A stretch of DNA of 64,000 nucleotides, from positions 1 to 64,000 of the forward strand of contig JAJEGA010000033.1 in NCBI GenBank assembly GCA_022820125.1, in the 5' to 3' direction. The notes below the pieces were generated by a model, which was given only the letters and a program-made list of their open reading frames with translations, did not search any database and was not told the DNA's origin. Positions within the stretch are counted from its first letter, which is position 1. The number at the start of each line of letters is the position of its first letter. Made by a program: the position numbers and the translations under genes. This DNA is from Anaerolineae bacterium. Its GTDB lineage: Bacteria; Chloroflexota; Anaerolineae; Aggregatilineales; Phototrophicaceae. This document shows positions 1 through 64,000 of this stretch, one piece after another.

Positions 1-139
1 AGGGCGATGCTAATCTGATTCGAGATCTGTAGGGGCGAGACTTGTCTCGCCCACTATGTCGCCATTGTACATGTGGGCGACTCAAGAGTCGCCCCTACGA
101 CGTTCCTTCATTTTGTTGCATTACTTTATTGGACTTACT
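1..139. repeat. 139-bp direct repeat, copy 1 (two-hairpin element)
   Basis: Matches 9209-9347 in the same orientation with one difference in 139 bases (G at 115, A at 9323). The core at 29-98 starts GTAGGGGCGA and ends TCGCCCCTAC. It holds two perfect 9-bp hairpins, GGGCGAGAC-TT-GTCTCGCCC (33-52) and GGGCGACTC-AA-GAGTCGCCC (75-94). The window edge cuts the left side, so the repeat may be longer. No credible gene is inside it. Confidence 0.95.
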
Positions 140-204
140 TCTCGCAGTCCGCAATGGTAAAGAAAACTGTAGCGCGGTTGCTTTGCTCCATAACCTTGCT
201 ATCG

Positions 205-233
205 TTTACGCCTTGGACGCCCTGTGCTAGAAT
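205..233 (+). promoter_or_regulatory. Candidate extended -10 promoter
   Basis: TTTACG (205-210), a 17-nt spacer and TAGAAT (228-233), preceded by TGC (225-227), which makes an extended -10. The same 9-mer TGCTAGAAT lies upstream of lspA. Transcription would start near 240, which argues against the ATG at 224 as the start of the next gene. Confidence 0.5.
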
Positions 234-268
234 CGCCTGGTGGCCTCGTATTTGATACGGTGGGCAAA

Positions 269-1189
269 GTGTCAGTATTCGCAAGCCCTAAGCTACGCTC
301 GCTGAGACATAAGCCAACTTGGGCAATTGCGCTCGTCTTGTCGATCGCGCTCGCCCTCGCCCTGAGCGCGGCAAACCTGATTCACGCAGCGCTAACGAGC
401 CGCGACCATGCCCTTGAAGGCGGCCCGGGGGCGCTCCTGTATGTATCGGCCTTCTCCGGTTTCACTGACGAGTGGGAGTTGTATGACGGGCAGCAGAGCG
501 CGAAAGTCGTCGACGAGCAGCTTGAGCTTCGGATAGGGTCTCCTCAGACGGCTGCCTGGTCCAGCGCCCGCCCGCGCTACCGCGACTTCGATTTGAGCGT
601 CACGATCACCGCCAGCGAAGGACCAATCGATAACGCGATGGGCGTTGTCTATCATCTGCAGGAGAGCGTCGACGGCGCTTGCGATTTGCCGGCGGTTATC
701 CTTTGCCCAATCGAACAGCTCATTCCGCTCGCGGGCGCCGCGCTCCGCCAGGTCCTGGATATAAGCGCAGCCGAGAGCCACTTCGCCTTCTTGATCAGCA
801 GCGATGGCTATTACTCGCTCTGGAAAACACAGGCGGGAGAGACGCGGCTTTTGAGCGCCTGGATTCCTTCTCCGCATATTGAAATGGGGCTGAGCGCCAC
901 GAACAGAATCCGCATCATCGCTCGTGATTCCAGCTATCGCTTTTTCATTAACGGGGCGCAAGTGTCTCTTTGCCTGCCGGATGACGAGGGCGCGAGGAGC
1001 ACCTTCGCCGGCGGCGAGTGCATTGACGGCGCGATGCAGGATGTGTATCAAGCCGACACGCGCTATATTGGCAAACTCGGTCTGATCGCCCGGTCAACGG
1101 CGACCGGCGGCGCTGGCGTCGTCGTTCGCTTCGACAACCTGCTCGTGTTTAGCCCGAGCGACCGGCGCAGCGGGGAGGTCGAGCTATGA
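269..1189 (+). CDS. Membrane-anchored LamG-like hypothetical protein
   Basis: About 306 residues. One hydrophobic segment lies near the N-terminus (TWAIALVLSIALALALS), then a large probably extracytoplasmic domain. Alternating beta patterns such as 'YRDFDLSVTITASEG', 'SYRFFINGAQV' and 'VVRFDNLLVF' resemble concanavalin/LamG-type or DUF1080 jelly rolls, which often bind sugars. That assignment comes from pattern only. The frame is open from an ATG at 224, but this ATG overlaps the likely -10 box, so GTG 269 (or GTG 260) is preferred; neither has a strong SD. The stop overlaps the mtaB start as ATGA, which implies translational coupling. No enzymatic motif is seen. Confidence 0.7.
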   Translation: MSVFASPKLRSLRHKPTWAIALVLSIALALALSAANLIHAALTSRDHALEGGPGALLYVSAFSGFTDEWELYDGQQSAKVVDEQLELRIGSPQTAAWSSARPRYRDFDLSVTITASEGPIDNAMGVVYHLQESVDGACDLPAVILCPIEQLIPLAGAALRQVLDISAAESHFAFLISSDGYYSLWKTQAGETRLLSAWIPSPHIEMGLSATNRIRIIARDSSYRFFINGAQVSLCLPDDEGARSTFAGGECIDGAMQDVYQADTRYIGKLGLIARSTATGGAGVVVRFDNLLVFSPSDRRSGEVEL

Positions 1190-2487
1190 AGGTGCATCTG
1201 CGCATGGTCGGCTGCCGGCTGAATCAAAGCGAGATCGACACCATGGCGCGACAGTTCAGCGCGCTTGGGCACGAAGTCGTCGAGTCGCCCGCCGATGCCG
1301 ATCACTTTGTGATCAATACCTGCGCGGTAACCAATGAAGCAGCGAAGACCAGCCGCAAGCTGATCCGGGATTTCCAGCGGGCGAATCCAGCCGGCGAAAC
1401 AACGGTGACCGGCTGCTACGCGCAGATTGCGCCGCGTGAGATCGGTCTGCTGCCCGGCGTTCGGCGCGTGGTCGATAACGGCAAGAAATCGCAGCTGGTC
1501 TCACAGATAACCGGCGAATGGATTGATGTCTTCGATAGCGAACCGCATGAGCGCGGTTCCGCTTCCGGTCGAACGCGGGCCTTCGTCAAAGCGCAAGACG
1601 GCTGCGACAACGCCTGCACCTTCTGCGTCACGACAATTGCGCGCGGCGCGGGCCGCAGTCGCGCGATTGGCGAAGTCGTCCGCGAAGTCAATTATCTGCG
1701 GCGAGCGGGTTATCAAGAAGCAGTGCTGACCGGCGTCCATCTGGGCAGTTACGGCCACGACCTCGGTGACCGCGCCGGACTGACGCGTCTGGTCACGGCG
1801 CTGCTTTGCGACACCGATATGCCGCGCATCCGCCTCTCGTCATTAGAACCGTGGGATCTGGACCCGGAGTTCTTCGCGCTTTGGGAAGATCGCCGATTGT
1901 GCCGGCACTTGCATCTGCCTCTGCAGAGCGGCTGCGACGACACGCTGCGGCGCATGAGACGGAACACGAGCCAGCGCCAATTCCGCGCGCTGGTCAGAGC
2001 AGCCCGGTCCGCCATCCCTGGATTGCGGCTGACGACCGATGTCATTGTCGGTTTCCCCGGCGAGACGGACGCGGAATTCGATCAATCCGAGCGCTTCATA
2101 AGCGAGTTGGATTTCGGCGGCTTGCATGTCTTTCGCTATAGCAGCCGGCCCGGCACGCCCGCCAGCCGCATGCGAAATCAGATTGAGGAGGGCGTGAAGA
2201 AGGCGCGCAGCGCTCGTCTGTTGCGGCTATCGGCGCGGATGGAGCGGCGCTTTGCCGAATCACTGCGGGGAAGCGAAAGCGATGTGCTGTGGGAGCAAAT
2301 CAAGGGCGCGTCGCCAGAGGGCTATATCTTCAGCGGACATAGCGACAATTACATGCGCGTGCGCGCCGTGCATCGGCGCGACTTAACCAATGTCATCACT
2401 CGAACACAACTCGGCTTATATACTGAGGGCGAGATTCATGGTACATTGAAAGAGACTTCGCCCCAGCAAGACACTATGCTGCCGTGA
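1186..2487 (+). CDS. mtaB: tRNA t6A37 methylthiotransferase MtaB
   Basis: Radical-SAM methylthiotransferase of 433 residues. It adds a methylthio group to C2 of N6-threonylcarbamoyladenosine at tRNA position 37. The N-terminal UPF0004 domain has its three cluster cysteines in 'GCRLNQ', 'NTCAVT' and 'TGCYAQ'. The radical-SAM CxxxCxxC motif is 'CDNACTFC' (C140, C144, C147). 'LTGVHLGSYG' and 'TDVIVGFPGETD' are typical of the MtaB/YqeV branch rather than MiaB. The last 60 residues fit a TRAM-like domain. ATG 1186 overlaps the previous stop. In Bacillus yqeV also lies close to yqeY, matching the next gene here. Confidence 0.95.
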   Translation: MKVHLRMVGCRLNQSEIDTMARQFSALGHEVVESPADADHFVINTCAVTNEAAKTSRKLIRDFQRANPAGETTVTGCYAQIAPREIGLLPGVRRVVDNGKKSQLVSQITGEWIDVFDSEPHERGSASGRTRAFVKAQDGCDNACTFCVTTIARGAGRSRAIGEVVREVNYLRRAGYQEAVLTGVHLGSYGHDLGDRAGLTRLVTALLCDTDMPRIRLSSLEPWDLDPEFFALWEDRRLCRHLHLPLQSGCDDTLRRMRRNTSQRQFRALVRAARSAIPGLRLTTDVIVGFPGETDAEFDQSERFISELDFGGLHVFRYSSRPGTPASRMRNQIEEGVKKARSARLLRLSARMERRFAESLRGSESDVLWEQIKGASPEGYIFSGHSDNYMRVRAVHRRDLTNVITRTQLGLYTEGEIHGTLKETSPQQDTMLP

Positions 2488-2542
2488 GAGCTTGGCATCT
2501 CTCGGAAGGGCGCGGCGACGGTCGAAAGGCGGCAGCCAGACG

Positions 2543-2989
2543 ATGGAGAACCTGAAACAAGAACTGCAAAATGCCTTGAAGCTTGCCATGAGGGCGAGAG
2601 ACCGTGATCGCCGCAATGCGATTCGTTTGCTGCAGAGCGCCATAAAGCAAGCCGAAATCGACGGGCGCGTTGAGCTTGACGACGCCGCCGTCCGGGACAT
2701 CTTACAAAAAGAGGCGAAGAAACGCCGCGAGACGATCAGCGAATTGGAAGCCGCGGGACGAAGCGCAGAAGCCGCTGCCGAGCGTTTTGAGCTGGCGCTG
2801 ACGGAAGAGTTTCTGCCGCGCCAGCTAAGCAGCGACGAACTGAAACCCATCATAAATGAAGCGATAGCCGAGGTCGGCGCCACGTCCATGAAAGAGATGG
2901 GGCGGGTCATGAGGGTGGTCATGCCCAAGGTAGGCGGGCTGGCTGATGGCAAAGCAGTCAACGCGATGGTGCGAGAGTTGCTGAGTTAG
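2543..2989 (+). CDS. yqeY: YqeY / GatB-tail family protein
   Basis: 148 residues from ATG 2543. The frame is open from 2492, but the extra 17 residues are not family-like. YqeY proteins share the helical tail domain of GatB and may bind tRNA; their exact role is not settled. Helical, charged sequence starts 'LKQELQNALKLAMRARD', followed by 'EEFLPRQLS' and 'MKEMGRVMRVVMPKVGG', the family's C-terminal signature. The length equals the usual 147-150 residues. It sits between mtaB and pgpH with a 4-nt gap to the latter, so it is probably in one operon. Confidence 0.92.
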   Translation: MENLKQELQNALKLAMRARDRDRRNAIRLLQSAIKQAEIDGRVELDDAAVRDILQKEAKKRRETISELEAAGRSAEAAAERFELALTEEFLPRQLSSDELKPIINEAIAEVGATSMKEMGRVMRVVMPKVGGLADGKAVNAMVRELLS

Positions 2990-2993
2990 CGCG

Positions 2994-5462
2994 GTGAACC
3001 TTCAGTTTTCGAATCTGCTTGATGAGCGTTTCAACATTGATCCGCGCCGGACGGAGACTTTTCTTGAATTCTTGCTGAAGATCGTCGCGACCGTGAGCTT
3101 CGCCCTCTGCTGCGCCGTGATCGTCGCTTTCGATGATATATTTCTTGATTTCAACAGCGTCGCCAATTTGACTGTTGGCTCGGTGCCGACGGAAGACATC
3201 ATCGCGCGCGAGGAAGGGTCATTCGCCAGCGAGATCCTCACCGAGCAAGAGCGCGCCAATGTCTTAAGCCAAGTGCCGCCGGTCTTCTATCCGCCCGACC
3301 CGAATGTCGCGCGTCAACAGCGCGAATTAACGGAAACGATCCTCACCTATATTGACAATGTGCGCGGCGATTCATACGCGAGCCTGGAACGCCAGATCGC
3401 CGATATCAAGGCGATCACATCACTGCAACTTAATGAGAATGAAGAAGCCATAGTCGCCATCCTGCAATTGCCGGACGACAGTTGGCTGCAGGTGCGCAGC
3501 GAGATCATCTCCGTGCTCGAGCGGGTCATGCGCGAGGAGATACGCGCCGCCGACTTGAAGAAAGCGCGCGAGCAACTGCCGACGCAAGTCAGCCTGCGTC
3601 TCACACCGCAGCAGAGCCAAATTGTCACTCTTTTAGCCGCCGATGTCATACGGGCGAATACCTTTGAGAACCCGGAACAGACGGCAATTGATCGTGTGGA
3701 AGCCTTAAACAATGTTGAGGCGCAGCAGCGGCAATTCATCGCCGGGCAGACGGTGGCTCCAGCCAACCAACCAGTAGACAGCCTGTCCTTGGAAGCGCTG
3801 CAAGAGCTTGGCCTGCTGGCGCGGACCGACAACCGCGGCGCTAGAATACTGCGAGCGCTGCTGGCCAGCGGCTTGGTGGCGGCGCTGCTTGCTCTGTACA
3901 TCGGGCGCTTTGAAAGGCATCTCGCGTCGCAGAGCCACAAAGACCTGCTCCTCATCGCCGCGCTGTTTCTTGTCGCCTTGGCCGCCATGCGCATGTTCGG
4001 CATCGCCAACATCTACTTGATGCCGGCGGCTGCCCTCGGCATTGTATACGTCGCCATCGGCTCGCCTCAGCTCGCAATCGTGGGCGCGGTGGGCTTCGCG
4101 TTTTTGGGTGGCTTACTGAGCCGGGGACCGTCGCTCGAAATCGCAAGCCTGATCGCAGCCAGTAATATCGGCGCCATTCTCACCCTGCGCAGCGCGGGCC
4201 GCCTGAACAATTACTTCGTCGCCGGTCTTTTTGTCGGCTTGGCGAATGCGGCGGTGGTGGCGATTTTCGCGCTGCAGGTCGGCTTTGATGGACGCGACGC
4301 CACCAATATGGCGCAGGCTTTTTTCAGCGGCGCGCTGATCGTGCCGACGACATCCTTCGGCGTAATGTACACGTTGACCGTGCTATTGAATTTGGCGACG
4401 CCCTTCAAATTGATGGATCTCAGCCAGCCCAGCAAACCGCTCTTGCAGCGGCTGCTGCGCGAGGCGCCCGGGAGCTACCAGCATTCGCTGCAAGTGGCGA
4501 ACTTGGCCGAGCAAGCGGCGGAGGCGATCGGCGCCGATACGCAGATGACGCATGTCGCCGCACTTTATCATGACATCGGGAAAATGAGCAATCCTTTTTT
4601 CTTCACCGAGAATCAGCAGCATATCCAAAATCCGCATGATGCGCTTGATGATCCCTATCGCAGCGCCGATATCATCATCAATCATGTGATTGAAGGCGAC
4701 CAGATCGCCAAGAAATACAATCTTCCCAATCGCATTCGAGAGTTCATTCGCGAGCATCACGGCACGACGCAGGTCTATGTCTTTTACCAGCGGGCTCTCG
4801 CCGACACCGGCAGCGAAGACGGCGTCGATCCAGCGGATTTCTCTTATCCGGGTCCGATCCCGCAGAGCCGCGAAACGGCAATCCTGATGATGGCGGACAG
4901 CTGTGAATCCGCCATAAGGGCGGTCAAGCCACAGAGCAACCAGGATATTGCCGATCTCGTTCACGGGATCATTGAAGGCAAGCGCAACAATGGTCAGCTG
5001 GACGCCTCCATGCTTACGCTTAACGACTTGCGCAAAATCGAAGCCACCTTCATCGATATTTTTCGCGGGCTGTTCCATCCGCGCATTGATTATGCCCGGG
5101 CGGTCCAATCTCGCGGCGCGCCGAAGCCCGAACCGACCAATGGAAATGGGACGCGGAGCAAGCGCAGAGAAAGCGATCGCGATAGTTCTGGCGGGCGGGG
5201 CGCGGTCCATCGTGAAAGCGACAAAACCGAAGCAAGCGGCGCTGATGAGGGCGGCATTCAACCAACCGCCGCTTCTGAATCAGCCGAGCCGGCGCCCGTG
5301 GAGCAGCCGGCGCGGCCAGCGGGGGAAGATGCCGCCTCCATCCTCATGGAGGAGGACGAACCTCTGTTTGAGGTCCCGCCCTTGCCCAAGCGAAACGGCC
5401 ACAAATCGCCGCAACCGGCGGATAGAGGCAAGAGCGCAAAAGAAGTGGACGCGTCTTCTTGA
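2994..5462 (+). CDS. pgpH: PgpH-type 7TM-HD phosphodiesterase (c-di-AMP)
   Basis: 822 residues from GTG 2994. Layout: one membrane segment (about 25-48), an extracytoplasmic 7TMR-HDED domain (about 50-295), a block of 6-7 helices (about 300-480), then a cytosolic HD domain with 'HSLQVANLAEQAAEAIG' and the metal-binding 'HDIGK' (H526, D527), plus 'HHGTTQVYVFYQRA'. PgpH/YqfF enzymes hydrolyse c-di-AMP to pApA. Residues from about 690 to 822 are rich in charge, Ser, Pro and Gly and look disordered; most homologues end near 700. In Bacillus yqfF precedes dgkA and neighbours ybeY, as here. The stop overlaps the ybeY start. Confidence 0.93.
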   Translation: MNLQFSNLLDERFNIDPRRTETFLEFLLKIVATVSFALCCAVIVAFDDIFLDFNSVANLTVGSVPTEDIIAREEGSFASEILTEQERANVLSQVPPVFYPPDPNVARQQRELTETILTYIDNVRGDSYASLERQIADIKAITSLQLNENEEAIVAILQLPDDSWLQVRSEIISVLERVMREEIRAADLKKAREQLPTQVSLRLTPQQSQIVTLLAADVIRANTFENPEQTAIDRVEALNNVEAQQRQFIAGQTVAPANQPVDSLSLEALQELGLLARTDNRGARILRALLASGLVAALLALYIGRFERHLASQSHKDLLLIAALFLVALAAMRMFGIANIYLMPAAALGIVYVAIGSPQLAIVGAVGFAFLGGLLSRGPSLEIASLIAASNIGAILTLRSAGRLNNYFVAGLFVGLANAAVVAIFALQVGFDGRDATNMAQAFFSGALIVPTTSFGVMYTLTVLLNLATPFKLMDLSQPSKPLLQRLLREAPGSYQHSLQVANLAEQAAEAIGADTQMTHVAALYHDIGKMSNPFFFTENQQHIQNPHDALDDPYRSADIIINHVIEGDQIAKKYNLPNRIREFIREHHGTTQVYVFYQRALADTGSEDGVDPADFSYPGPIPQSRETAILMMADSCESAIRAVKPQSNQDIADLVHGIIEGKRNNGQLDASMLTLNDLRKIEATFIDIFRGLFHPRIDYARAVQSRGAPKPEPTNGNGTRSKRRESDRDSSGGRGAVHRESDKTEASGADEGGIQPTAASESAEPAPVEQPARPAGEDAASILMEEDEPLFEVPPLPKRNGHKSPQPADRGKSAKEVDASS

Positions 5463-5953
5463 GCGACAATATCAGCTTGCAGAACCCCAAGCGCTACCGT
5501 ATCGACGCTGAACGCCTGGTAAAGGCAGCCCGCGCGGCAGTGGATTGCCATCCTCAGGCCGGGGACTGCCGCCTCAGCATCGCGCTCACTGATGCCGCGA
5601 CGATGCGCGCGCTGAATTCGCGGTATGCAAAAGTCGATGCGCCAACCGATGTTCTTTCGTTTCGAGCGGAGGCGACGCCGCTGGATTCTGGCGCGCTAGA
5701 CCGCTATCTTGGCGACATCGTCATCGCCCACGATTACGCCTCCGCCCAAGCTCAAGCGACCGCAACAAACCTGGGCGACGCGCTGTGCCTGCTGGCTATC
5801 CACGGTACGCTTCATCTCTTGGGATATGATCACGATTCCAAGGCGGCGCGGGACAGAATGTGGGCGGCGCAAGAACGTGCGCTGCGCGCGCTGAACATCG
5901 ATCGCGCCGTGGTCGATCAATACGGAAATAGCGATAATGCCCGGGCGCATTAA
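5459..5953 (+). CDS. ybeY: Endoribonuclease YbeY (rRNA maturation)
   Basis: 164 residues. Metal-dependent RNase needed for 16S rRNA 3' end maturation and ribosome quality control. The zinc site H-x3-H-x5-H is complete: 'HGTLHLLGYDH' (H115, H119, H125). The upstream 'VDAPTDVLSFRAEA' is the conserved YbeY segment. The start is TTG 5459, embedded in the pgpH stop (TTGA overlap). It overlaps dgkA by 17 nt, so pgpH-ybeY-dgkA are translationally linked. phoH, which often precedes ybeY, is absent. Confidence 0.93.
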   Translation: MSDNISLQNPKRYRIDAERLVKAARAAVDCHPQAGDCRLSIALTDAATMRALNSRYAKVDAPTDVLSFRAEATPLDSGALDRYLGDIVIAHDYASAQAQATATNLGDALCLLAIHGTLHLLGYDHDSKAARDRMWAAQERALRALNIDRAVVDQYGNSDNARAH

Positions 5954-6386
5954 GCGCGCGAACCACAGTTCGCCGCTCGAGGCGCCGGAGCGCTACAGCC
6001 CGAGCGCAAGCGCCGATCGCGTCTCGAGCTTTCGCTACGCCGCGGCCGGATGCGCATACATGCTGCGCCACCAGAAAAACACGCGCATTATGCTGGCGGC
6101 AACCGTGATTGTCTTTCCGCTGGCATTATGGCTTGGCATCAGCAGCGACCAGTGGGCGATACTGATCCTCTGCACCGGAAGCGTTTGGGTAGCGGAATTC
6201 ATCAACGCAGCCATAGAGGCGGCGGTCAACCTGTCGGTATCGACATTTCACCCGATGGCGAAGGCAGCCAAAGATGTCGCCGCGGCCGCCGTATTGATCG
6301 CCGTATTGGTCGCCGTCCTAATTGGCTTGCTCATACTTGGACCGCCGATTCTTGGCTTGCTGAGCGTGGATGCTGGCGCAAGCTGA
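5937..6386 (+). CDS. dgkA: Diacylglycerol/undecaprenol kinase (DgkA family)
   Basis: 149 residues. Small integral membrane kinase; in Gram-positive relatives it phosphorylates undecaprenol to recycle the cell-wall lipid carrier. An N-terminal cytosolic helix and three membrane segments (about 55-72, 76-95, 118-142) surround the signature 'EFINAAIEAAVNL' and 'MAKAAKDVAAAAVL', which hold the conserved catalytic Glu, Asn and Lys-Asp. The first 30 residues are a polar extension. ATG 5937 lies inside ybeY. It is the last gene of the run from mtaB; a two-hairpin repeat follows 98 nt downstream. Confidence 0.93.
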   Translation: MPGRIKRANHSSPLEAPERYSPSASADRVSSFRYAAAGCAYMLRHQKNTRIMLAATVIVFPLALWLGISSDQWAILILCTGSVWVAEFINAAIEAAVNLSVSTFHPMAKAAKDVAAAAVLIAVLVAVLIGLLILGPPILGLLSVDAGAS

Positions 6387-6484
6387 AGCAATCGCTGCTG
6401 TGCCGGGTAGTGTATCGAAGTCGGTTGAAATTCACGCCAAGCGTAATACTCTTTCAGCGTCGACATCATCCTTTAGCGAAAATT

Positions 6485-6550
6485 GTAGGGGCGATTCTGT
6501 GAATCGCCCGCCGGAGATTATCAAGTGGGCGAGCCAAGGCTCGCCCCTAC
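6485..6550. repeat. Two-hairpin GTAGGGGCGA repeat
   Basis: 66-bp copy of the dispersed element. Ends are GTAGGGGCGA and TCGCCCCTAC. Hairpin 1 is GGGCGATTC-TGT-GAATCGCCC, hairpin 2 is GGGCGAGCC-AA-GGCTCGCCC. The stem bases differ from the 139-bp copies but still pair. Lies in the 292-bp gap after dgkA and could end transcription there. Confidence 0.85.
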
Positions 6551-6624
6551 AGATGCTTGAATGATGATGTTTTCTACATTCAACCGAAATGGATACACTG
6601 CCCTGTGCCGTTCTTCCTCGGATT

Positions 6625-6641
6625 TATCTTATGATAAGATA
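6625..6641. promoter_or_regulatory. Palindrome, candidate operator
   Basis: TATCTTA-TGA-TAAGATA, perfect 7-bp arms, 38 bp before the ATG of the next gene and 7 bp before a possible -10 (TATAGT, 6649-6654). AT-rich against the local background. No clear -35 is visible, so operator function is only an inference. Confidence 0.4.
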
Positions 6642-6678
6642 GGTAGCCTATAGTGCCATTTGCTGTTCGGATGTCTGA

Positions 6679-7872
6679 ATGTCGTTGAACTCGGACCCTG
6701 CCCCAGAGAATTCGATTGCCGGGCGCCGGCTGCGGGCTGCTTTCGCGCGTGTTTCATCACTGCTTTCAATTTTCCGGGCGAGCCCGGCAGAACAGCCGCT
6801 TAGCGCCGGAAATCGCGGTCATCTCGGCCGGCAGCGGGCGCTTCGTCTGTCTAACCTGCTCGCGCCGCGCAACCGCCTGAAACTAGCCGGCGCCGGCATC
6901 GTCATCATTGCTGTCGCGGCAATCGGATCGCTCGCATTTCGCAGCCCGGCGGTTCTAACGCGCAATAACGCCATCTGGTTGGATCGAAGCTGGACATTCG
7001 GCGATCGCGACAGCAATCGATTGCGCGAGCTTAACACTCGATTGAATGAAAATCAGATCGGAACGGCTTATGTCTACGTGAGCTCGCTAGGCATGGACAA
7101 TCGCTGGTCGGGCGACGCGCAAGGCACGGGAAGCTTCATGGATTCGCGCGCCCTGGTCGCCGATTTTGTGAGGGAATTCAAAAGTCAGAATGATAATCTG
7201 CGGGTTTTCGGCTGGGTCGAAGTTTGGACGCACCTGGATAGCGTCGATGGTTATCGCCTTGATGATCCCAATCTGCACAGCAATATCGCCGATTTCAGCC
7301 GGCTCCTAATCACGCAGCTTGGCTTCGACGGCATTCTGCTTGATGTAAAGCCGCTGTTCCGCGACAACAATGATCTCATTCGATTGATTGGCCGGGTGCG
7401 GGCGGCGGTCGGTTTAGAGTATCCGATTGCCGTCGCCGTCACCGCCGATTTGACGCCGCAAGATCTTCGCGAGCAAAATATAGAATCCATAGCGCCGGGA
7501 ACCATGTGGTCGCCAAGCTTCAAGAAGCGGGTGATGGTATCGGCTGATGAAGTCGTCCTGCAGATGTACCAAAGCTACCGTCAGGATCCGCGCGATTATG
7601 TCAATTGGGTCGCCTACCATGTCGAGGCGTATATCGATCAATTGGAGACGTCAACGAAGGTTCTGGTCAGCATCCCCAATTATGGCGGCGCCAGCTCGGC
7701 GCACAATCCGGCGATAGAAACGATGGACAAGGCGCTGGAGGGCGTCGGCGAAGGGCTGCGCCGGCTTGACGAGGAACAACGCCCGCTGCTGACCGGCATC
7801 GCCATTTTCTCTGATAAACCGCTCAGCCCAAAGGATTGGGATACCTTCCGCGAAATGTGGCTGACGCGGTAG
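6679..7872 (+). CDS. Membrane-anchored TIM-barrel glycosidase-like protein
   Basis: 397 residues. A 68-residue basic cytosolic tail, one membrane helix (about 69-90, 'AGAGIVIIAVAAIGSLAF'), then an extracytoplasmic domain resembling GH18-like barrels: 'NAIWLDRSW', 'GWVEVW', 'LGFDGILLDVKPLF', 'PIAVAVTADL', 'EVVLQMYQSY', 'LVSIPNYG'. In active GH18 enzymes the fourth strand reads DGxDxDxE. Here D217 and D222 remain, but the middle Asp is L220 and the acid/base Glu is K224. It may therefore bind glycans without cleaving them, or use another residue. Spaced from both neighbours; a palindrome sits upstream. Confidence 0.6.
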   Translation: MSLNSDPAPENSIAGRRLRAAFARVSSLLSIFRASPAEQPLSAGNRGHLGRQRALRLSNLLAPRNRLKLAGAGIVIIAVAAIGSLAFRSPAVLTRNNAIWLDRSWTFGDRDSNRLRELNTRLNENQIGTAYVYVSSLGMDNRWSGDAQGTGSFMDSRALVADFVREFKSQNDNLRVFGWVEVWTHLDSVDGYRLDDPNLHSNIADFSRLLITQLGFDGILLDVKPLFRDNNDLIRLIGRVRAAVGLEYPIAVAVTADLTPQDLREQNIESIAPGTMWSPSFKKRVMVSADEVVLQMYQSYRQDPRDYVNWVAYHVEAYIDQLETSTKVLVSIPNYGGASSAHNPAIETMDKALEGVGEGLRRLDEEQRPLLTGIAIFSDKPLSPKDWDTFREMWLTR

Positions 7873-7884
7873 CCTTCGCTGATT

Positions 7885-8712
7885 ATGCCCGCCATCATCA
7901 ATCGCTTGACCAAAGAAGGACTCGTCCACCTGGCTTCGGGCGCCTTCGACCTGCAAGCGGCGGCGCAGCGCGAACCGCGCGCCGGCGTCTATACCGTCAG
8001 CAATACGTATGAATGCACCAAAACGCTGCTGCTCGACGCGCATTTGGATCGCCTGGAAGATTCGGCGCGGCGCGAAGGGTTCAGCCCCGGCTATGAGCGG
8101 AAGCAACTGAAAGCCGCCTTGCGCCAGATGATCGTTGAATCGGGTTTTGGCGATGTCCGCTTTCGCGTATCCATCCCGGCGCAGGCGCCTGACGAAGCGA
8201 TCTTGTCAATCGAACCTTTCGCGGCGCCGAGCCCGCAGCTGATTGAAGCGGGCGTTCGCTGTGTCACCTCCAGCCTGGCGCGCCACAATCCGGCGTCAAA
8301 ATCCAGCGAGTGGATGCACCGACGGCGAGCGCTTGAGGATGCCAGACCCAAAGGCATTTACGAGACTATTCTGCTGGATCCGGCGGGCAGCCTGCTGGAG
8401 GGCGCGTCCAGCAATGTATACGTTATGCTTGACGGCGCGCTGCACACAGCAGCCAGCGGCGTATTGGCGGGCATCTCGCGGATGGTTGTGCTCGAAGTCT
8501 GCGAGGGCATTGCGCCGCTGCGCCTTGATGCGCCGAACATCGCCGACATCGCTCGATTCAATGAAGTATTCCTCTCGAGCAGCAGCCGCGGCATCATCCC
8601 GGTGGCCGCGCTAGACGGCGCGACTATCGGCGCCGGGCGCGCGGGAGCGGCGACTTTGGCTCTGCGAAGCGGCTATCAGCGCTGGGTTGCCGAGCATTTG
8701 GAAGAGTTGTGA
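7885..8712 (+). CDS. Class IV PLP aminotransferase (IlvE/Dat-like)
   Basis: 275 residues from ATG 7885. Fold-type IV PLP enzyme; members transaminate branched-chain or D-amino acids or act as aminodeoxychorismate lyases. PLP lysine K139 lies in 'NPASKSSEWMHRRRALEDA'. The signature 'EGASSNVYVMLDGALHTAASGVLAGISRMVVLEV' (E172 onward) matches the class. The usual TP after 'L.T' is AA, so substrate choice cannot be called. It starts 12 nt after the previous gene, and its TGA overlaps the next ATG, suggesting a short operon with the small downstream gene. Confidence 0.85.
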   Translation: MPAIINRLTKEGLVHLASGAFDLQAAAQREPRAGVYTVSNTYECTKTLLLDAHLDRLEDSARREGFSPGYERKQLKAALRQMIVESGFGDVRFRVSIPAQAPDEAILSIEPFAAPSPQLIEAGVRCVTSSLARHNPASKSSEWMHRRRALEDARPKGIYETILLDPAGSLLEGASSNVYVMLDGALHTAASGVLAGISRMVVLEVCEGIAPLRLDAPNIADIARFNEVFLSSSSRGIIPVAALDGATIGAGRAGAATLALRSGYQRWVAEHLEEL

Positions 8713-9107
8713 TGCGGATGCTGGAAAACGCCTGGAAAGCCCTGGAGATCGTCAGCGCCGCGCGCGAGCTGGCGATTGAAACGCGCCGCTTCAATTGGGA
8801 GGTGGCGGCGAGGACGACATTCTTTCTGCAGGCTGAATACGCCGATATCCGGCTGGCGACGCATGAGCGGCATGCTGTCTTGGCCAGGCTCAAGCTGCAG
8901 GCGGGCTTCGGCTGGCAGTTGGTCACCGACCAAGATGAGGCGGGCGTCTACATCATCGCCAAACGAAAACCCGTCATTGGAAGCATCGGACGGGCGCGAT
9001 TCAACATCACCTTGCCGGCGGATGCGCGCATTTCGCTAAAGCTGGAGAAGTGCAAACTTTGCCTGGACGACGTTAGCGCCGCGTTCGATTGGCCGCCATT
9101 GGGATAG
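8712..9107 (+). CDS. Small conserved-looking hypothetical protein
   Basis: 131 residues. ATG 8712 overlaps the aminotransferase stop and has GGAAGAG five bases upstream; the in-frame GTG at 8709 is too close to it. N-terminal helix ('ENAWKALEIVSAARELAIET'), then alternating beta strands ('LKLQAGFGWQLVTDQDEAGVYIIAKRK', 'RARFNITLPADARISLKLEK'). No signal peptide or known motif. Family not recognised. Coupling suggests it is co-expressed with the aminotransferase. Confidence 0.7.
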   Translation: MRMLENAWKALEIVSAARELAIETRRFNWEVAARTTFFLQAEYADIRLATHERHAVLARLKLQAGFGWQLVTDQDEAGVYIIAKRKPVIGSIGRARFNITLPADARISLKLEKCKLCLDDVSAAFDWPPLG

Positions 9108-9208
9108 AAACTGCGCGAAACGCTCCCTAAAACTTGGCAGTGCATCCATTTCGGTGGAAATAGAAAAAGCTTTACCACAGAAGTAAACGCAAGTAAGTCA
9201 TGCGAAAA

Positions 9209-9347
9209 AGGGCGATGCTAATCTGATTCGAGATCTGTAGGGGCGAGACTTGTCTCGCCCACTATGTCGCCATTGTACATGTGGGCGACTCAAGAGTCGC
9301 CCCTACGACGTTCCTTCATTTTATTGCATTACTTTATTGGACTTACT
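9209..9347. repeat. 139-bp direct repeat, copy 2 (two-hairpin element)
   Basis: Near-identical to 1-139. Core 9237-9306 with both hairpins intact. Sits in the 537-bp gap between 9107 and 9645. Apart from this repeat and the hairpin at 9561-9580, nothing recognisable is seen in the gap. Confidence 0.95.
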
Positions 9348-9560
9348 GAGGGCGCAAAGATTTTTTACGTTGCTTGGCGGAGTTTTCCAGTCCACAGAAT
9401 TAGCCACTCCCTCAAAACTTGAAATCTCGTTATTGCTGTGGTAGCGTAGTGTCATGCGGAAATCAGTCGATAGCGGTCGCAACTTGAATTGTTGTTGTCG
9501 TAGGGACCTCTAGGCGGGTATGATTGGTTTTCCAGGAATTCGGCGTTTCGCCACCAACAA

Positions 9561-9587
9561 GTCAACCCGCGCAGGTTGGCTTTTTTG
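9561..9587 (+). terminator. Intrinsic terminator or attenuator before the sulfurtransferase
   Basis: GTCAACC-CGCGCA-GGTTGGC (9561-9580, one G-T pair) followed by six T. It lies 58 nt before the sulfurtransferase ATG and 450 nt after the previous gene, so it is either a late terminator or a leader attenuator. A small GGCG-TTT-CGCC hairpin (9542-9552) precedes it. Confidence 0.6.
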
Positions 9588-9644
9588 ATTGTGGCGATGC
9601 CGCCAGCAGAACGACAACTGTTTAGCAGACGAGGAGCAAAGCCA

Positions 9645-10505
<861 letters not shown>

Positions 10506-10566
10506 ATCTTCAATCCAGCGGCGGGGAGGGAGGTTGCGCTTCCTCGCCCGCAGCCAAGAGACGCCT

Positions 10567-11010
10567 ATGGCAAGCTATCCGCCAAAGCTCCAGCAATATC
10601 TTGACGACTTCGGTTTCATGTCATCGCGCGAGGATCGCGTCGATTATCTGATTGATATCGCCGACGAATTCCAGCCGGTGCCGTCGTCGATCGCCAGCAA
10701 ACCCTACGATGAAGCGCACCGCGTCATCGGATGCGAGTCGGAAGCCTTTGTCTGGGCGATTGACCGCGCGGACGGCACGCTCGATTTCTACTTCGATGTG
10801 CTGAATCCGCAAGGGCTTTCGGCGATGGCAATGAGCGCGATCCTGGACCAAGCCTGCTCTGGCGCGCCGCTGGATCAAGTGGCGGCTATCAACGGCGAAG
10901 TGGTGTTCACCTTTTTCGGCAAAGACATTTCGATGGGCAAGGGACGCGGATTGACCGAGCTCATCAACGCGGTCGTCTACCAGGCTAGACGGCGTCTCCG
11001 TTCTGATTGA
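10567..11010 (+). CDS. sufE: SufE-family sulfur acceptor
   Basis: 147 residues from ATG 10567; the frame is open upstream, but that part overlaps the rhodanese gene. SufE proteins take persulfide sulfur on one cysteine and stimulate cysteine desulfurase for Fe-S assembly. The conserved Cys is C56 in 'VIGCESEAFVWA'; 'MGKGRGLTELINAVVYQARR' matches the C-terminal helix. No sufS or sufBCD is in the window. The preceding sulfurtransferase could be its donor (inference); a similar SseA-SufE pair occurs in mycobacteria as far as I recall. The 3' end overlaps the convergent GNAT gene by 26 bp. Confidence 0.9.
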   Translation: MASYPPKLQQYLDDFGFMSSREDRVDYLIDIADEFQPVPSSIASKPYDEAHRVIGCESEAFVWAIDRADGTLDFYFDVLNPQGLSAMAMSAILDQACSGAPLDQVAAINGEVVFTFFGKDISMGKGRGLTELINAVVYQARRRLRSD

Positions 11011-11536
11011 TCGATTCCATGCCCAGGAAGGAATCGCTGGGCGCGCCCTGCGTGTGCACCGCGTCGGTGCCCAACATGCCGCGGTAGGCGCGCGACGGCT
11101 CCGAATCCGGGATGACGGCAGCGCCCGCCTTTTCATAGTAGCCGACTGGACCCGCCCCGCCGATTATCGCGTACATATAACCGGCGTCGCGCATGGCCTG
11201 CAGCGTCGCCAGCAAGAGCGCCGTGCCGATGCCGCGTCCGCGCTCGGCCGCGTCCACGCCGGTGGGACCAAAGAAGTTCTTGAAGGTCGTGTCGTAACAG
11301 GCGAAGCCCAGCAATTGATCGCCGCGATGCGCCAACATGACGGTGGTCGGGTGCGCCGAAAAACCCGCATCCGCTTCGCTAACCCAGTATTCGCTGAAGT
11401 GCTCGCGAATCCAATCGAGCACCAGAAATTTCTCCGGCGTCATGCAGCGCCGAATGTTCACACCCAGGGCGCGCTGGGCTGCGATAACAGGTTCGAGCGC
11501 CGGCAGATCGTATAACTTGACCAGCATATCTGGCAT
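10985..11536 (-). CDS. GNAT-family N-acetyltransferase
   Basis: 183 residues. The acetyl-CoA binding motif A is 'AAERGRGIGTALLLATLQAM'; 'MLAHRGDQLLGFACY' and 'YAIIGGAGPVGYYEKAGA' are the flanking motifs D and B. Substrate unknown. A strong SD (GGAGG, complement of 11546-11550) precedes ATG 11536. The last 26 bp overlap the sufE 3' end tail to tail. Divergent from the PLP gene at 11739, with a 202-bp gap that holds no feature I recognise beyond this SD. Confidence 0.88.
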   Translation of the reverse strand: MPDMLVKLYDLPALEPVIAAQRALGVNIRRCMTPEKFLVLDWIREHFSEYWVSEADAGFSAHPTTVMLAHRGDQLLGFACYDTTFKNFFGPTGVDAAERGRGIGTALLLATLQAMRDAGYMYAIIGGAGPVGYYEKAGAAVIPDSEPSRAYRGMLGTDAVHTQGAPSDSFLGMESINQNGDAV

Positions 11537-11738
11537 GGCTCACACCCTCCTGTCAAGCAACGCTGACAATTCAGCAGAAGCCGCGTCATCGCTGCGCATA
11601 CAAAGAGACGCAATTACATTTTACCTAGTTTCCACATTTGCGCCCGATTTTCTCCGGGCAGTCTCATTTTGGCATGGCAGCGCCAGGCATGACGCACTAT
11701 GATTGGCGCCAAGATCCACTGAGCAAGCGAGCATAAGC

Positions 11739-12863
11739 ATGAGCCTTCGACCCGAGACCAGAGCCGTTCACAGCGCGGCGACGGACCCAAGCAGCGGCGC
11801 TATCGTGCAGCCAATTGTGCTCAGCACGACCTTCGAATATGAGCCGACGGGCTTGGAGCATGATCCTGATCAGTTGATTTATACGCGTTGGCAAAACCCT
11901 AACCGCGCTGCGCTGGAGCGCACGATGAGCGCGCTCGAAGGCGGCGCTGTCGCTCACGCGGTTTCCAGCGGCTCGGCGGCGATGCTCACGATTTTTCAGG
12001 CGCTGAAGCCCGGCGATCACATCGTCTCGAGCGATGATATGTATTTTGGAATTCGCGTGCAGCTGAACGAATTCTTCGCGCCCTGGGGCTTGGAAACAAC
12101 CTATGTTGACATGAGCGATTTGGAGGCGGCGCGCGCGGCGATGCGGCCCGAAACCCGGCTGGTCATCCTTGAATCGCCGACCAACCCTATGATTCGGCTG
12201 GCGGATATCGCCGCCATCGCCGAGATCGCAAAGGGATGCGAGGCTGCGCTGCTGGTCGATAACACGGTTGCCACGCCGGTCGCCCAGAATCCGATTGCGC
12301 TCGGCGCCGACATCGTGGTCATTTCTCTGACCAAATACATCGCGGGTCATCATGATGTGCTCGGCGGCGTCATCGTGTTTGCCGAGGAAGATGACCTGGC
12401 GGAACGGGTCATGCGACTGGTGCGCATCGGCGGCGGCGTACTTTCGCCGATGAATTGCTGGCTGGCGGCGCGCGGGCTGCAGAGCCTTTCATATCGCGCG
12501 CGCGCCCACAGCGAGAGCGCGCTTGAGGTCGCCTGCTTCCTGGCGGAGCATCCCAAGATCGAGCGCGTACTCTACCCGCATCACCCCAGCCACCCGCAAT
12601 ATGACCTGGCGCTGCGACAGATGGCGCTGGGCAGCGGCTTGATGTCAATCCTGGTCAAAGGCGGGCGCGGACCCGCTATTGAACTGGTCAATCGATTGCG
12701 GCTCTTCACCAGCGCGACCAGCTTCGGCGGCACACACAGCTTGATCGAGCATCGCGAATCGATCGAAGAAGGCTCATCTACGCCAGCCAATCTATTGCGT
12801 GTGTCAATCGGTCTGGAGCATCCGGCAGATCTGATCGCCGACCTGCAACAGGCGCTCGCGTGA
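11739..12863 (+). CDS. Cys/Met metabolism PLP enzyme (cystathionine synthase/lyase type)
   Basis: 375 residues from ATG 11739. Fold-type I trans-sulfuration enzyme. 'PIVLSTTFEYE', 'YTRWQNPNRAALERTMSALEGG', 'SGSAAML', 'ESPTNPMIRLADIAAIAEIA', 'VDNTVATPVAQNP' and the PLP-lysine segment 'SLTKYIAGHHDVLGG' (K199) are all present, as are 'SFGGTHSLIEHR' and 'LLRVSIGLEHPADLIADL'. Whether it makes cystathionine, splits it, or uses O-acetylhomoserine cannot be told from sequence. The nearby sulfurtransferase/SufE genes give a sulfur context. Its TGA overlaps the GTG of the DUF952 gene. Confidence 0.9.
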   Translation: MSLRPETRAVHSAATDPSSGAIVQPIVLSTTFEYEPTGLEHDPDQLIYTRWQNPNRAALERTMSALEGGAVAHAVSSGSAAMLTIFQALKPGDHIVSSDDMYFGIRVQLNEFFAPWGLETTYVDMSDLEAARAAMRPETRLVILESPTNPMIRLADIAAIAEIAKGCEAALLVDNTVATPVAQNPIALGADIVVISLTKYIAGHHDVLGGVIVFAEEDDLAERVMRLVRIGGGVLSPMNCWLAARGLQSLSYRARAHSESALEVACFLAEHPKIERVLYPHHPSHPQYDLALRQMALGSGLMSILVKGGRGPAIELVNRLRLFTSATSFGGTHSLIEHRESIEEGSSTPANLLRVSIGLEHPADLIADLQQALA

Positions 12864-13226
12864 TTTATCACATCACCAGCCGCGCCGCTTGGGATGAGGC
12901 ACGGGCTCAAAACGAATATAGCGCGCCTTCGCTGGAGAACGAGGGCTTCATCCACTGTTCAAAGCGGGAACAAGCGCTGGGCGTCGCCAATGACATCTAT
13001 CGCGGGGGAGCGAATCTGGTCTTGCTGTGCATACGAAAATAATCTTCGCGCCGAGCTGCGCTGGGAGGCGCCAGCGCATCCGAAACCACGCGATGGCGCC
13101 GGCGCTCGCGACGACTCGCTCTTTCCCCATCTGTACGGCGTATTAAATCTTGATGCTGTTGTTGCTGTATTCGACTTCAACCAGTCAGAATCCGGCTTCA
13201 CGCTGCCGCCAGACCTGCCCTGCTGA
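12860..13226 (+). pseudogene. DUF952 protein, frameshifted
   Basis: Frame 1 (GTG 12860) reads '[14 protein letters not shown]...[36 protein letters not shown]', the DUF952 N-terminus, but stops at 13042. The next frame continues as '[13 protein letters not shown]...[20 protein letters not shown]', the DUF952 C-terminus, to 13226. Removing one base near 13034 restores a protein of about 121 residues reading '[14 protein letters not shown]'. So this is a recent +1 insertion or a sequencing/assembly error. The function of DUF952 is unknown. GTGA overlap with the previous stop. Confidence 0.8.
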
Positions 13227-13286
13227 CGACTGGACAGTTAATCTGCGGGCACTAGGCGAATATCTGGTACTTTTCCGGGCTCTTTC

Positions 13287-13312
13287 GGGCGACCTGATAG
13301 GTCGCCCCTACA
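13287..13312. repeat. Single-hairpin half copy of the GTAGGGGCGA family
   Basis: GGGCGACCT-GAT-AGGTCGCCC followed by CTACA. Lies between the converging DUF952 and SDR genes, where it could act as a bidirectional terminator. Nothing else is seen in 13227-13417. Confidence 0.75.
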
Positions 13313-13417
13313 ACTTTCGCCAGATCTGATGCTTGTATCGGCTGCCGCGCCGCTTTCATTTGCCGTCTATTCAAGCCTGACGGATTCTCAGACCTTACCT
13401 TTTAGACGAGCGCCGAA

Positions 13418-14272
13418 CTAGCCGACGCCGGTCAACTCCGCGCTGAAATCCCAGAGGCGCTTCTGCTGTTCGCGGTCGTAGGAATTCTTGCTCGAGCGCT
13501 TCTGCTGTTTCTCATTCCAGTACTTGCCGCTCACACCAGCGAGCTCGGGCGCCGAAGCGAGGTGGACGAGCGTCTCGGCGCCTCTCTCTGGCGATATCGC
13601 AAACAGCTTTTGCGCCACCTTGATCAGGCCAGCCCAGACGCGCCCGGTGTTATGGCCAAAGCCGGTGGATACCAACCCAGGATGCACCGCGTTGACGGTT
13701 ACAGTCGTGTCTGCCAGCCGGCGCGCCAGTTCGTAGGTGAAGAGTACATTCATCAGCTTGCTGGCACCATAGCTATTCATCATGCTGAATCCGCTGGCGT
13801 CGCGCAGGTTCTCCAGGCGCAGCGTCGCATTGCGGTGCGCGCTGGAAGACACATTGATGATGCGCGCTTCGCCCGATTCCTGCGCCGTATCCTCCAGCAT
13901 GTCCAGCAGCAGATGGGTCAGCAGGTAGTAGCTGATGTGATTCAGCGCGAAGGTCATTTCGTAGCCGTCTGCCGACTCTTGATAATCGGAAAAGACGGCG
14001 CCGGCATTGTTGAGCAAGACATCCAGTCGGTCGTATTTCGCCCGAAACTCAGCGGCGATGCGGCGCACCTCGTCCATCGACGAGAGATCGGCGACCAGCA
14101 TGTCTATCGCATCGTTGCCACTTTGCGCTTGCAGCTGCATCATGACCTGGCGGGTCTTGGTCTCATCGCGCCCAACGATGACGACCTCAGCGCCCATTTT
14201 CAGCAGTTCAAGCGCTGCCTGTTTGCCGATGCCGTTGGTCGCGCCGGTGATCAGTACGCGTTTGCCCTTCAT
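13418..14272 (-). CDS. Short-chain dehydrogenase/reductase
   Basis: 284 residues from ATG 14272, chosen because GGAAG lies seven bases upstream; earlier in-frame starts to 14356 lack this. Classical SDR: cofactor loop 'TGATNGIG', 'VADLSS', 'LLNNAGAV', catalytic Ser in 'INVSSSAHR' and Y-x3-K as 'YGASK'. The C-terminal 'VNAVHPGLVSTGFGHNTG' and 'SGKYWNEKQ' resemble retinol-dehydrogenase-like SDRs. Substrate unknown. Stands alone; RraA-like gene upstream on the same strand after a 166-bp gap. Confidence 0.9.
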   Translation of the reverse strand: MKGKRVLITGATNGIGKQAALELLKMGAEVVIVGRDETKTRQVMMQLQAQSGNDAIDMLVADLSSMDEVRRIAAEFRAKYDRLDVLLNNAGAVFSDYQESADGYEMTFALNHISYYLLTHLLLDMLEDTAQESGEARIINVSSSAHRNATLRLENLRDASGFSMMNSYGASKLMNVLFTYELARRLADTTVTVNAVHPGLVSTGFGHNTGRVWAGLIKVAQKLFAISPERGAETLVHLASAPELAGVSGKYWNEKQQKRSSKNSYDREQQKRLWDFSAELTGVG

Positions 14273-14346
14273 AGTCATTCTTCCTTGATGCACATTGATT
14301 TGATCATGCACAAAACTCGTCCAATAGACGCGCGGATTAGGGCGCG

Positions 14347-14371
14347 GACGGCTCACCGAGCCGCCCCTGCA
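14347..14371. repeat. Degenerate half copy of the GTAGGGGCGA family
   Basis: CGGCTC-ACC-GAGCCG followed by CCCCTGCA. Part of the consensus is still readable. Located between the SDR and RraA-like genes. Confidence 0.5.
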
Positions 14372-14438
14372 AATCTCTTCTTATTGACCTGTTGCCTTTA
14401 ACGATTTGAGTTTTGAATATCGCAGCTAGGCGCCCAAG

Positions 14439-15161
14439 CTACTCCTCGTCGTCTCCATAAGAATGCCCGCCGAAGATGGCGCGGATCTCGGCCGCGGATT
14501 TGGCCGCTTGCAAGGCGCTCATGCGGGCGGCTTCTTCTTTTTGCAGCGCGCGCGCGTTCTCCAGCACCGCCTCCAGCTGATCAGCCGGGAATTTGCAGGC
14601 GCCGTTTTCGTCCATGTGAATAAGCTCGCCGGGCGCGACATCCATGCCGCCGACCGCAACCGGCACATTGACCGCGCGCACCGCCATGGCGCCATGGCCC
14701 GCCGTGACGCCGCTCAGCATATACTGGAAGTCCATCTCGCGGATTTCGTCCAGATCGCGCGAAGGACCGTTCGACAGCAAACCGACGCAGCCCAGCGCCT
14801 TCATCGCCGAAACCATATTGCCGCCAGCCAAGCCCACCTTGCCCGCGATATCAGCGGGAAACTTCTGCTCGATCACCAGCACGGTCGGCGGCGGAGATGC
14901 TTCCATTGCCTCGAGCACGTCCATGAAACTCAAGCGCGAATAATTCGGATCCGGCAGGCCGTAGACGCAGGTCACGGCGTAACCGACGCGGCGTCCCAAC
15001 TCGGGGTACATACAGCGGATTGACGTGTCCGTGTACCAATTCTCGGTCCAGGGATTGTATAGCCCCAGGCATAGTGGCGATTCCGGATAAGTCGCGACCA
15101 CATTTGTGATTGACGGCGTATCGAAGTTCTTCAGTTCTTCCAGCATCTGTCTTTGATTCAT
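14439..15161 (-). CDS. RraA-like family protein (aldolase/decarboxylase fold)
   Basis: 240 residues. Related to RraA and HMG/CHA aldolases: 'GLAGGNMVSAMKALGCVGLLSNGPSRDLDEI' carries the GGN and Arg-Asp metal/substrate residues, and 'VAVGGMDVAPGELIHMDENGACKFP' is the C-terminal signature. Such proteins are 4-hydroxy-4-methyl-2-oxoglutarate aldolase/oxaloacetate decarboxylases or RNase E inhibitors. The longer N- and C-termini here suggest an enzyme rather than RraA proper. It was formerly annotated as a methyltransferase by error. AAGGA lies upstream of ATG 15161. Confidence 0.8.
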   Translation of the reverse strand: MNQRQMLEELKNFDTPSITNVVATYPESPLCLGLYNPWTENWYTDTSIRCMYPELGRRVGYAVTCVYGLPDPNYSRLSFMDVLEAMEASPPPTVLVIEQKFPADIAGKVGLAGGNMVSAMKALGCVGLLSNGPSRDLDEIREMDFQYMLSGVTAGHGAMAVRAVNVPVAVGGMDVAPGELIHMDENGACKFPADQLEAVLENARALQKEEAARMSALQAAKSAAEIRAIFGGHSYGDDEE

Positions 15162-15243
15162 ACCGTCCTTGCCTCATCATCGGATATAGCCCGACATTCT
15201 ACAACGCGCATCCGTATTACGAACAGGTTCCGCTTTCGCAGCC

Positions 15244-16497
15244 CTAATCCGACCGGGCATGCCGCGAGCGTTTTTCGTTAAGCGTCTGACGAAACACAGG
15301 CAGTATCGGCAGCAGCATCAGCGCCGAACAGGCAATCGCCAGACGTACAGAGCGCCACAAGCCAATAGCGCCGACGACCGGACCGCCAGCGATTTGCCCA
15401 AAAGCGTCAGCCTGCCCTTGAATCGACAGCACCGTCGCGCGCGCAGCCGACTCCGTATGCTGATTGATCCATGCCTCCATCAAGGGATTGCGAATCGCTC
15501 GCGCTGTTTGCGTTAACCACAGACCGAGCAACACAAGAGCGAAGCGATCGGCGAGGACAAATAAAAGCACGCTGCAAATCAGCGCGGCGTATACAGCGAT
15601 CAGGGTCAGCGCGACAAGCCGGTTGTCGGACATATCGAGCCGCCGCCGCAGCCCTTCGGTAACTGCCAAAACAAGGGGCATCGATACGGCGCTGATAATG
15701 CCAAACCATACGATTTCATCGAATTGGCCCAGGGGCGGCAAGCTGAAATTCTCGAGTACATGTGTGATCCAGAGTCGGTCGAAGCCTTCGCTGAAAGCGC
15801 CATGGATGACCGCGGCAAATGTGATCAACAGCAGGATATGACGCGTCCGGACCAAAGCGAATCCCTCGCGGAAGGTGGCGATCAAACTGCGCCAGGATTC
15901 TCGATCACTCGCTGGGCGCCGCTGAAAGCCGGTTTCCGGCATGACTAGCGCCAGAAATGCAGCGAGCAGCACCAGCAGAACGCCGCCGCAGACGATGGCC
16001 AGCTGCAAGCTGACGCTCGCCAGCGCAACGCTGACGAAGATCCCGCAGAAGGCAAATATCTGCTCCGCTTGCGCCCCGCGCATAAATGCTTTTCCCGCCC
16101 GGTCCAACCCGATTTCATCTACGATCCAAGCCGATGTCGCGCCACTGAGAAAGGTGTAACCCAAACCGGCGACAACCTGCCCGACTAGCAACACTTCAAA
16201 GATTGGAAAGCTGCCCTCCAGGATGAGACTGAAGCCCAGCAAGAAGAACCCGAGGATGATAGACAAGCGACGGCTGTAGACATCAGCCACCACACCAGTC
16301 GGGATCTCGGTTAGCAGCGCCGTCATTTCCAGCGTTGTGCCTATCAAGACCAGTTGCAAAGGATTCAAGCCCACCTGTTTGACCTGGTAAACCAGATGAA
16401 CAGTATAGGCGAGGGTCGTCGCGAAAGCTGAGAAGCCCATTCCCAGCAAGTACAACTTGTAAGCGTCAGCCTTGGGGATTTTCAATCGATCAGGCAT
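15244..16497 (-). CDS. MFS transporter
   Basis: 417 residues with about 12 hydrophobic segments. The loop 2-3 motif is 'IPTGVVADVYSRRLSIILG', the D-x-R-R form of MFS motif A. The central loop 'RRPASDRESWRSLIATF' divides two six-helix halves. Substrate not evident. Followed on the same strand, after 22 bp, by the phosphotransferase stop at 16520 (gene upstream in transcription), so the two may be co-transcribed. Confidence 0.88.
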   Translation of the reverse strand: MPDRLKIPKADAYKLYLLGMGFSAFATTLAYTVHLVYQVKQVGLNPLQLVLIGTTLEMTALLTEIPTGVVADVYSRRLSIILGFFLLGFSLILEGSFPIFEVLLVGQVVAGLGYTFLSGATSAWIVDEIGLDRAGKAFMRGAQAEQIFAFCGIFVSVALASVSLQLAIVCGGVLLVLLAAFLALVMPETGFQRRPASDRESWRSLIATFREGFALVRTRHILLLITFAAVIHGAFSEGFDRLWITHVLENFSLPPLGQFDEIVWFGIISAVSMPLVLAVTEGLRRRLDMSDNRLVALTLIAVYAALICSVLLFVLADRFALVLLGLWLTQTARAIRNPLMEAWINQHTESAARATVLSIQGQADAFGQIAGGPVVGAIGLWRSVRLAIACSALMLLPILPVFRQTLNEKRSRHARSD

Positions 16498-16519
16498 TGG
16501 TTTCCGCTGCTAATGGGGT

Positions 16520-17551
16520 TCAGAGGGTCGGCGTCGAGCGGCGCAGTATACCGGATTCGAGAAAGCGCTTCAATTCCGCGCAGCGTTCAGCGATGAGCGA
16601 CGGCGCAACCGCGCGCACTTTAGGATTGTCGAAGTTGGACGCCAGCCAGCGAATCGACGCGGCCTGCCGCGCGGCGATCAAGGGCTCAAGCAGCGCGCGT
16701 TCAGCGTCCGCAATGCAGCGAATAGATGTGTAGCCGCGCCAAAGCGCATCCTCCAGTTCAATGTAGTCGGACGCGCGCTCGCCCTTCAACTGCCAGAGAA
16801 GCGGCGCCAAGTCGTATAGGAAGCAGCCCCAGCCGCAGAATTCGAAGTCCAGCGCCGCGATGGAATCCCGGCGAAAAATGATATTCTTCGCCAGCAAGTC
16901 CGCGTGGATCAAGCCGGTGGCTTCCGGTCTGGATGCGAGCGCCAAAAGCGGCTCCCGCAGACGCCGCGCCACATCGTCCAGGATGGCTCGTTGCTCCGTG
17001 TTTGCCAGCATGCGCTCGGCCGACGAAGCGTAGGCAGAGGCCTCGCCGAACAAACCGCGCCAGTCCAAACGAGGTCGGTCGAAATCAGGCGGGGGGTCGA
17101 ACTGCGCGTCAGTATGCAGCGCGCCAAGGTATGCGCCGATACGGTAGAGATCGCGGGCGTTCAATTCGCGCGCCGACTTAACTTCGCCCGCGATATGTTC
17201 GAAAAGCGCGGCGTAATAAAATGACGGCGGCGGCAAGCCATCGTGGCGCAGCGCGATAAAGGGCTCATCGACGGTCAGCGCCGGCGGGCAGGGCGCCATC
17301 AGCGGCGTATCTCGACGGATGGCGGCGAGCCACTGCAGCTCCGATCGCAGCCGCGCCTCCTCGGCCTTTCCCGGCGGATGCAGCCGCAGCACGTAGTCGG
17401 CATCGGCTGTCGTCACGCGGAATACGATATTGCTGCCATAGCCTAGCAGTCGCGTCTTCCGAGGCGCAAGGCGCCAGCGCCGCAAAGCCTGACCAGCGAT
17501 GTCATGCCAATGCCGCCGCCGATCGCAGCTCAGATTCTCAGAGTCGGTCAA
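16520..17551 (-). CDS. APH/choline-kinase-like phosphotransferase
   Basis: 343 residues of the aminoglycoside phosphotransferase/protein-kinase-like fold. The Brenner motif HxDxxxxN appears as 'HADLLAKNI', and the metal-binding Asp follows in 'ALDFEFCGWGCFLYDLAPLL'. The N-lobe has 'YVLRLHPPGKAEEARLRSELQWL'. Family members phosphorylate small alcohols, sugars, choline or antibiotics; nothing points to a substrate. Reads divergently from lspA; the 128-bp gap contains the lspA promoter. Confidence 0.85.
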   Translation of the reverse strand: MTDSENLSCDRRRHWHDIAGQALRRWRLAPRKTRLLGYGSNIVFRVTTADADYVLRLHPPGKAEEARLRSELQWLAAIRRDTPLMAPCPPALTVDEPFIALRHDGLPPPSFYYAALFEHIAGEVKSARELNARDLYRIGAYLGALHTDAQFDPPPDFDRPRLDWRGLFGEASAYASSAERMLANTEQRAILDDVARRLREPLLALASRPEATGLIHADLLAKNIIFRRDSIAALDFEFCGWGCFLYDLAPLLWQLKGERASDYIELEDALWRGYTSIRCIADAERALLEPLIAARQAASIRWLASNFDNPKVRAVAPSLIAERCAELKRFLESGILRRSTPTL

Positions 17552-17636
17552 GGCGATATCCGCGATAAAGGAGACGAGTACCGTATAATTGATTTAAGCA
17601 TCCAAACTGCGTCTGCATTTGGAAGTTGACAATGTT

Positions 17637-17645
17637 TGCTAGAAT
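17637..17645 (+). promoter_or_regulatory. Extended -10 promoter of lspA
   Basis: TGC-TAGAAT, identical to the box at 225-233. A TTGACA at 17626-17631 is too close (8 nt) to be its -35; the better-spaced TTGGAA (17619-17624) is weak. It lies 35 nt before the lspA ATG. A separate TATAAT occurs at 17584-17589. Confidence 0.45.
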
Positions 17646-17679
17646 GTGAATCTGCAAGCTGGCATAGCTGGAGCGCCCA

Positions 17680-18183
17680 ATGCGAAAATGGATCATCCTG
17701 GTCTGCTGCCTCAGTCTCGCGGCGCTGGTCGATCAAATTGCCAAGGCCTGGGTGCTTTCCAATATGAGCCTGTACGAGAGCATCCAGCCGATTCCGGCGC
17801 TGGCGCCCTACTTCCAGTTTACGCGCAGCAGCAACACCGGCGCCGCCTTTGGCATTCTGCCGATGGCGGGCGATATCTTCCTCATTGTCGCGCTCGCCAT
17901 TGTCGGGGGCTTGCTGTGGTTTCTGCGTTCGCTGCCAGCGGATTCGCGCCTGGCGCCCTTTGCAATTGGGCTGGTTATCGGCGGCGCCAGCGGCAACATC
18001 ATCGATCGGGTTCAGCACGGTCACGTCGTCGATTTCATTCATTACCAGATCCCGGGCTTGATATCGAACGTGTCCAACCCGGCTGATCACGCAATCGTCT
18101 TGGGGGTCCTGCTCATCATTGCTGAAAGCCTCTGGCGAGACTACCGAAGCCGGGGGGCGCGGAACAGCGCCGCGGACATCTGA
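17680..18183 (+). CDS. lspA: Signal peptidase II (lipoprotein signal peptidase)
   Basis: 167 residues. Membrane aspartyl protease that removes the signal peptide from diacylglyceryl-modified prolipoproteins. Four hydrophobic segments. Catalytic Asp 1 is D109 in 'GNIIDRVQHGHVVDFI', Asp 2 is D136 in 'NPADHAIVLG'; 'FTRSSNTGAAFGI' is the other conserved block. GGAG (17670-17673) precedes ATG 17680. Works after Lgt, whose gene is at 39330-40406 in this window. Confidence 0.95.
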   Translation: MRKWIILVCCLSLAALVDQIAKAWVLSNMSLYESIQPIPALAPYFQFTRSSNTGAAFGILPMAGDIFLIVALAIVGGLLWFLRSLPADSRLAPFAIGLVIGGASGNIIDRVQHGHVVDFIHYQIPGLISNVSNPADHAIVLGVLLIIAESLWRDYRSRGARNSAADI

Positions 18184-18206
18184 TCAAGCGCGAGCAGATG
18201 GCGACG

Positions 18207-18728
18207 TTAGAAATTCTTTTCCAGTTCGATCTCGTCGCGTATGGTAATGCCATTTAGCCCGGTAATTGGAATTTGCGGCTTGATGCGCCGCGCCTCGGCA
18301 ATGGCGTTTCGATGCACCGAAACCAATTCATAGCCGCGCTTCTGCCAGAATTTCAGCGCGTCGAGATTGTCATTGGTGGTGACGAGCCACAGGCGCTTTA
18401 TGCCGGCTTCGCGCGCCCACTCTTCAACCGCCTCCACAAGCGCGCTGCCCACACCCATGGCTTCGTCCAAACTGTCCAGAGTGGTGATCTCGCACTCCTT
18501 GTCGCCGATATGCACCGTTATCAAGCCGATGTTTTCCGCCGGCGCCATGTCTTGCGGCGCGTCGGTTTCAGCCTCCGCGCTCCGCTCCGCCATGAAACCG
18601 GGCAGGAGGTGCCCATAAACAGCCCGCCCACGCGAGACAATCTGCGTTGTTCCCCAGCGTTCATCCAAAAAATGCGCCACCCACTCGCGATCGGCGCGTT
18701 CCAGGGGCCGAATTGTAAAGGCAGACAT
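18207..18728 (-). CDS. GNAT-family N-acetyltransferase
   Basis: 173 residues. ATG 18728 is preferred over GTG 18734 because the SD GAGGTC ends six bases before it. Motif A is 'SLDEAMGVGSALVEAVEEWAREAG'; 'RLWLVTTNDNLDALKFWQKRGYELV' is the typical motif B with the tyrosine-like end. The middle has an acidic 'AERSAEAETDAPQD' loop. Substrate unknown. Convergent with lspA, 23 bp apart. Confidence 0.87.
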   Translation of the reverse strand: MSAFTIRPLERADREWVAHFLDERWGTTQIVSRGRAVYGHLLPGFMAERSAEAETDAPQDMAPAENIGLITVHIGDKECEITTLDSLDEAMGVGSALVEAVEEWAREAGIKRLWLVTTNDNLDALKFWQKRGYELVSVHRNAIAEARRIKPQIPITGLNGITIRDEIELEKNF

Positions 18729-18809
18729 CGCCACGACCTCGATTCAAATTCATGCACAACAACCATTATAGCCCGACTTAATCAAGTTGGAAAATTATGC
18801 TGAAATGGG

Positions 18810-19083
18810 CAGGGCAATCGCAACAAACTGGCATCCGCTGCGACGAGCAAAACTAAACTGAAATTTAACCACCGAGGACACCGAGAGCGCCGAGAAATGC
18901 GTTTGATCAGAGATTTCACAGCATTTTGTCACAATATTTAGACGAGAAGAAAGTTTATCGACAAGGTAGCGGTATGCCTGCCTAATTCAAGCAGTGGATT
19001 TAGGAGAAGAGTCGTCAAAAGAACCTAAACTCGGTGTACTCGGTGTACTCGGTAGTAAAGAAAAATTTGATGCGATTGCCCTG
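18810..19083. mobile_element. MITE-like element, 274 bp, CACCGAGG core
   Basis: Terminal inverted repeats CAGGGCAATCGCAACAAA (left) and TTTGATGCGATTGCCCTG (right). Flanks CTGAAATGGG (18800-18809) and CTGAAGTGGC (19084-19093) match at 8 of 10 positions, so they look like an aged 10-bp target duplication. The interior has inverted ACCACCGAGGACACCGAG and CTCGGTGTACTCGGT motifs. No transposase reading frame. Same ends as the 193-bp elements at 24571 and 39003. Confidence 0.8.
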
Positions 19084-19212
19084 CTGAAGTGGCGCGCAAA
19101 CCAGCGCTGGCAATCTTCGAAAGCCGTCAGCCTGCCTCGAGTTGGCGCGGAGGGCACGGTCGGAGGCAGCGCCGCCGCGGCCGCCTTAAAAATGCAGGAC
19201 AAGGCTGCCCGG

Positions 19213-19722
19213 TCAAATGAGGCGCTCAAATTCGCGAATCCAGGCGTGACAGTGGCAAAGGCGCTGGTCTTCCGCTTTGGCAAAATACGCCGCCGCTGCT
19301 GTCATCCGGCGCTTCGCCTCATAATTCCGTCCCAGCCGATGGCTGACCATCGCCAGATAAAAGTGAGTTTCCGCGCGATCGGGCTGCGCCGCCAGCGAAT
19401 CGGTGAAGCGAGCCTCCGCGCTATGCCAGTCTTTGTCTCGATAGGCGATCATGCCCAGCCCATAATTGGCGAGCATTTCGTAAGGGTATAGTTTCAGGGC
19501 GCGCTCGAAGGCTTGCTTTGCCGCCAAGCGGTCCTTGCTCTCCAGCAAGAAATAACCCAAGGCGGCGTGGTACTCGGCATGCGTTGGCAGCACTTCAATT
19601 GAAGCGTTTATCCGCGCTGTCGCCGTCTTCATGTCGCGCTTGCTGTACGCGCTTAAGGCGGCGCGATAATGCTCATCAGCCCGGTAGCGGGCGGCGCCAA
19701 AATATCTCGACAGTATCCTCAT
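19213..19722 (-). CDS. TPR-repeat protein
   Basis: 169 residues with three or four tetratricopeptide repeats (about 18-120), for example 'AEYHAALGYFLLESKDRLAAKQAFERALKLYP', 'EMLANYGLGMIAYRDKDWHSAEARF' and 'AETHFYLAMVSHRLGRNYEAKRRM'. TPRs mediate protein contacts; no partner is evident. No signal peptide. The C-terminus has a 'CHCH' pair. It lies next to an RDD membrane protein on the same strand (80-bp gap), with which it could be transcribed. Confidence 0.8.
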   Translation of the reverse strand: MRILSRYFGAARYRADEHYRAALSAYSKRDMKTATARINASIEVLPTHAEYHAALGYFLLESKDRLAAKQAFERALKLYPYEMLANYGLGMIAYRDKDWHSAEARFTDSLAAQPDRAETHFYLAMVSHRLGRNYEAKRRMTAAAAYFAKAEDQRLCHCHAWIREFERLI

Positions 19723-19802
19723 CGCTTGGCTGGAGAACTGATCGCCTGCGCGGAAGCCGCGGCGTTATTCGCGTCAAGTTGGCCGCGCCCTGTGATGATC
19801 TT

Positions 19803-20264
19803 CTAGCGATAAATCTTGCCGGTCGCGCGCGGGCTATCTGCGCGTACGACATAGGTGCCCGCCAGTTTGTCGTGCCAGGTCTGGTTGTTGCCGTCGAATA
19901 TCGCCCAGATATATCCCAGCCCGCAGATTAGCGCGCTAACGTGGTAGCCGATCGCGCGAATGAAGGCATCTGTGTCCGACAACCCGGAGCCATCGGCTTT
20001 AACCACTCGAATCCCGACCATTGATTTGCCCGGCGTCTGCCCGTCGCGGCGCGTCCAGAAATACCAGTGATACACAACTGAAAGCGCCAAACCAATAAAC
20101 TGCACAAAGGTCAAGCCCGCCACTGAGAGGATCGCGATCAGCAGAGTCGCGAGCAGAGCAAGCGCGATGCCATCAATGATGCTGGCGCCCAACCGCGCCA
20201 TGAGGCCCGCTAGCTGAACAGAATCGTAAGAAGTAGTCTGATCGTGCTTCGTTTTTTCATGCAT
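19803..20264 (-). CDS. RDD-family membrane protein
   Basis: 153 residues with three membrane segments. The domain begins 'LAGLMARLGASIIDGIALALLATLL', then 'YHWYFWTRRDGQTPGKSMVGIRVVKADG' and ends 'QTWHDKLAGTYVVRAD', matching the RDD signature with ARLGASIID in place of R...D. RDD proteins are of unsettled function, some implicated in ion exchange. The 120-bp gap upstream contains no feature I recognise. Confidence 0.88.
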   Translation of the reverse strand: MHEKTKHDQTTSYDSVQLAGLMARLGASIIDGIALALLATLLIAILSVAGLTFVQFIGLALSVVYHWYFWTRRDGQTPGKSMVGIRVVKADGSGLSDTDAFIRAIGYHVSALICGLGYIWAIFDGNNQTWHDKLAGTYVVRADSPRATGKIYR

Positions 20265-20385
20265 GTAGAATTTAGCTCCTGGAACTTGTACCGCTTAAAT
20301 TTACTTGCGAGCGCCTTTGACCGCCCTTTAGTGTAGAATCAGGCGTCGCCCATAGTCTGATTTACGCATCTTTCGCTGTTTTGTT

Positions 20386-21411
20386 TCAATCGTGCAGCTC
20401 ATACAGAATCGCCGGGTTTGGCGAGGCCTCGAATTCTTTTAGGTTGGCGATGGTGAGATGGCCATGTTGATACAAGTACTCGATATGCGCGCCGGCTTCT
20501 TCAATCGCCAGCAGGATGTGATAACCTTCGACATCGGGATACATCGCCTGTGAAATCTGGCTGATGGTCATCGGCGCGCCCGCTTCGCGCATGATCTTGC
20601 GAATGCGATCGAGCTTGCGATTGTGGCTGGCGCGTATCGCGTGGATGCGTCCGTACAGATCGTGTATGGCATCCTCATGGCCGCCCAAAGCGAGTCGAAT
20701 GCCTTGATAGCGCAGCAGCTTGCGCAGCGAATCGGCATAATGATCCAAACCCATATAATGGGTGATGCTCTCGGGCGACTGATGCGGCGTCGTGCGCGAT
20801 AAGACGTGATCCGCGCTGAGAAGCACATCGCCCAGCCGGATGCATACCTGCCCAGGGCAGTGCCCGGGCGTGTGAATAAACTCCATGCCGTCGATAATGC
20901 CTTCGTCTTCGAGGCTGAAATCGACTTCGATTGACCTAAGGTGTTTCTTGGCGAAGCCGTACATCTCGAAGAGCGTTTCGCGCAAGGCGGGATTGATGCC
21001 GGCGCGCTCGAAATAGATGCCCAGCGCTTTGGTCGCAACGATCACGCGCTCTTCATAATTCGTCAGCACGCGGCGGTCAAGCTCGTGGATGCCCACCGCG
21101 GCGTCCGTATGTTCTTTGACAAAGGCCAAGCCGCCAAAGTGATCAATATGACCATGAGAGATAATGACGCGCTCAATATCGCGCAGCGTATAACTACAGC
21201 CAAAATTCTCTTTTAGCTGCCGGAATCCATCCAGCAGATCATCGTTGCTGCGCCCCATGCCCGAACCGGTATCAACCAGCGTGAGCGCGCCGGCGCCTTC
21301 CAACACAAAAGCGTAGCCAGAGAAGTTGTTGGGGAAAAGCACCAACGGCAAGCGGTAAATGTCGACGCCGCTGCTGCTGCGAAAATGTTCTACTGGCGGA
21401 AGAAGCTGCAT
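20386..21411 (-). CDS. Metallo-beta-lactamase-fold hydrolase with C-terminal helical domain
   Basis: 341 residues from ATG 21411, which has GAGG about ten bases upstream; GTG 21447 is the alternative. Zinc motif 'SHGHIDHFGG', third His in 'IHTPGHCPGQVCIRLGD', fourth Asp in 'LLSADHVL'. Residues from about 240 on ('RASHNRKLDRIRKIMREAGAPMTISQIS') resemble the winged-helix tail of the LACTB2-like branch. Such enzymes hydrolyse thioesters, lactones or RNA; the substrate is not inferable. Confidence 0.88.
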   Translation of the reverse strand: MQLLPPVEHFRSSSGVDIYRLPLVLFPNNFSGYAFVLEGAGALTLVDTGSGMGRSNDDLLDGFRQLKENFGCSYTLRDIERVIISHGHIDHFGGLAFVKEHTDAAVGIHELDRRVLTNYEERVIVATKALGIYFERAGINPALRETLFEMYGFAKKHLRSIEVDFSLEDEGIIDGMEFIHTPGHCPGQVCIRLGDVLLSADHVLSRTTPHQSPESITHYMGLDHYADSLRKLLRYQGIRLALGGHEDAIHDLYGRIHAIRASHNRKLDRIRKIMREAGAPMTISQISQAMYPDVEGYHILLAIEEAGAHIEYLYQHGHLTIANLKEFEASPNPAILYELHD

Positions 21412-21457
21412 ATTTTCGTTTTCCTCACTCGACTGGAATGATGCCACAGGAATACTG

Positions 21458-21474
21458 TTTCAGCGATTGCCCTG
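21458..21474. repeat. Solitary MITE terminal repeat remnant
   Basis: GCGATTGCCCTG plus upstream TTT matches the right end of the four MITE-like elements, but no left end lies within 300 bp. It sits between the CaCA stop and the MBL start, so it may be a decayed end. Confidence 0.4.
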
Positions 21475-21476
21475 AT

Positions 21477-22451
21477 TCAATTCGCAAGCGGGCTTGCGCC
21501 GCCAGTTAGGAAACTGTAGACGATGAAGGCGATATAGGCGCCCAGAAACAGCGCCGACTGCAGCCGCCCCAGCTGATGCCGGCGCAAGAATGGCAGCAGC
21601 AGCGCTGCAAAGGCGATCATAACGAAGAATTCCAGCCGAACCTCCGCGCTCCGCACCGCAATCGGCTGAATGAGGGCGGTCAAGCCAAGAATAAGCAGGA
21701 GGTTGGCGATGTTCGAGCCGACGATGTTGCCAATCGCCAGGTCGGTTTCGCGGTGATAGGCTGCTGAGAGCGAGGCGGCGAGCTCGGGCAGCGATGTGCC
21801 GAAGGCGACCAGGGTGATGGCGATCACCAATTCGCTGACGCCAATCGCGCGCGCGAGATTGACAGCGCCTTCCACCATCATCCGCGAGCCAAAGAGGAGC
21901 GCCAGAATCCCGAGCAGCAGCCAGACGAATTCGGGTCCGCGCTTGTGCTCGTTTCGCGGCGCTTGATCAAGATCCGCCAGCAGTCGATCGCGCTCGTTCT
22001 GCTCGTTCTTCGCCAGCCGATACATCATCGCGTTAAAGCCGGCGAAGCCCAACAGCAAGAGGGCGCCATCCAGACGATCAATGCCGCCGTCCAGCGTCAG
22101 GATGTAGGCGCCGATCGAAAAGCAAATCATGATAGGAATCTCGCGCCGCAGCAAATTGGCTTTGACGCTCAAGGGCGCTATCAAGCCGGTAGCGCCCAGT
22201 ATCAAGCCGATGTTCGCAATGTTGGAGCCGATGACGTTGCCGATCGCCAGATCGCTTTTGCCGACCAGCGCCGCCTGAACGCTGACGAGAAGTTCGGGCA
22301 TGGATGTGCCGATGGCGACGAAGGTGAGCGCGATCACCAGAACGGAGACACCGAAGGACAGCGCCAGATTCGACGCGCCCCGCACCAGCCAGTTGCCGCC
22401 ATAAAACAAGGCGACCAATCCAGCCAGGAGCAGAGCGGCGTCGAATAGCAT
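21477..22451 (-). CDS. CaCA-family Na+/Ca2+ antiporter (YrbG-like)
   Basis: 324 residues with about 10 membrane helices and two inverted alpha repeats: 'VAIGTSMPELLVSVQAAL...AIGNVIGSNIANIGLILG' and 'VAFGTSLPELAASLSAAY...AIGNIVGSNIANLLLILG'. The G-T-S-x-P-E and G-S-N-x-x-N cores hold the cation ligands of the family. A charged cytosolic loop ('KNEQNERDRLLADLDQAPRNEHKRG') separates the halves. Exchanges sodium or protons for calcium or related cations. Confidence 0.93.
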   Translation of the reverse strand: MLFDAALLLAGLVALFYGGNWLVRGASNLALSFGVSVLVIALTFVAIGTSMPELLVSVQAALVGKSDLAIGNVIGSNIANIGLILGATGLIAPLSVKANLLRREIPIMICFSIGAYILTLDGGIDRLDGALLLLGFAGFNAMMYRLAKNEQNERDRLLADLDQAPRNEHKRGPEFVWLLLGILALLFGSRMMVEGAVNLARAIGVSELVIAITLVAFGTSLPELAASLSAAYHRETDLAIGNIVGSNIANLLLILGLTALIQPIAVRSAEVRLEFFVMIAFAALLLPFLRRHQLGRLQSALFLGAYIAFIVYSFLTGGASPLAN

Positions 22452-22503
22452 TGGCTATCGTCCCAGACTTGGCTCGCATTCGAGTAGCGAGCGCAATCGG
22501 TTT

Positions 22504-24381
22504 TCAGGCATAGATAACATGCTGCAGCAGGAAGCGGTCGATCCGGCGGTAGTAGGTTTCGATCGTCTCCGCTTTGCGCCAGCCATGCCCTTCGCCCTCA
22601 AAGACATGGTATTCGTGCGGGATGCCGCGCCGCTTCAAGGAGGCGACGATGCCATCCGATTGATCTTGCGGCACGACGACATCATCCGTGCCCTGGAAGA
22701 CGATAATCGGATCGACAATCTTGTCCGCCTGGAAGACTGGCGAGCGTTCGCGATAAAGATCAGCCGCCTCGGGCAATTCGCCCAGCAGCCAAAAGGTATA
22801 GCGCTCTTCAAACTTGTGCGTGTCCATCAGTAAAGCGAATTGATTGGACACGCCATAAGAGCAGACGCCGGCTTTGTAGAAGCCGGGATAGTCAACTAGC
22901 GATTGCAAGACGGTGAAGCCGCCAGCGCTGCCGCCCATGATCACAGCTTTGTTCTCATCGATGAGACCTTCGCTCGCCAGATGCTTCACACCGGCGATCG
23001 AATCAATAACGTCATAGACGCCCCAATTGCCGCGATGCATGTTCATATAAGCTTTGCCGTAGCCGGTGCTGCCGCGATGATTCACCAACAGCACGGCGTA
23101 ACCGCGCGTGGTGAAGAATTGCGCTTCGTTATAAAAGCCGGCGCAACGCTGCGAAGTCGGACCGCCATGCACGTTGACAATTAGGGGCGGCGGACCTTCA
23201 GGCATCTCGTCTTGCAGCACCGGCGGATAATACAAGCCGTGCGCATCGCCGCCGTCGTCGCCCCGCCAGCTTATCGCCCGCCCTAGCGAAAGCTGATCCT
23301 CGCGCAAGTTTTCCGCGCCTTGCCGTCGGTGAATGGTTGCCGCTCCACCCGGATCGATGGAGATCACGCGCGGCGGTATCAAGGCGGACGAAGCGAGCAT
23401 GCTGACGGCGCCGGAAGCGGGCGCAACGCTGATTTGCGTCAGTTCGGTGTAGGCTTCCAAACCAGAAACCGTCTCGCTTGCGGAGGACTCAAGATCGCAG
23501 CGGCGCAAACTAAAAAAGCCAAGACGATTCTCCAAGTAGAAGATCGAGCGGCTGTCGCCGGCCCAGCCGTAGCTGCGCAAGCCCTGCGCCCAAGCCGGCG
23601 TTCCATGTTCGGCTTCATCAAATGTCAGCTGCCGGCGAGTCCCTTCCTGTAGATCATAGAGAACTATTTGGCTCCATCCGCTAGCGTCGCTGACATAAGA
23701 CAGATAGCGGCCATCGGGCGAGAACTCCGGCTGAAAGATTGACGTATCGGTATCCCCATCCACAGTCACAATATCTTGCGCGCGCGGCATCGGGCCGCCG
23801 GCGGCATCCAGCGAGAGCAAGCGCAGTTCGCTGCCGACCCAAGGCATCTGCGGATGATTCCAGGCGATGAAGGCGATATGGCTTCCGGCCGGGTGCCAGG
23901 CCGGCTGCATAACAAAATCGGCGCCATAGGCGAGCTTCTGCGGGAAATGTTCGCCAGCGGCGTCGACAATAGCAAGGCCGTCGACGTGCTCGTAACTATG
24001 GACAAAGGCGACCCATTCGCCATCAGGCGATACCGCGGGCGAGGCGTAATTGCCAAAAGCGGGCGTTATCGCGCGGGGAGCGCCACCGGCGAGCGCCTGA
24101 CTATAAAGCCTTCCATTTGCGGCAAAGTAGGCTTTGCCAGCGCCAAGCGAGAATGCGCCGCCGCCATAACCGACGCGCCCGGCGACATTCAGCGTCACGT
24201 CGGTCAAATCGCGGGGCGCCTGCCCGCCAGTCTGCGCCTGAAGCACACCGGTTTTTGCGCGATTCTCCCACCAAACGAGCGTGTCCCCAGCGTGATTCCA
24301 TTGGGCGTCGCGCAAGCTGACCCCGCCCGCGATCGACGCCCCACTGATGGGGCTGTCCCAGGCGCCGTAAGGTTTGCCCAT
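22504..24381 (-). CDS. S9-family prolyl oligopeptidase-like peptidase
   Basis: 625 residues. N-terminal WD/TolB-like beta-propeller (about 15-370, 'PAVSPDGEWVAFV', 'PEFSPDGRYLSYVSD') and C-terminal alpha/beta hydrolase. Catalytic Ser S485 in 'MGGSAGGFTV', Asp in 'QGTDDVVVPQDQ', His in 'EGEGHGWRKAETI'; 'NVHGGPTSQ' is the oxyanion segment. No signal peptide, so a cytosolic acylaminoacyl/dipeptidyl-type peptidase is likely. A bidirectional hairpin lies upstream at 24436-24468. Confidence 0.93.
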   Translation of the reverse strand: MGKPYGAWDSPISGASIAGGVSLRDAQWNHAGDTLVWWENRAKTGVLQAQTGGQAPRDLTDVTLNVAGRVGYGGGAFSLGAGKAYFAANGRLYSQALAGGAPRAITPAFGNYASPAVSPDGEWVAFVHSYEHVDGLAIVDAAGEHFPQKLAYGADFVMQPAWHPAGSHIAFIAWNHPQMPWVGSELRLLSLDAAGGPMPRAQDIVTVDGDTDTSIFQPEFSPDGRYLSYVSDASGWSQIVLYDLQEGTRRQLTFDEAEHGTPAWAQGLRSYGWAGDSRSIFYLENRLGFFSLRRCDLESSASETVSGLEAYTELTQISVAPASGAVSMLASSALIPPRVISIDPGGAATIHRRQGAENLREDQLSLGRAISWRGDDGGDAHGLYYPPVLQDEMPEGPPPLIVNVHGGPTSQRCAGFYNEAQFFTTRGYAVLLVNHRGSTGYGKAYMNMHRGNWGVYDVIDSIAGVKHLASEGLIDENKAVIMGGSAGGFTVLQSLVDYPGFYKAGVCSYGVSNQFALLMDTHKFEERYTFWLLGELPEAADLYRERSPVFQADKIVDPIIVFQGTDDVVVPQDQSDGIVASLKRRGIPHEYHVFEGEGHGWRKAETIETYYRRIDRFLLQHVIYA

Positions 24382-24435
24382 ATCACAAGCCTCAAATGCA
24401 ATTGATTAACGTTACAAATTTTACCCCAGCCGTAG

Positions 24436-24468
24436 GAAAACAAAATGCCCACTTGCGCGGGCACTTTG
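24436..24468 (-). terminator. Intrinsic terminator downstream of the L,D-transpeptidase gene
   Basis: On the minus strand CAAAGTGCCC-GCGCAAGT-GGGCATTTTG pairs over ten positions (one G-T), followed by TTTTCC. It would stop transcripts from the minus-strand gene ending at 24798 before the S9 peptidase gene. Confidence 0.65.
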
Positions 24469-24570
24469 CGACTAAATTCAGTAGCATAAAATGCTTTATG
24501 TGAGTACAGCGTCAACCTTCTTCAATATAGCCTGAGCTCATCGCGGCGTCAAGGCGATGACTGGGCAATG

Positions 24571-24763
24571 CAGGCCAATCGCGCCAAAATCATAATGCGC
24601 CGTTCGCCACGAATATTGTGAAAATGTAGGGGCGTATCGGCGATACGCCCATTGAATATGACATAAATTTTGCGGGCGTTTCAGCGAAACGCCCCTACAG
24701 ATTACGAAATGTGAGGGAAGATTTTTATTTATCAGCGCAATTTCATTTGATGCGATTGCCCTG
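24571..24763. mobile_element. MITE-like element, 193 bp, GTAGGGGCG core
   Basis: Ends CAGGCCAATCGCGCCAAA and TTTGATGCGATTGCCCTG. Same length (193 bp) as 39003-39195 and near-identical to it in inverse orientation. Flanks CTGGGCAATG and ATGGGCGATG agree at 8 of 10 bases. The interior holds a two-hairpin unit (24626-24698) with stems GGGCGTATC/GATACGCCC and GGGCGTTTC/GAAACGCCC. No coding capacity. Confidence 0.85.
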
Positions 24764-24797
24764 ATGGGCGATGCCGCCGGCAGCTATGGCATGAAGG

Positions 24798-26549
24798 TCA
24801 GGCTTCGACGGGCCGGTAATTCGTGTCTACCGTGCTTATGTATTCGAGCGCATATCGGCCCAAGTCGCTTTCGGGCGCGAACTCATCAGATATGATCTCG
24901 ACCACCGTGCCTGTTTCCGCCCAATCATAGAGTTCTTTCGCCTTGCTGTTCAATGACATGATGCAGCCAAAGGTGGTTGGCTCGTAGGTATATCCGCCAC
25001 CGAGCAAGTTTCCGTTAGGCAATCTGACGGCGCCGTGGAAGCCATTCATCAAGCCCGGCACGACCTCGTAAACGCCCATGAACCAGAACATCTCCCACTG
25101 ATTGCAGTTGGTGCCCAGGTCACTGCAGAGCGCATAACTGCTGCCGAAGGATCTGGGATTGTGCGTCAGAATCTGGAAGATGCCGGGGTATGTCGGCGCG
25201 GTCTCACGCCCCGATGAAATGCCCCAACTGAAGAGCAAGTCGCCGTTCTCAAAGGCGACGAGCCATTGCGATTGCAGGTCGACGATGATGCGCTTATGCG
25301 GCACCGGGTCTCGCGGCAGCAGGATATCGCGCGATGGTATTTGAATCTCTTGACCGACCACCAGCGCGCCCCAGTTTACGGTTGGATTCGCGTCCCGAAT
25401 CAGCTCATAGGGCACGCCTTCCTTGCGCCCGATGCGGAATCCGGTGTCTTGCCGCACAACCGAGTAGGGCTCCGGCAGGTAATTCAGGCGGAAGATGACA
25501 TCGGACGCGCCGTTGTTAAGCGCCTCTTGCAGCTTTTCTGTCGCCTGCAATTCATCAATGTAGCGCCCGCCATTGACCAGTTTAAGATTCTCGCTGTCTA
25601 TGAATTGTCGAAAGGCGTTTTGGCGCACAGACAATCCGTTTTCGCCAGCCGTTAACCATTCCGCCACCTGCTTCTGGTTGACGGCGAAGTGAATCGTCTG
25701 ATCCTTAAAGGGATCGTAGCCACGGAGGCGCACGCCATCTTGCAGGAATACGATGGCTTGGTCAAGAAAGGGCGCGCTGTCCAAGACCGTGGGGTTAAGC
25801 GAGATGGTCTGAAGCTCGAAGCGCTTGAATGAAACCGCATCAGCCGCTTTTTCTTTCAGCAAGCGCAAGCTCTCGGTGATATCGAGATGACGCCCGCGGC
25901 GCCCGGGCACCGTAATCAAGCGCCCGCCCGACCATTTGTAACCAGCTTCGTACTGCTGCACGTAGACAGCTTCGGTGAAGTCGAGCAGCAGCGATTGCGC
26001 CTTGCCGTGCGAAATGGTGAGCTGGGGCTCGATATTGATGCCGAGCGGTATGCCCGCCATGCCCACGGCTTTGGCGGCCTGCGCCATGGCAGCAGCATCA
26101 ATGGCCAAGCCGAGATCTTCGGGCCGCGCCTGCTTCACGGTCTCGCCATCAACCGTGATATCGATTAACAATTCGTAATCCCAATGCTCGCGTATCACCG
26201 CCTCGGCTTCTTCCGGCGTTAACTCGCCTACGGCAAGCCCCATCGCGTAGACATTGGGGAAAATGCGCCCCGCCATCAGGAAGTTCGAAACGAAGAACGC
26301 CACGACCAAAACCGTGACCAGGGTCGTCAGCTTTGCCACTGGCGAACGACTGGAGAATAGCCAAGCCAGCGCGCGGTGAGATCGCTTGTATTCATTGTAT
26401 GACGGGAAGTAGCGGCGCAAGAATGTATGCTCGCTGCCAGCCGCCACCTTGCCTTCCATCATGGCGAGACGGCACTGCCGCCGCGCCAGATTGCGGTCGC
26501 GTACGCGTTTGGCTTTACGTCTGTTCGGTGTTGCCGATTCGGCATTCAT
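24798..26549 (-). CDS. L,D-transpeptidase with LysM and VanW-like PG-binding domains
   Basis: 583 residues. A basic cytosolic tail of about 70 residues, one membrane helix ('LVTVLVVAFFVSNFLMAG'), two peptidoglycan-binding repeats of the VanW-associated type (about 95-370), a LysM-like segment ('EGVPYELIRDANPTVNWGALVVGQEIQIP') and a YkuD catalytic domain. In the latter 'GFHGAVRLPNG' supplies the catalytic His and 'TTFGCIMS' the Cys; the usual SHGC-x-R is here TFGC-x-M, an altered active-site loop. Cross-links or remodels peptidoglycan from the membrane. No SD stands out before the ATG. Confidence 0.85.
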   Translation of the reverse strand: MNAESATPNRRKAKRVRDRNLARRQCRLAMMEGKVAAGSEHTFLRRYFPSYNEYKRSHRALAWLFSSRSPVAKLTTLVTVLVVAFFVSNFLMAGRIFPNVYAMGLAVGELTPEEAEAVIREHWDYELLIDITVDGETVKQARPEDLGLAIDAAAMAQAAKAVGMAGIPLGINIEPQLTISHGKAQSLLLDFTEAVYVQQYEAGYKWSGGRLITVPGRRGRHLDITESLRLLKEKAADAVSFKRFELQTISLNPTVLDSAPFLDQAIVFLQDGVRLRGYDPFKDQTIHFAVNQKQVAEWLTAGENGLSVRQNAFRQFIDSENLKLVNGGRYIDELQATEKLQEALNNGASDVIFRLNYLPEPYSVVRQDTGFRIGRKEGVPYELIRDANPTVNWGALVVGQEIQIPSRDILLPRDPVPHKRIIVDLQSQWLVAFENGDLLFSWGISSGRETAPTYPGIFQILTHNPRSFGSSYALCSDLGTNCNQWEMFWFMGVYEVVPGLMNGFHGAVRLPNGNLLGGGYTYEPTTFGCIMSLNSKAKELYDWAETGTVVEIISDEFAPESDLGRYALEYISTVDTNYRPVEA

Positions 26550-26925
26550 CCAACCCAGCTCCTGCAGAGCCGCGCTTCATTATGGTTTCATTGTATTCAT
26601 ACTCGCGGAAGAGGCAAAGCGGATTGGCGGACAATCGAGAGGCAGCGCAGTCCGCCGGAAAACGAATCTTAGAAAAGCATCATAATCGCTCAGGCGGCTG
26701 AACTCTGATACATTTATTATGCGACTTTCGGTAAAGTTAGGTGAATGACGCGGCGCCTTCCTTATACTGCGCCGCGAATTGGCGCAGGCAAGCGACGCCG
26801 CCAGGCTTAACGCAGGGCTGAATGCCGAGCCCGTTTTGACCTGAGCAGACGCTAAAGCGCGGCGGACGCCGGCTAGAGCTTAGCGCGAGCCGGCGCACAA
26901 ACTCAATCAACAAGGAATCCATGAG
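26550..26925. other. Divergent intergenic region (L,D-transpeptidase / lon)
   Basis: 376 bp between divergent genes. No CIRCE-like (HrcA) or other heat-shock operator is recognised upstream of lon, and no convincing -35/-10 pair. TATTAT (26715-26720) is the only -10-like box noticed. Confidence 0.5.
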
Positions 26926-29430
26926 ATGGCGTATTGGGAAATACTGCTCGGCAAAACTGAAACGCCGCAGACGCAGATAGAAATCGAGCTCAATGATGAC
27001 CTCGAGGAAGAAGATGGCGCGGCGATCGACTTGCCTGAAGAGCTGCCGATCCTGCCCTTGCGCGGCATGGTCGTCTACCCCCAAACGGCGATACCGCTAA
27101 CAGTAGGTCAAGAGCGCAGCATACAATTGGTGGACGATGTCGTCGCCGGCAACCGCATGGTGGGCTTGGTGGCGTCAACCGACCCAAGCCAGGCGACGCC
27201 CGGTCCCGATCAGGTGCAGTCTGTCGGCACATTGGCCGCCATTCATCGTTTGTTTCGCACGCCGGACGGCACGATCCGCCTGCTAATTCAAGGCTTGCAG
27301 CGCATCAAAATCGACGAGTTTATCGAGACAGCGCCATATCTCAAAGCCCGCGTTACGCGCATCCCCGAAGATGAAGTTGTCTTCGCTGATGACATCGAGA
27401 TGGAAGCGCTCGTCCGCAGCATCGTCGATCGGTTCACCGCGCTGGCCGAGCTGGTGCCGAGCATCCCCCAGGAGTTGGTCAGCAACGCGCTGAACGTGGA
27501 GGACCCGTTGCAGCTGGTCTATACCATTGCCACCTACGTGCGCATGGAATTGGACGACGCGCAGGCGCTTCTGGAGATGGATCATGTCGGCGACAAGATA
27601 CGCCACTTGCTGAAGCTGCTCACCAAAGAATTCGAAGTCCTGTCTTTGGGGCGCAAGATCCAGGAAGACGCCCAGCACGAAATGGAGAAATCGCAACGCG
27701 ACTACTACCTGCGCGAGCAGATGAAGGCGATTCAGCGCGAGTTGGAAGAAGACGAAGATCAGCAGGAAATCGAGAAGTTTCGTCAATTGATCGAAGACGC
27801 CAATATGCCGGAGGAAGCGCGGAAAGAAGCCGAGCGCGAGTTAAATCGGCTTTCCAAGCTGTCGGTGGCGGCGGCCGAATATGGCGTCATCCGCACCTAT
27901 CTCGATTGGATCTGCAGCATGCCGTGGGATTTGCGGACGGAAGACAAGCTCGATATTGCCCACGCGCGCGAAATCCTTGATGAAGACCATTACGGCTTGC
28001 CCGATGTCAAGGAGCGCATCCTGGAATTCCTCGCGGTGCGCAAGCTGCGGGCCGATCGGGCGGACGACATCGCCGAGCGCGACCGCTACGATCCAGTACG
28101 CCGTGATCGCTCAGGCGCAATCCTGCTTTTTGTTGGTCCGCCGGGCGTCGGCAAGACGTCGCTGGGCGCGTCGATCGCGCGGGCGATGGGCCGTGAATTC
28201 ATCCGCATGAGCCTGGGCGGCATCCGCGATGAAGCGGAAATCCGCGGTTTCCGCCGCACCTATATCGGCGCCATGCCGGGAAGAATCATTCAGGCGATCC
28301 GCCGGGCGAAGTCGCGCAATCCCCTGATCATGCTGGATGAGATTGACAAACTGGGCCGCGACTTCCGCGGCGATCCCGGTTCGGCGCTGCTGGAAGTGCT
28401 TGATCCGGAACAGAACGCCGAGTTCCGCGATCACTATTTGGATGTCGCCTTCGACCTGAGCGATGTCATGTTCATCACCACCGCGAATTCGCTGGACACG
28501 ATCCCGGGCCCCCTGCGAGACCGCACCGAGGTCATCCAGCTTAGCGGTTACACCGAGCTGGAAAAAAGCGCCATCGCCGCGCAGTATCTGGTGCCGCGGC
28601 AACGGCGGGAAAATGGATTGCGCAGCGAGGAGCTCGACTTCAGCGACGACGCGCTATTGAAAATCATACGCGATTACACGCGCGAAGCCGGCGTGCGACA
28701 CCTGGAGCGGGAGATTGGAAAAGCCGCTCGCAAAGTCGTGACGCGGATTGCCGAAGGCGAGATCAAATCAATTCGCGTCACCGAGGACGACATTGCCGAA
28801 CTCCTGGGCAAGGCGCGCTTCGGCTATCGCAGCGAATTGCAAGACCGCACCGAGATCCCGGGAGTCGCCACCGGTCTCGCCTGGACGCCTACGGGCGGCG
28901 ATGCCCTGTTTATCGAGGCGACCAAGATGAAAGGCGGCAAGGGCTTCCAATATACGGGACAGCTCGGTGAAATCATGCAGGAAAGCGCCAAAATCGCCTA
29001 CAGCTTCGCGCGTTCGCGGGCGGAGACGCTCGGCGTCGATCCGGCATTTTATGAGGAATACGATATCCACTTGCATGTGCCGGCCGGCGCCGTGCCCAAA
29101 GACGGACCCAGCGCGGGCGTGACTATGGCGACAGCGCTGGCCTCCCTGCTGACGGAACGCAGCGCGAAGAGCAATATCGCCATGACCGGCGAGTTGACGC
29201 TCAGCGGACAAATACTGCCGGTCGGCGGCATCAAGGACAAGGTGTTGGCGGCGCATCGCCTGGGCGCCGATACGGTGATCCTGCCGCGCAAGAACGAGAA
29301 CGACCTCGACGATGTGCCGGACGATGTGCGCGGCGAGCTAAGTTTCATCCTCGTGGAGCATCTGGATGAGGTGCTGGATGAAGCGCTGGTCGATGAAGTC
29401 GCGCTGGCCCTGCCCGAGCGAGCGCTTTGA
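26926..29430 (+). CDS. lon: ATP-dependent protease Lon
   Basis: 834 residues. LON substrate-binding domain from about 44 ('[24 protein letters not shown]'), coiled-coil ('[27 protein letters not shown]'), AAA+ module with Walker A 'GPPGVGKTS' (404-412), Walker B '[10 protein letters not shown]', and a C-terminal Ser-Lys protease with S729 in '[11 protein letters not shown]' and K770 in '[10 protein letters not shown]'. Degrades misfolded and regulatory proteins in the cytosol. An acidic 40-residue N-terminal extension precedes the LON domain. AAGGA sits nine bases before ATG 26926. The alpha/beta hydrolase starts 43 bp downstream. Confidence 0.97.
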
Positions 29431-29473
29431 CATTAGCGCTTGGCAGCCGGGCGCGAGCCTGCTGGAGCCCAAC

Positions 29474-30235
29474 ATGCCATTGGTTAATCTGCCGACAGGC
29501 GCCGCGCTGCATTACGACGATATGAGACCGGGGAGCGATCAGCAGCCGGTCATACTGATTCACGGCATGCTAGGCGCCGCCCGCGACCACCTCGGGCATG
29601 TGATGGATTGGCTGCACAAGCAGGGCTTAAGCGTCATCGGGCTGACCTTGCGCGGTTATGGCGAATCGCAGCCCAAGCCGCGTGACTTTCCCGACAACTT
29701 CTACCGGCGCGACGCCGATGATCTGCTCGCATTTATGGACGCGCTTTCAATCGAGCGCGCGGATCTCATCGGCTACTCGGACGGCGGCGAAGTCTGCTTG
29801 ATAGCGGCGGGCCTCGCCCCGAAACGCATCGCTTCGTGCATCGCAATCGGCGCCGTCGGCAACTTCAGTCCTGATTTGCGAGCCCAGTTCCAGCGCATGT
29901 ATCCGGGCGACTGGATCACCGACGAAGAAAAGGCGGCGCACGGCATTGACGACGCCGCTCGTTTCACCGGCGAATGGCTGCGCGCGATGACAAGGATGAT
30001 CGATGGCGGCGGCGATGTCAGCTTGAGCCTGGCGCCAAATATCACCTGTCCGCTAATCATCATGCTGGGCGAAAAAGACAAGCTGAATCCGCGGCGAAAC
30101 GGCGAACGTTTCATCGCAGCGGCGCCAAATGGCAGGCTGGCGATGTTCCCTGGCGGTCATGCGGTTCACGACGGGCAGCGCGAGGCTTTCTATCAGATGA
30201 CGCTGGCGCACCTGCGCGCCGCTGCCGGCAAATAG
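29474..30235 (+). CDS. Alpha/beta hydrolase
   Basis: 253 residues from ATG 29474 (GGAG a few bases upstream; the longer frame overlaps lon). Oxyanion segment 'LIHGMLGAARDH', nucleophile elbow 'GYSDGG' (G-x-S-x-G), acid in 'MLGEKDKLNPR', His in 'FPGGHAVHDGQRE'. Resembles small esterases/hydrolases such as valacyclovir hydrolase-type enzymes; substrate unknown. Likely read through from lon. Confidence 0.88.
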   Translation: MPLVNLPTGAALHYDDMRPGSDQQPVILIHGMLGAARDHLGHVMDWLHKQGLSVIGLTLRGYGESQPKPRDFPDNFYRRDADDLLAFMDALSIERADLIGYSDGGEVCLIAAGLAPKRIASCIAIGAVGNFSPDLRAQFQRMYPGDWITDEEKAAHGIDDAARFTGEWLRAMTRMIDGGGDVSLSLAPNITCPLIIMLGEKDKLNPRRNGERFIAAAPNGRLAMFPGGHAVHDGQREAFYQMTLAHLRAAAGK

Positions 30236-30331
30236 ACCGTCTTATCGCGACTGCTGATTTCCGCCTGGCATGCCATTGGTTCGCTGCTAAACTCACTGCG
30301 ATCCGGTTCAGCATAGGAATAACGCCAAGCG

Positions 30332-31870
30332 ATGCCTCTCTTAAAGGAATCTTCAGCGCTGGCGCGAAAGGCGCGAGCGGGCTGGAATAGCAATCCGATA
30401 ATTTATGAGATCAATACTTGGGTTTGGCTGAATCAATTGAGCCGCGAGCATAACCGTCAGGTAACCTTGGCGACGGTGCCGGAACATGCGCTGGATGAAT
30501 TGGCGGCTTGGGGGTTTGACGCTGTCTGGCTGATGGGAATTTGGCATCGCGGGCGCGCCACACGCTTGAGCGCGCTCAATTACCTGCACGAGTATCGCTC
30601 GGTCACACCCGACATCACCGAGGCCGATGTGCCTGGGTCAGCCTTCGCCATTTGCGACTATCGGGTGGCGGAGCGCCTGGGCGGCCGCGAGGGACTGGCG
30701 ACATTCCGCGAGCGGCTGCGGGCGCGGGGCATAAAGCTGATTCTCGATTTCGTGCCCAATCATGTCGCATCGGATCATCACTGGCTGGCTGAGCATCCCG
30801 AATACTTCGTCTGCGGCGCGCCGGAAGATCTCAGATCGCAACCCGAGAACTTCTTTGCGCCTCCACAGCGTGACGGCGAAAGCTTGGCAGTCGCTCGCGG
30901 ACGCGATCCGCATTTCCCCGCCTGGATTGATACGGCGCAGCTAAACGCCTTTCATCCCGGGCTGCGGCGGGCGATCATCGATACCGTAATTGATATCGGC
31001 GATCAATGCGACGGAATCCGTTGCGATATGGCGATGCTGGCGACCAACGACATCTTCGCCCGCACCTGGCAGGGTCACGTCGGCGAGCCGCCGGCAGTTG
31101 ACTTCTGGCTCGAGATAATCCCCGCCGCGCGCGCGGTGCATCCGCAGATGCTGTTTATGGCGGAGGTGTATTGGGATCTTGAGCACAGCTTGCAGTCGCA
31201 AGGATTCGATTTCACCTACGACAAGCGCATGTATGATCGTCTGATCAAGGGCGAAGCGGGCGAAATCAGAGCGCACTTAAGCGCGGACCTGAGTTACCTG
31301 CAATCCAACATTCGTTTCATCGAGAATCACGATGAGCCGCGCGCTATGGCAGCATTTGGCGAAGCCCGGCAGCGGTCGGCAGCGGCGCTAATCTGCACCT
31401 TGCCGGGCGCGACCCTGCTCCACCAGGGTCAGCTGGAGGGACGGCGGATTAAGCTGCCGGTGCAGATCAATCGAGGTCCCGAAGAGCCGGCGCGCCCGAT
31501 GCTAAAGCGCTTCTATCGGCGCTTGCTGCGCGAGACGAGCGCTAGGCTTTACCAGCTGGGGCATTGGCGGCTGATCGAGCCCGGTCAGATTCATCCAGCC
31601 GACGCCACATATAAGGACCTGCTCGTTTACAGTTGGATGGGCGACCGCGACTTCCGCCTGGTTGTAATCAACTTGAGCGGCGAATGGGCGCGCGCCCGCA
31701 TTGAGCCAGAAGACTGCCTGAGGCTGGGGAATGGTCCCTGGCTGCAATACGACATCCTGAGCGAGTCCTTCGCGCGCCTCAGCGGTGAAGCCTTAAACCA
31801 GCGCGGCTTGGAATTGGAGACGCCGCCATACGGCGCTCATATATTTCGTTTTGATCGAGAAAGCGGCTAG
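30332..31870 (+). CDS. GH13 alpha-amylase-family enzyme
   Basis: 512 residues. All four GH13 regions are visible: I 'LDFVPNHVASDH', II 'GIRCDMAMLAT' (nucleophile D232), III 'MAEVYWDLE' (acid/base E278), IV 'FIENHDEPRA' (D334). A C-terminal beta domain ('DLLVYSWMGDRDFRLVVINLSGEWARARIEPED') follows. No signal peptide, so intracellular; it may act on maltodextrins, sucrose-type or trehalose-type substrates. The start 'NPIIYEINTWVWLNQLS' is typical of glucan-acting members. A small membrane protein follows 11 bp later. Confidence 0.9.
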   Translation: MPLLKESSALARKARAGWNSNPIIYEINTWVWLNQLSREHNRQVTLATVPEHALDELAAWGFDAVWLMGIWHRGRATRLSALNYLHEYRSVTPDITEADVPGSAFAICDYRVAERLGGREGLATFRERLRARGIKLILDFVPNHVASDHHWLAEHPEYFVCGAPEDLRSQPENFFAPPQRDGESLAVARGRDPHFPAWIDTAQLNAFHPGLRRAIIDTVIDIGDQCDGIRCDMAMLATNDIFARTWQGHVGEPPAVDFWLEIIPAARAVHPQMLFMAEVYWDLEHSLQSQGFDFTYDKRMYDRLIKGEAGEIRAHLSADLSYLQSNIRFIENHDEPRAMAAFGEARQRSAAALICTLPGATLLHQGQLEGRRIKLPVQINRGPEEPARPMLKRFYRRLLRETSARLYQLGHWRLIEPGQIHPADATYKDLLVYSWMGDRDFRLVVINLSGEWARARIEPEDCLRLGNGPWLQYDILSESFARLSGEALNQRGLELETPPYGAHIFRFDRESG

Positions 31871-31881
31871 GTCCTACACCT

Positions 31882-32322
31882 ATGGAAAGGGAAGCGCAAT
31901 TCAAGCGGGGCTCGAAGCGCGCCCGACATCTAATGGTCATCGGCGGCATCGCCGTGCTGCTTTGGTCGGGCATGGAAGACAATGACGCCCGGCTCGTCAC
32001 CATGCTGGGGGCGCTCTTGGCGGCGCCAATATTTATGCTGCTCGTAAACTCGCGATATTATCCCACGCGTCTGCAAAGCCCTAGCCTTGCGAAACGAGCC
32101 GCGCTGGCCGGCGCGTTGATCGGGATGCTCGCAAGCCTCGCAACACCCTTGCTGATGCTATTCAAGAACCTGCGGCACGCGCATGTCTTCCCTGATTATC
32201 CAGCCGGCATGATGCTGGCGACGCTTGAGAGAATGCCAGTCTGGGCGGTGGCGGGCGGGTTTGCCGGCTTCGGGTTCGGCATCCTGCTTAAGCTGAGGCG
32301 AGACTGGCGCCGCGCCCGCTAA
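31882..32322 (+). CDS. Small multi-pass membrane protein of unknown function
   Basis: 146 residues with four hydrophobic segments: about 15-30 ('HLMVIGGIAVLLWSG'), 37-53 ('RLVTMLGALLAAPIFMLLVNS'), 70-95 ('ALAGALIGMLASLATPLLMLF') and 118-136. Basic termini. No motif recognised. Starts 11 bp after the GH13 gene, so probably co-transcribed with it. Confidence 0.7.
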   Translation: MEREAQFKRGSKRARHLMVIGGIAVLLWSGMEDNDARLVTMLGALLAAPIFMLLVNSRYYPTRLQSPSLAKRAALAGALIGMLASLATPLLMLFKNLRHAHVFPDYPAGMMLATLERMPVWAVAGGFAGFGFGILLKLRRDWRRAR

Positions 32323-32396
32323 CGCGACTTTGCGTGACCCTGCGTTACAATAGACGCGCTAGATTAAGCAAGAGCGCTTCGGAGGCTTGAAACGGC

Positions 32397-33881
32397 ATGG
32401 CGGAATACATCCTATCGCTTGATCAAGGCACGACCTCATCGCGGGCGATCCTCTTCGACCAAGAGGGTCGCATCGCGCGCAGCTCGCAAATGGAGTTCGC
32501 GCAGCATTACCCGCGCCCGGGCTGGGTCGAGCACGACGCCGACGAAATCTGGGCATCGCAGCTGGAAGTGGCGCGCGCAGTCGTCGATGATCCCGCGGCC
32601 ATCGCCGCCATCGGCATCAGCAATCAGCGCGAGACGGCAGTTATTTGGGACCGCAGAACCGGCGAGCCAATTCACAATGCCATCGTCTGGCAAGATCGGC
32701 GCACGGCGGCATTCTGCGACGCGCTCAAGGCGGAAGGCTTCGACCAAACAATACTTCAGCTCACCGGCTTGGTCACCGACGCTTATTTTTCCGCCACCAA
32801 AGTCGCCTGGCTGCTGCAAAATGTGGAAGGCGCGCGCGAAAGAGCGGAAGCGGGCGAATTGGCTTTCGGCACAATTGACAGCTTCCTGGCCTGGAAGCTC
32901 AGCGGCGGGCGGCTGCATATCACCGATGTCAGCAATGCGGCGCGCACCATGCTCTTCGATATTCATCGCGGCGAGTGGGCGGACGCAATCCTCGAGCGGC
33001 TGAATATCCCGCGCGCGCTTCTGCCCGATGTCCGCCCTTGCAGCCAGCGTTACGGCGAGTGTGACGCTTCGCTCTTCGGCGCGTCGATTCCCATCGCCGG
33101 CATGGCGGGCGACCAGCAAGCGGCGACGTTTGGGCAGGCTGCCTACCAAACTGGCATGGCGAAGAATACCTATGGCACCGGCTGCTTCATGCTGATGAAC
33201 ACCGGCAATGCGCCGCAATCGTCAGCCAACAATCTGCTAAGCACCATCGCCTGGCAAGTCGGCGGCGAGCCGATGCAGTACGCGCTGGAAGGCAGCATTT
33301 TTATGGCGGGCGCGGCTGTCCAATGGCTGCGCGATGAGATGAAGCTGCTCGCTGATGCCGCCGAAAGTGAAGCGATTGCGTCAGAAATCGAAGGCGCCGA
33401 CGGCGTCTATGTCGTGCCGGCTTTCGTTGGCTTGGGCGCGCCCTACTGGGATCAATACGCTCGCGGCGCCATCGTCGGCTTGACGCGCGGCAGCGGCCGC
33501 GCCCAGATCATCCGCGCCACGCTTGAATCAATTGCTTATCAAACGCGTGATGTCGTCACGGCGATGACCGCCGACTCCGGGCTGGCGCTGGAGACGCTTC
33601 GCGTTGACGGCGGCGCCGTCGTCAACAACTTTCTGATGCAGTTTCAGGCGGATATCCTGGGCGTGCCGGTGCAGCGGCCTGCGATCACCGAAACAACGGC
33701 TTTGGGCGCGGCCTATCTGGCTGGCCTGGCGACCGGCTTCTGGACGTCGCAAGAAGAAATCGCGAGCCAGTGGCAATTGGAGCGAAGCTTTGAGCCAGCC
33801 ATGTCGGCCGATCAGCGCGAATCGCTGTACAACGGTTGGCAGCGCGCCGTCGAACGCGCGCGCCATTGGGCTGAGGAGTAG
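32397..33881 (+). CDS. glpK: Glycerol kinase
   Basis: 494 residues, the normal length. Phosphorylates glycerol to sn-glycerol 3-phosphate. FGGY-kinase signatures: N-terminal ATP site '[19 protein letters not shown]', '[21 protein letters not shown]', '[10 protein letters not shown]', '[14 protein letters not shown]', '[25 protein letters not shown]' and '[25 protein letters not shown]'. GGAGG lies upstream of ATG 32397. No glpF or glpD in the window; the product feeds phospholipid synthesis, for which a CDP-alcohol transferase is at 40407. Confidence 0.97.
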
Positions 33882-33949
33882 CTCGCCCTGCCTTCGAGCG
33901 GTCGCGTTTCCGCTATACTTGGGTCAACTGTGGCTGACGAGATCATCAG

Positions 33950-35026
33950 ATGCTCAAATTCGTCTTCAGACGACTGACCTTCTCCATACCAGTTTTGATC
34001 GGGATCTTGCTCGTGACCTTCACTTTGGCGCGCGCGATTCCGGGCGACCCCTGTTTGGCAGTCCTAGGCGAACGCGCCACCAAAGACATCTGCGAGAGCT
34101 TCTTCCGCCGCAACGGCTTGGATCAACCGGCGCCGGTGCAGCTTCTCATTTATGTTCGCAATTTTCTCCAAGGCGACCTCGGCGAGTCGATGCGCTTTCA
34201 TCGCCCGGTGATGGAATTGCTGGTCGATCGCCTGCCCACCACCGTCGAGCTCGGCTTCTTCGCCCTGTTATTCGCCATTTGCGTCGGCGTTCCGATTGGG
34301 GTGCTGAGCGCTTACCGGCACAAATCGGCGCTTGATGTCGGCGCCATGATCGGCGCCAATATCGGCGTCTCCATGCCGGTCTTTTGGCTTGGCTTGATGC
34401 TGTCTTATCTCTTTGCTGTGCTGCTTAAGGACACGCCTTTCGCTCTGCCGCCTTCTGGCCGCCTGACGCCGGGCGCCAACCCGGAACCTTTTTATCTCGT
34501 AGCCGGCTGGTATGCCGAGGGCGAAGAACCGCTTGGCATCCTGCGGTTTCTGTCACGCATTCATACCTTGAACGCCGTGCTGACGCTGAATGGCGAACTG
34601 CTCGTTGACGCGCTGCGGCACCTGATATTGCCGGCGGTCGCTGTGGGAACGATCCCGCTGGCCATCATCGCGCGCATGAGCCGCTCAAGCGTATTGGAAG
34701 TGCTCAACCAGGATTATGTGCGGACGGCGCGGGCGAAGGGATTGCGCGAACGCGTGGTGGTGGGCAAGCACGCGCTGAAGAACGCCATGCTGCCCGTCAT
34801 CACCGTCATCGGCTTGAATTTCGGCTTGGTCATCAGCGGGGCGGTGCTGACCGAGACTATCTTCAGCTTGACCGGCGTCGGGCGCACATTGGTGGACAGC
34901 ATCACCTCGCGCGATTATACGCTGGTGCAGGGCTTCACCGTCGTGATCGCCGCCGGCTTTGTGCTCATCAATATGGTGGTGGATATTCTTTACGGCTATC
35001 TCGATCCCCGCATTCGCTTCAATTAG
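33950..35026 (+). CDS. Peptide/nickel ABC transporter permease (DppB/OppB type)
   Basis: 358 residues. N-terminal helix 'RRLTFSIPVLIGILLVTFTLARAIPGDP' and the BPD-transport domain with six helices. The ATPase-contact EAA loop is 'YVRTARAKGLRERVVVGKHALKNAMLPVIT'. An insertion of about 40 residues (about 165-225) lies in a periplasmic loop. A TATACT box (33914-33919) lies upstream, without a good -35. Pairs with the DppC-type gene at 35197. No ATPase gene is adjacent. Confidence 0.93.
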   Translation: MLKFVFRRLTFSIPVLIGILLVTFTLARAIPGDPCLAVLGERATKDICESFFRRNGLDQPAPVQLLIYVRNFLQGDLGESMRFHRPVMELLVDRLPTTVELGFFALLFAICVGVPIGVLSAYRHKSALDVGAMIGANIGVSMPVFWLGLMLSYLFAVLLKDTPFALPPSGRLTPGANPEPFYLVAGWYAEGEEPLGILRFLSRIHTLNAVLTLNGELLVDALRHLILPAVAVGTIPLAIIARMSRSSVLEVLNQDYVRTARAKGLRERVVVGKHALKNAMLPVITVIGLNFGLVISGAVLTETIFSLTGVGRTLVDSITSRDYTLVQGFTVVIAAGFVLINMVVDILYGYLDPRIRFN

Positions 35027-35196
35027 CGTAAGGTCAGGAGCATTTCCAAGTTGGTCATGCGAAAAGTTTTCTGCAGCGGACGGGGCATGCGGGCGGCTCA
35101 CAGAATCTCCCCGACAACACTTATCATTATGTTGGCAATTTCTTTCGAGCGGCAGTCATTATCAAACTTGCTTTGAATCATTAGGAACTGCGCTTT

Positions 35197-36135
35197 ATGG
35201 CGAAGACGGCGCCGGCTAGCCTGCCCGCTTCAGACAATTATCGATCAGCGAGTTTGTGGCTGGAGGCGCTGCGCAACCTGCGGCATAGTCCCTCGGCGCT
35301 GCTGGGGTCGGCGGTCATCGGCGCGCTGGTAATCATCGCGGTATTCGCGCCCTTCTTCGCCACGCACGATCCGATCAAGACGATGATTGGCGTACCGGGT
35401 GAAACGGGTCGCCTCCCGAGCAAGCCGCCCTGCATCCCTATTCTCGGCTGCGACGACCCGCAGCATATCCTCGGCCTCGACCTGAACGCGCGCGATCTTT
35501 ACAGCCGCGTCATCTACGGAACGCGCACATCGCTATCCGTGGGCGTCATCACGATCAGTCTGTCTATCCTTGCGGGCACGGCGCTGGGGATCACGGCAGG
35601 ATATATGGGCGGGCGGGTCGATAATGTCATCATGCGTTTGATGGACGTGGTGCTGGCTTTCCCCGCCTTGCTGCTGGCGATTTCAATCGTGACCATATTG
35701 GGACCGGGGCTGACCAATGCCCTTCTCGGCATCACGATCACATTCATCCCGCAGTACGCGCGCCTGTCCCGCGCCAGTGTGCTGTCGATAAAGGAGCAGG
35801 AATTCGTCGTGGCGGAGCAGGCGCTCGGCGCGAGCCCTCTGCGCATCGTGCTGGCACATATCCTGCCCAACGCCATCACGCCAATTATCGTGCAAGGCAC
35901 ACTCGGCGTCGGCACCGCGATACTGGATGCGGCGGCGCTATCATTTCTTGGTTTGGGCGCGCAGCCGCCGACGCCGGAATGGGGGCAAATCCTCAGCGAA
36001 TCGCGCAATTACCTCTTCACATCGCCGCATCTGGTATTCTTTCCTGGCTTCGCGATTATGATCACGGTGCTGGGTTTCAACCTCTTGGGCGATGGCATGC
36101 GGGACGCGCTGGATCCGCGGTTGCATCGGAAATAG
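35197..36135 (+). CDS. Peptide/nickel ABC transporter permease (DppC/OppC type)
   Basis: 312 residues. The N-terminal oligopeptide-permease segment 'LRNLRHSPSALLGSAVIGALVIIAVFAPFFATHDP' precedes a five-helix BPD domain with 'DLNARDLYSRVIYGTRTSLSVG'. EAA loop: 'FVVAEQALGASPLRIVLAHILPNAITPIIV'. It follows the DppB-type gene after 170 bp that hold no clear feature. It converges on the permuted binding-protein gene; hairpin repeats lie between them. Confidence 0.94.
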   Translation: MAKTAPASLPASDNYRSASLWLEALRNLRHSPSALLGSAVIGALVIIAVFAPFFATHDPIKTMIGVPGETGRLPSKPPCIPILGCDDPQHILGLDLNARDLYSRVIYGTRTSLSVGVITISLSILAGTALGITAGYMGGRVDNVIMRLMDVVLAFPALLLAISIVTILGPGLTNALLGITITFIPQYARLSRASVLSIKEQEFVVAEQALGASPLRIVLAHILPNAITPIIVQGTLGVGTAILDAAALSFLGLGAQPPTPEWGQILSESRNYLFTSPHLVFFPGFAIMITVLGFNLLGDGMRDALDPRLHRK

Positions 36136-36149
36136 CTACTGAATACAGG

Positions 36150-36250
36150 TGGGCGACTGATAGAGCCGCCCCTACGCATATATTCTGGGCAGTGGGCGAC
36201 CCAAGGGTCGCCCCTACAAGTGTATTCTGGGCAGGGTCGCCCCTACAAGG
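36150..36250. repeat. Cluster of GTAGGGGCGA-family half hairpins
   Basis: Three hairpin-like units in the gap between two convergent genes: GGGCGACTGATAGAGCCGCCC-CTAC (36151-36174), GGGCGACCC-AA-GGGTCGCCC-CTACA (from 36194) and a shortened unit ending GGGTCGCCCCTACA (to 36248). The last two are each preceded by TATTCTGGGCAG, so the unit was partly duplicated in tandem. Likely a bidirectional terminator. Confidence 0.75.
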
Positions 36251-36262
36251 TTGGTCTAACGG

Positions 36263-37945
36263 CTAGCACTGATCAGCGTTGATGAACTGCTGGAAAATGG
36301 ACTTGTAGATGGCGAAGCCCTGCCCGGTGCCGGTGTGGTTGGGGCTGGCGCAATCGGCCGAAGCATGCCAGGAAGCGACCACATCGTTGGCGTCCAGGCT
36401 TGAGCCATCATGGAAGAGCACGCCGTCGCGCAGATGGAAAGTCCAGACTGTGCCATCTTCGGATACGTCCCAGGTTTCCGCCAAGCCCGGTATCACATCC
36501 ACGCCGCCTTTGGCGAAGTCGAGCAAGGATTCCGACACTTGATGGCAAGCGCGGAAGGACTCGCCATCCCAAGTATCATTGCAGTATAGCGAGATCGGTT
36601 CGGCGTTTTGCATGTAGATGACGTTGTCGTCGTCGGGATCTTCAATGCGAGAGAACTCTTCCGTGCCGTCCAATACGCCCGGGTGGACGCCTATGATCCG
36701 CGCTTGCCAGACATCGGCGGCGCCGGCGTGCCCAAAGGGCACCCAGGGCACGGCAGAAGCCATGCCTTCAGCCACTTGTCGGAAGAGCTCCATCCTCGTA
36801 TCTGGATCCAGCGCTTGACCGGCTTCGATCAGAGGTTCGTAGATTTCAGGGTAGGGGTCGCCCATCTGGTTGTAGTTGGGTCCATGGCAGCAGGTGAGGA
36901 AATTGGAGGCGTCTGGGAAATCCGCATGCCAGCCGAGGATATGCAGCGGCTCGTTGCCAGCAAGCGCCGAAGCGATGAAGGCGCCGGATTCGACCACCTG
37001 GACATCGGCGACGATGCCGATCTCCGCCAGCTGCGCCTGAACATCGTTGGCGATGATGCCTGGATTCGGCAAGTACCCCCGTACGACATCGCGCCAGGTC
37101 AAGGTCAGCGGACGCGATTCGCCCGTACGTCTGTCGACCACGGTATCCAAGGGCAGTGTCAAGCCGAGATCAGCCGCCGCTTCTGCAAGCAGCGCGGAAG
37201 CCGCCGCCTGATCAAAGCCCGGCACGCCGCTCTCGCCGACATGACCAAAGACCGCGGGCGGCACGAAGTCCGGCGTCAATGGCGAGCCGGGCGGGAAGAA
37301 GTTGTCAACGATGCGCTGACGGTCAATGCCCATAGCTATTGCCTGGCGGACGCGCACATCATCCAGCGGCGCGAAGAAATTGCTCATGGCGACATAGACC
37401 CCGGTCAAGGGCGGGATCTCGATGAGATTGAAATTGGGGTCGGCATCAAACACCGGGATATCATCGGGATTGGCGAATTTCATGCCGTCGATGGCGCCGG
37501 CGCGCAGCTCGGTCGCGCGGGCGGCCGCTTCCGAATTCCAGCGCAAGATCACCGTCGGCTCGATTGAGGGCTCGCCCCAGTAGTCGTCAAAGCGCTCAAA
37601 GACCATCTCGTTGCCTTGATCCCAATTCACCAGACGCAGCGGTCCCGTCCCAATCGGGTTCGTCAAGATATCGCCCTCGCCGCCAGTTGCATCGAGATAT
37701 TCGCTGGGATGCACTGACAGACCAAGGCTGGCCATCTCTTGCGCGAAGATCGCGTCTGGATTGCACAGCGTGACTACGACCGTAAGTTCGTCAACCGCTT
37801 CAACTGATTTGAGGTTGCCGCCGTAATCGCAATCAGCGGCGGAAAAACTTAGCAGTTCATCCTGCGCGGCAGCCGGCGCGATCGCTAAACCAAGCGCCAA
37901 AAGCAGAAGTACAAGAAGTGAAAACTTGCGGCAATGCCTATTCAT
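36263..37945 (-). CDS. Peptide ABC substrate-binding protein with circularly permuted order
   Basis: 560 residues from ATG 37945, fixed by GGAGGAA five bases upstream. Residues 1-27 are a signal peptide ending 'APAAAQ'. The mature chain begins in mid-family: 'LKSVEAVDELTVVVTL', 'GTGPLRLVNWDQGNEMVFERFDDYWG', 'RVRQAIAMGIDRQRIV', 'ILGWHADFPDASNFL', 'MASAVPWVPFGH'. After residue 444 comes what normally opens an SBP_bac_5 protein: 'AEPISLYCNDTWDGESFRAC', 'VIPGLAETWDVSEDGTVWTF', 'LRDGVLFHDG', 'LDANDVVASW', ending 'FINADQC'. Many cysteines suggest disulfides. Probably binds peptides for the convergent permeases. Confidence 0.85.
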   Translation of the reverse strand: MNRHCRKFSLLVLLLLALGLAIAPAAAQDELLSFSAADCDYGGNLKSVEAVDELTVVVTLCNPDAIFAQEMASLGLSVHPSEYLDATGGEGDILTNPIGTGPLRLVNWDQGNEMVFERFDDYWGEPSIEPTVILRWNSEAAARATELRAGAIDGMKFANPDDIPVFDADPNFNLIEIPPLTGVYVAMSNFFAPLDDVRVRQAIAMGIDRQRIVDNFFPPGSPLTPDFVPPAVFGHVGESGVPGFDQAAASALLAEAAADLGLTLPLDTVVDRRTGESRPLTLTWRDVVRGYLPNPGIIANDVQAQLAEIGIVADVQVVESGAFIASALAGNEPLHILGWHADFPDASNFLTCCHGPNYNQMGDPYPEIYEPLIEAGQALDPDTRMELFRQVAEGMASAVPWVPFGHAGAADVWQARIIGVHPGVLDGTEEFSRIEDPDDDNVIYMQNAEPISLYCNDTWDGESFRACHQVSESLLDFAKGGVDVIPGLAETWDVSEDGTVWTFHLRDGVLFHDGSSLDANDVVASWHASADCASPNHTGTGQGFAIYKSIFQQFINADQC

Positions 37946-38121
37946 AGCATTTCCTCCATAGTTCGGTGGATTATCTTGCCCGCCAAGTCTGGCATGAATG
38001 ACGAGCAAGCCATAGTTTAACGCAATTCAGCCGGTCGACAAAAGTAGAGGCCGATTTGACCAAGCGTTCTTGGGCTACGCGCTGTGGATGATGGTCTAGC
38101 GCTGGGGCCGGTTTTGAAGCG

Positions 38122-38880
38122 CTAAAACTCAAACTCGTCAAAATCGCGGCAAAGGTGGACCGGACCATCGAAGACTTCGGCTGCTTCCTGCACCAGCGGC
38201 TCCGGATCTTGATTCCAGACTTGGTAGTGGATCAAGCGCAGTTCCTTGGCGCCGGCTTTCGCGGCCGCCTCCCCCGCCATACGCGCGGTGCTGTGGCCCG
38301 GCGGCGGACCGCCGGCTTCGTGGATGAAGATGTCCGCATCCCGGCCAATCTTCAGCGCGTTGGGGCAAGGTTCCGTATCGCAGCTGTAGGCGAGGACATT
38401 GCCGTTGTGCTTGTTGGTGATGCGCATGCCAATGGTGGGAATGAAATGAACCACGGGGAAAGAGCGAATGGCGAAGTCCTTATTTTCGAAGAGCAATGTA
38501 TTGTCATGCAATCCGATACGCGAAAAAGAAACCGGGAAGAAGTTGGGCCAATATTCCCAGCCATACATGTCCATCGTCTCTTCAATGCGATTGATGCAGT
38601 GCGGGATGCCGTAAAAGCGGATCGGCGTTTTGCGCCCCATCTGCCACATGTGCATCAGCATATTGGGCACACCGGCCACATGATCCGAATGAAAATGCGT
38701 CAAGATGATATCTTGCAGTTGATCGTCGTCAATGCCGAGGTCTCTGATTTTATCCAGTGGATTGGAACCGGCATCGACCAGGACAGGGCTGTCCTCTTCG
38801 CCGAGGAGCAAGAAATGCGTGTAGTCATGTTGGGCGCTGTTAACCGCGCCTGCCGTTCCCAAGATGATTACGCGCGCCAT
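38122..38880 (-). CDS. MBL-fold hydrolase, RNase Z/arylsulfatase-like
   Basis: 252 residues. Zinc motif 'LTHFHSDHVAGVPNML', second-site His in 'VVHFIPTIGMRI', Asp in 'LAYSCDTEPCP', final His in 'LRLIHYQV'. 'FIHEAGGPPPGHSTARMAGEAAAKAGAKEL' is the RNase Z-type long-form segment. Possibly a small-molecule hydrolase rather than tRNase Z, because the exosite arm is missing. Stands alone on the minus strand, upstream of the binding-protein gene after 176 bp. Confidence 0.85.
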   Translation of the reverse strand: MARVIILGTAGAVNSAQHDYTHFLLLGEEDSPVLVDAGSNPLDKIRDLGIDDDQLQDIILTHFHSDHVAGVPNMLMHMWQMGRKTPIRFYGIPHCINRIEETMDMYGWEYWPNFFPVSFSRIGLHDNTLLFENKDFAIRSFPVVHFIPTIGMRITNKHNGNVLAYSCDTEPCPNALKIGRDADIFIHEAGGPPPGHSTARMAGEAAAKAGAKELRLIHYQVWNQDPEPLVQEAAEVFDGPVHLCRDFDEFEF

Positions 38881-39002
38881 AGAGTCGCCTTTGGACTTCC
38901 GGCTGACAACAGTTCCAGTATACCAAATTTGCCCGCTCTTAAGTTCAACCAGTGGACGCTATCACAAATCGCCATGAAATAACACTGCTTTGGGCTTCAA
39001 TT

Positions 39003-39195
39003 CAGGGCAATCGCATCAAATGAAACTGCGCATATAAATAACAATTTTCCCTCACATTTCGTAATCTGTAGGGGAGTTTCGCTGCAACGCCCGCAAAATT
39101 TATGTCATATTCAACGGGCGTATCGGCGATACGCCCCTACATTTTCACAATTTTTGTGGCGAACGGCGCATTATGATTTTGGCGCGATTGCCCTG
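39003..39195. mobile_element. MITE-like element, 193 bp, inverted relative to 24571
   Basis: Ends CAGGGCAATCGCATCAAA and TTTTGGCGCGATTGCCCTG. Flanks GGCTTCAATT (38993-39002) and GTCTTCAATT (39196-39205) match at 9 of 10 positions: the clearest target duplication in the set. The two-hairpin unit spans 39068-39140; one stem has decayed (GGGGAGTTTC against GCAACGCCC). Confidence 0.88.
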
Positions 39196-39329
39196 GTCTT
39201 CAATTCTAGCGCCGCGTTTCCGATCATGGCTGGGAGGCTAAGCCCACCCATAGCACTCGGGCGGAGCCTTGAGGCGCCAGAAGACGCGGACCGCGCATGG
39301 CAATCTCGAATTCATGGAAAGAACCCAGC

Positions 39330-40406
39330 CTATGATGCGGTTGTCTGCAATTCTTCAGCCTGCTCGGCTTCTGCGCCTTGCCCTTCCGCGGCGGCAGAAC
39401 GGTGGCGATATATCAAGAGACCGACGGCAAAGACGAATCCGATCAAGGTGATCGCTTGCGAACTGTTAATGCCGGAATCCCCGATTACAGCGATCTCGAC
39501 GCGCAGGAATTCAAGCAGGAAGCGCCCAAAAGAATACTGCGCGATGTAGATTAGCAATACATCGCCGCTTAGCAAGCGGTCGCGGTATTGGTGATAGATG
39601 CGCCAAAGCACGTAGAAGGCGACCAGGCTCCAGATTGCCTCGTAGGCCCAGATTGGATGGAAGAGCGTATCGATCGGGAAGTCAATCAAGCTTTCATAGG
39701 GCGCGACTCGCGCATCCCGCGGAATCTGAATGCCCCAGGGCAGATTTGTCGGGGCGCCATACAACTCTTGATTGACATAGTTCGCGATGCGGCCGATTGC
39801 TTGACCAAGCGGTATTGAAACGGCGGCGATATCCAGCCAGGGCGACATCCGCATTCCCTGATCGGGGAAAGCGCTGGCTGGTCGCTGATAGCGAAACGAG
39901 GGCAGGTCTTCCCCGCGGAAGACGCTGGCGACTTTTGCCGCCAGCCAGTTCAGCAATTGAAGCGCCCAGAGCAGCGGCGCCAGAATCGTGGTGAAGAAAG
40001 CGATGATGCGATTGTGCCAGTGGCTCAGGTAGAGGTAGACGCCGAAAGCGGCGCCGATCATGCCGCCGAATATGCCCAGCCCGCCGGTCCAAATTGCGAT
40101 TGCGCCGCTCTCGCGGTCGAAGAAGTTTTCCAGAAACCAGGCGGTGTTTTGGCAGACCTCGCCTTCTATGCCGCAGCCAGCCACCAGCGAAATCGGCGGA
40201 AACAAGATGAACCACAAGCGCGCGCCGATGATGCCCGGGATGATCGCCCAAGTCAGACCGCCCCAAATATGATCGGAATCGCGGCCGCCGCGCGCCGCCA
40301 GATATGACGCGACGTAGGCGCCGGCGAGCAAGGCGACCACGACGATGATGCCGTAGTAGCGAATCTGCAAGTTGCCTATCACCAGATGAGTTTGTTCAAA
40401 CTCCAT
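39330..40406 (-). CDS. lgt: Prolipoprotein diacylglyceryl transferase
   Basis: 358 residues, about 80 longer than E. coli Lgt. Transfers diacylglycerol from phosphatidylglycerol to the lipobox cysteine. Seven membrane segments; the signature is 'GQAIGRIANYVNQELYGAPTNLPWGI', and 'HPIWAYEAIWSLVAFYVLWR' is the second conserved block. An extra loop 'AAKVASVFRGEDLPSFRYQRPASAFPDQG' lies before the signature. The C-terminus has a charged tail. It starts directly after the stop of the CDP-alcohol transferase gene, so the two are an operon; lspA at 17680 performs the next step. Confidence 0.95.
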   Translation of the reverse strand: MEFEQTHLVIGNLQIRYYGIIVVVALLAGAYVASYLAARGGRDSDHIWGGLTWAIIPGIIGARLWFILFPPISLVAGCGIEGEVCQNTAWFLENFFDRESGAIAIWTGGLGIFGGMIGAAFGVYLYLSHWHNRIIAFFTTILAPLLWALQLLNWLAAKVASVFRGEDLPSFRYQRPASAFPDQGMRMSPWLDIAAVSIPLGQAIGRIANYVNQELYGAPTNLPWGIQIPRDARVAPYESLIDFPIDTLFHPIWAYEAIWSLVAFYVLWRIYHQYRDRLLSGDVLLIYIAQYSFGRFLLEFLRVEIAVIGDSGINSSQAITLIGFVFAVGLLIYRHRSAAAEGQGAEAEQAEELQTTAS

Positions 40407-41024
40407 TTAGTCACCTCGGTCTCTCAAAGTCTTGTACACATGGCGCAAGCGCTGCAGCGCCGTCAGATTGGCGCCAACCGCCAGGATAAGCAAACCGATT
40501 TCCAGTGGCGCCGCGCTCTCAAGCAAACCGGCCGACAAGGTCATAATCAACATGACGGCCACCCGCTCCAACCGGCTGAACCAGCCGACGGTGGCGCGAA
40601 CAGCGACCTTGCCGTCATCGGCGCGCGCGCGGATATAGCTCACCAGGTAACTGCCTATCAGCGCCGCAAGCGCCGCGGCCAGCATATCCATCCGACCCGA
40701 TTGGGCAAAATAGTAGCCTAAAGCGGCAAAAATAAAACCGTCAGCATAGCGGTCTAGCGTCGAATCAAGCACCATGCCAAAGGCGCCGCGCCGATTCAGC
40801 GCTCGCGCGACAGCGCCATCTAGGGCGTCCAGCGGCAGGCTAACCAGCAGCGTGATGCCCCCAGCCAGGAAATCGCCGCGAGCGATGAAGACTGCAGCCA
40901 GCGCGACCAGGATCAAACCAAAGACGGTGATCCAATCCGGCTGGATGCCCAAACCGGCGACAATTTCAGCGCAGCGATCGAGGGGGGCGCGGGTCAAGCT
41001 GCGCAAGCGATCCGTGAGTGTCAT
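40407..41024 (-). CDS. CDP-alcohol phosphatidyltransferase
   Basis: 205 residues, six helices. The catalytic motif DG-x2-AR-x8-G-x3-D-x3-D is complete in '[23 protein letters not shown]'. Joins a CDP-linked lipid to an alcohol such as glycerol 3-phosphate or inositol phosphate. '[22 protein letters not shown]' is the usual start of such enzymes. If it is a phosphatidylglycerophosphate-type enzyme it would supply the PG that Lgt uses; that link is inferred from adjacency (no gap to lgt). Confidence 0.9.
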
Positions 41025-41050
41025 CGCGAGTCTCTTCGATATATCGCACC

Positions 41051-41079
41051 TTGCCAGCGTTGGACGGTTTCGCTACACT
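41051..41079 (+). promoter_or_regulatory. Promoter of tRNA-Pro
   Basis: TTGCCA (41051-41056), exactly 17 nt, TACACT (41074-41079). The tRNA begins 15 nt downstream of the -10. Confidence 0.7.
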
Positions 41080-41093
41080 GGGCGCGAATTTGT

Positions 41094-41167
41094 CGGGGCG
41101 TGGCGCAGCCCGGTAGCGCGCACCGTTCGGGTCGGTGAGGTCGTGGGTTCAAATCCCGCCGCCCCGA
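41094..41167 (+). tRNA. tRNA-Pro (anticodon CGG)
   Basis: 74 nt. Acceptor stem CGGGGCG/CGCCCCG (41094-41100, 41160-41166) with discriminator A. The anticodon stem CACCG/CGGTG encloses loop TTCGGGT, giving anticodon CGG. The T-arm loop is TTCAAAT. CCA is not encoded. Reads proline CCG codons. Confidence 0.95.
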
Positions 41168-41209
41168 CACGCAGGTCCAAACTGCCATCAGTTTCGAGGC
41201 GGGTTTTCA

Positions 41210-42454
41210 TCATGATGATGCCGCCAAACCGGCGCCCTCATTGAGTTGGTTATTGCGCACCCACAGCCACAAGAATATCCCCGGCGCGAGCGAAAGACTG
41301 TAAAGAATCGCGCCGAGCCAATTGGGAAGATTCGGGTCGAGCGCAAACAGCGCTCCGGAGACGGCAGTCGACAGGATGACTGCCAGGTTCATCACCGACT
41401 GGTGCAACCCGAGAATGGCGCCGCGCAGCGCCGGGGATACGGTTTTCGTCACCAGAGACTGCAGCGCCGGCATAAGCAGTCCGCTGCCTATGGCGAACAA
41501 GATCATGCTGAGCGCGGCGAAGACAGGCAGCGCGGCAAGCGCCAAGATAAACAGGGCTATCGCGCGGGAGACCGCCCCTAACAGCGCGATGACGGTGTCA
41601 TTGTAACGTCTGAGCGCAGCCGGCAACAGCGCAATCTGTGTGAAGAATTGGCCGATACCCACCAACATCAGCAGCAAGCCGACGCGCAGCGAAACATCAG
41701 CGAAATCGTATCCGGCGAAGAGCAGGGCTTCCGCGAACAAGGCGAATGTGCCGATCAACAAGCCGAAGCCGAAGCGCCCGACAAATGTTACAACCAGCAC
41801 GGCAGTAAGCGGCACGTTGCGCAAAAGCGCGGCGGGGCTCATCCTGGCGCTAGCCGCATCGCGATTCCGCGCCTGCGTTTCGGGCGAGAGCGTTTCTTCC
41901 AGCGTAAACCAAGTTAAAGCCACCGTCGCAAAAGCAGCCGCCGCCGCGACTACAAAGGGCATCTGCGGACCGAACTGACTGGCGAGAAGGCCGCCCATTG
42001 CGGGACCAACTACGAAGCCCAGACCAAAGGATGCCATCACATAACCGAGAGCTTGCGTACGCTTCGACTCCGGCATGATATCGGTGACATAAGCCAAAGC
42101 AACGACCATGTTGCCGCCGGTGACGCCATCGAGCACGCGGGCGAAAAAGAGCATGGCGACCGATTGGGCGAAGCCGAGCATGAGAAAGGCGGCGACCGTG
42201 CCAATCTGGCTGACAATCAGCACCGGTAGCCGGCCCCGCCGATCTGACCAGCGCCCGATGAAGGGAGCGGCGATGAATTGCGCGCCGAAGAAGGCGGTCA
42301 GCAGCAGGGTAATCGCTTGCGGCGTCATGGCAAATTCATTTTGGGCGTAGAGCGGCAGAATCGGATGCACCATCGACGCGCCGACCATCTGCACAAATAC
42401 GATCAGCAGGATGGTGAGCAGGCGGCGATCAGCAATTGTGATCTTGTGATTCAA
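41210..42454 (-). CDS. MFS transporter, DHA1/TetA-like
   Basis: 414 residues, 12 helices. Motif A is complete: 'GRWSDRRGRLPVLI'; motif C-like 'YVMASFGLGFVVGPAMGGLLA' marks a drug/proton antiporter of the 12-TM type. 'MVHPILPLYAQNEF' is typical of TetA-like exporters. Substrate unknown. Convergent with tRNA-Pro, 43 bp away, and divergent from the phosphatase gene. Confidence 0.9.
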   Translation of the reverse strand: MNHKITIADRRLLTILLIVFVQMVGASMVHPILPLYAQNEFAMTPQAITLLLTAFFGAQFIAAPFIGRWSDRRGRLPVLIVSQIGTVAAFLMLGFAQSVAMLFFARVLDGVTGGNMVVALAYVTDIMPESKRTQALGYVMASFGLGFVVGPAMGGLLASQFGPQMPFVVAAAAAFATVALTWFTLEETLSPETQARNRDAASARMSPAALLRNVPLTAVLVVTFVGRFGFGLLIGTFALFAEALLFAGYDFADVSLRVGLLLMLVGIGQFFTQIALLPAALRRYNDTVIALLGAVSRAIALFILALAALPVFAALSMILFAIGSGLLMPALQSLVTKTVSPALRGAILGLHQSVMNLAVILSTAVSGALFALDPNLPNWLGAILYSLSLAPGIFLWLWVRNNQLNEGAGLAASS

Positions 42455-42585
42455 GGGGCGAAGGACTCAATATGATAGGTAGACTGCATGTCGCAATGAT
42501 ATGGCAAATTCCGTACAATCGTTAGTGACAATGATGCCGCCAATTTCGCGAATTCGATTTCTCGGCGGCTGGCGTGGAGGTTAAA

Positions 42586-43200
42586 TTGGCAGCAACACTT
42601 CATCTGATGCGGCATGGCCAGGTTCATAATCCAGGCAATATCCTGTACGGTCGCCTGCCTGGATTTCGATTGAGCGAATTGGGCATTCAGCAGGCGCATG
42701 CGGCGGCCGCGTGGCTGGCGGACAAGCCGATCAAGGCGATTTACAGCAGCCCGATGGAGCGCGCCCGGCAGACAGCGGCAATCGTAGCGCAGCGACACGC
42801 GGCGCATTCGCCCATCATCGATGAGCGGCTTATAGAAGTGTCGACGCCATACGAGGGGCGCCCAACGGCGGAACTCGCGGCCTCTGGCTGGGATCTTTAC
42901 AGCGGCAACGAGCCGCCCTTTGAATCGCCTGGAATGGTGCTGGAACGCGTGCTGGACTTCTTTGAGCGCGTCGCCTGCGCGCATGCTGGCGAATCCGCTG
43001 TCGCGATCGCGCATGGCGATATTCTGGTTTTCCCCTGGTTGTACGCCCAAGGCGTAGAGCCGGAAGCGCTGATGAAGGACAGGCTGATAGATTACGCGCT
43101 GCCGGTGGATTATCCGGCTACCGCTTCGATTATGACATTTGAGTTGACCGGTCCACCGCGGGAGACGCTGCCGAACGTACGGTATGACTGCCCGTATTAG
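42586..43200 (+). CDS. Histidine phosphatase family protein
   Basis: 204 residues from TTG 42586, which has a perfect GGAGG five bases upstream; the frame opens at GTG 42574 inside that SD. The phosphohistidine motif is 'LMRHGQV', then 'SSPMERARQTAAIVA' (second Arg), and the second catalytic His is in 'VAIAHGDIL'. Resembles PhoE/cobalamin-phosphatase-type enzymes that hydrolyse small phosphoesters. Substrate unknown. Divergent from the MFS gene. Confidence 0.9.
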   Translation: MAATLHLMRHGQVHNPGNILYGRLPGFRLSELGIQQAHAAAAWLADKPIKAIYSSPMERARQTAAIVAQRHAAHSPIIDERLIEVSTPYEGRPTAELAASGWDLYSGNEPPFESPGMVLERVLDFFERVACAHAGESAVAIAHGDILVFPWLYAQGVEPEALMKDRLIDYALPVDYPATASIMTFELTGPPRETLPNVRYDCPY

Positions 43201-43394
43201 CGCAGAGAACTGCTCGCCCCGCGCAAGATGCAGCGCGTGAATGCATGCCGGCGCCATGCCAGCGCCAAGATGATCTCGCCGCTGTTCGGCACTGAACTAT
43301 ATAAATTGCATAGGATTTTTCCCGTTTACCCTGTAAGTATTGCCTAAGTCGTGTAGTCTAGGGAGTGAACTTCTTAACCGCGCGGAGGACCACA

Positions 43395-43553
43395 ATGGAG
43401 AACTTGAGCATCATCACGCCGAGCTTTCACAAGCAGCGCATGGACGGGCTGTTGGAAGAAGCGAGGATTGAACGCTTCTTGAACGAAAGGAAGAACCGGA
43501 AAGCCAGCGACTGGCAGCAGCGGCGACTTCACCGCAATCGCAAGACCAACTAA
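43395..43553 (+). CDS. Orphan 52-residue basic protein
   Basis: ATG 43395 has GGAGG (43383-43387) at good distance, and a strong terminator follows 24 nt after the stop, so this is a free-standing small gene. The product is charged and helical: 'HKQRMDGLLEEARIERFLNERKN' then 'RKASDWQQRRLHRNRK', net basic with no Cys and no membrane segment. Family not recognised. A nucleic-acid or ribosome contact is possible from composition only. The long 5' region (43201-43394) shows no clear -35/-10 pair. Confidence 0.7.
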   Translation: MENLSIITPSFHKQRMDGLLEEARIERFLNERKNRKASDWQQRRLHRNRKTN

Positions 43554-43576
43554 GCGACAAGGCAACTGAGCCAGGC

Positions 43577-43607
43577 GAGCCTCGCGAACGCGGGGCTCTT
43601 TTCATTT
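43577..43607 (+). terminator. Intrinsic terminator of the 52-residue gene
   Basis: GAGCCTCGCG paired with CGCGGGGCTC (43577-43598, one T-G pair) followed by TTTTCATTT. Confidence 0.85.
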
Positions 43608-43625
43608 CGGTCTTGCCGCGCCAGA

Positions 43626-43654
43626 TTGCCCACTGCGCGGCTCGCCTCTATAAT
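43626..43654 (+). promoter_or_regulatory. Sigma70-type promoter
   Basis: TTGCCC (43626-43631), 17-nt spacer, TATAAT (43649-43654), 33 nt before the ATG at 43688. Together with the terminator just upstream it isolates the secreted-protein gene as its own unit. Confidence 0.75.
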
Positions 43655-43687
43655 GAGTAGCAGTCTGGCAGACGCGGCGCTAACCGT

Positions 43688-44782
43688 ATGAAACCCTTGC
43701 ACCTGGTTCTATTGATCTTGATGCTGGCTGCGCAAACTTACAGCCAGGATGTCATCCAGCCGGAGTTGCGGCAGCAGCGCTGGGATGTCTTCGTCCGGCG
43801 GGGTGATGAAAACCCGGCGGAAACCGAGGTGATCTTCATTGATCTGCTCAGCGGCGAGCATTCAACGATTAGCGCAAATGGCGAAGGCTTCACGCTGACT
43901 GACGGCGGCGTCATCTTCTTAGACACCGGTGAGCAGCAGGTCAAACTGGCGAAAGCCGATGGCATCATCCGCGATCATCCCTTCATCCATATCAACGCTG
44001 AAACACAGCGCGTCGATTGGGCTGTATCGCAAGACAAAAACTGGATTGTTTGGTCGGTCAGCCGAGAGATTGAGGACGGGCGGTTGATTACGGCAATCTG
44101 GCTGGCTGATGTCGCGGGAAGCGAGATTCGCGAATTGCTGGTCTACGGTCCTCGAGAGGGCATCCAGTTGCTGCCGATCAGCTTTGGAGCGAGCCAGCGC
44201 GAGGTCTTGATGGAAGCAAATGCATTGGGCAGCGACGGCTTAAGCCCGTATACCCGGCGAACCGGGCTCTTCACGCTCGCGCTCTCGGAAGGCGAGCTGG
44301 AGACGCGGGCCCTGCCCGGCGACCCAAGCTGTTTCTGCGCTGTCGGATTTGGCGCCAATCTGATGCTGCGCCTGGCGCCCAATCGCGAGCTGAACGGGCT
44401 GGATGTTGAAGTCTACGACCTTGCCGGCGGCGAGAGGCAGGTTATCCCGGCGCTGTCTCGGGGGAATTATCGCGAGGGCGGCAACATACTCATAAGCGCC
44501 GATGGCAAGCAGGCGGTTTATGCCTTGTCGCAAGTCCCCGCCGCCGGCGGAGAAGACGAGATTCGGACCCTGCTCATTCACGTCGATATTGAAGGCGGGC
44601 GGCAGCGGATCGCCAGCAGCCCGATCCCCGATTTGATTCGTCCGCTGAGATTTGACGAGGAGAATCGCATAGCCCTAATTGCGATGGGGCAAAGCGACGC
44701 GACCTACAAGATCGATTTGGAGGATGGTCGTCTCGTCGAAGTTGCTGAGGCGCTATACCTCGGTCAATTGGGCGATCACTAG
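43688..44782 (+). CDS. Secreted beta-propeller-like hypothetical protein
   Basis: 364 residues. Signal peptide of about 20 ('MKPLHLVLLILMLAAQTYSQ'). The rest alternates beta strands with repeated 'ISANGEGF', 'ISADGKQAVYALSQ' and 'FDEENRIALIAMGQSDATYKIDLEDGR' patterns, like TolB/WD propeller blades. No enzymatic motif. Cysteines at 'PSCFCAVGFG'. Has its own promoter and overlaps the convergent glycosyltransferase gene by 4 bp at the 3' end. Function unknown. Confidence 0.7.
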   Translation: MKPLHLVLLILMLAAQTYSQDVIQPELRQQRWDVFVRRGDENPAETEVIFIDLLSGEHSTISANGEGFTLTDGGVIFLDTGEQQVKLAKADGIIRDHPFIHINAETQRVDWAVSQDKNWIVWSVSREIEDGRLITAIWLADVAGSEIRELLVYGPREGIQLLPISFGASQREVLMEANALGSDGLSPYTRRTGLFTLALSEGELETRALPGDPSCFCAVGFGANLMLRLAPNRELNGLDVEVYDLAGGERQVIPALSRGNYREGGNILISADGKQAVYALSQVPAAGGEDEIRTLLIHVDIEGGRQRIASSPIPDLIRPLRFDEENRIALIAMGQSDATYKIDLEDGRLVEVAEALYLGQLGDH

Positions 44783-45939
44783 GACGCGCGCGTCCGAACG
44801 AGCTTCGGGCGATTGGCCCAATCCCAAACGGCGTCGGCGATTTCCCATACGGCTTCCGGGCGGCCGATTTTCCTGGCGTTCGCCGCGCGCTGCTTCAGCA
44901 TTTCCGGGCCTTCCTCAAGCCACTCCTTAATCCGCTCAGCCACCTTTTCCGGCTTGGGCAGGTAGACGCCCGCCTCGTTTTCAATGACCAGCCGGACATT
45001 TCCCGTCTCCTGACCCGGGATGCGATCGCTGATGATCATCGGCAAGCCGGCGATCGCCGCTTCGCTGATGGTGGAGGGACCCGCTTTGGTGACGATGATA
45101 TCCGAGGCCGCCATAATCCGCGGCATGGCGTGATGATTGCTGACGAAGCCAAAAATGTGGCGCGGGTTATTCCACTGGCGGTTCTCCAGCCGCGCCTTCA
45201 GTTCTTCGTTGCGGCCGCAGACTACCAGCAATTGCGCGTCCAGCGGCTGGGCGTCCAGCGCCTCGACCGTCTTGTGCAGAGCGCCCATGCCTTCGCCGCC
45301 GGCCACAAGCAACACGGCGGGCAAATGCGGGTCAAAGCGAAACTCCGCGCGCGCGGCTTCTTTGGTCGTCATCGAATTGATGAAGTGCGGGTTCACCGGC
45401 AAGCCGGTGATCTGCATCTGCGAGGGCGACATGCCAAGACGCAGACCGCGGCGATAAGCCGATTCCGTCGGCACGAAGCAATGGTCGACGCGTGGATCGT
45501 ACCAGAAGGACGGCGTCGTCACCAAATCAGTGACGACGGTCAGGAAAGGCGGGCGTTCGTCCAGCGTTAGAAAAGCGCGAAACGTGGGGTTGCCAATTAC
45601 GGAATGGGTGCAAACGGCGACATCAGCCGGGTGCTCGGCGACGATGCGACGCAGCACTCGGCGGTTGTTGCGATAGATCAACTGGCGCGCGAGACCGGTG
45701 CGGAGCCGCCCGTCAAAAACATGATATACAAGCGCCCAGAGGAACTTTGATGTATTCACGACACGCGGATAAAGCTCCGGCTGTTTGTTGAGCGGCCACT
45801 TGCATTCGCGCAAGACATCCACCGCATCAAATTCAACAGCGTCGCCGTAGCGAATCTTCATGGCGTCTTGAATCGCCTGAAAAGCCGATCGATGCCCGCC
45901 GCCGGTATCGGAGAACAGAAACAGGACTTTCTTGGTCAC
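44779..45939 (-). CDS. MGDG synthase/UgtP-like glycosyltransferase
   Basis: 386 residues, GT28 with the MGDG-synthase N-terminal domain. 'LFLFSDTGGGHRSAFQAIQDAM' is the acceptor-side glycine loop; 'GGEGMGALHKTVEALD', 'ASDIIVTKAGPSTISEAAIAGLPMIISDRIPGQETGN' form the donor UDP-sugar site. Adds glucose or galactose to diacylglycerol, giving glycolipids for the membrane. Together with dgkA, lgt and the CDP-alcohol transferase it points to an active lipid-anchor pathway. It reads toward the secreted protein gene. Confidence 0.9.
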   Translation of the reverse strand: MTKKVLFLFSDTGGGHRSAFQAIQDAMKIRYGDAVEFDAVDVLRECKWPLNKQPELYPRVVNTSKFLWALVYHVFDGRLRTGLARQLIYRNNRRVLRRIVAEHPADVAVCTHSVIGNPTFRAFLTLDERPPFLTVVTDLVTTPSFWYDPRVDHCFVPTESAYRRGLRLGMSPSQMQITGLPVNPHFINSMTTKEAARAEFRFDPHLPAVLLVAGGEGMGALHKTVEALDAQPLDAQLLVVCGRNEELKARLENRQWNNPRHIFGFVSNHHAMPRIMAASDIIVTKAGPSTISEAAIAGLPMIISDRIPGQETGNVRLVIENEAGVYLPKPEKVAERIKEWLEEGPEMLKQRAANARKIGRPEAVWEIADAVWDWANRPKLVRTRAS

Positions 45940-46089
45940 GCGGGGGTTTCCCGAGTCAGGTCAAATTGCATCTGCCCATCAATCATCTACGAGACTCGTC
46001 AACGGCTGCCGGCGGCAATATGCCCGCGGCAACCATGCCACTACTTTATCACTGATTGGGCGCAAATGAACGCGCAAGTGCTGAATCGC

Positions 46090-46315
46090 CAGGGCAATCG
46101 CGGCAAAATGATGTCGCATGGGATGACGAATAATCAAACTGAAATTCAACCACCGAGTACACCGAGTTAAGTTGAGGACACAGAGATATTGGTATTTTCG
46201 ATCTTTTCTCAAACATCTGACGCCGCCACAAAGCCTAAACTGTCTATACAGATTTTCTCTGCATTCTCTTTTCTCTCGGTGTCCTCGGCGGTAATAATTT
46301 GATGGGATTGCCCTG
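46090..46315. mobile_element. MITE-like element, 226 bp, CACCGAGT/CTCGGTG core
   Basis: Ends CAGGGCAATCGCGGCAAAA and TTTGATGGGATTGCCCTG, as in 18810-19083. The interior has ACCACCGAGTACACCGAG and CTCGGTGTCCTCGG motifs in inverted order. Flanks GCTGAATCGC and CCTTATTTGC match only at 6 of 10, so the target duplication is not convincing. No coding capacity. Confidence 0.75.
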
Positions 46316-46390
46316 CCTTATTTGCGAGCTTGCCTGGACCATATTCCGCCTTCGGACGCGGCGGCAAATGTAAAACGTCCATTATCTTTA

Positions 46391-46419
46391 TTACAAACCA
46401 GCGGGAAATCGTGTATATT
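46391..46419 (+). promoter_or_regulatory. Sigma70-type promoter of the M50 protease gene
   Basis: TTACAA (46391-46396), 17-nt spacer, TATATT (46414-46419), 33 nt before ATG 46452. It lies just downstream of the MITE-like element. Confidence 0.7.
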
Positions 46420-46451
46420 CAAGATACTTTAATGCAAAGACCGGTGACGAA

Positions 46452-47198
46452 ATGGCATTTCTCGATCTAAATCCAATCACCATCATCATCAATCTCATCG
46501 TCCTCGGCGTCGCCATGACGGCGCACGAATTCGCGCACAACTTCGTCGCCTGGAAGATGGGCGACGAGGTTCCCAGATTGCAAGGACGCCTGACCCTGAA
46601 TCCGCTGGTTCACATCAATTGGGTGGGCTGGCTGATGTTCGCCATCATCGGTTTCGGCATCCTTGGCAGCGCGCCGATATCGCCTGAGCGCATGCGGGAT
46701 CCGCGCAAGGGCTTTCTGGCGGCGGTCGCTGCCGGCCCCTTTTCCAACCTGGGCTTGGCGCTGGCATCCGCCATCATGCTGCGCTTCAGCGGGTTAAACG
46801 CGCATGGCATGTTGGTCTATTACGGTCAAGCGCCGCTGAGCGACCCGATCAGCATTTTGGCGGCGCTGCTTTTCGCCATGGTGTACTGGAATGTGCTGCT
46901 TTTCGTATTCAATTTGATTCCGCTCTTCCCGATTGATGGCTGGCATATTGTTTTGAGTTTGCTGCCGGGCCGCTGGCTGACCCACTTGCAGATTCCCGTC
47001 GTCATCCAACAGAACCTGCGCCCGCTTTCCGAGTTTCTGATGCGACCGGCATTCAAGTGGCGCGATTGGCAGATGGCGAGCTATTACGTGTTCATCGCGC
47101 TTATATTCATTTCGTTCTTGCCATTTGGCGGCTTCAGTCCATTTGGCATCTTCATTGGGCAGCCGACAAGCGCCCTGCTCCGCCTCTTGCTGTTTTAA
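46452..47198 (+). CDS. Site-2-protease-like membrane metalloprotease (M50)
   Basis: 248 residues with about six membrane segments. Zinc site HEFAH (H25, E26, H29) in 'MTAHEFAHNFVAWKMGD', third ligand D162 in 'FNLIPLFPIDGWHIV'. No PDZ or CBS domain, so it belongs to the minimal rhomboid-like M50 group found beside many bacterial loci. It may cleave membrane anchors of regulatory proteins. The C-terminus ends in a hydrophobic stretch. The HD gene starts 5 bp downstream. Confidence 0.9.
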   Translation: MAFLDLNPITIIINLIVLGVAMTAHEFAHNFVAWKMGDEVPRLQGRLTLNPLVHINWVGWLMFAIIGFGILGSAPISPERMRDPRKGFLAAVAAGPFSNLGLALASAIMLRFSGLNAHGMLVYYGQAPLSDPISILAALLFAMVYWNVLLFVFNLIPLFPIDGWHIVLSLLPGRWLTHLQIPVVIQQNLRPLSEFLMRPAFKWRDWQMASYYVFIALIFISFLPFGGFSPFGIFIGQPTSALLRLLLF

Positions 47199-47202
47199 CT
47201 TG

Positions 47203-47730
47203 ATGAAGGCGGCGATTCACCGGTTTGCGCAGGGCTTCAGCGCGCTGTTCGCCTTCGCCAAACCGCCGGATTTGAACTTGGCGCGGCGTCATCTGTCCGC
47301 TTGCGAATTCAAAGCCTTTCGCTTAATGGCGCGGTCTGAGCAGTTGCACAGCCTGAAGGTGCTGCGGAAGATCCTCGCGGATTATCCGACGGCGCCGAAA
47401 GCGCTAATCAGCGCGGCGCTGCTGCATGATGTAGGCAAGTCACGATATCGCCTTTCCATTTGGCAAAAGACGCTGGCGGTGATCATCGAGGCGATTACCC
47501 CAGCCGCGAGCCGCCGCCTTAGCCAAGATCAAACCCTCAGCATCTGGCGCGCGCCGTTCATCGTGCGGCGCCATCACGCGTATTGGAGCGGCGAGATTCT
47601 TCGACGCTGCGGCTCGGACGCTGATGTTATCTGGCTGGTGGAACAACACCAGGACAATGCGGAGGCTCATCGCGATTATCAGCATTTTAAGCTGCTGACG
47701 CGCTTGCAAAGAGCCGATGGCGCCTGCTGA
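47203..47730 (+). CDS. HD-domain protein
   Basis: 175 residues from ATG 47203. The HD signature is 'SAALLHDVGKSRYRL' (H75, D76), with later His in 'VRRHHAYW' and 'LVEQHQDN', which would complete the metal site. Probably a phosphohydrolase acting on a nucleotide. The first residues 'MKAAIHRFAQGFSALFAFAKPPDLNLARRHL' form a helix. Adjacent to the M50 gene and likely co-transcribed from its promoter. Confidence 0.82.
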   Translation: MKAAIHRFAQGFSALFAFAKPPDLNLARRHLSACEFKAFRLMARSEQLHSLKVLRKILADYPTAPKALISAALLHDVGKSRYRLSIWQKTLAVIIEAITPAASRRLSQDQTLSIWRAPFIVRRHHAYWSGEILRRCGSDADVIWLVEQHQDNAEAHRDYQHFKLLTRLQRADGAC

Positions 47731-47745
47731 CGCGCGCGGCGAGCT

Positions 47746-47777
47746 GGCTATAGAAAGATAGCCTTGGTCTAGGCTAT
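47746..47777. promoter_or_regulatory. Triple GGCTAT inverted repeat upstream of the Rossmann gene
   Basis: GGCTAT (47746-47751), ATAGCC (47758-47763) and GGCTAT (47772-47777) in alternating orientation; the last overlaps a TATAGT -10-like box. Either two alternative hairpins or an operator; 41 bp before ATG 47818. Confidence 0.3.
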
Positions 47778-47817
47778 AGTTGGGGGACGCGCCCGCTGAC
47801 AAAATAAGGATGATGCC

Positions 47818-48837
47818 ATGGCGGAGTTGACGGTCGCAATACTGGGGTTGGATCGGCTTGGCGTTTCAGTGGCGCTGCGCCTGCGGACTTACGTCAAAAA
47901 AGGCGGCGAGCACCGCTTCAAGTTGATCGGCTACGATAGTCGGGAAGACTATGAAAAGCCGGCGAAGAAGCTCAAGGTCTTCGACAAGGTGGAGCGCAAC
48001 TTGCGCGCCGCCGTTGAATCAGCGGACCTGGCGCTCATGAACCTGCCCTTTGAAGATCTGCGCGCCGGCTATGAGCTCGCGGCTTTGTCATTGCGCGAGG
48101 GCGTCGTCATCCTGGATACGGCGGTGATAAAGCAGCCATCGCTTGGCTGGGCTTCCGAATACCTGAGCGAAGAACAGCACCTGATCGGCTTCACGCCCAT
48201 CGTCAATGCCGATTATATGCTGGAGCATCAACTGACGCCCGAATACGCCGCCGACGACTATTTCCATGGCAGCATCATCTATCTGACCCCGGCGGTCAAC
48301 AGCATCCGGGAAGCGATTGATCTGGCGGTCAACTTCTCGCTGATTCTGGATGGCAGGCCCCATTTTCTTGATCCAGCCGAACATGACAGCCTCACCACGA
48401 TCACGGAAGAGATTCCGCAAGCGCTCAGCCTTGCCGCCTACTCAGCCGCCATGAAGCACAAAGCCTGGGGCGATGCGCAGCGCCTGACGAACCCGCCCTT
48501 CAATGTGCTGACGCGCTACCTGCTAACCCACCACCCCGATGCGCTGCGTGATGAATGGCTGGCCAACAGCGATTCGCTCGCGCGGGCGATCGACGATGTC
48601 CTGGCGACTTTGCGCCAGCTGCGCGACTGCCTCGCCGACGGCGATGAGAGCGCGATAGAAGCATTCTTGATCGAAGCCTCGGATGATTATCAAGAGTGGA
48701 TCAACAGGCGTCACAAGAGCGATTGGGGCGAGCAGCCATCGGCGCGCGTGCAATATGACACGACCATCGCCGGCACACTCTTCGGCAGCGCGATCGGCAA
48801 GCGACTGTTTGGCGGCAACCGGGACGGCGACAAGTGA
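47818..48837 (+). CDS. Prephenate-dehydrogenase-like Rossmann protein
   Basis: 339 residues. NAD(P)-binding start 'AILGLDRLGVSVALRLRTY', then 'ESADLALMNLPFEDLRAGYELAALSLREGVVILDTAVIKQP' and 'EEQHLIGFTPIVN', which follow the pattern of prephenate dehydrogenases (D-x-x-S-x-K, H-P). The catalytic His-Pro is replaced by 'TPI', and the C-terminal half is helical. An imine- or ketol-acid-type role cannot be excluded. No aromatic-pathway gene lies nearby. Function not assigned. Confidence 0.75.
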   Translation: MAELTVAILGLDRLGVSVALRLRTYVKKGGEHRFKLIGYDSREDYEKPAKKLKVFDKVERNLRAAVESADLALMNLPFEDLRAGYELAALSLREGVVILDTAVIKQPSLGWASEYLSEEQHLIGFTPIVNADYMLEHQLTPEYAADDYFHGSIIYLTPAVNSIREAIDLAVNFSLILDGRPHFLDPAEHDSLTTITEEIPQALSLAAYSAAMKHKAWGDAQRLTNPPFNVLTRYLLTHHPDALRDEWLANSDSLARAIDDVLATLRQLRDCLADGDESAIEAFLIEASDDYQEWINRRHKSDWGEQPSARVQYDTTIAGTLFGSAIGKRLFGGNRDGDK

Positions 48838-48928
48838 TGTGAAAGCCGTTTGAAAGCTGCCGGCGAGAGGGCGATGCGGATTGCGCCCAATGCCTGCGCC
48901 GCATTTCAGACGCGTCGGAGACAAACAT

Positions 48929-48957
48929 TTGACCACTGGTGATAAATCGGATAAAGT
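48929..48957 (+). promoter_or_regulatory. Candidate promoter of the PDZ-protein gene
   Basis: TTGACC (48929-48934), 17-nt spacer, TAAAGT (48952-48957), 75 nt before ATG 49032. Confidence 0.5.
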
Positions 48958-49031
48958 TATCGGTAGCGAGCAATTCTTGAAGCAGGCGTAGTTTGCTTAA
49001 CAGATTATTGATGGTAAGGGGGAATCCCGCA

Positions 49032-50354
49032 ATGAATCGAACGATAGGCATTTCCATTCGCGCGCTCGTCTTGTTGGCGCTCTTGATGACATCGGCTGTC
49101 GCCTTCGCCCAGGATCAAACCCAAAGTGAAAGCGCAGCCAGCCCGCCATTCATCGGTATCCGATATTGGCATCACGATGAGGGCTTGTTCGTCACCGGCA
49201 TCATCCCGAATACGCCGGCCGCCGCTGCCGACATGGAGGCGGGCGATATCGTCATGGCGGTTGAAGGCGAGCCCATCCGGGTTGAGACCGTGCGCGACGT
49301 GGTTTGGAAACACGATGTTGGCGCAACCGTTTCTTTGAGCATCGACCGCGACGGCCGGCAATTTACCCAGGATCTGACCCTGATCGCGCTGCCCGAGGAT
49401 CTCTTCGAGAACCCCGATTACGCCATGCCGCTTGATCTGGCGTCGGTCGGTCTGTTCGTCGCTCAGTGCAATGACAAGCTGTTGGTCATGGGCGCCTTGT
49501 CTGGCTCCGAAATCGCGACCGCGGGCTTCCATGTATACGACAAAATCATCGCGATTGACGGCGCTGAAGTCCGCACCATTGGCGAAGCCGATGCGGCCGT
49601 TTCCGCTCTGAGCGCGGGCGATGAACTCAGCTTCGCGATATTGCGCGGCGATCGTGAAATGACGATCAAGGTCATCGCGGAAGATCACCGCCGGCGCGAT
49701 CCGCGTCGCCGTCCACCGCGCCGCCCACACCCGCGCTTGGAGGTTGAGCGCGCCTACGTATCCGACAATATCGAACTGGGTTATGGCGATGGCTTCGTTG
49801 TCGTCAGCGTCTTGAACCCGGCGCATGAATTGTACGCGGCTGGTTTGCGCCAATTTGACCTCATCGTCGAAGCCAACGGGGCGCCGGTGGAAGAAGCGAC
49901 CAATCTGTTCAGCGGCGACACGATTCAAGTCGCGGTCGAGCGCATGAACAGCACGCTGCGCTTCGACCTCCCGGTATCGGCGGCGCCGCTGCTGATCTTC
50001 GGCGATGTCGAGCCGGTCGAGCAGGATCGCGCGCAGTGGCTGGGCTTGCACGAGAAGCAGGTCACGCTGGGTGTGCGCTACCTGCAATTGGAGCCCAACA
50101 GCCCCTACTTCGAGGGCAGCGGCTTGACGCAGGGCGCTTATGTCGCCGAGGTGATTGAAGGCTTGCCCGCTGAAAGCGCTGGTATGCTGCAAGGCGATAT
50201 CATCGTGGCGGTGGCTGGCGAGCCAGTCACCCTGGAGATTGACCTGCGCAATCGCATCTACTTCCACGAGCCCGGCGAGCAGGTGACGCTTGATATCCTG
50301 CGCGATGGCGAGATTTTGCAGATTGATGTGACGCTGCGGGTGGCGAGCAAGTAA
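49032..50354 (+). CDS. Secreted protein with four PDZ domains
   Basis: 440 residues from ATG 49032 (AGGGGG upstream). Signal peptide to about residue 26. Four PDZ-like units: 'GLFVTGIIPNTPAAAADMEAGDIVMAVEGEPI', 'LLVMGALSGSEIATAGFHVYDKIIAIDGAEV', 'GFVVVSVLNPAHELYAAGLRQFDLIVEANGAPV', 'GAYVAEVIEGLPAESAGMLQGDIIVAVAGEPV'. A basic linker ('RRRDPRRRPPRRPHPR') separates units 2 and 3. There is no protease domain, so it is not HtrA; it may be a scaffold at the cell surface. A strong terminator follows. Confidence 0.85.
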   Translation: MNRTIGISIRALVLLALLMTSAVAFAQDQTQSESAASPPFIGIRYWHHDEGLFVTGIIPNTPAAAADMEAGDIVMAVEGEPIRVETVRDVVWKHDVGATVSLSIDRDGRQFTQDLTLIALPEDLFENPDYAMPLDLASVGLFVAQCNDKLLVMGALSGSEIATAGFHVYDKIIAIDGAEVRTIGEADAAVSALSAGDELSFAILRGDREMTIKVIAEDHRRRDPRRRPPRRPHPRLEVERAYVSDNIELGYGDGFVVVSVLNPAHELYAAGLRQFDLIVEANGAPVEEATNLFSGDTIQVAVERMNSTLRFDLPVSAAPLLIFGDVEPVEQDRAQWLGLHEKQVTLGVRYLQLEPNSPYFEGSGLTQGAYVAEVIEGLPAESAGMLQGDIIVAVAGEPVTLEIDLRNRIYFHEPGEQVTLDILRDGEILQIDVTLRVASK

Positions 50355-50380
50355 GCTGCTGACAGCTAGAAGAATTCAGG

Positions 50381-50412
50381 AGCCCCTGTCAAATGGCAGG
50401 GGCTTTTTGTTT
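50381..50412 (+). terminator. Intrinsic terminator of the PDZ-protein gene
   Basis: AGCCCCTG...CAGGGGCT (50381-50404), loop extended by T-G and C-G pairs, followed by TTTTTGTTT. Confidence 0.92.
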
Positions 50413-50450
50413 GGCTAGACCACGCGGGATGTTAATAACAGTAGCAAGAA

Positions 50451-50476
50451 GGGCGAGACAGCGGCTCGCCCCTACA
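50451..50476. repeat. Half copy of the GTAGGGGCGA family
   Basis: GGGCGAG-ACAGCGG-CTCGCCC followed by CTACA, between the PDZ gene terminator and the rny stop. Confidence 0.7.
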
Positions 50477-50518
50477 ACGACGCTCTAACTTGTGCTTCGG
50501 CAGCGCAAGCCGGCCTCG

Positions 50519-52090
50519 TTACTTCGCGTACTCCACCCGCCGCGTCTCGCGGATGACATGCACCTTGATCTGCCCCGGATACTGCATATCGCCCTCAATT
50601 TGCTTGGCGATATCGCGCGCCAGTTGAATCGAGGAGTAGTCGTCCACCACCTCGGGCCGCACGATGATGCGAATCTCGCGGCCCGCTTGCAGCGCGTAGC
50701 TTTGCTCGACGCCATCAAAGCCGTTGGCGATTTCCTCCAGCTGCTTGACGCGGCGGATGTAAGAATCAAGGCTCTCGCGCCGGGCGCCGGGGCGCGCGCC
50801 CGATATGGCGTCAGCCGCTTCGACGATAAAGGCTTCGACGCATTCTTTCTCCACCTCGTGGTGATGGGCGGCGATGCAGTTCACCACCGGGTCTTTGCCA
50901 CCGTAGCGCTTGACGAACTCGGCGCCGATCATCGCGTGAGTGCCCTCGACATTGTGATCAATCGCCTTGCCGATGTCATGCAGCAAGCCACCGGCTTTGG
51001 CGATGTTGACATTGGCGCCCAATTCCATCGCGATCATGCCGGCGATATGCGCGGTTTCAATCGCATGAGCGTGCTGATTCTGCCCGTAGCTGGTGCGGAA
51101 TTTCAACGTGCCCAAGAGCTTAAGCACTTCTGTATGCAAGCCGTGGATGCCGGTCTCGTAGGCGGCGCGTTCGCCTTCTTCGCGCACGATCTGTTCGACT
51201 TCCGCCCGCGTGTCTTCGACCAGTTTTTCAATCCGCGCCGGGTGAATGCGCCCATCGACGACCAGTTTCGCCATGGTCCGCTTCGCCACTTCGCGGCGCA
51301 CGGGATCAAAACTGCTGATGGTGACGGATTCCGGCGAGTCATCCACGACCACATCGACGCCGGTCGCCAGCTCAAATGAGCGGATATTGCGCCCGTTGCG
51401 GCCAATGATGCGGCCCTTCATATCATCGCTGGACAAATGAACCACGCTGACGGATATCTCATTCACCTGCTCGGAAGCCAGCCGCTGTATCGCCATGGCG
51501 ATGAGGCTGCGCGCTCGCTGATCGGCGGTTTCGCGCGCCTCGGCTTCCACCTGTCGGATGATGCGCGCCATATCGTTTCGCGCATCGAGCTCAATCGAAT
51601 CCAACAGTTGTTGACGCGCTTCGTCTATCGTCATTTGCGCGATAACCTCGAGCCGCTCAATCATGACGGCTTCGGATTTCTTGAGTTCGTTTTCTTTCCT
51701 GTCGAGCCGGCTTTGGCGTTTGTTCAGCTGCTGATCGCGCTGCTCGAGGCGCTCCATCCGGTTGTCGAGGTCCTTGCGCCGGCGTTGAATCCGTTCATCC
51801 TCGTCATTTAGATCGCGGCGGCGGCGCGAGATTTTCGCTTCGGCTTCGCTAATGCGGCGTTGCGCTTCATTATCGGCGTCGACAAGGATGGTCGTCTTTT
51901 CGGATTCCGCCTTTGTCAGAATCTGTTTGGCATCTTCCGATGCCTTTATGAGGGCGCTCTGTCCTTCTTCTTGCTGCTGTTTGAGCAGCGCGGCCACGCT
52001 CCGGCGGCCGCCGACGATATAACCCGCCCCAGCGCCAACGATAGCAACGACAACAGCGAGCACGATTGTTGCAAGTTCATGAATTTCCAT
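50519..52090 (-). CDS. rny: Ribonuclease Y
   Basis: 523 residues. N-terminal membrane helix ('TIVLAVVVAIVGAGAGYIVGG'), long coiled-coil (about 35-200), KH domain 'GRIIGRNGRNIRSFELATGVDVVVDDSPESV', HD domain 'GGLLHDIGKAIDHNVEGTHAMIGAEF' with 'AAHHHEVEKE', and the C-terminal 'EIRIIVRPEVVDD' tail. Membrane-bound endonuclease that starts mRNA decay in bacteria without RNase E. The SD before ATG 52090 is poor, while a better one (AAAGGAG at 52128-52134) serves an out-of-frame ATG at 52119. recX lies upstream on the same strand. Confidence 0.96.
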   Translation of the reverse strand: MEIHELATIVLAVVVAIVGAGAGYIVGGRRSVAALLKQQQEEGQSALIKASEDAKQILTKAESEKTTILVDADNEAQRRISEAEAKISRRRRDLNDEDERIQRRRKDLDNRMERLEQRDQQLNKRQSRLDRKENELKKSEAVMIERLEVIAQMTIDEARQQLLDSIELDARNDMARIIRQVEAEARETADQRARSLIAMAIQRLASEQVNEISVSVVHLSSDDMKGRIIGRNGRNIRSFELATGVDVVVDDSPESVTISSFDPVRREVAKRTMAKLVVDGRIHPARIEKLVEDTRAEVEQIVREEGERAAYETGIHGLHTEVLKLLGTLKFRTSYGQNQHAHAIETAHIAGMIAMELGANVNIAKAGGLLHDIGKAIDHNVEGTHAMIGAEFVKRYGGKDPVVNCIAAHHHEVEKECVEAFIVEAADAISGARPGARRESLDSYIRRVKQLEEIANGFDGVEQSYALQAGREIRIIVRPEVVDDYSSIQLARDIAKQIEGDMQYPGQIKVHVIRETRRVEYAK

Positions 52091-52165
52091 AGTGGATTGA
52101 CGGTATCCCTTGGATACATTCGTCTTGCTCCTTTCTTCTTATGATTCGGCGAAATGCCACCGATA

Positions 52166-52822
52166 CTAGTCTGCGTCTTCGTCTTGAAAGTAGCCAGGAT
52201 CGCGCGCGTCAAGCTCCGCCTGCAAGCGCGGAATAACATCCCTGATTACGTATTCGCCAAAGCCACGGCGGCGAAGCATCGCGCCCAGCTTTTGCCCGAA
52301 GGCTTGGTGCGTGCTGCCCCGGTAACGCCAGATTCGCGCTTGCGCCGCCTGGAATGCCGTTTCCTCTTCATTGATCTCCGCCAGCAGCGCATCGACGATA
52401 TCGTCATCAATGCCCTTCTGACGCAATTCAAATCGCAGCGCGCGCAAACCCATGGGCTTAAAGCGATCGCGATTGGAGATCCAAAAGCGCGCGAATGCCA
52501 TATCGTCTACATAATCACGCTGCCGCAATCGCTGGATGACGATTGCGATCAGAGAATCCGCTACCTGCTTTTTGACAAGATGGCGGCGAACTTCTTCGGT
52601 GCTGCGCGGTCTATAGGACAAGTAGCGTAGCGCCAGGTTATAGGCGCGCTGCTGCGAGCCAGCGTCCGCTAACTCGGCCACTTCTGAATCCGTCAAGGCC
52701 TGCCCACGGCTGAGACGCGCCGCCTCCATCAGAGGCAAGTCCAAAGCATATTCGTCATCGAGAAAAAGCTTGACGCGTTCTTTATCTCGCTGATGCGCTT
52801 CCAGACCAGTGACAACCGGCAT
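52166..52822 (-). CDS. recX: RecX regulatory protein
   Basis: 218 residues from the internal ATG 52822; the upstream frame to 52906 is not RecX-like. Three tandem three-helix repeats: 'AYNLALRYLSYRPRSTEEVRRHLVKK', 'VIQRLRQRDYVDDMAFARFWISNRDRFKPMGLRALRFELRQKGI' and 'GQKLGAMLRRRGFGEYVIRDVI'. RecX modulates RecA filaments. recA is not in the window. It reads into rny with a 75-bp gap. Confidence 0.88.
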   Translation of the reverse strand: MPVVTGLEAHQRDKERVKLFLDDEYALDLPLMEAARLSRGQALTDSEVAELADAGSQQRAYNLALRYLSYRPRSTEEVRRHLVKKQVADSLIAIVIQRLRQRDYVDDMAFARFWISNRDRFKPMGLRALRFELRQKGIDDDIVDALLAEINEEETAFQAAQARIWRYRGSTHQAFGQKLGAMLRRRGFGEYVIRDVIPRLQAELDARDPGYFQDEDAD

Positions 52823-53139
52823 CGTTTCCGTCCAATACAAACGACCGCAGTTCTTCCGAAGCTGCGGCCACACCAGCGACAAATTACAATACACGCCATC
52901 CGTCAACGAGACGATGGCGGCGCAAAAAAGAATCAGCCTGAAACGCCCCGTAGTTCCTTTCCTACTGCTACGGCGTCACGCGTTTGCATACTCATTGCTG
53001 AACTTTCCGTGTGAAAGTTCATATCAACCTGATCCAATCCAACGGCGAGCGGAATAATCGCTCGTAATTTGCGCGGTCTGAGCCGCAACCGCAAGCTCGG
53101 CGGCGCATGTTGCCGCAAGTTTATCGCCGAGCCCGCTCT

Positions 53140-53247
53140 TTATATCGCCACCTCAACTTGTCGCAGCGGCTGCAAATTGGCGCCGCAACCCAGTCGGTGG
53201 TACTGAATTAACACCCTTTCAGAATGGCAACGACGGCAATTGGTCAT
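53140..53247 (-). CDS. Possible 35-residue zinc-ribbon peptide
   Basis: Minus-strand reading frame 'MTNCRRCHSERVLIQYHRLGCGANLQPLRQVEVAI'-like with CxxC and a later C-G, i.e. half of a zinc ribbon. A TATAAT box on the same strand lies 17-22 bp before it, but there is no SD and the second CxxC is missing, so it may be chance or a remnant. Confidence 0.3.
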   Translation of the reverse strand: MTNCRRCHSERVLIQYHRLGCGANLQPLRQVEVAI

Positions 53248-53263
53248 CAGCCATTCATTATCT

Positions 53264-53290
53264 ATTATACAGAAAAATGAAACTTGGCAA
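53264..53290 (-). promoter_or_regulatory. Minus-strand promoter candidate
   Basis: Minus-strand TTGCCA (53290-53285), 15-nt spacer (short), TATAAT (53269-53264). It could serve the small zinc-ribbon frame or, at a distance, recX-rny. The rest of the 675-bp gap 52823-53497 shows no other feature. Confidence 0.45.
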
Positions 53291-53497
53291 GTACCGCCTT
53301 GCCGCTGAGTTGACGGTGCCGGGAAATTGACAAAGGTCCACCGCGGCAGATTTCTCAATTGATGCCAGAATTGTCCAATAAGACTAGGAAAGCGAGCGGA
53401 ACGTGTGAGCCAGCGCGCGCCGGCAAGAGCAACCTACCGGCATGGACGAAGAGACAGGTGGCATGGGGCGGGCATTTGAAGCTCGCGGGAGTGAGTG

Positions 53498-54295
53498 ATG
53501 GCGAGGCGCTCGCGCGGCATATTGGTTACCGGCGGCGGCACCTTTCTCGGCGACAATATCGCGTCCGCCCTGCTGGCGGAAGGCGCCAAGGTGAGCCTGC
53601 TGGTGCGCCCCGGGGCAGAAGACAATTTGGGACCGCTGGCGCAGCGCACACGCTGGTCGACGGCGGATGTCTGGAGCCCCGCCAGCTTGCGTGGCAAGGC
53701 GCGTTTGCATTCCGCGGTGATTCACACAGTCGGCAGTTTAACCGCGGATCCGGCGCAGGGTTTGTCATTTCGCCGTCTCAATTTTGAGTCGGCGCGCAAC
53801 ATCGCCAATATGTGCGTCAGCGATGGCGTCCGGCGCATGATTCTGCTCAGCGGCGTCGGCGCGCCCTGGATCAATCGCGCCTATATCCGCTCCAAAAGAG
53901 AGGCTGAGGACTACATCCTGCGAATGGGCTTAAGCGCCGCGATCGTACGCGCGCCACTGCTATACACGCCGGGGCAAAGCCGCCCGCTGTTTTACCGCGC
54001 CCTGTCCCTGCTTGGCGCGCTTCCGCCGCTGTCCTGGGTCGTTCTGGGGCGGATCGCGCCGATGCCTGTAGACACGCTCGCGCGCGGCGTCGCCAAGCTC
54101 GCCACATCACCCGATGAGGATCGGGCGATCTACTACGCGCGCGACCTGCGGAAGCGAATTCGCCGAGTTGCGCCGCGCCAGGCTTCTGAAACCAGCGACA
54201 ACTTCATGCCCGGGACGAAGGATAACCTCAGCCCTTACGACGCATTGGACGAAGAGTTGCCCTTCGGCTGGTCGCCGAGCGACGAGCCCTCATAA
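53498..54295 (+). CDS. NAD(P)-binding SDR-type atypical (epimerase-like) protein
   Basis: 265 residues from ATG 53498 (preceded by GGGAG; GTG 53495 is possible). N-terminal Rossmann 'GILVTGGGTFLGDNIASALLAEGAKVSLLVRP' has the atypical GGGTFLG loop of NDUFA9-like NAD-binding proteins. 'GVRRMILLSGVGAP' and 'YIRSKREAEDYIL' (Y-x3-K-like) follow. Such proteins act as reductases or as quinone/complex I accessory proteins. The acidic C-terminal tail is not conserved. Immediately followed by the tRNA-Cys promoter. Confidence 0.8.
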   Translation: MARRSRGILVTGGGTFLGDNIASALLAEGAKVSLLVRPGAEDNLGPLAQRTRWSTADVWSPASLRGKARLHSAVIHTVGSLTADPAQGLSFRRLNFESARNIANMCVSDGVRRMILLSGVGAPWINRAYIRSKREAEDYILRMGLSAAIVRAPLLYTPGQSRPLFYRALSLLGALPPLSWVVLGRIAPMPVDTLARGVAKLATSPDEDRAIYYARDLRKRIRRVAPRQASETSDNFMPGTKDNLSPYDALDEELPFGWSPSDEPS

Positions 54296-54302
54296 CTTGC
54301 GC

Positions 54303-54330
54303 TTGAAATGGGATGACAGAGACGTATAAT
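54303..54330 (+). promoter_or_regulatory. Promoter of tRNA-Cys
   Basis: TTGAAA (54303-54308), 16-nt spacer, TATAAT (54325-54330), 13 nt before the tRNA. Confidence 0.8.
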
Positions 54331-54343
54331 ATGTGTCCCTTAT

Positions 54344-54415
54344 GGCGACGTAGCCAAGTGGTAAGGCAGAGGTTTGCAAAACCTTCATTCGTGGGTTCGA
54401 ATCCCACCGTCGCCT
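54344..54415 (+). tRNA. tRNA-Cys (anticodon GCA)
   Basis: 72 nt. Acceptor GGCGACG/CGTCGCC with discriminator T (U73), the CysRS identity base. Anticodon loop TTGCAAA gives GCA. The T-arm has TTCGAAT. CCA is not encoded. Confidence 0.96.
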
Positions 54416-54443
54416 CTTCGGAGCCTCTCCAGGTTAATCACTA

Positions 54444-54650
54444 ATGAAATCGCAAAGGCGCCGCGCCAAGGCAAAGGCGGCAGATGGACGGCAGGTCGAT
54501 AAACGGCGCCTGGCCCCGCTCGCGCCGGGTCCGCTCCCAAATTACAGCTTGAGCAGCGTCTGCCCCGCCTGCGCCAGCAAGACTTACAAGCAGGCCTGCA
54601 AGGCGCGCTGCCCAAGGTGCGGCTTCATGTGGGATTGCAGCGAGCTCTAA
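54444..54650 (+). CDS. Small zinc-ribbon protein
   Basis: 68 residues from ATG 54444, 28 nt after tRNA-Cys. Basic N-terminus ('KSQRRRAKAKAADGRQVDKRR') and a C-terminal ribbon 'CPACASKTYKQACKARCPRCGFMWDCSEL' with two CxxC pairs plus C's at the ends. Could bind nucleic acid or another protein; the family is not identified. It has no obvious SD and may be read through from the tRNA promoter. Convergent with the PIG-L gene, 12 bp apart. Confidence 0.65.
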   Translation: MKSQRRRAKAKAADGRQVDKRRLAPLAPGPLPNYSLSSVCPACASKTYKQACKARCPRCGFMWDCSEL

Positions 54651-54662
54651 GGACCGCAGTCT

Positions 54663-55451
54663 CTAAGAGACTATCTTCCAGAAGCGCTCGACATAATCGC
54701 CGGTCTGCGGATCGGTGAAGGCGCGCCGCACGTCAGATTCCATCGCCGCCAGGTCTGCCCAGAAGGTGCTTATCTGCGAGTGGTAGCAAGCGATCGCCGC
54801 GGTCTTCGCTCGCATTTCCGCATCGCTCAAGACGACATCCGCCGGCGCCAGCGGCAGGTCAATTGCGCCAAGCGCCATCTCGGTGGACCGATCCGCCTTT
54901 GAATAGGGGAACTCCACATAAAAACGCAAGACCGATTTGTCCGGCGCGTCGCGCATCTGGGTCATGCCCCAGTCGCGCGCAATTTGATGATCCACATGAT
55001 GGCCCACGCCCAGGGGCAGATACACCCTTGCCGCCGTTTCCAGCTCGGGGATTTGAATGCCCTTTAACAGGCGAGGCGCGTAATCGGCGCGATGAACCTC
55101 GCCGAAGAGCGACTCCTCCGACGGATAAAGCGCCAAGTCGCCCGCCAGGCGATAGACGCAATCGGGAAGCGGCACGTGCATGAAGTCGACGCCAAGCGCG
55201 CGTGAGGCGCGTTCATCTTCGATCTGGCGCTGGCGCAGCGGATCGACGCCCGCCCCCCAACGCCGGTGCAAGTCCGCCAAGATTGGCGTATCCGGCAGCT
55301 CGCCCTGAAACAAACCACCCATCATGGTAATCACGAGCACGGAATGCCCAGCCGCGGTTAACTGGCTCGCCGTGCCGCCACAGCTGAAGACGCCGTCGTC
55401 AAAATGCGGAGAGATTATGACATGGGTTTCGGCTGGCGCTATTGAAGCCAT
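54663..55451 (-). CDS. PIG-L/LmbE-family deacetylase
   Basis: 262 residues from ATG 55451; an earlier in-frame ATG at 55505 overlaps the nth-like gene. Zinc and catalytic residues: 'SPHFDDGVFSCGG' (HxDD, usually HPDD) and 'PLGVGHHVDHQIARD'. Members remove N-acetyl groups from GlcNAc-lipids, mycothiol or bacillithiol precursors. A thiol-cofactor role is possible but nothing adjacent supports it. It follows the endonuclease gene on the same strand. Confidence 0.88.
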   Translation of the reverse strand: MASIAPAETHVIISPHFDDGVFSCGGTASQLTAAGHSVLVITMMGGLFQGELPDTPILADLHRRWGAGVDPLRQRQIEDERASRALGVDFMHVPLPDCVYRLAGDLALYPSEESLFGEVHRADYAPRLLKGIQIPELETAARVYLPLGVGHHVDHQIARDWGMTQMRDAPDKSVLRFYVEFPYSKADRSTEMALGAIDLPLAPADVVLSDAEMRAKTAAIACYHSQISTFWADLAAMESDVRRAFTDPQTGDYVERFWKIVS

Positions 55452-55479
55452 TCTGAACTCGCCTTCTGCGGGAACTGAT

Positions 55480-56193
55480 TTAGCTGACGGCGGACGCGGC
55501 GGCAAAAAAATCGCAGGCTTCGCTGATGGCGCAGCGCCCGCAAACCGGCTTGCGCGCGTGGCAGGTATCGCGCCCGTGCTGTATCAACTGTATATGAAAC
55601 TGATAGTAATCCTCCGGCGGCGCAATCGCTTCCATCACCGGATGGGCATCATCCGCCGAAAGCTTCTCCGGCAAAAAGCCGATACGCTTGCTGACACGAT
55701 AGATATGGGTATCGACGGGAAAAGCCGGTCGGCCGTAGGCGAAGCACAAGACGATCGCGGCTGTTTTGGGTCCGATGCCTTTGAGCGAGACCAGCCAGGC
55801 TTTCGCCTCATCCAGCGGCAGGTCGTTCAAGAAGTCGATGCTGTATTCGCCGGCTTTTTCGAAGATGACCTCAAGCGCGCTTTGAATCCGCGGCGCCTTC
55901 TGATTGGCCAGACCGGCGGGACGAACGGCGTCTATCAGATCGTCGAGCGCGGCAAAACGCACCGCATCCCAAGACGGGAAGCGTTCTTTCAAGCGGGCAA
56001 AAGCGCGGTCGCGGTTGGTGTCATTGGTGCTCTGGCTAAGGATGCAGCTGATCAATTCGTCCATGCCATCTTGATTGCGCGACCAATCCAACTCGCCGTA
56101 GACCTCGGTGAGGGCAGCGGCAACCGGCGCGTACTTCGCCTTGCGCGCCTCAAGATTGTCAACTTTGTCTAGCGGATTTCGTCTGCGAGCCAT
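55480..56193 (-). CDS. Endonuclease III-like DNA glycosylase
   Basis: 237 residues. Helix-hairpin-helix 'LKGIGPKTAAIVLCFAYGRPAFPVDTHIYRVSKRIG' with the catalytic Lys in GPKT and Asp in VDTH. The 4Fe-4S cluster loop is 'CHARKPVCGRCAISEAC' (C-x6-C-x2-C-x5-C). Removes oxidised pyrimidines in base excision repair. The N-terminus 'LISCILSQSTNDTNRDRAFARLKERF' matches the family. The PIG-L gene begins 28 bp beyond its stop. Confidence 0.9.
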   Translation of the reverse strand: MARRRNPLDKVDNLEARKAKYAPVAAALTEVYGELDWSRNQDGMDELISCILSQSTNDTNRDRAFARLKERFPSWDAVRFAALDDLIDAVRPAGLANQKAPRIQSALEVIFEKAGEYSIDFLNDLPLDEAKAWLVSLKGIGPKTAAIVLCFAYGRPAFPVDTHIYRVSKRIGFLPEKLSADDAHPVMEAIAPPEDYYQFHIQLIQHGRDTCHARKPVCGRCAISEACDFFAAASAVS

Positions 56194-56254
56194 GCGTCAA
56201 TTGTACAGCGCGGGCGGAACTCTGCAAGCGACGGATGGATTGGGGGGCGAGGAA

Positions 56255-57547
56255 TCAAGTGGTTTTCACTTTAACGGATCCCCCGCACGCCGGCTCAAGC
56301 TTGTCTTGCGGCAACAGGCGCCAGGCGGTCAGCGCGATCAATGCGAAGACCACCGCCGATGCGAAAAAGACGCCGCGCATGCCCAGCATAAGCGCAACCG
56401 CTGCGCCGAAGAGCGGCGCGGCCGCGCGCGAGCCGGACATGACCGAATTCTCAAGCCCGTATATGGCGCCGGCGCGATCGGTGCCGGCATAACGCGAGAG
56501 CAAGGCGCTGGGCGAAGCGACTAAACCGCCGGCGGCGACCCCGCCTAAAGCCTGCAAGATGAGCAACTGCCAAATATCGACGACCAGCGCCTGGGGCACA
56601 TAAAATATCGCCGCCGCCAGCGAACAGTAGAAAAGGACTTTGCGGTGGCTGATGCGGTCGCCCATGCTGCCGAGCCAGACAGCGCCAAACGTGGACGCCG
56701 CCGCTGATACCGCCATAAAGAGGCCAGCGTATGTATTGCTGGTGTCGCTTTCGCTTGCAATTAGCGAAACCACAAACAGCGGCGCTATCGGCACGATGAT
56801 CATGCGAGCGAGGCCAGACAAGAACCGTATCATCAGCGCCATGCTCACGCCGGCTGTGCCCAGGATGTCCTTCCAACCGCGGACCAGCGACACCGGGTGA
56901 AACGCGACCGCTTCCTTCGAGGCGCTGACGCTTTCATTGACGCCGAAAAAGACAACCAAGCCGCCCGACATCAACAGCAGGGCGGTAATCAAATAGGGGA
57001 TGTTGTAGCCGAAGTGATCGGCGAGCATGCCTCCCATCAAGGGACCCACGGCGACGCCAGCCCACAAACCCAATTGCAGGGCGCCCATCGCAAAGCCGAC
57101 GCGGCGCCGCGGGGTCGCGGCTGCCACCAGCGCATTGTTGGCGGAAACGGTCCCGGTCACCAGACCTTGCAGCGCTCGAATCATGATCAGCTGCTCGGCT
57201 GTCTGCACGAAGCCCATCATCGCCATCGTAATCGCGCCGCCAAACATCGCGCGCATGATCATTTTCTTGCGACCGAAGCGATCGGCGGCGACGCCCCAAA
57301 ATGGCGCCGTGATCATCATCGTGACGCCTTGCACCGATATGACCAATCCGGCTGCCAATTCCGTGCTCAGTCCAGTCGTTGTGCCCAGGGTTTCGATGTG
57401 CAAGGGCAGGAATGGGAACATCATCGAGTAACCGACGGCGGATAAAACCTGCGCGATGAAGGCGACGCTCAAGGTGAATTTCCAAGTATGCGGTACGGCG
57501 AAAGCGCGCGTGAGCTGGTGATAATTCGCCGAGAGGACTCTAGCCAT
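56255..57547 (-). CDS. MFS transporter, MdtG-like paralogue 1
   Basis: 430 residues, 12 helices. Motif A: 'GVAADRFGRKKMIMRAM'; 'TPRRRVGFAMGALQLGLWAGVAVGPLMGG' is the motif-C region of drug exporters. Aligns over its whole length with the next gene (57593), including 'RALQGLVTGT' against 'RALQGLTSGI' and 'YGLENSV' against 'YGLDASV'. The two are tandem duplicates that have diverged, 45 bp apart on the same strand. Confidence 0.9.
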   Translation of the reverse strand: MARVLSANYHQLTRAFAVPHTWKFTLSVAFIAQVLSAVGYSMMFPFLPLHIETLGTTTGLSTELAAGLVISVQGVTMMITAPFWGVAADRFGRKKMIMRAMFGGAITMAMMGFVQTAEQLIMIRALQGLVTGTVSANNALVAAATPRRRVGFAMGALQLGLWAGVAVGPLMGGMLADHFGYNIPYLITALLLMSGGLVVFFGVNESVSASKEAVAFHPVSLVRGWKDILGTAGVSMALMIRFLSGLARMIIVPIAPLFVVSLIASESDTSNTYAGLFMAVSAAASTFGAVWLGSMGDRISHRKVLFYCSLAAAIFYVPQALVVDIWQLLILQALGGVAAGGLVASPSALLSRYAGTDRAGAIYGLENSVMSGSRAAAPLFGAAVALMLGMRGVFFASAVVFALIALTAWRLLPQDKLEPACGGSVKVKTT

Positions 57548-57592
57548 CTACATTTGCCTTGTTAGTGAATTAGGATTATGCGCTGCAGCGCG

Positions 57593-58864
57593 CTAGCCGC
57601 CGGCGCTGGCGCTTCCCGATAACCGGAAGAGTTGCCGCTTCGACTTGGGCAATAGCCGCGCGCCTATCAGCAGAATCAAAAGGTAGTAGATGGCGACAGC
57701 GGCAAAGACCGCCCGCAAGCCAAACATGGCGGCAATGACAGAAGCGGTCATCGGCGCCATGCCGTTGGCGAAGGATGATACGGACGCGTCCAGCCCATAG
57801 ACCGATCCTTCATCGCCCAGGTCGGTATACTTCGCCAGCATTGCCGCCGGCGCGGACAATACGCCGCCGGCCGCGATCCCAGCCAGCGCCTGCAAGATCA
57901 GCAACTGATGTACATTGCTCACCAAGGCTTGCGGGATATAGAAAATCATCGCCATGCAGGCGGTCAGAATCAAGACGTTTCGGTAGCCCCACTTGTCCCC
58001 GAGCCAGCCGAAGACAAATGAACCGGCTGTAATCGCGATCGCCGACACCGTCAGCACCAAGCCTGCGTAGCTGCTAGCGCCGGCAACCACTGCGCCTGGA
58101 ATCAGCGCGGCGACAAACAAGGGCGCGATCGGCATGACCGAGCGCTGCGCGAAGCCGTTCAGGAATCGCAGCGAATAGACCGTCTTCACGCCGCGCTTGC
58201 GCAGGATGCCGCGCCAGGCGCGCGCCATCTTGAGGGGATTGAGGTCAAGTCGCTTGTCAGCCGGGGGCGCATAAGTCTCGCGCACCGCCAGCGTGACCAG
58301 CAAGCCAGCCAGCACCAGCATCGCCGATGTGAAGAGGAATGGAACCTGAAATCCAAATCTCTCAGCCAGGATGCCACCGACCAAGGGACCTATGGCGGCG
58401 CCTCCGAACAAGCCCACTTGCAGCGTACCGAGGGCGAATCCAATTCGTTCGCGCGGGGTCTCGCCAGCGACCAGCGCCATGCTCGATGCGATGATGCCGC
58501 TCGTCAAGCCTTGCAGCGCGCGCAAGGCAATGAGCGCGAGCGCGGTCTCGGCAAAGCCCATCAAGAGCAAGACGACGGCAGCGCCAAACAACGCGCGCAT
58601 CACCATCTTCTTTCGCCCGTATTGATCGGCGAAGCGACCCCAAAATGGCATCGCAAGTGAAGCGACCAGCGGCGGCGCGCCGATGACCAAACCCGCAAGC
58701 AATTCCGGGCTGATGAACTGAGCGTCTCTAAGGGTCTGTATGTATAGGGGCAGAAATGGATAAACGAGGGAGATGCCCCCCGTGCCAAGCGCTTGCGCCA
58801 GCGATACGACGATTAGCGTGACGAACCAGCGATTGGGAGGCTGTGATTCCTCAGCGTCTTGCAC
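57593..58864 (-). CDS. MFS transporter, MdtG-like paralogue 2
   Basis: 423 residues from GTG 58864, chosen for the strong SD AAGGAG nine bases upstream; the longer frame from 58912 adds only a Lys/Cys-rich stretch. 12 helices, motif A 'GRFADQYGRKKMVMRAL', motif C-like 'TPRERIGFALGTLQVGLFGGAAIGPLVGG'. Tandem paralogue of 56255-57547. Divergent from lysS across about 250 bp. Confidence 0.9.
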   Translation of the reverse strand: MQDAEESQPPNRWFVTLIVVSLAQALGTGGISLVYPFLPLYIQTLRDAQFISPELLAGLVIGAPPLVASLAMPFWGRFADQYGRKKMVMRALFGAAVVLLLMGFAETALALIALRALQGLTSGIIASSMALVAGETPRERIGFALGTLQVGLFGGAAIGPLVGGILAERFGFQVPFLFTSAMLVLAGLLVTLAVRETYAPPADKRLDLNPLKMARAWRGILRKRGVKTVYSLRFLNGFAQRSVMPIAPLFVAALIPGAVVAGASSYAGLVLTVSAIAITAGSFVFGWLGDKWGYRNVLILTACMAMIFYIPQALVSNVHQLLILQALAGIAAGGVLSAPAAMLAKYTDLGDEGSVYGLDASVSSFANGMAPMTASVIAAMFGLRAVFAAVAIYYLLILLIGARLLPKSKRQLFRLSGSASAGG

Positions 58865-59116
58865 GAACGCCCGCTCCTTGCAACTTTTTTTGCAAATTTG
58901 ACTAGCGTACAAGAGTCCAGCGTTATTTCAAGCGCGAATATCGCCCAGTTTCTTGGAAATGATTCCACCTGTATTTCCGCGCCAGTCTATAATATTCTCG
59001 GTGTGTTCAGCCTAGGGAATATCATCAAGAGCGGGCGCCTACCCGCTTTCATTTTGCCGGTCAGCAAGACCCTGCCCCCAAAGCCAGCCAGCAGTGGACG
59101 GAGAAGAGACCGCGGC

Positions 59117-60973
59117 ATGTGGCAGCCAACAAAATTGGAACTTGAGCGCTGGGAAAAGGCGCAGCGCCTCCAAGCGAAGGGATATGAGCTTTATCCCGCG
59201 CGTATCGAGCGCACGCACCGGATCGCGGAGGCGATCGCCCTATTCCTGCGCGCGGAGACGGACGCGGCAACCACGGATATAGGCGTCACCGTCACGGGCC
59301 GCATCCGCCGTCTGAATAGCAAAGGCAAGGTGTCCTTCGCGCATATTGAAGACGAGAGCGGGCGGGTTCAGCTATTCCTTCGCATCAACGCGCTGGGTGA
59401 AGAAAGCTACGAATTAATCCGCCGCAAGCTGATTGATGTCGACGACTTCGTCCAAGCGAGCGGCGCGATGATGCGTACGCGAACGGGCGAAGTCAGCGTC
59501 AATACGAGCGAACTTCGTTTAATCAGCAAAGCGTTGACGCCGCTGCCGGTGATCAAAGAACAGCGACGCGCCGATGGCAGCGTCATCGAATATGGCGAAT
59601 TCAAAGATTCCGAGAGCCGATACCGCCAGCGCTATGCCGACCTGGCGGTGAACAAATCCGTACGCGAAATCTTCGTCAAACGCGCGCGCGCGATCAAAGC
59701 GCTGCGCGAATTTCTCGATGGCGAAGGCATGCTGGAAGTTGAGACGCCGATTCTGCAGCCGCTCTATGGCGGGGCGGCGGCGCGTCCCTTCTCGACCCAT
59801 CACAATCAGCTGCGGCAGGACCTGTATCTGCGGATCAGCTTCGAGCTCTATCTGAAACGGCTGCTGGTCGGCGGATATGACGCGGTCTACGAAATCGGAC
59901 GCGACTTCCGAAACGAAGGCGTCAGTTACAAGCACAATACCGAATTCACCATGCTCGAGTTCTACAAAGCCTACATCGATTATAAGGGCGTGATGGACAT
60001 CACCGAGCGGATGTTCGCCTATGCCGCCGAGCAAGTGACCGGGTCAGCGCGGATCACATACCAAGGCGCTGCGATTAATCTGGCGCCGCCATGGAAGCGC
60101 GTCAGCATCCGCGACGCGGCGCAAGAGCTGCTCGGCTTCGATTATATGGATTACCCCACCAGCGAGACGCTCTACGCTCACCTCGATTCGCGCGGCTTGG
60201 CGGAGGGGCTGGCCCCCGGCGACACCTGGGGGCGCATGATTGTGGAACACATCTTGGGCAAGCACATCGAGCGGCATCTGATACAGCCGACGATCATCAA
60301 AGATTATCCGCGCGATATGTCGCCTTTCGCCAAGGGCATTCAAGGGACCAGCGCCGACGAAAAAGAGCGGCGCTACCTCGAAAGTCATACCGAGCGCTTC
60401 GAGTTTTTCATCGCCGGCATGGAGATGGGCAACGCCTTCACCGAACTCAACGACCCGCGCGACCAGCAAGCGCGATTTGTCGACATGAAGCGGCTCTACG
60501 CCGATGACGCCGACGAGACGACGCCACTCGACGAAGATTACCTGAATGCCATGCGCTATGGCATGCCGCCAAATGGCGGATTCGGCAGCGGCGTCGATCG
60601 CATGGTGATGCTGCTCACCGATCAGACGAGCATCCGCGATGTGCTGCTCTATCCGCATTTGCGTTCGCAGCAATTAACCGAAGCCGATCTGCGCGGGCAG
60701 TTCATGCTCGACGCCGCTGTCAGAGGTATGGAATACCGGCTGGATCATCAGATGGAGGGCAGTAAGCGACAGATCGCGCTCTATCTGCCGGCGCGCGAGA
60801 TCGGCGTCGAGTTTCGCCTGGCGAACGCGCTTGAAGGGTCGCTGGCGCAGCTGCAAAATCTGCGCCAAGCCTTCGAAGGCGATCTATACGTGATGACGGA
60901 CGAAGCGCTTTATCGCGTTGACGAAGACTTGATCGAGATCGTCGCTGCCGATTTCTGGCAGACCTTGACCTAG
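59117..60973 (+). CDS. lysS: Lysyl-tRNA synthetase, class II, with C-terminal extension
   Basis: 618 residues from ATG 59117 (GGAGAAGAG upstream). OB-fold anticodon-binding domain (about 45-160, 'TVTGRIRRLNSKGKVSFAHIEDESGRVQLF'), class II core with motif 1 region 'EVETPILQPLYGGAAARPF', motif 2 'FRNEGVSYKHNTEFTMLEFY', motif 3 'GGFGSGVDRMVMLLTDQTSIRDVLLYPHLR'. Normal enzymes end there, near 500. Here about 100 more residues follow ('LDAAVRGMEYRLDHQMEGSKRQIALYLPAREIG'...), unlike any domain I know. A TATAAT (58988-58993) lies upstream without a clear -35. Confidence 0.94.
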   Translation: MWQPTKLELERWEKAQRLQAKGYELYPARIERTHRIAEAIALFLRAETDAATTDIGVTVTGRIRRLNSKGKVSFAHIEDESGRVQLFLRINALGEESYELIRRKLIDVDDFVQASGAMMRTRTGEVSVNTSELRLISKALTPLPVIKEQRRADGSVIEYGEFKDSESRYRQRYADLAVNKSVREIFVKRARAIKALREFLDGEGMLEVETPILQPLYGGAAARPFSTHHNQLRQDLYLRISFELYLKRLLVGGYDAVYEIGRDFRNEGVSYKHNTEFTMLEFYKAYIDYKGVMDITERMFAYAAEQVTGSARITYQGAAINLAPPWKRVSIRDAAQELLGFDYMDYPTSETLYAHLDSRGLAEGLAPGDTWGRMIVEHILGKHIERHLIQPTIIKDYPRDMSPFAKGIQGTSADEKERRYLESHTERFEFFIAGMEMGNAFTELNDPRDQQARFVDMKRLYADDADETTPLDEDYLNAMRYGMPPNGGFGSGVDRMVMLLTDQTSIRDVLLYPHLRSQQLTEADLRGQFMLDAAVRGMEYRLDHQMEGSKRQIALYLPAREIGVEFRLANALEGSLAQLQNLRQAFEGDLYVMTDEALYRVDEDLIEIVAADFWQTLT

Positions 60974-60989
60974 CTGCGGCAAATCGCCC

Positions 60990-61178
60990 ATGTTTATCGA
61001 ATTCCTCAGCCCAGAAATTTTTGACGCGATCATCATCATCAATATCATTGTTGGTCTGATTATCGCCGGGCGCCGATTTCGTAAAGACCTAAGCGGTCCC
61101 ATCCCAGATGACGCGGCTGAATGGGCGCGCGCCGCTTATCCGTCTATGCAAGCCGACGCCTCGCGCGAAGACGCTTAG
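60990..61178 (+). CDS. Small single-pass membrane protein
   Basis: 62 residues from ATG 60990, 16 nt after lysS. One hydrophobic segment (about 10-27, 'IFDAIIIINIIVGLIIAG') followed by a charged tail ('RRFRKDLSGPIPDDAAEWARAA'). No motif. Position between lysS and serS suggests co-transcription, but the SD is weak and the gene may not be real. Confidence 0.55.
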   Translation: MFIEFLSPEIFDAIIIINIIVGLIIAGRRFRKDLSGPIPDDAAEWARAAYPSMQADASREDA

Positions 61179-61290
61179 CGTTACGCGCCGTCGAGAGCGG
61201 GCATGAACCACTCTTGCCTATGGCTTATGCCAACGGCACAATACCTTTCATTCCGAGAATCGGCGACATCCATCAGGAGAATAGCAAGCC

Positions 61291-62715
61291 ATGCTCGATA
61301 TTGCGCTGATCCGCTCGAAGCCGGATTGGGTCAAGGAACAAATTGAGAAGTTGAACGATGAGGGCGCGCTGGCTCGCATCGATGCCATCGTCGACTTGGA
61401 CGCGCGCAGGCGCGAAACCAGGACGCGCATCGAAACAGCGCAGGCAGCCCGCAACAAGCTGAACCGCGCGATGGGGGCGCTCCGCGGCAACAAGCGCATG
61501 ACGGACGGAGAGAAAGCCAATCGCGCGCAACTGGCGGCGGCGGCGCTGGGCGCGGAAGACTATGAACAGGCAAGCCGCCTGATGGCTGGCGCCGAGCCGG
61601 CGACGCCTGACAAACATGCCGAGATGAAAGCGGCTTTTGATGAGTTGATTCGCGAACTGCGCATCATGGGCGATGAAATCGGCGAAGGATTCCGCCGAAT
61701 CGAAGCAATCGAAGCCGAGTTAAAAGAGAATATGCTGTGGCTTCCCAACCTGCCGCACGAGAGCGCGCCCGTCTTTGAAAGCGAAGACGACAACATCCCC
61801 GGACCAATGCAAGGCAGCTTGCGCGAATTCGACTTTGAACCCAAGCCGCATTGGGAGCTGGGTCCGGCGCTGGACATCATCGACTTCGAGCGCGGCGTCA
61901 AGCTCTCAGGCAGCCGTTACTACACGCTCAAAGGCTGGGGCGCGCGTTTGCAGCGGGCGCTGATCAGCTTCTTCCTCGATGCCGCGCGCGAGAACGGATA
62001 CACCGAAGTTTATGTGCCCAACATCGTTCATGGCGAGATGCTCTATGGCGCGGCGCAGTTCCCCAAATTCCAGGACACCGTATTTTCGCTGGCTGATGAA
62101 GAAAAGTATCTGATACCAACCGCCGAAGTCGGCATAGCCAATTTGCACCGCGGCGAGATCCTGGAGGAAGCCTGCCTGCCGCTGCAATACGTGGCGCATT
62201 CGCCTTGTTATCGCAGCGAGAAAGCCAGCGCCGGGCGCGATGTGCGCGGCATCAAGCGCGTGCATCAATTCGAGAAAGTTGAGATGTTCAAATTCGCCAC
62301 GCCCGAAACGAGCTATACAGAGCTTGAAACGATGACGCGGCAGGCGGAAGCGATCTGCGCCGCGCTGGATATCCCCTATCGCCGGCTGGAGATCGTGACC
62401 GGCGATCTCGGTTTCAGCGCGACCAAGAAATACGACATTGAGATGTGGTCGCCCGGCTGCGGCGAATGGCTCGAGGTCAGCTCCTGCAGCAATACCGAAG
62501 CCTTTCAAGCGCGGCGGGCGATGCTGCGCTACTATCCAAGCGGCACGCGCAAGACGCGCTATCTGCACACACTCAATGGCAGCGGCTTGGCGACGCCCCG
62601 CGTCATGATCGCTATCATGGAGAACAATCAGCAAGCCGATGGCAGCATCATGATTCCCGAAGCGCTGCGCCCCTATCTCGGCGGCGCCAAACGAATAGAG
62701 GCGATCAAGAACTGA
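61291..62715 (+). CDS. serS: Seryl-tRNA synthetase
   Basis: 474 residues, somewhat longer than the usual 425. N-terminal two-helix coiled-coil that grips the tRNA long arm (about 25-145, with an insertion of some 30 residues), then class II core: 'FDFEPKPHWELGPALDIIDFERGVKLSGSRYYTLKGWGARLQRALI', motif 2 'SPCYRSEKASAGRDVRGIKRVHQFEKVEMFKF', motif 3 'NGSGLATPRVMIAIMENNQQADGSIMIPEALRPYLGG'. GGAG lies upstream of ATG 61291. Charges serine and selenocysteine tRNAs in general; no T-box is seen. Confidence 0.96.
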   Translation: MLDIALIRSKPDWVKEQIEKLNDEGALARIDAIVDLDARRRETRTRIETAQAARNKLNRAMGALRGNKRMTDGEKANRAQLAAAALGAEDYEQASRLMAGAEPATPDKHAEMKAAFDELIRELRIMGDEIGEGFRRIEAIEAELKENMLWLPNLPHESAPVFESEDDNIPGPMQGSLREFDFEPKPHWELGPALDIIDFERGVKLSGSRYYTLKGWGARLQRALISFFLDAARENGYTEVYVPNIVHGEMLYGAAQFPKFQDTVFSLADEEKYLIPTAEVGIANLHRGEILEEACLPLQYVAHSPCYRSEKASAGRDVRGIKRVHQFEKVEMFKFATPETSYTELETMTRQAEAICAALDIPYRRLEIVTGDLGFSATKKYDIEMWSPGCGEWLEVSSCSNTEAFQARRAMLRYYPSGTRKTRYLHTLNGSGLATPRVMIAIMENNQQADGSIMIPEALRPYLGGAKRIEAIKN

Positions 62716-62843
62716 ATCGCCTGGCGCTGCGGCTAGCCAGGCCAGAAGCCATCCAAGCCTCAAATATCGGGGGTCAGCACCAATCGCGTTGCCCACGCGC
62801 CCATGCATTTACACCCAATCGCTGGGGGGGCGCGCGATTTTGC

Positions 62844-62873
62844 TTGACGCTGAAAATCAGCGCGGATTATAAT
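62844..62873 (+). promoter_or_regulatory. Promoter with palindrome between -35 and -10
   Basis: TTGACG (62844-62849), 18-nt spacer, TATAAT (62868-62873). The spacer contains CGCTGA-AAA-TCAGCG (62848-62862), perfect 6-bp arms, overlapping the -35 end: the arrangement of a repressor operator. ATG 62942 lies 68 nt downstream. Confidence 0.75.
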
Positions 62874-62941
62874 TCGGTTATGGTTGCCCGCGGGCGATGG
62901 GCGCGTCAGCAGCCGCATCCGTCGATGAAAGGAAGACATCT

Positions 62942-63877
62942 ATGGCCTCCGATTCCGTAATAAACATCAGAGGACTGTCGAAGACTTACGGCTCCGGCAA
63001 AAAGCAAACGCTGGCGCTGAATCGACTCGACCTCTCGGTGGCTCAGGGGGAGATCTTCGGTTATCTGGGACCGAACGGCGCGGGCAAAACAACAACGATT
63101 CGACTCCTGCTGGATCTGATTCGCCCCAGCGCCGGCTCGGCAACGATCTTCGGCTTGGATATCCGCGCCGACAGCGTCGAGATTCACCGGCGAATCGGCT
63201 TTTTTCCCGCTGAGTTGAGCTTGTGGGAAGGGCGCACTGGCGACCAGATCATCAATTATGTCGCCAGCGTGCGCGGCGATACCAAAGGCATCGTGAAACA
63301 CGCGGACGAACTGGCGGAGCGCCTCGACCTGGATACGAGCAAGAAGGTGCGCGACCTGTCTTCCGGGAACAAACGCAAGCTCGGCCTCGTTATCGCCATG
63401 ATGCACTCGCCCGAGCTGCTCATCCTTGACGAGCCCACCGGCGGGCTGGACCCGTTGGTGCAGCAGACCTTCCACGAGATGATGGACGAATATCGCGCCA
63501 AAGGCAAAACGGTATTCCTGTCGTCGCATGTGCTAAGTGAAGTTCAGGCAATTTGTGATCGCGTCGGCATCTTGCGCGATGGCGAGTTGAAGGCGGTTGA
63601 GTCTGTCGAGAAAATCACAAATGTCGAGTTCCAGTGGGTCGATGTCGTTTTCCGCGATGCCGTTCCCGCCGGCTTGCAGCAGCAGTTGGAGCGCCTGCCC
63701 GCGGTTACCAACGTCAGCACAAACGGCACGCGCGTTCGTATGCGGATGGTGGGTGATTTTGATCCGCTGCTGCGGGTGATCAGCGGCGGTTACGTCGAAA
63801 CGCTGCACATTGAGGAGCCGTCGCTGGAAGAGATCTTCCTGGCATTCTACAGCGGCGACAAGGAGAAAACAGAATGA
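62942..63877 (+). CDS. ABC transporter ATP-binding protein (exporter type)
   Basis: 311 residues from ATG 62942 (AAGGAAG seven bases upstream). Walker A 'GPNGAGKTT', Q-loop-region 'IGFFPAELSLWEGRTG', signature 'LSSGNKRKLGLV', Walker B 'LLILDEPTGG', H-loop 'LSSHVLSE'. The C-terminal 80 residues are typical of CcmA/DrrA-type drug or lipid exporters. Overlaps the permease start as ATGA. The operator-like palindrome upstream suggests control by a regulator outside the window. Confidence 0.93.
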   Translation: MASDSVINIRGLSKTYGSGKKQTLALNRLDLSVAQGEIFGYLGPNGAGKTTTIRLLLDLIRPSAGSATIFGLDIRADSVEIHRRIGFFPAELSLWEGRTGDQIINYVASVRGDTKGIVKHADELAERLDLDTSKKVRDLSSGNKRKLGLVIAMMHSPELLILDEPTGGLDPLVQQTFHEMMDEYRAKGKTVFLSSHVLSEVQAICDRVGILRDGELKAVESVEKITNVEFQWVDVVFRDAVPAGLQQQLERLPAVTNVSTNGTRVRMRMVGDFDPLLRVISGGYVETLHIEEPSLEEIFLAFYSGDKEKTE

Positions 63878-64000
63878 CCGGCATCGTAATTGGCAATACG
63901 CTGCGCACATCCTGGAAGCAAATCCTCTACTGGGGCCTTGGGCTTGGCGCGCTTGGGCTTTACATCGATTTCATCGCTATGAGCCCGGATATCATTTCGG
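63874..64000 (+). CDS. ABC transporter permease, partial (N-terminus)
   Basis: ATG 63874 overlaps the ATPase stop. 42 residues visible: 'MTGIVIGNTLRTSWKQ' then a first membrane segment 'ILYWGLGLGALGLYIDFIAM'. Cut by the window end. By position it is the membrane subunit of the exporter. Confidence 0.8.
   Translation, partial: MTGIVIGNTLRTSWKQILYWGLGLGALGLYIDFIAMSPDIIS

Follow-up and report, generated by a model that had tools for sequence, protein, structure and literature searches.

The hairpin repeats of this genome belong to a REP/RAYT system and are REP elements with a GTAG tag, and all five full (two-hairpin) copies in the window (64 kb of contig C45, counted from base 1, in a genome of 4.2 Mb and 127 contigs) are the centres of longer MITE-like elements that fall into three families. 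We consider it very probable (roughly 0.85) that REP pairs of this system were captured by these three MITE families and then copied inside them. By analogy with E. coli, Stenotrophomonas, and Marinomonas (PMC8266576), the RAYT, an HUH/tyrosine transposase, would bind its cognate REP in folded single-stranded form, at the GTAG tag, the loop, and the stem, and process it, and the paired stem would be kept because the RAYT reads the folded form. Such processing would in the past have scattered REPs, single or in pairs, mainly to sites downstream of genes; REP pairs would then have entered MITEs and been copied by DDE-type transposases (ISAs1-type for family C), with stem types inherited as founders once a MITE carried a REP pair.

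The window contains 15 occurrences of the core GTAGGGGCGA with at most one mismatch, where 3.05 were expected and the largest shuffle gave 8. Across the 4.2 Mb genome, the exact pattern GTAGGGGCGN{3,12}CGCCC has 914 matches, and the reversed control has 0. These hairpins share with REPs a GTAG that adjoins a short stem-loop, a high copy number, and a mainly extragenic position: 16 of 182 units outside the MITEs lie inside predicted genes, against 80% of random positions. In a first sample of congeners, 24 of 24 had the pattern, with 5 to about 700 matches each; most other families of the order have it less often. Other close RAYT matches are to Chloroflexi, and the organism is probably an uncultured member of the Chloroflexota. 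A literature search with the core sequence returned only papers on unrelated subjects, and an Rfam scan of the window returned two tRNAs and nothing else. The full copies that the first-pass annotation had placed at 29, 6485, 9237, 24626, and 39068 were read directly, and its half copies at 13287, 14347, 36150-36250, and 50451 were likewise confirmed. The half copies are solitary or clustered REPs:

13287-13311, minus strand: solitary REP, stem GACCT, between convergent predicted genes
14346-14370, minus strand: solitary degenerate REP, GCAG tag, stem GGCTC with one imperfect pair
36151-36246, minus strand: three REP units in the same orientation (36151-36175, 36194-36217, and a partial unit to 36246), with convergent predicted genes around
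50451-50475, minus strand: solitary REP, stem of GAGCC type, imperfect, between convergent predicted genes

Several half copies had been described as lying between convergent genes, and this holds, for predicted genes, at three of the four sites (13287, 36150-36250, and 50451). When the flanks of non-MITE REPs were clustered, one loose group was obtained, probably of unmasked degenerate REPs, and it was not used.

A REP transposase had been predicted for this genome, and a protein query taken from a congener retrieved two RAYT genes, both outside the window:

L071 4733-5275 (contig C82), plus strand: RAYT, 180 aa, TTG start
L072 4728-5450 (contig C23), minus strand: RAYT

Each gene is bracketed, as in a REPtron, by inverted REPs of the same type with GTAG outward: GACTC REPs with loop TGT around the C82 gene, and GTTTC REPs with loops GTT, GCC, and GCT around the C23 gene. 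NF047646 (REP_Tyr_transpos) was the best or only family in the RAYT family search (E 5e-18 to 1.4e-19), at 65-70 bits against a curated cut-off of 80 bits; we file the genes as RAYTs by motif, bracket, and homology, and not as NF047646 equivalogs. The RAYT profile matches PDB 4er8 (TnpArep, E 2.6e-5). The HxH of the HUH motif (H77, H79) and the tyrosine Y161 of YIxxNP are invariant in 22 RAYT sequences, and from the YIxxNP context we infer that Y161 is the catalytic tyrosine. RAYT genes are present in 27 of the 34 genomes of the genus.

A Pfam Y1_Tnp search of the same genome found nothing, which we regard as a failure of sensitivity because the protein query retrieved two RAYTs; the full-length L072 protein scores 30 bits against Y1_Tnp. 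In several congeners (L041, L042, L044, and others), Y1_Tnp gave weak C-terminal matches in 640-700-aa frames, and these long proteins were set aside after one had been read. An upstream extension of the frame at L072:4728-5450 crosses two flanking REPs and would encode CRGVSxKRP peptides, and the coding sequence of the C23 RAYT contains a degenerate REP-like stretch, TGTAGAGGCGTCTCGGCGAAACGCCC.

Stem type tracks RAYT phylogeny. The stem is the same on both sides at 27 of the 33 RAYT loci of the genus that are bracketed by REPs (shuffle mean 3.7, maximum 13), and these loci carry 13 stem labels. On the RAYT tree, stem type takes 16 changes, whereas shuffled labels take a mean of 29 and a minimum of 25. 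Two sites recur, each within a transporter locus whose type is predicted and named from the sequences. At site 1, the RAYT separates the binding-protein gene of a sugar-type ABC transporter from the permease gene (our C82 locus and about 17 congener loci); at site 2, it occupies the equivalent position in a peptide-type ABC transporter (our C23 locus and four congeners, all GTTTC/GTCTC). Nearly all site-1 RAYTs fall in one clade (support 98/93), which also includes L060 and L070, two loci without the site-1 neighbour genes. The loop opens with G in every REP beside a GTTTC-clade RAYT and with T in nearly all REPs of the site-1 clade.

The positions of the repeats, which were counted on approximate gene calls made by a simple codon score, bear on whether the hairpins act in RNA. 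The 158 intergenic non-MITE units comprise 33 in convergent, 106 in same-direction, and 19 in divergent gaps, compared with about 19%, 58%, and 22% of random non-genic positions; the corresponding counts for MITE-borne units are 7, 28, and 18. The suggestion that the hairpins are transcript terminators found no support: neither strand has a T-run after the hairpin (T 0.26 and 0.31), which makes intrinsic termination unlikely. The hairpins might instead be kept as mRNA 3' stabilisers or transcription barriers, host roles of a kind proposed for REPs elsewhere (PMC3733652), and the avoidance of genes and divergent gaps by non-MITE units agrees with such a role. We nevertheless consider it an improbable explanation of the hairpins, because it has to contend with the missing T-run on both strands, with stems that follow the RAYT tree, which RNA function does not predict, and with MITE-borne units that do not avoid divergent gaps (18 of 53). 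A secondary host role of REPs may exist beside transposition.

Alignment of the two-hairpin copies together with their flanks revealed conserved arms and sharp ends. The elements in the window are as follows, with no strand assigned:

1-139: family A MITE, left end lost at the contig start, aligned with 27 further copies
29-98: REP-pair core of this copy, GAGAC/GACTC, spacer 22
6406-6602: family B MITE with a central REP pair, ends GGTAGTGTATC...GATACACTGCC, aligned with 10 further copies
6398-6405 and 6603-6610: 8-bp target duplication CTGTGCCG of this copy
6485-6550: REP pair read from the sequence, stem GATTC on the plus strand, spacer 17, stem GAGCC on the minus strand, GTAG tags outward
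9182-9347: family A MITE, complete at 166 bp, core 9237-9306, 2-bp GA duplication at both ends
24571-24763: family C MITE, 193 bp, ISAs1-type ends (CAGGSCAAT...), imperfect 9-bp duplication TGGGCAATG/TGGGCGATG
24626-24698: core of this copy, GTATC/GTTTC, spacer 23
39003-39195: family C MITE, opposite orientation, 8-bp duplication CTTCAATT
39068-39140: core of this copy, left REP mutated (GTAGGGGAGTTTCGCTGCAACGCCC)

Families A, B, and C have terminal inverted repeats, no coding gene, target duplications, and repeated copies. Family A, with ends AGTAAACGCAAGTAAGTCATGCG.../...TTACT, is 166 bp long; family B, with ends GGTAGTGTATC.../...GATACACTNCC, measures about 197 bp; and family C, with ends CAGGGCAATYGCA.../...TGCGATTGCCCTG, measures 193 bp. 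A fourth family, D, combines ends like those of A with a different core. The target duplication of family A is 2 bp, GA or TC, in 9 of 11 copies, that of family B is 8 bp, and that of family C is 8-10 bp, some copies being imperfect. The longest word shared by the two flanks averages 7.25 bp for C and 7.5 bp for B, against about 3 bp for mispaired flanks. About 124 of 306 sampled REP units (about 40%) have family A-D arms, and 182 do not. The two-hairpin copies are REP pairs, but they were dispersed mainly as the cores of MITEs bounded by terminal inverted repeats and flanked by target duplications, a second mechanism that the first-pass annotation had missed. Contigs of the assembly often start or stop inside such elements, as is expected of repeats.

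Several smaller observations concern these elements. At L133:16976-17118, a C-type MITE without a REP pair adjoins a B-type MITE, so that insertions are nested or clustered there. Family A favours CAGA|GAG (CTC|TCTG) sites, with its 2-bp GA/TC duplication, for example at the window flanks 9172-9181 and 9348-9357, although the sampled DNA has no excess of CACAGAG (126 occurrences versus about 134 expected under uniform base use). In a C-type element (L091:8370-8618) and an A-like element (L147:130-330), the right REP is disrupted by a similar stretch, CGCGCGTAGACACnGnnGGTCA, which has 8 copies in 1.09 Mb and may itself be another small element with REPs as its target.

The ends of family C also occur in autonomous elements. 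ISAs1-type transposase genes occur in 6 of the 34 genomes of the genus; one congener element (L231) carries the 20-bp family C end CAGGGCAATCGCATCAAAAT with 0 mismatches, and another (L229) has ends with 3 mismatches to family C and a 9-bp duplication. Family C resembles ISAs1-family IS elements and their MITEs in its CAGGG ends, its 8-10-bp duplication, and this 20-bp congener end, and differs in having a REP pair in place of the transposase gene. No ISAs1 (PF13808) transposase was found in the genome itself, and a search there for IS256 (PF00872), considered as the partner of family B, also found none. Metagenome-assembled genomes often lose such transposase genes.

We also considered whether all copies, including those with two hairpins, are REPINs spread by RAYT alone, the outer arms being shared insertion sites. 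RAYTs are present, outward-tagged REP pairs are the known REPIN unit (PMC3116915), the arrangement of two inverted REPs is found in 79 head-to-head pairs in 1.09 Mb, and REP dimers within long palindromes of A. variabilis were read as target sites (PMC3733652). Several features of the elements make this account quite unlikely. Their arms are terminal inverted repeats with sharp ends that were copied along with identical REP pairs and spacers, and duplications of 2, 8, or 9-10 bp flank them. Two C copies keep their arms without the REP pair; the junction leaves GTAAC in one and GAT in the other, and the former looks like a near-precise loss of the pair. Mobilisation as single-stranded DNA, which the first-pass annotation had proposed, is well supported as far as the family identity of the hairpins goes (GTAG tag, perfect hairpin, and matched, REP-bracketed RAYTs here and in most congeners), but the five full copies spread mainly as MITEs.

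Stem pairing was analyzed in 1.09 Mb of the genome, in 257 units picked by GTAGGGGC and a closing GCCC only; inner-stem pairing played no part in their selection, and shuffled right arms served as the control. The inner 5 bp are perfectly complementary in 189 of the 257 units, compared with a mean of 24.5 (maximum 42) after shuffling, and 17 of 63 distinct arm combinations are perfect, compared with 2.2 by shuffling (maximum 8). Because these inner stems were unselected for pairing, and because connecting the 17 distinct perfect stems takes at least 17 pair changes, the covariation of the inner stem is real, and pairing is indeed kept though the stem letters differ. The REP copies are not independent, since head-to-head pairs recur with the same stem combinations and almost the same spacers: GAGAC/GACTC with spacer 22 (n = 29), GATTC/GAGCC or GAGCA with spacer 17 (n = 13), and GTATC/GTTTC with spacer 23 (n = 7). 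Among the full copies, the stem variants trace back to the founders of a few amplified families. For these copies, whose stems are fixed within each family, a few ancestral copies do explain the variants; changes that preserve the structure by independent, paired alteration are seen at the RAYT loci and not among the full copies. That covariation is a founder effect alone, with a few ancestral stems amplified and pairing not selected, is highly improbable. In its favour, each MITE family has its own fixed full-copy stems and spacers, and perfect stems make up only 17 of 63 distinct arm combinations; against it, those 17 exceed the shuffled maximum of 8, and the 13 stem labels at RAYT loci agree on both sides in 27 of 33 cases.

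At site 1, the permeases are 82-94% identical to our own permease, and the RAYTs about half identical. To judge by these sequences, the site fits vertical descent in which the protein and the REPs on its two sides changed jointly; exchange of the RAYT cassette may be an alternative to change in place. A broader proposal, which we put at a little short of an even chance, is that the two REPs flanking a fixed-site RAYT passed jointly through at least seven stem types (GACTC, GATTC, GAGCC, GACAC, GACCC, GTTGC, and TTGCC), and that REP pairs were captured in parallel by at least three unrelated MITE families, so that two transposition systems share one element. If so, the fixed site would be a natural series for reading the code of RAYT-to-REP recognition, its matched stem changes providing ready pairs for the study of hairpin recognition.

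Because REP pairs ride in DDE-type miniature transposons, REP copy number need not reflect RAYT activity, and it fits the resident RAYT loosely. GTTTC is the commonest stem in one congener (G009, 137 exact copies), and no GTTTC-bracketed RAYT is among the RAYTs found there; GATTC has 47 copies in our genome, and its cognate RAYT was not found in the assembly; TTGCC-bracketed RAYTs are accompanied by few other TTGCC copies. The MITE route and lost RAYTs could explain such cases. As a proxy for RAYT activity, copy number gave weak results (one-sided p 0.05, 0.02, and 0.008) and was not relied on, because the genomes are related and most of the excess is small.

GTAG-tagged REP families have been described previously, including one in Chloroflexi, T. 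roseum GTAG-23 (Di Nocera et al. 2013, PMC3733652). Compared with those families by description, the stem consensus not being matched letter by letter, the repeats analyzed here likewise have a 9-bp perfect stem that immediately follows the GTAG and closes on a loop of 2-3 nt, form head-to-head pairs that are mostly heterodimers, are intergenic, and bracket RAYT genes. They differ in that about 40% of sampled units lie in MITE families with target duplications and in that stem subtypes follow RAYT lineages within one genus. Group 3 REPtrons of Stenotrophomonas and Marinomonas have perfect-palindrome REPs, and their TnpAREP and REP are described as co-evolving (PMC8266576). They share with our system a short perfect hairpin, a 3-nt loop, a GTAG tag, and a transposase with HxH and a catalytic tyrosine, whereas our system has a 9-bp stem, belongs to Chloroflexota, and is described from sequence. 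One loop base, G or T, was critical in the two group 3 systems tested in vitro (PMC8266576), and the loops that start with G (GTTTC clade) or T (site-1 clade) recall G13 and T13 of that study. REPINs of Pseudomonas fluorescens (PMC3116915) also consist of two inverted REPs per unit, with RAYT genes that do not multiply themselves; here, in contrast, 76 of the 79 pairs are heterodimers, and recurrent pairs with identical spacers lie inside elements bounded by terminal inverted repeats. These results show that a Chloroflexota genus harbours a REP/RAYT system that is dense and diversified; the lineage is new, and all its features are known in kind except the nesting of REPs in MITEs, which is unusual. 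REP dimers within long palindromes were already reported in A. variabilis (Di Nocera et al., PMC3733652), whereas here three or more element families show the nesting, have target duplications, and in one case match the end of an IS family.

What the first reader, a model, noticed from the sequence alone, without database searches (positions are those of the whole stretch)
18810..19083. Second MITE subtype with the same ends but a CACCGAGG core (18810, 46090)
The 274-bp and 226-bp elements carry the TIRs of the 193-bp family but a different interior with inverted ACCACCGAGGACACCGAG/CTCGGTGTCCTCGG motifs. One set of ends with two unrelated cores implies that the ends capture or exchange interiors.
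Basis: seen in the sequence. Interest (0 to 1): 0.55.

Follow-up and report, generated by a model that had tools for sequence, protein, structure and literature searches.

The report
Small jumping DNA with docking repeats
These are small, gene-less jumping DNA pieces whose interiors carry a short repeat, seen in many unrelated bacteria, at which other mobile elements insert, one kind apparently guided by its own RNA.

Summary
Window 18810-19083 (274 bp) and 46090-46315 (226 bp) share 12-bp ends CAGGGCAATCGC with the 193-bp elements but have different interiors. Copies in this genome make 10-bp target duplications (39 of 61 elements at 9/10 or better; shuffled mean 0.7). A congener holds an intact ISAs1-family IS with identical ends and a 10-bp duplication, so these are ISAs1-type MITEs; no ISAs1 transposase was found in the window's own assembly. 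At least four unrelated interiors (X, W, Z, Y) occur, in mosaic combinations; two Y mosaics carry duplications, so mosaics moved as units. The CACCGAG motif is not a core but a 9-nt tandem array, AACCACnGAG-nnCACnGAG, also found without the ends and in genomes of more than ten bacterial groups. Other elements insert into it: module Y (6 of 9 two-sided junctions fit one fixed site) and an IS110 element whose presumed bridge-RNA guide matches the array: guide ACAGAG with CTCTGTG sites, ACCGAG with CTCGGTG sites (18 of 18 right ends, six genomes). So interiors change at least partly because the array is a docking site; "capture or exchange" is right, the proposed mechanism only partly. RNA guidance and mobilisation are inferred, not shown.

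The parts
18800..18809 (.). left copy of the 10-bp target duplication, ctgaaatggg
   Evidence: agrees with 19084-19093 ctgaagtggc at 8 of 10
18810..18821 (+). left terminal inverted repeat CAGGGCAATCGC
   Evidence: exact
18822..18866 (+). end module B (TIR-proximal segment shared by the 274-bp family)
   Evidence: alignment of 26 copies
18867..18894 (+). left 9-nt tandem array AACCACCGAG-GACACCGAG-AGCGCCGAG
   Evidence: unit number differs by 9 bp in four of 26 copies
18895..19029 (+). interior X
19030..19056 (-). right, inverted array CTCGGTGTACTCGGTGTACTCGGTAGT
19072..19083 (-). right terminal inverted repeat
   Evidence: exact
19084..19093 (.). right copy of the target duplication, ctgaagtggc
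46090..46101 (+). left TIR of the 226-bp element
   Evidence: exact
46148..46166 (+). left array AACCACCGAGTACACCGAG
46167..46274 (+). interior W, unrelated to X
46275..46292 (-). right inverted array CTCGGTGTCCTCGGCGGT
46304..46315 (-). right TIR, one mismatch; no target duplication recognised for this copy
24571..24763 (-). 193-bp element with same ends and interior Z (GTAGGGGCG palindromes)
39003..39195 (+). 193-bp element with same ends and interior Z; duplication 9 of 10
9182..9347 (+). module Y in an array-like unit, TTACCACAGA|Y|GAGGGCGC, outside any CAGGG element
   Evidence: found as repeat D1
1..139 (+). second Y copy, cut by the window start (also the contig start)

Best explanation
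The elements are non-autonomous ISAs1-type MITEs. An ISAs1-family transposase acting in trans is inferred to move what lies between two CAGGGCAATCGC ends, leaving a 10-bp duplication. Just inside the ends the 274- and 226-bp types carry a short tandem array of 9-nt units, AACCACnGAG-nnCACnGAG-nnCACnGAG. This array is not part of the IS: it is a dispersed repeat of many bacterial genomes. In this genus it serves as a docking site. A small element Y enters a unit (CACAGA|Y|GAG). An IS110 element and its recombinase-less derivatives enter at CTCnGTGnn-CT-CnGTGG, apparently directed by a bridge RNA whose two target guides match the array. Docked modules then travel with the MITE, giving one set of ends with many interiors; recombination between arrays probably adds to this. 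Shown: ends, duplications, mosaics, junctions, guide/target agreement. Inferred: ISAs1 mobilisation in trans, the bridge RNA itself, and how the array spreads.
For: Duplications: 39 of 61 paired elements agree at 9/10 or better and 21 exactly; other lengths give 4 or fewer; shuffled pairing mean 0.71, max 4. Intact ISAs1 in congener G030: 1245 bp, both ends CAGGGCAATCGC, flanked by AATCTGTGCC on both sides; transposase NF033564 E 7e-123, PF13808 and PF01609. X, W, Z, Y mutually unrelated by blastn (best E about 0.01, Z-Y, a shared palindrome); Y occurs with X, with W, with module B and with the array alone. Y mosaics L089 and L091 have 10-bp exact and 9-bp duplications. Y left junctions visible in 13 copies: 7 follow CACAGA, 2 ATACAGA, 4 GTCCTC in the other orientation; of 9 copies with both junctions visible 6 fit a clean insertion in one unit with GA repeated. 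IS110: G017 protein hits NF033542 (RNA-guided) and PF01548/PF02371. Of 21 distinct right ends printed, 17 abut CTCTGTGG or CTCTATGG (G000, G004, G017, G022, G023) and 4 abut CTCGGTGG (G007, G020). The right guide reads TACAGAG or GACAGAG in G000, G017, G022, G023 and TACCGAG or AACCGAG in G007, G020. Leaving out G004, whose guide is unreadable: 14 and 4 ends, Fisher 3e-4 by end. An ISAs1-type end (up to 2 mismatches) lies within 110 nt of 9 of 22 IS110 right-end loci.
Against: No ISAs1 transposase in the window's own 95%-complete assembly and in only 6 of 34 genus genomes; multi-copy IS may be lost from such an assembly. Interiors X, W and Z have no visible docking junction; Z elements lack the array. 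Y: 3 of 9 two-sided copies do not fit a clean insertion (L027, L091, L202), and 4 of 15 right junctions are not GAG or TCTGTG. Predicted folds of the supposed bridge RNA differ between copies, no Rfam family matches, and I did not recognise a left donor guide. Guide/target agreement rests on two array variants in six genomes of one genus: Fisher by genome 0.067, so shared descent is not excluded. An earlier count that included G004 gave 0.048. Two IS110 left junctions (G023 L347, G022 L345) are not clean array sequence; 13 of 22 right-end loci show no ISAs1-type end nearby.
Confidence: 0.65

Rival explanations
1. Homologous recombination or template switching between array copies swaps interiors; site-specific docking plays a minor part.
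For: Arrays lie inverted on both sides of X and W; unit number changes by exactly 9 bp in 4 of 26 aligned copies. In L091 arrays point inward on both sides of Y, which a single insertion in one unit does not give.
Against: IS110 right ends join the array at one position after a CT core (21 of 21 printed) and 6 of 9 two-sided Y copies fit one site. Z elements lack the array yet share the ends.
Confidence: 0.35
2. The MITE families arose separately, by internal deletion of different ISAs1 elements that happened to share ends; no exchange of interiors.
For: MITEs are often deletion derivatives of IS (recalled); ISAs1 copies with differing subterminal sequence exist in the genus.
Against: The 60 end bases of four ISAs1 copies printed do not resemble modules B, Z or the array by eye (no alignment was run). 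Y shared between otherwise different elements requires exchange or insertion.
Confidence: 0.2
3. The array is a functional host site (protein-binding or terminator-like) and mobile elements merely exploit it, as IS621 exploits REP sequences.
For: Present in many bacterial groups without conserved flanks; an inverted partner within 250 nt in 30 of 85 copies, against 61 of 800 random windows of the same loci.
Against: Very uneven: 169 of 201 Chloroflexota genomes have no exact match and 17 have two or more; unit letters differ between genomes. Gene context and expression were not tested.
Confidence: 0.3

Closest known systems
ISAs1-family IS and its MITEs
   Same: identical 12-bp ends, 10-bp target duplication, ISAs1 transposase in a congener
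   Different: no transposase found in the own assembly; interiors hold dispersed repeats and docked modules
IS621 and other IS110 elements that target REP sequences (PMC11208160: passages read; Choi 2003 and Tobes 2006 seen there as references only)
   Same: DEDD and Transposase_20 recombinase, CT core, left and right guides in the left non-coding end, a repeated sequence as target
   Different: target is a 9-nt tandem array in MITEs and alone; recombinase-less derivatives keep the guide region; the right guide differs with the array variant
IS4321/IS5075 (IS1111 group), which insert in Tn21-family end repeats (title seen in the reference list of PMC11208160)
   Same: an element of this kind targets part of another transposon
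   Different: target here is a subterminal array, not the terminal repeat
TIMEs and mosaic non-autonomous transposons (PMC4133298: title and start of abstract seen)
   Same: miniature elements giving rise to mosaic non-autonomous transposons
   Different: Tn3-derived there, ISAs1-type here

Membership tests
ISAs1-type MITE | short, no transposase gene, bounded by terminal inverted repeats | tested here: met
ISAs1-type MITE | ends match those of an ISAs1-family IS | tested here: met
   G030 L168 642-1886, both ends exactly CAGGGCAATCGC, transposase NF033564
ISAs1-type MITE | target duplication of the same length as the IS | tested here: met
   10 bp in 39 of 61 MITEs and in L168; 9 bp in L162 and L163. 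That ISAs1 duplicates 8-10 bp is recalled.
ISAs1-type MITE | a matching transposase in the same genome | tested here: not met
   PF13808 no match in G000; 127 contigs, 95% complete, so absence is not proof. This lowers the claim that the family is now active there, not the end and duplication match.
ISAs1-type MITE | mobilised by that transposase | not testable with these tools
   needs a transposition assay
IS110 (docked element) | DEDD plus Transposase_20 recombinase | tested here: met
   G017 protein; in the own genome only the ends match, not the gene
IS110 (docked element) | short core shared by element and target at both junctions | tested here: met
   CT at both junctions
IS110 (docked element) | bridge RNA with target guides complementary to the site | tested here: inconclusive
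   guides match and differ with the target variant; folds differ; no RNA data
REP/RAYT repeats (considered for the array) | single short palindrome spread by a RAYT (Y1) transposase (recalled) | not tested
   the array is a tandem 9-nt repeat; inverted partner near in 30 of 85; no RAYT search made

The most novel reading that the evidence does not exclude
The array AACCACnnAG-nnCACnnAG-nnCACnnAG is an undescribed class of short dispersed repeat present in many bacterial phyla, with a largely genome-specific pair of letters in its units, that acts as a shared landing pad for mobile DNA, including RNA-guided IS110 elements whose guides track the local letters.
Probability: 0.35. Interest if true: 0.82.

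Novelty: new variant of a known kind. Interest (0 to 1): 0.6.

Why it matters
It offers a concrete way in which MITEs gain new interiors: they carry a target site that other elements recognise. It gives a natural set of IS110 guides and targets that differ at one base, useful for testing how guides and targets evolve together. And it points to a short repeat, spread unevenly over many bacterial groups, that I did not find described in the papers searched and whose mode of spread is an open, testable question.

Tried and rejected
The motif as an ISAs1 part: rejected, since it occurs without the ends and in many unrelated genomes. X and W as diverged versions of one core: rejected. The contig-end sequence beginning TTGTTCGCCCGTG as an autonomous ISAs1: rejected, it is an IS110 right end. 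Transposase in the own genome: PF13808 gave nothing. Agreement of unit letters within one copy: not significant on loci chosen by the motif (31 of 44 against shuffled mean 27.1, max 33; viral loci 15 of 22 against 12.5, max 18), so I claim only that letters differ between genomes, as far as searches list places. Rfam: no match for five IS110 loci. Literature by letters: (17 strings) gave two papers, both unrelated by title and opening lines. ISAs1 with MITE: (none); IS110 with MITE; bridge RNA; dispersed repeats; chimeric MITEs. 'Not found in print' means in this open-licence library by these searches only.

Rows dropped or merged: of 72 end pairs, 11 were left out of the duplication count by length: ten taken as chance pairings and one (L021, 472 bp) a composite of two adjacent elements. 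One of 27 rows (L091) was dropped from the X alignment for lacking X. In one search, loci L460-L486 (unlisted viral stretches) were left in the own-genome set by mistake; one row, L460, comes from them and is to be ignored. In one search the right end of L103 was merged with L092, whose first flank bases are identical. In one search, 8 of 27 rows are other palindromes, not Y, and its left-junction pattern presupposed CAGA or CCTC, so I read the left junctions from the unconditioned list.

Full report
The window is C45:1-64000 of an unnamed 4.2-Mb, 127-contig genome, 95% complete. A named genome, Anaerolineae bacterium jk18x27bins.46, carries a 274-type sequence (L300), so the host is probably a related Anaerolineae. 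No gene calls were made around the elements; mechanical ORFs of 90 aa or more overlap parts of both.

Observation. The two elements and the shared ends are real. A genome search scored 40 of 146 candidate places for the 274-bp element; 39 of these cover 226 bp or more at 83-100% identity. For the 193-bp element it scored 40 of 276 candidates. The 226-bp element has one near-full relative (C80, 86%) and one partial (C40, 84%). The lists are capped, so copy numbers are lower bounds. The TIR 12-mer occurs 289 times at up to one mismatch, 15 for the control.

What moves them. Of 72 end pairs 90-700 bp apart, 61 were kept. 39 have flanks equal at 9 or 10 of 10 bases; no other duplication length exceeds 4. 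The window copies give 8 of 10 (18810), 9 of 10 (39003), 8 of 10 (24571) and nothing recognisable (46090). PF13808 is absent from the own genome and present in 6 of 34 genus members. In G030 an intact 1245-bp IS has both ends CAGGGCAATCGC, a 399-aa ISAs1 transposase and a perfect 10-bp duplication. A 164-nt query made of the end, the array start and the IS110 end matched 27 of 61 genomes, own included, all in one genus of 34; in G017 and G023 the listed matches cover only the IS110 part. ISAs1-type MITE is the best label; that ISAs1 ends begin with CAGGG is recalled.

Interiors. Twenty-six complete X copies align end to end. X, W, Z and Y share no meaningful similarity. Left ends B (274) and D (226) are alike. 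Y appears attached to X, W, B or the array alone. L089 (250 bp) and L091 (284 bp), both Y mosaics, have 10- and 9-bp duplications, so mosaics transposed after forming.

The array. The CACCGAG motif is a run of 9-nt units; four of the 26 X copies differ by exactly one unit. Of 95 exact motif sites listed in the genome, 20 lie outside the copies known then. I fetched all 20: one (L215) has an ISAs1-type end (1 mismatch), 19 have none within 2 mismatches. Two of those (L204, L222) sit in a different element with GAGTGGC ends. The 80 listed titles name Planctomycetes, Chloroflexi, Bacteroidetes, Acidobacteria, Verrucomicrobia (Opitutales, Spartobacteria), Parachlamydiaceae, Gemmatimonadetes, a Microcoleus, alpha-, gamma- and deltaproteobacteria, WOR-3, Cloacimonadota and Aminicenantes. 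My own rough chance expectation is about one. Records not labelled MAG (Paraglaciecola, Lacimicrobium, Psychromonas) are among them, so it is not only an artefact of binning. Flanks are not conserved; a third unit follows in 76 of 127 copies in those loci. Forty-four of those genomes, chosen because they have the motif, hold 1 to 526 copies of AACCACNNAGNNCACNNAG, control 0 or 1 per strand. In an even draw of 201 Chloroflexota genomes (own included) 32 have a match: 17 have two or more (up to 102) and 15 a single one; single control hits occur in 7, so the singletons may be chance. Unit letters differ by genome: mostly GA in G138, G206 and G214 as far as listed, AG in G073 and G093, CG or AG here. 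The 21-mer also occurs in 118 stretches of viral contigs.

Docking of Y. Of the Y copies whose left junction is in sequence, 7 follow CACAGA, 2 ATACAGA and 4 GTCCTC, the other orientation. Of 15 right junctions listed, 8 continue with GAG and 3 with TCTGTG, 2 are near this and 2 are not. Of 9 copies with both sides visible, 6 read as insertion at CACA-GA-G with GA repeated (L033, L053, L090, L214, L223, window 9182); L027, L091 and L202 do not. In L091 arrays point inward on both sides of Y, which suggests recombination between arrays or loss of X. The window holds Y at 1-139 (cut) and 9182-9347.

Docking of IS110. Several own contigs end inside a MITE array at the same sequence. A congener shows why: G017 has a 1.5-kb IS110 with a 422-aa open frame matching the RNA-guided transposase model, lying between AACTCTGTGTC-CT and CT-CTGTGGTTAA. 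Shorter forms without the gene, 358-431 bp as measured through the first flank bases, are whole in G023, G022 and G007. In the own genome only left- and right-end sequence matches, none of the gene. The left end has GATCCC-[guide]-TTGGCA...TGCCC-[guide]-TTTGGGAC. By eye the left guide resembles the bases before CT, and the right guide is the complement of the bases after it, with one G-U pair. Right guides with ACAGAG are in genomes whose right ends abut CTCTGTGG (14 printed ends in G000, G017, G022, G023); right guides with ACCGAG in those abutting CTCGGTGG (4 ends in G007, G020). Three G004 ends abut CTCTGTGG but its guide is unreadable. Fisher is 3e-4 by end but 0.067 by genome. Left junctions: 11 of 13 with a readable guide are clean array sequence; G023 L347 and G022 L345 are not. 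This is the pattern expected of bridge RNA (PMC11208160, passages read), but folds are not uniform and the elements are related by descent.

Reading. The ends supply mobility, the array supplies a landing site, and docked modules supply some of the new interiors; recombination between arrays probably supplies others. Ends and duplications are well supported, docking fairly, RNA guidance is likely but unproven, and how the array spreads between bacteria is unknown.

Noticed in passing
L347 1502-1861, L345 1193-1623 (reverse), L348 1440-1797: Recombinase-less IS110 derivatives that keep the left end with its guide region and the right end; ends of such elements recur in the own genome. Not met in the paper searches made.
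   Followed up: partly
L097 1566 on, L099 1534 on, L144, L152, L153 (own contigs C47, C58, C105, C10, C5): A further recurring sequence TCCCTCGCAAGTCACG... starts right after AACCACAG of MITE arrays in five contigs; another element that joins the array, unidentified.
   Followed up: no
L204, L222, L139, L141, and near L223: A second MITE-like type with GAGTGGCGATTATCG...AATTAGCCACTC ends also carries the array, with IS110 or Y at some copies.
   Followed up: no
window 24617-24663 and 39103-39149; Y modules: Interiors Z and Y contain GTAGGGGCG...CGCCCCTAC palindromes, which from recall are also common dispersed repeats in other bacteria.
   Followed up: no
L369-L448: The array 21-mer is in 118 stretches of IMG/VR contigs (80 listed), so phages or mis-binned host DNA may carry it.
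   Followed up: no
G238 C1:3875221-3875978: AACCACGGAGCACACAGAG copies, several spaced 75 bp apart, in a Chloroflexota genome; looks like a larger tandem array.
   Followed up: no
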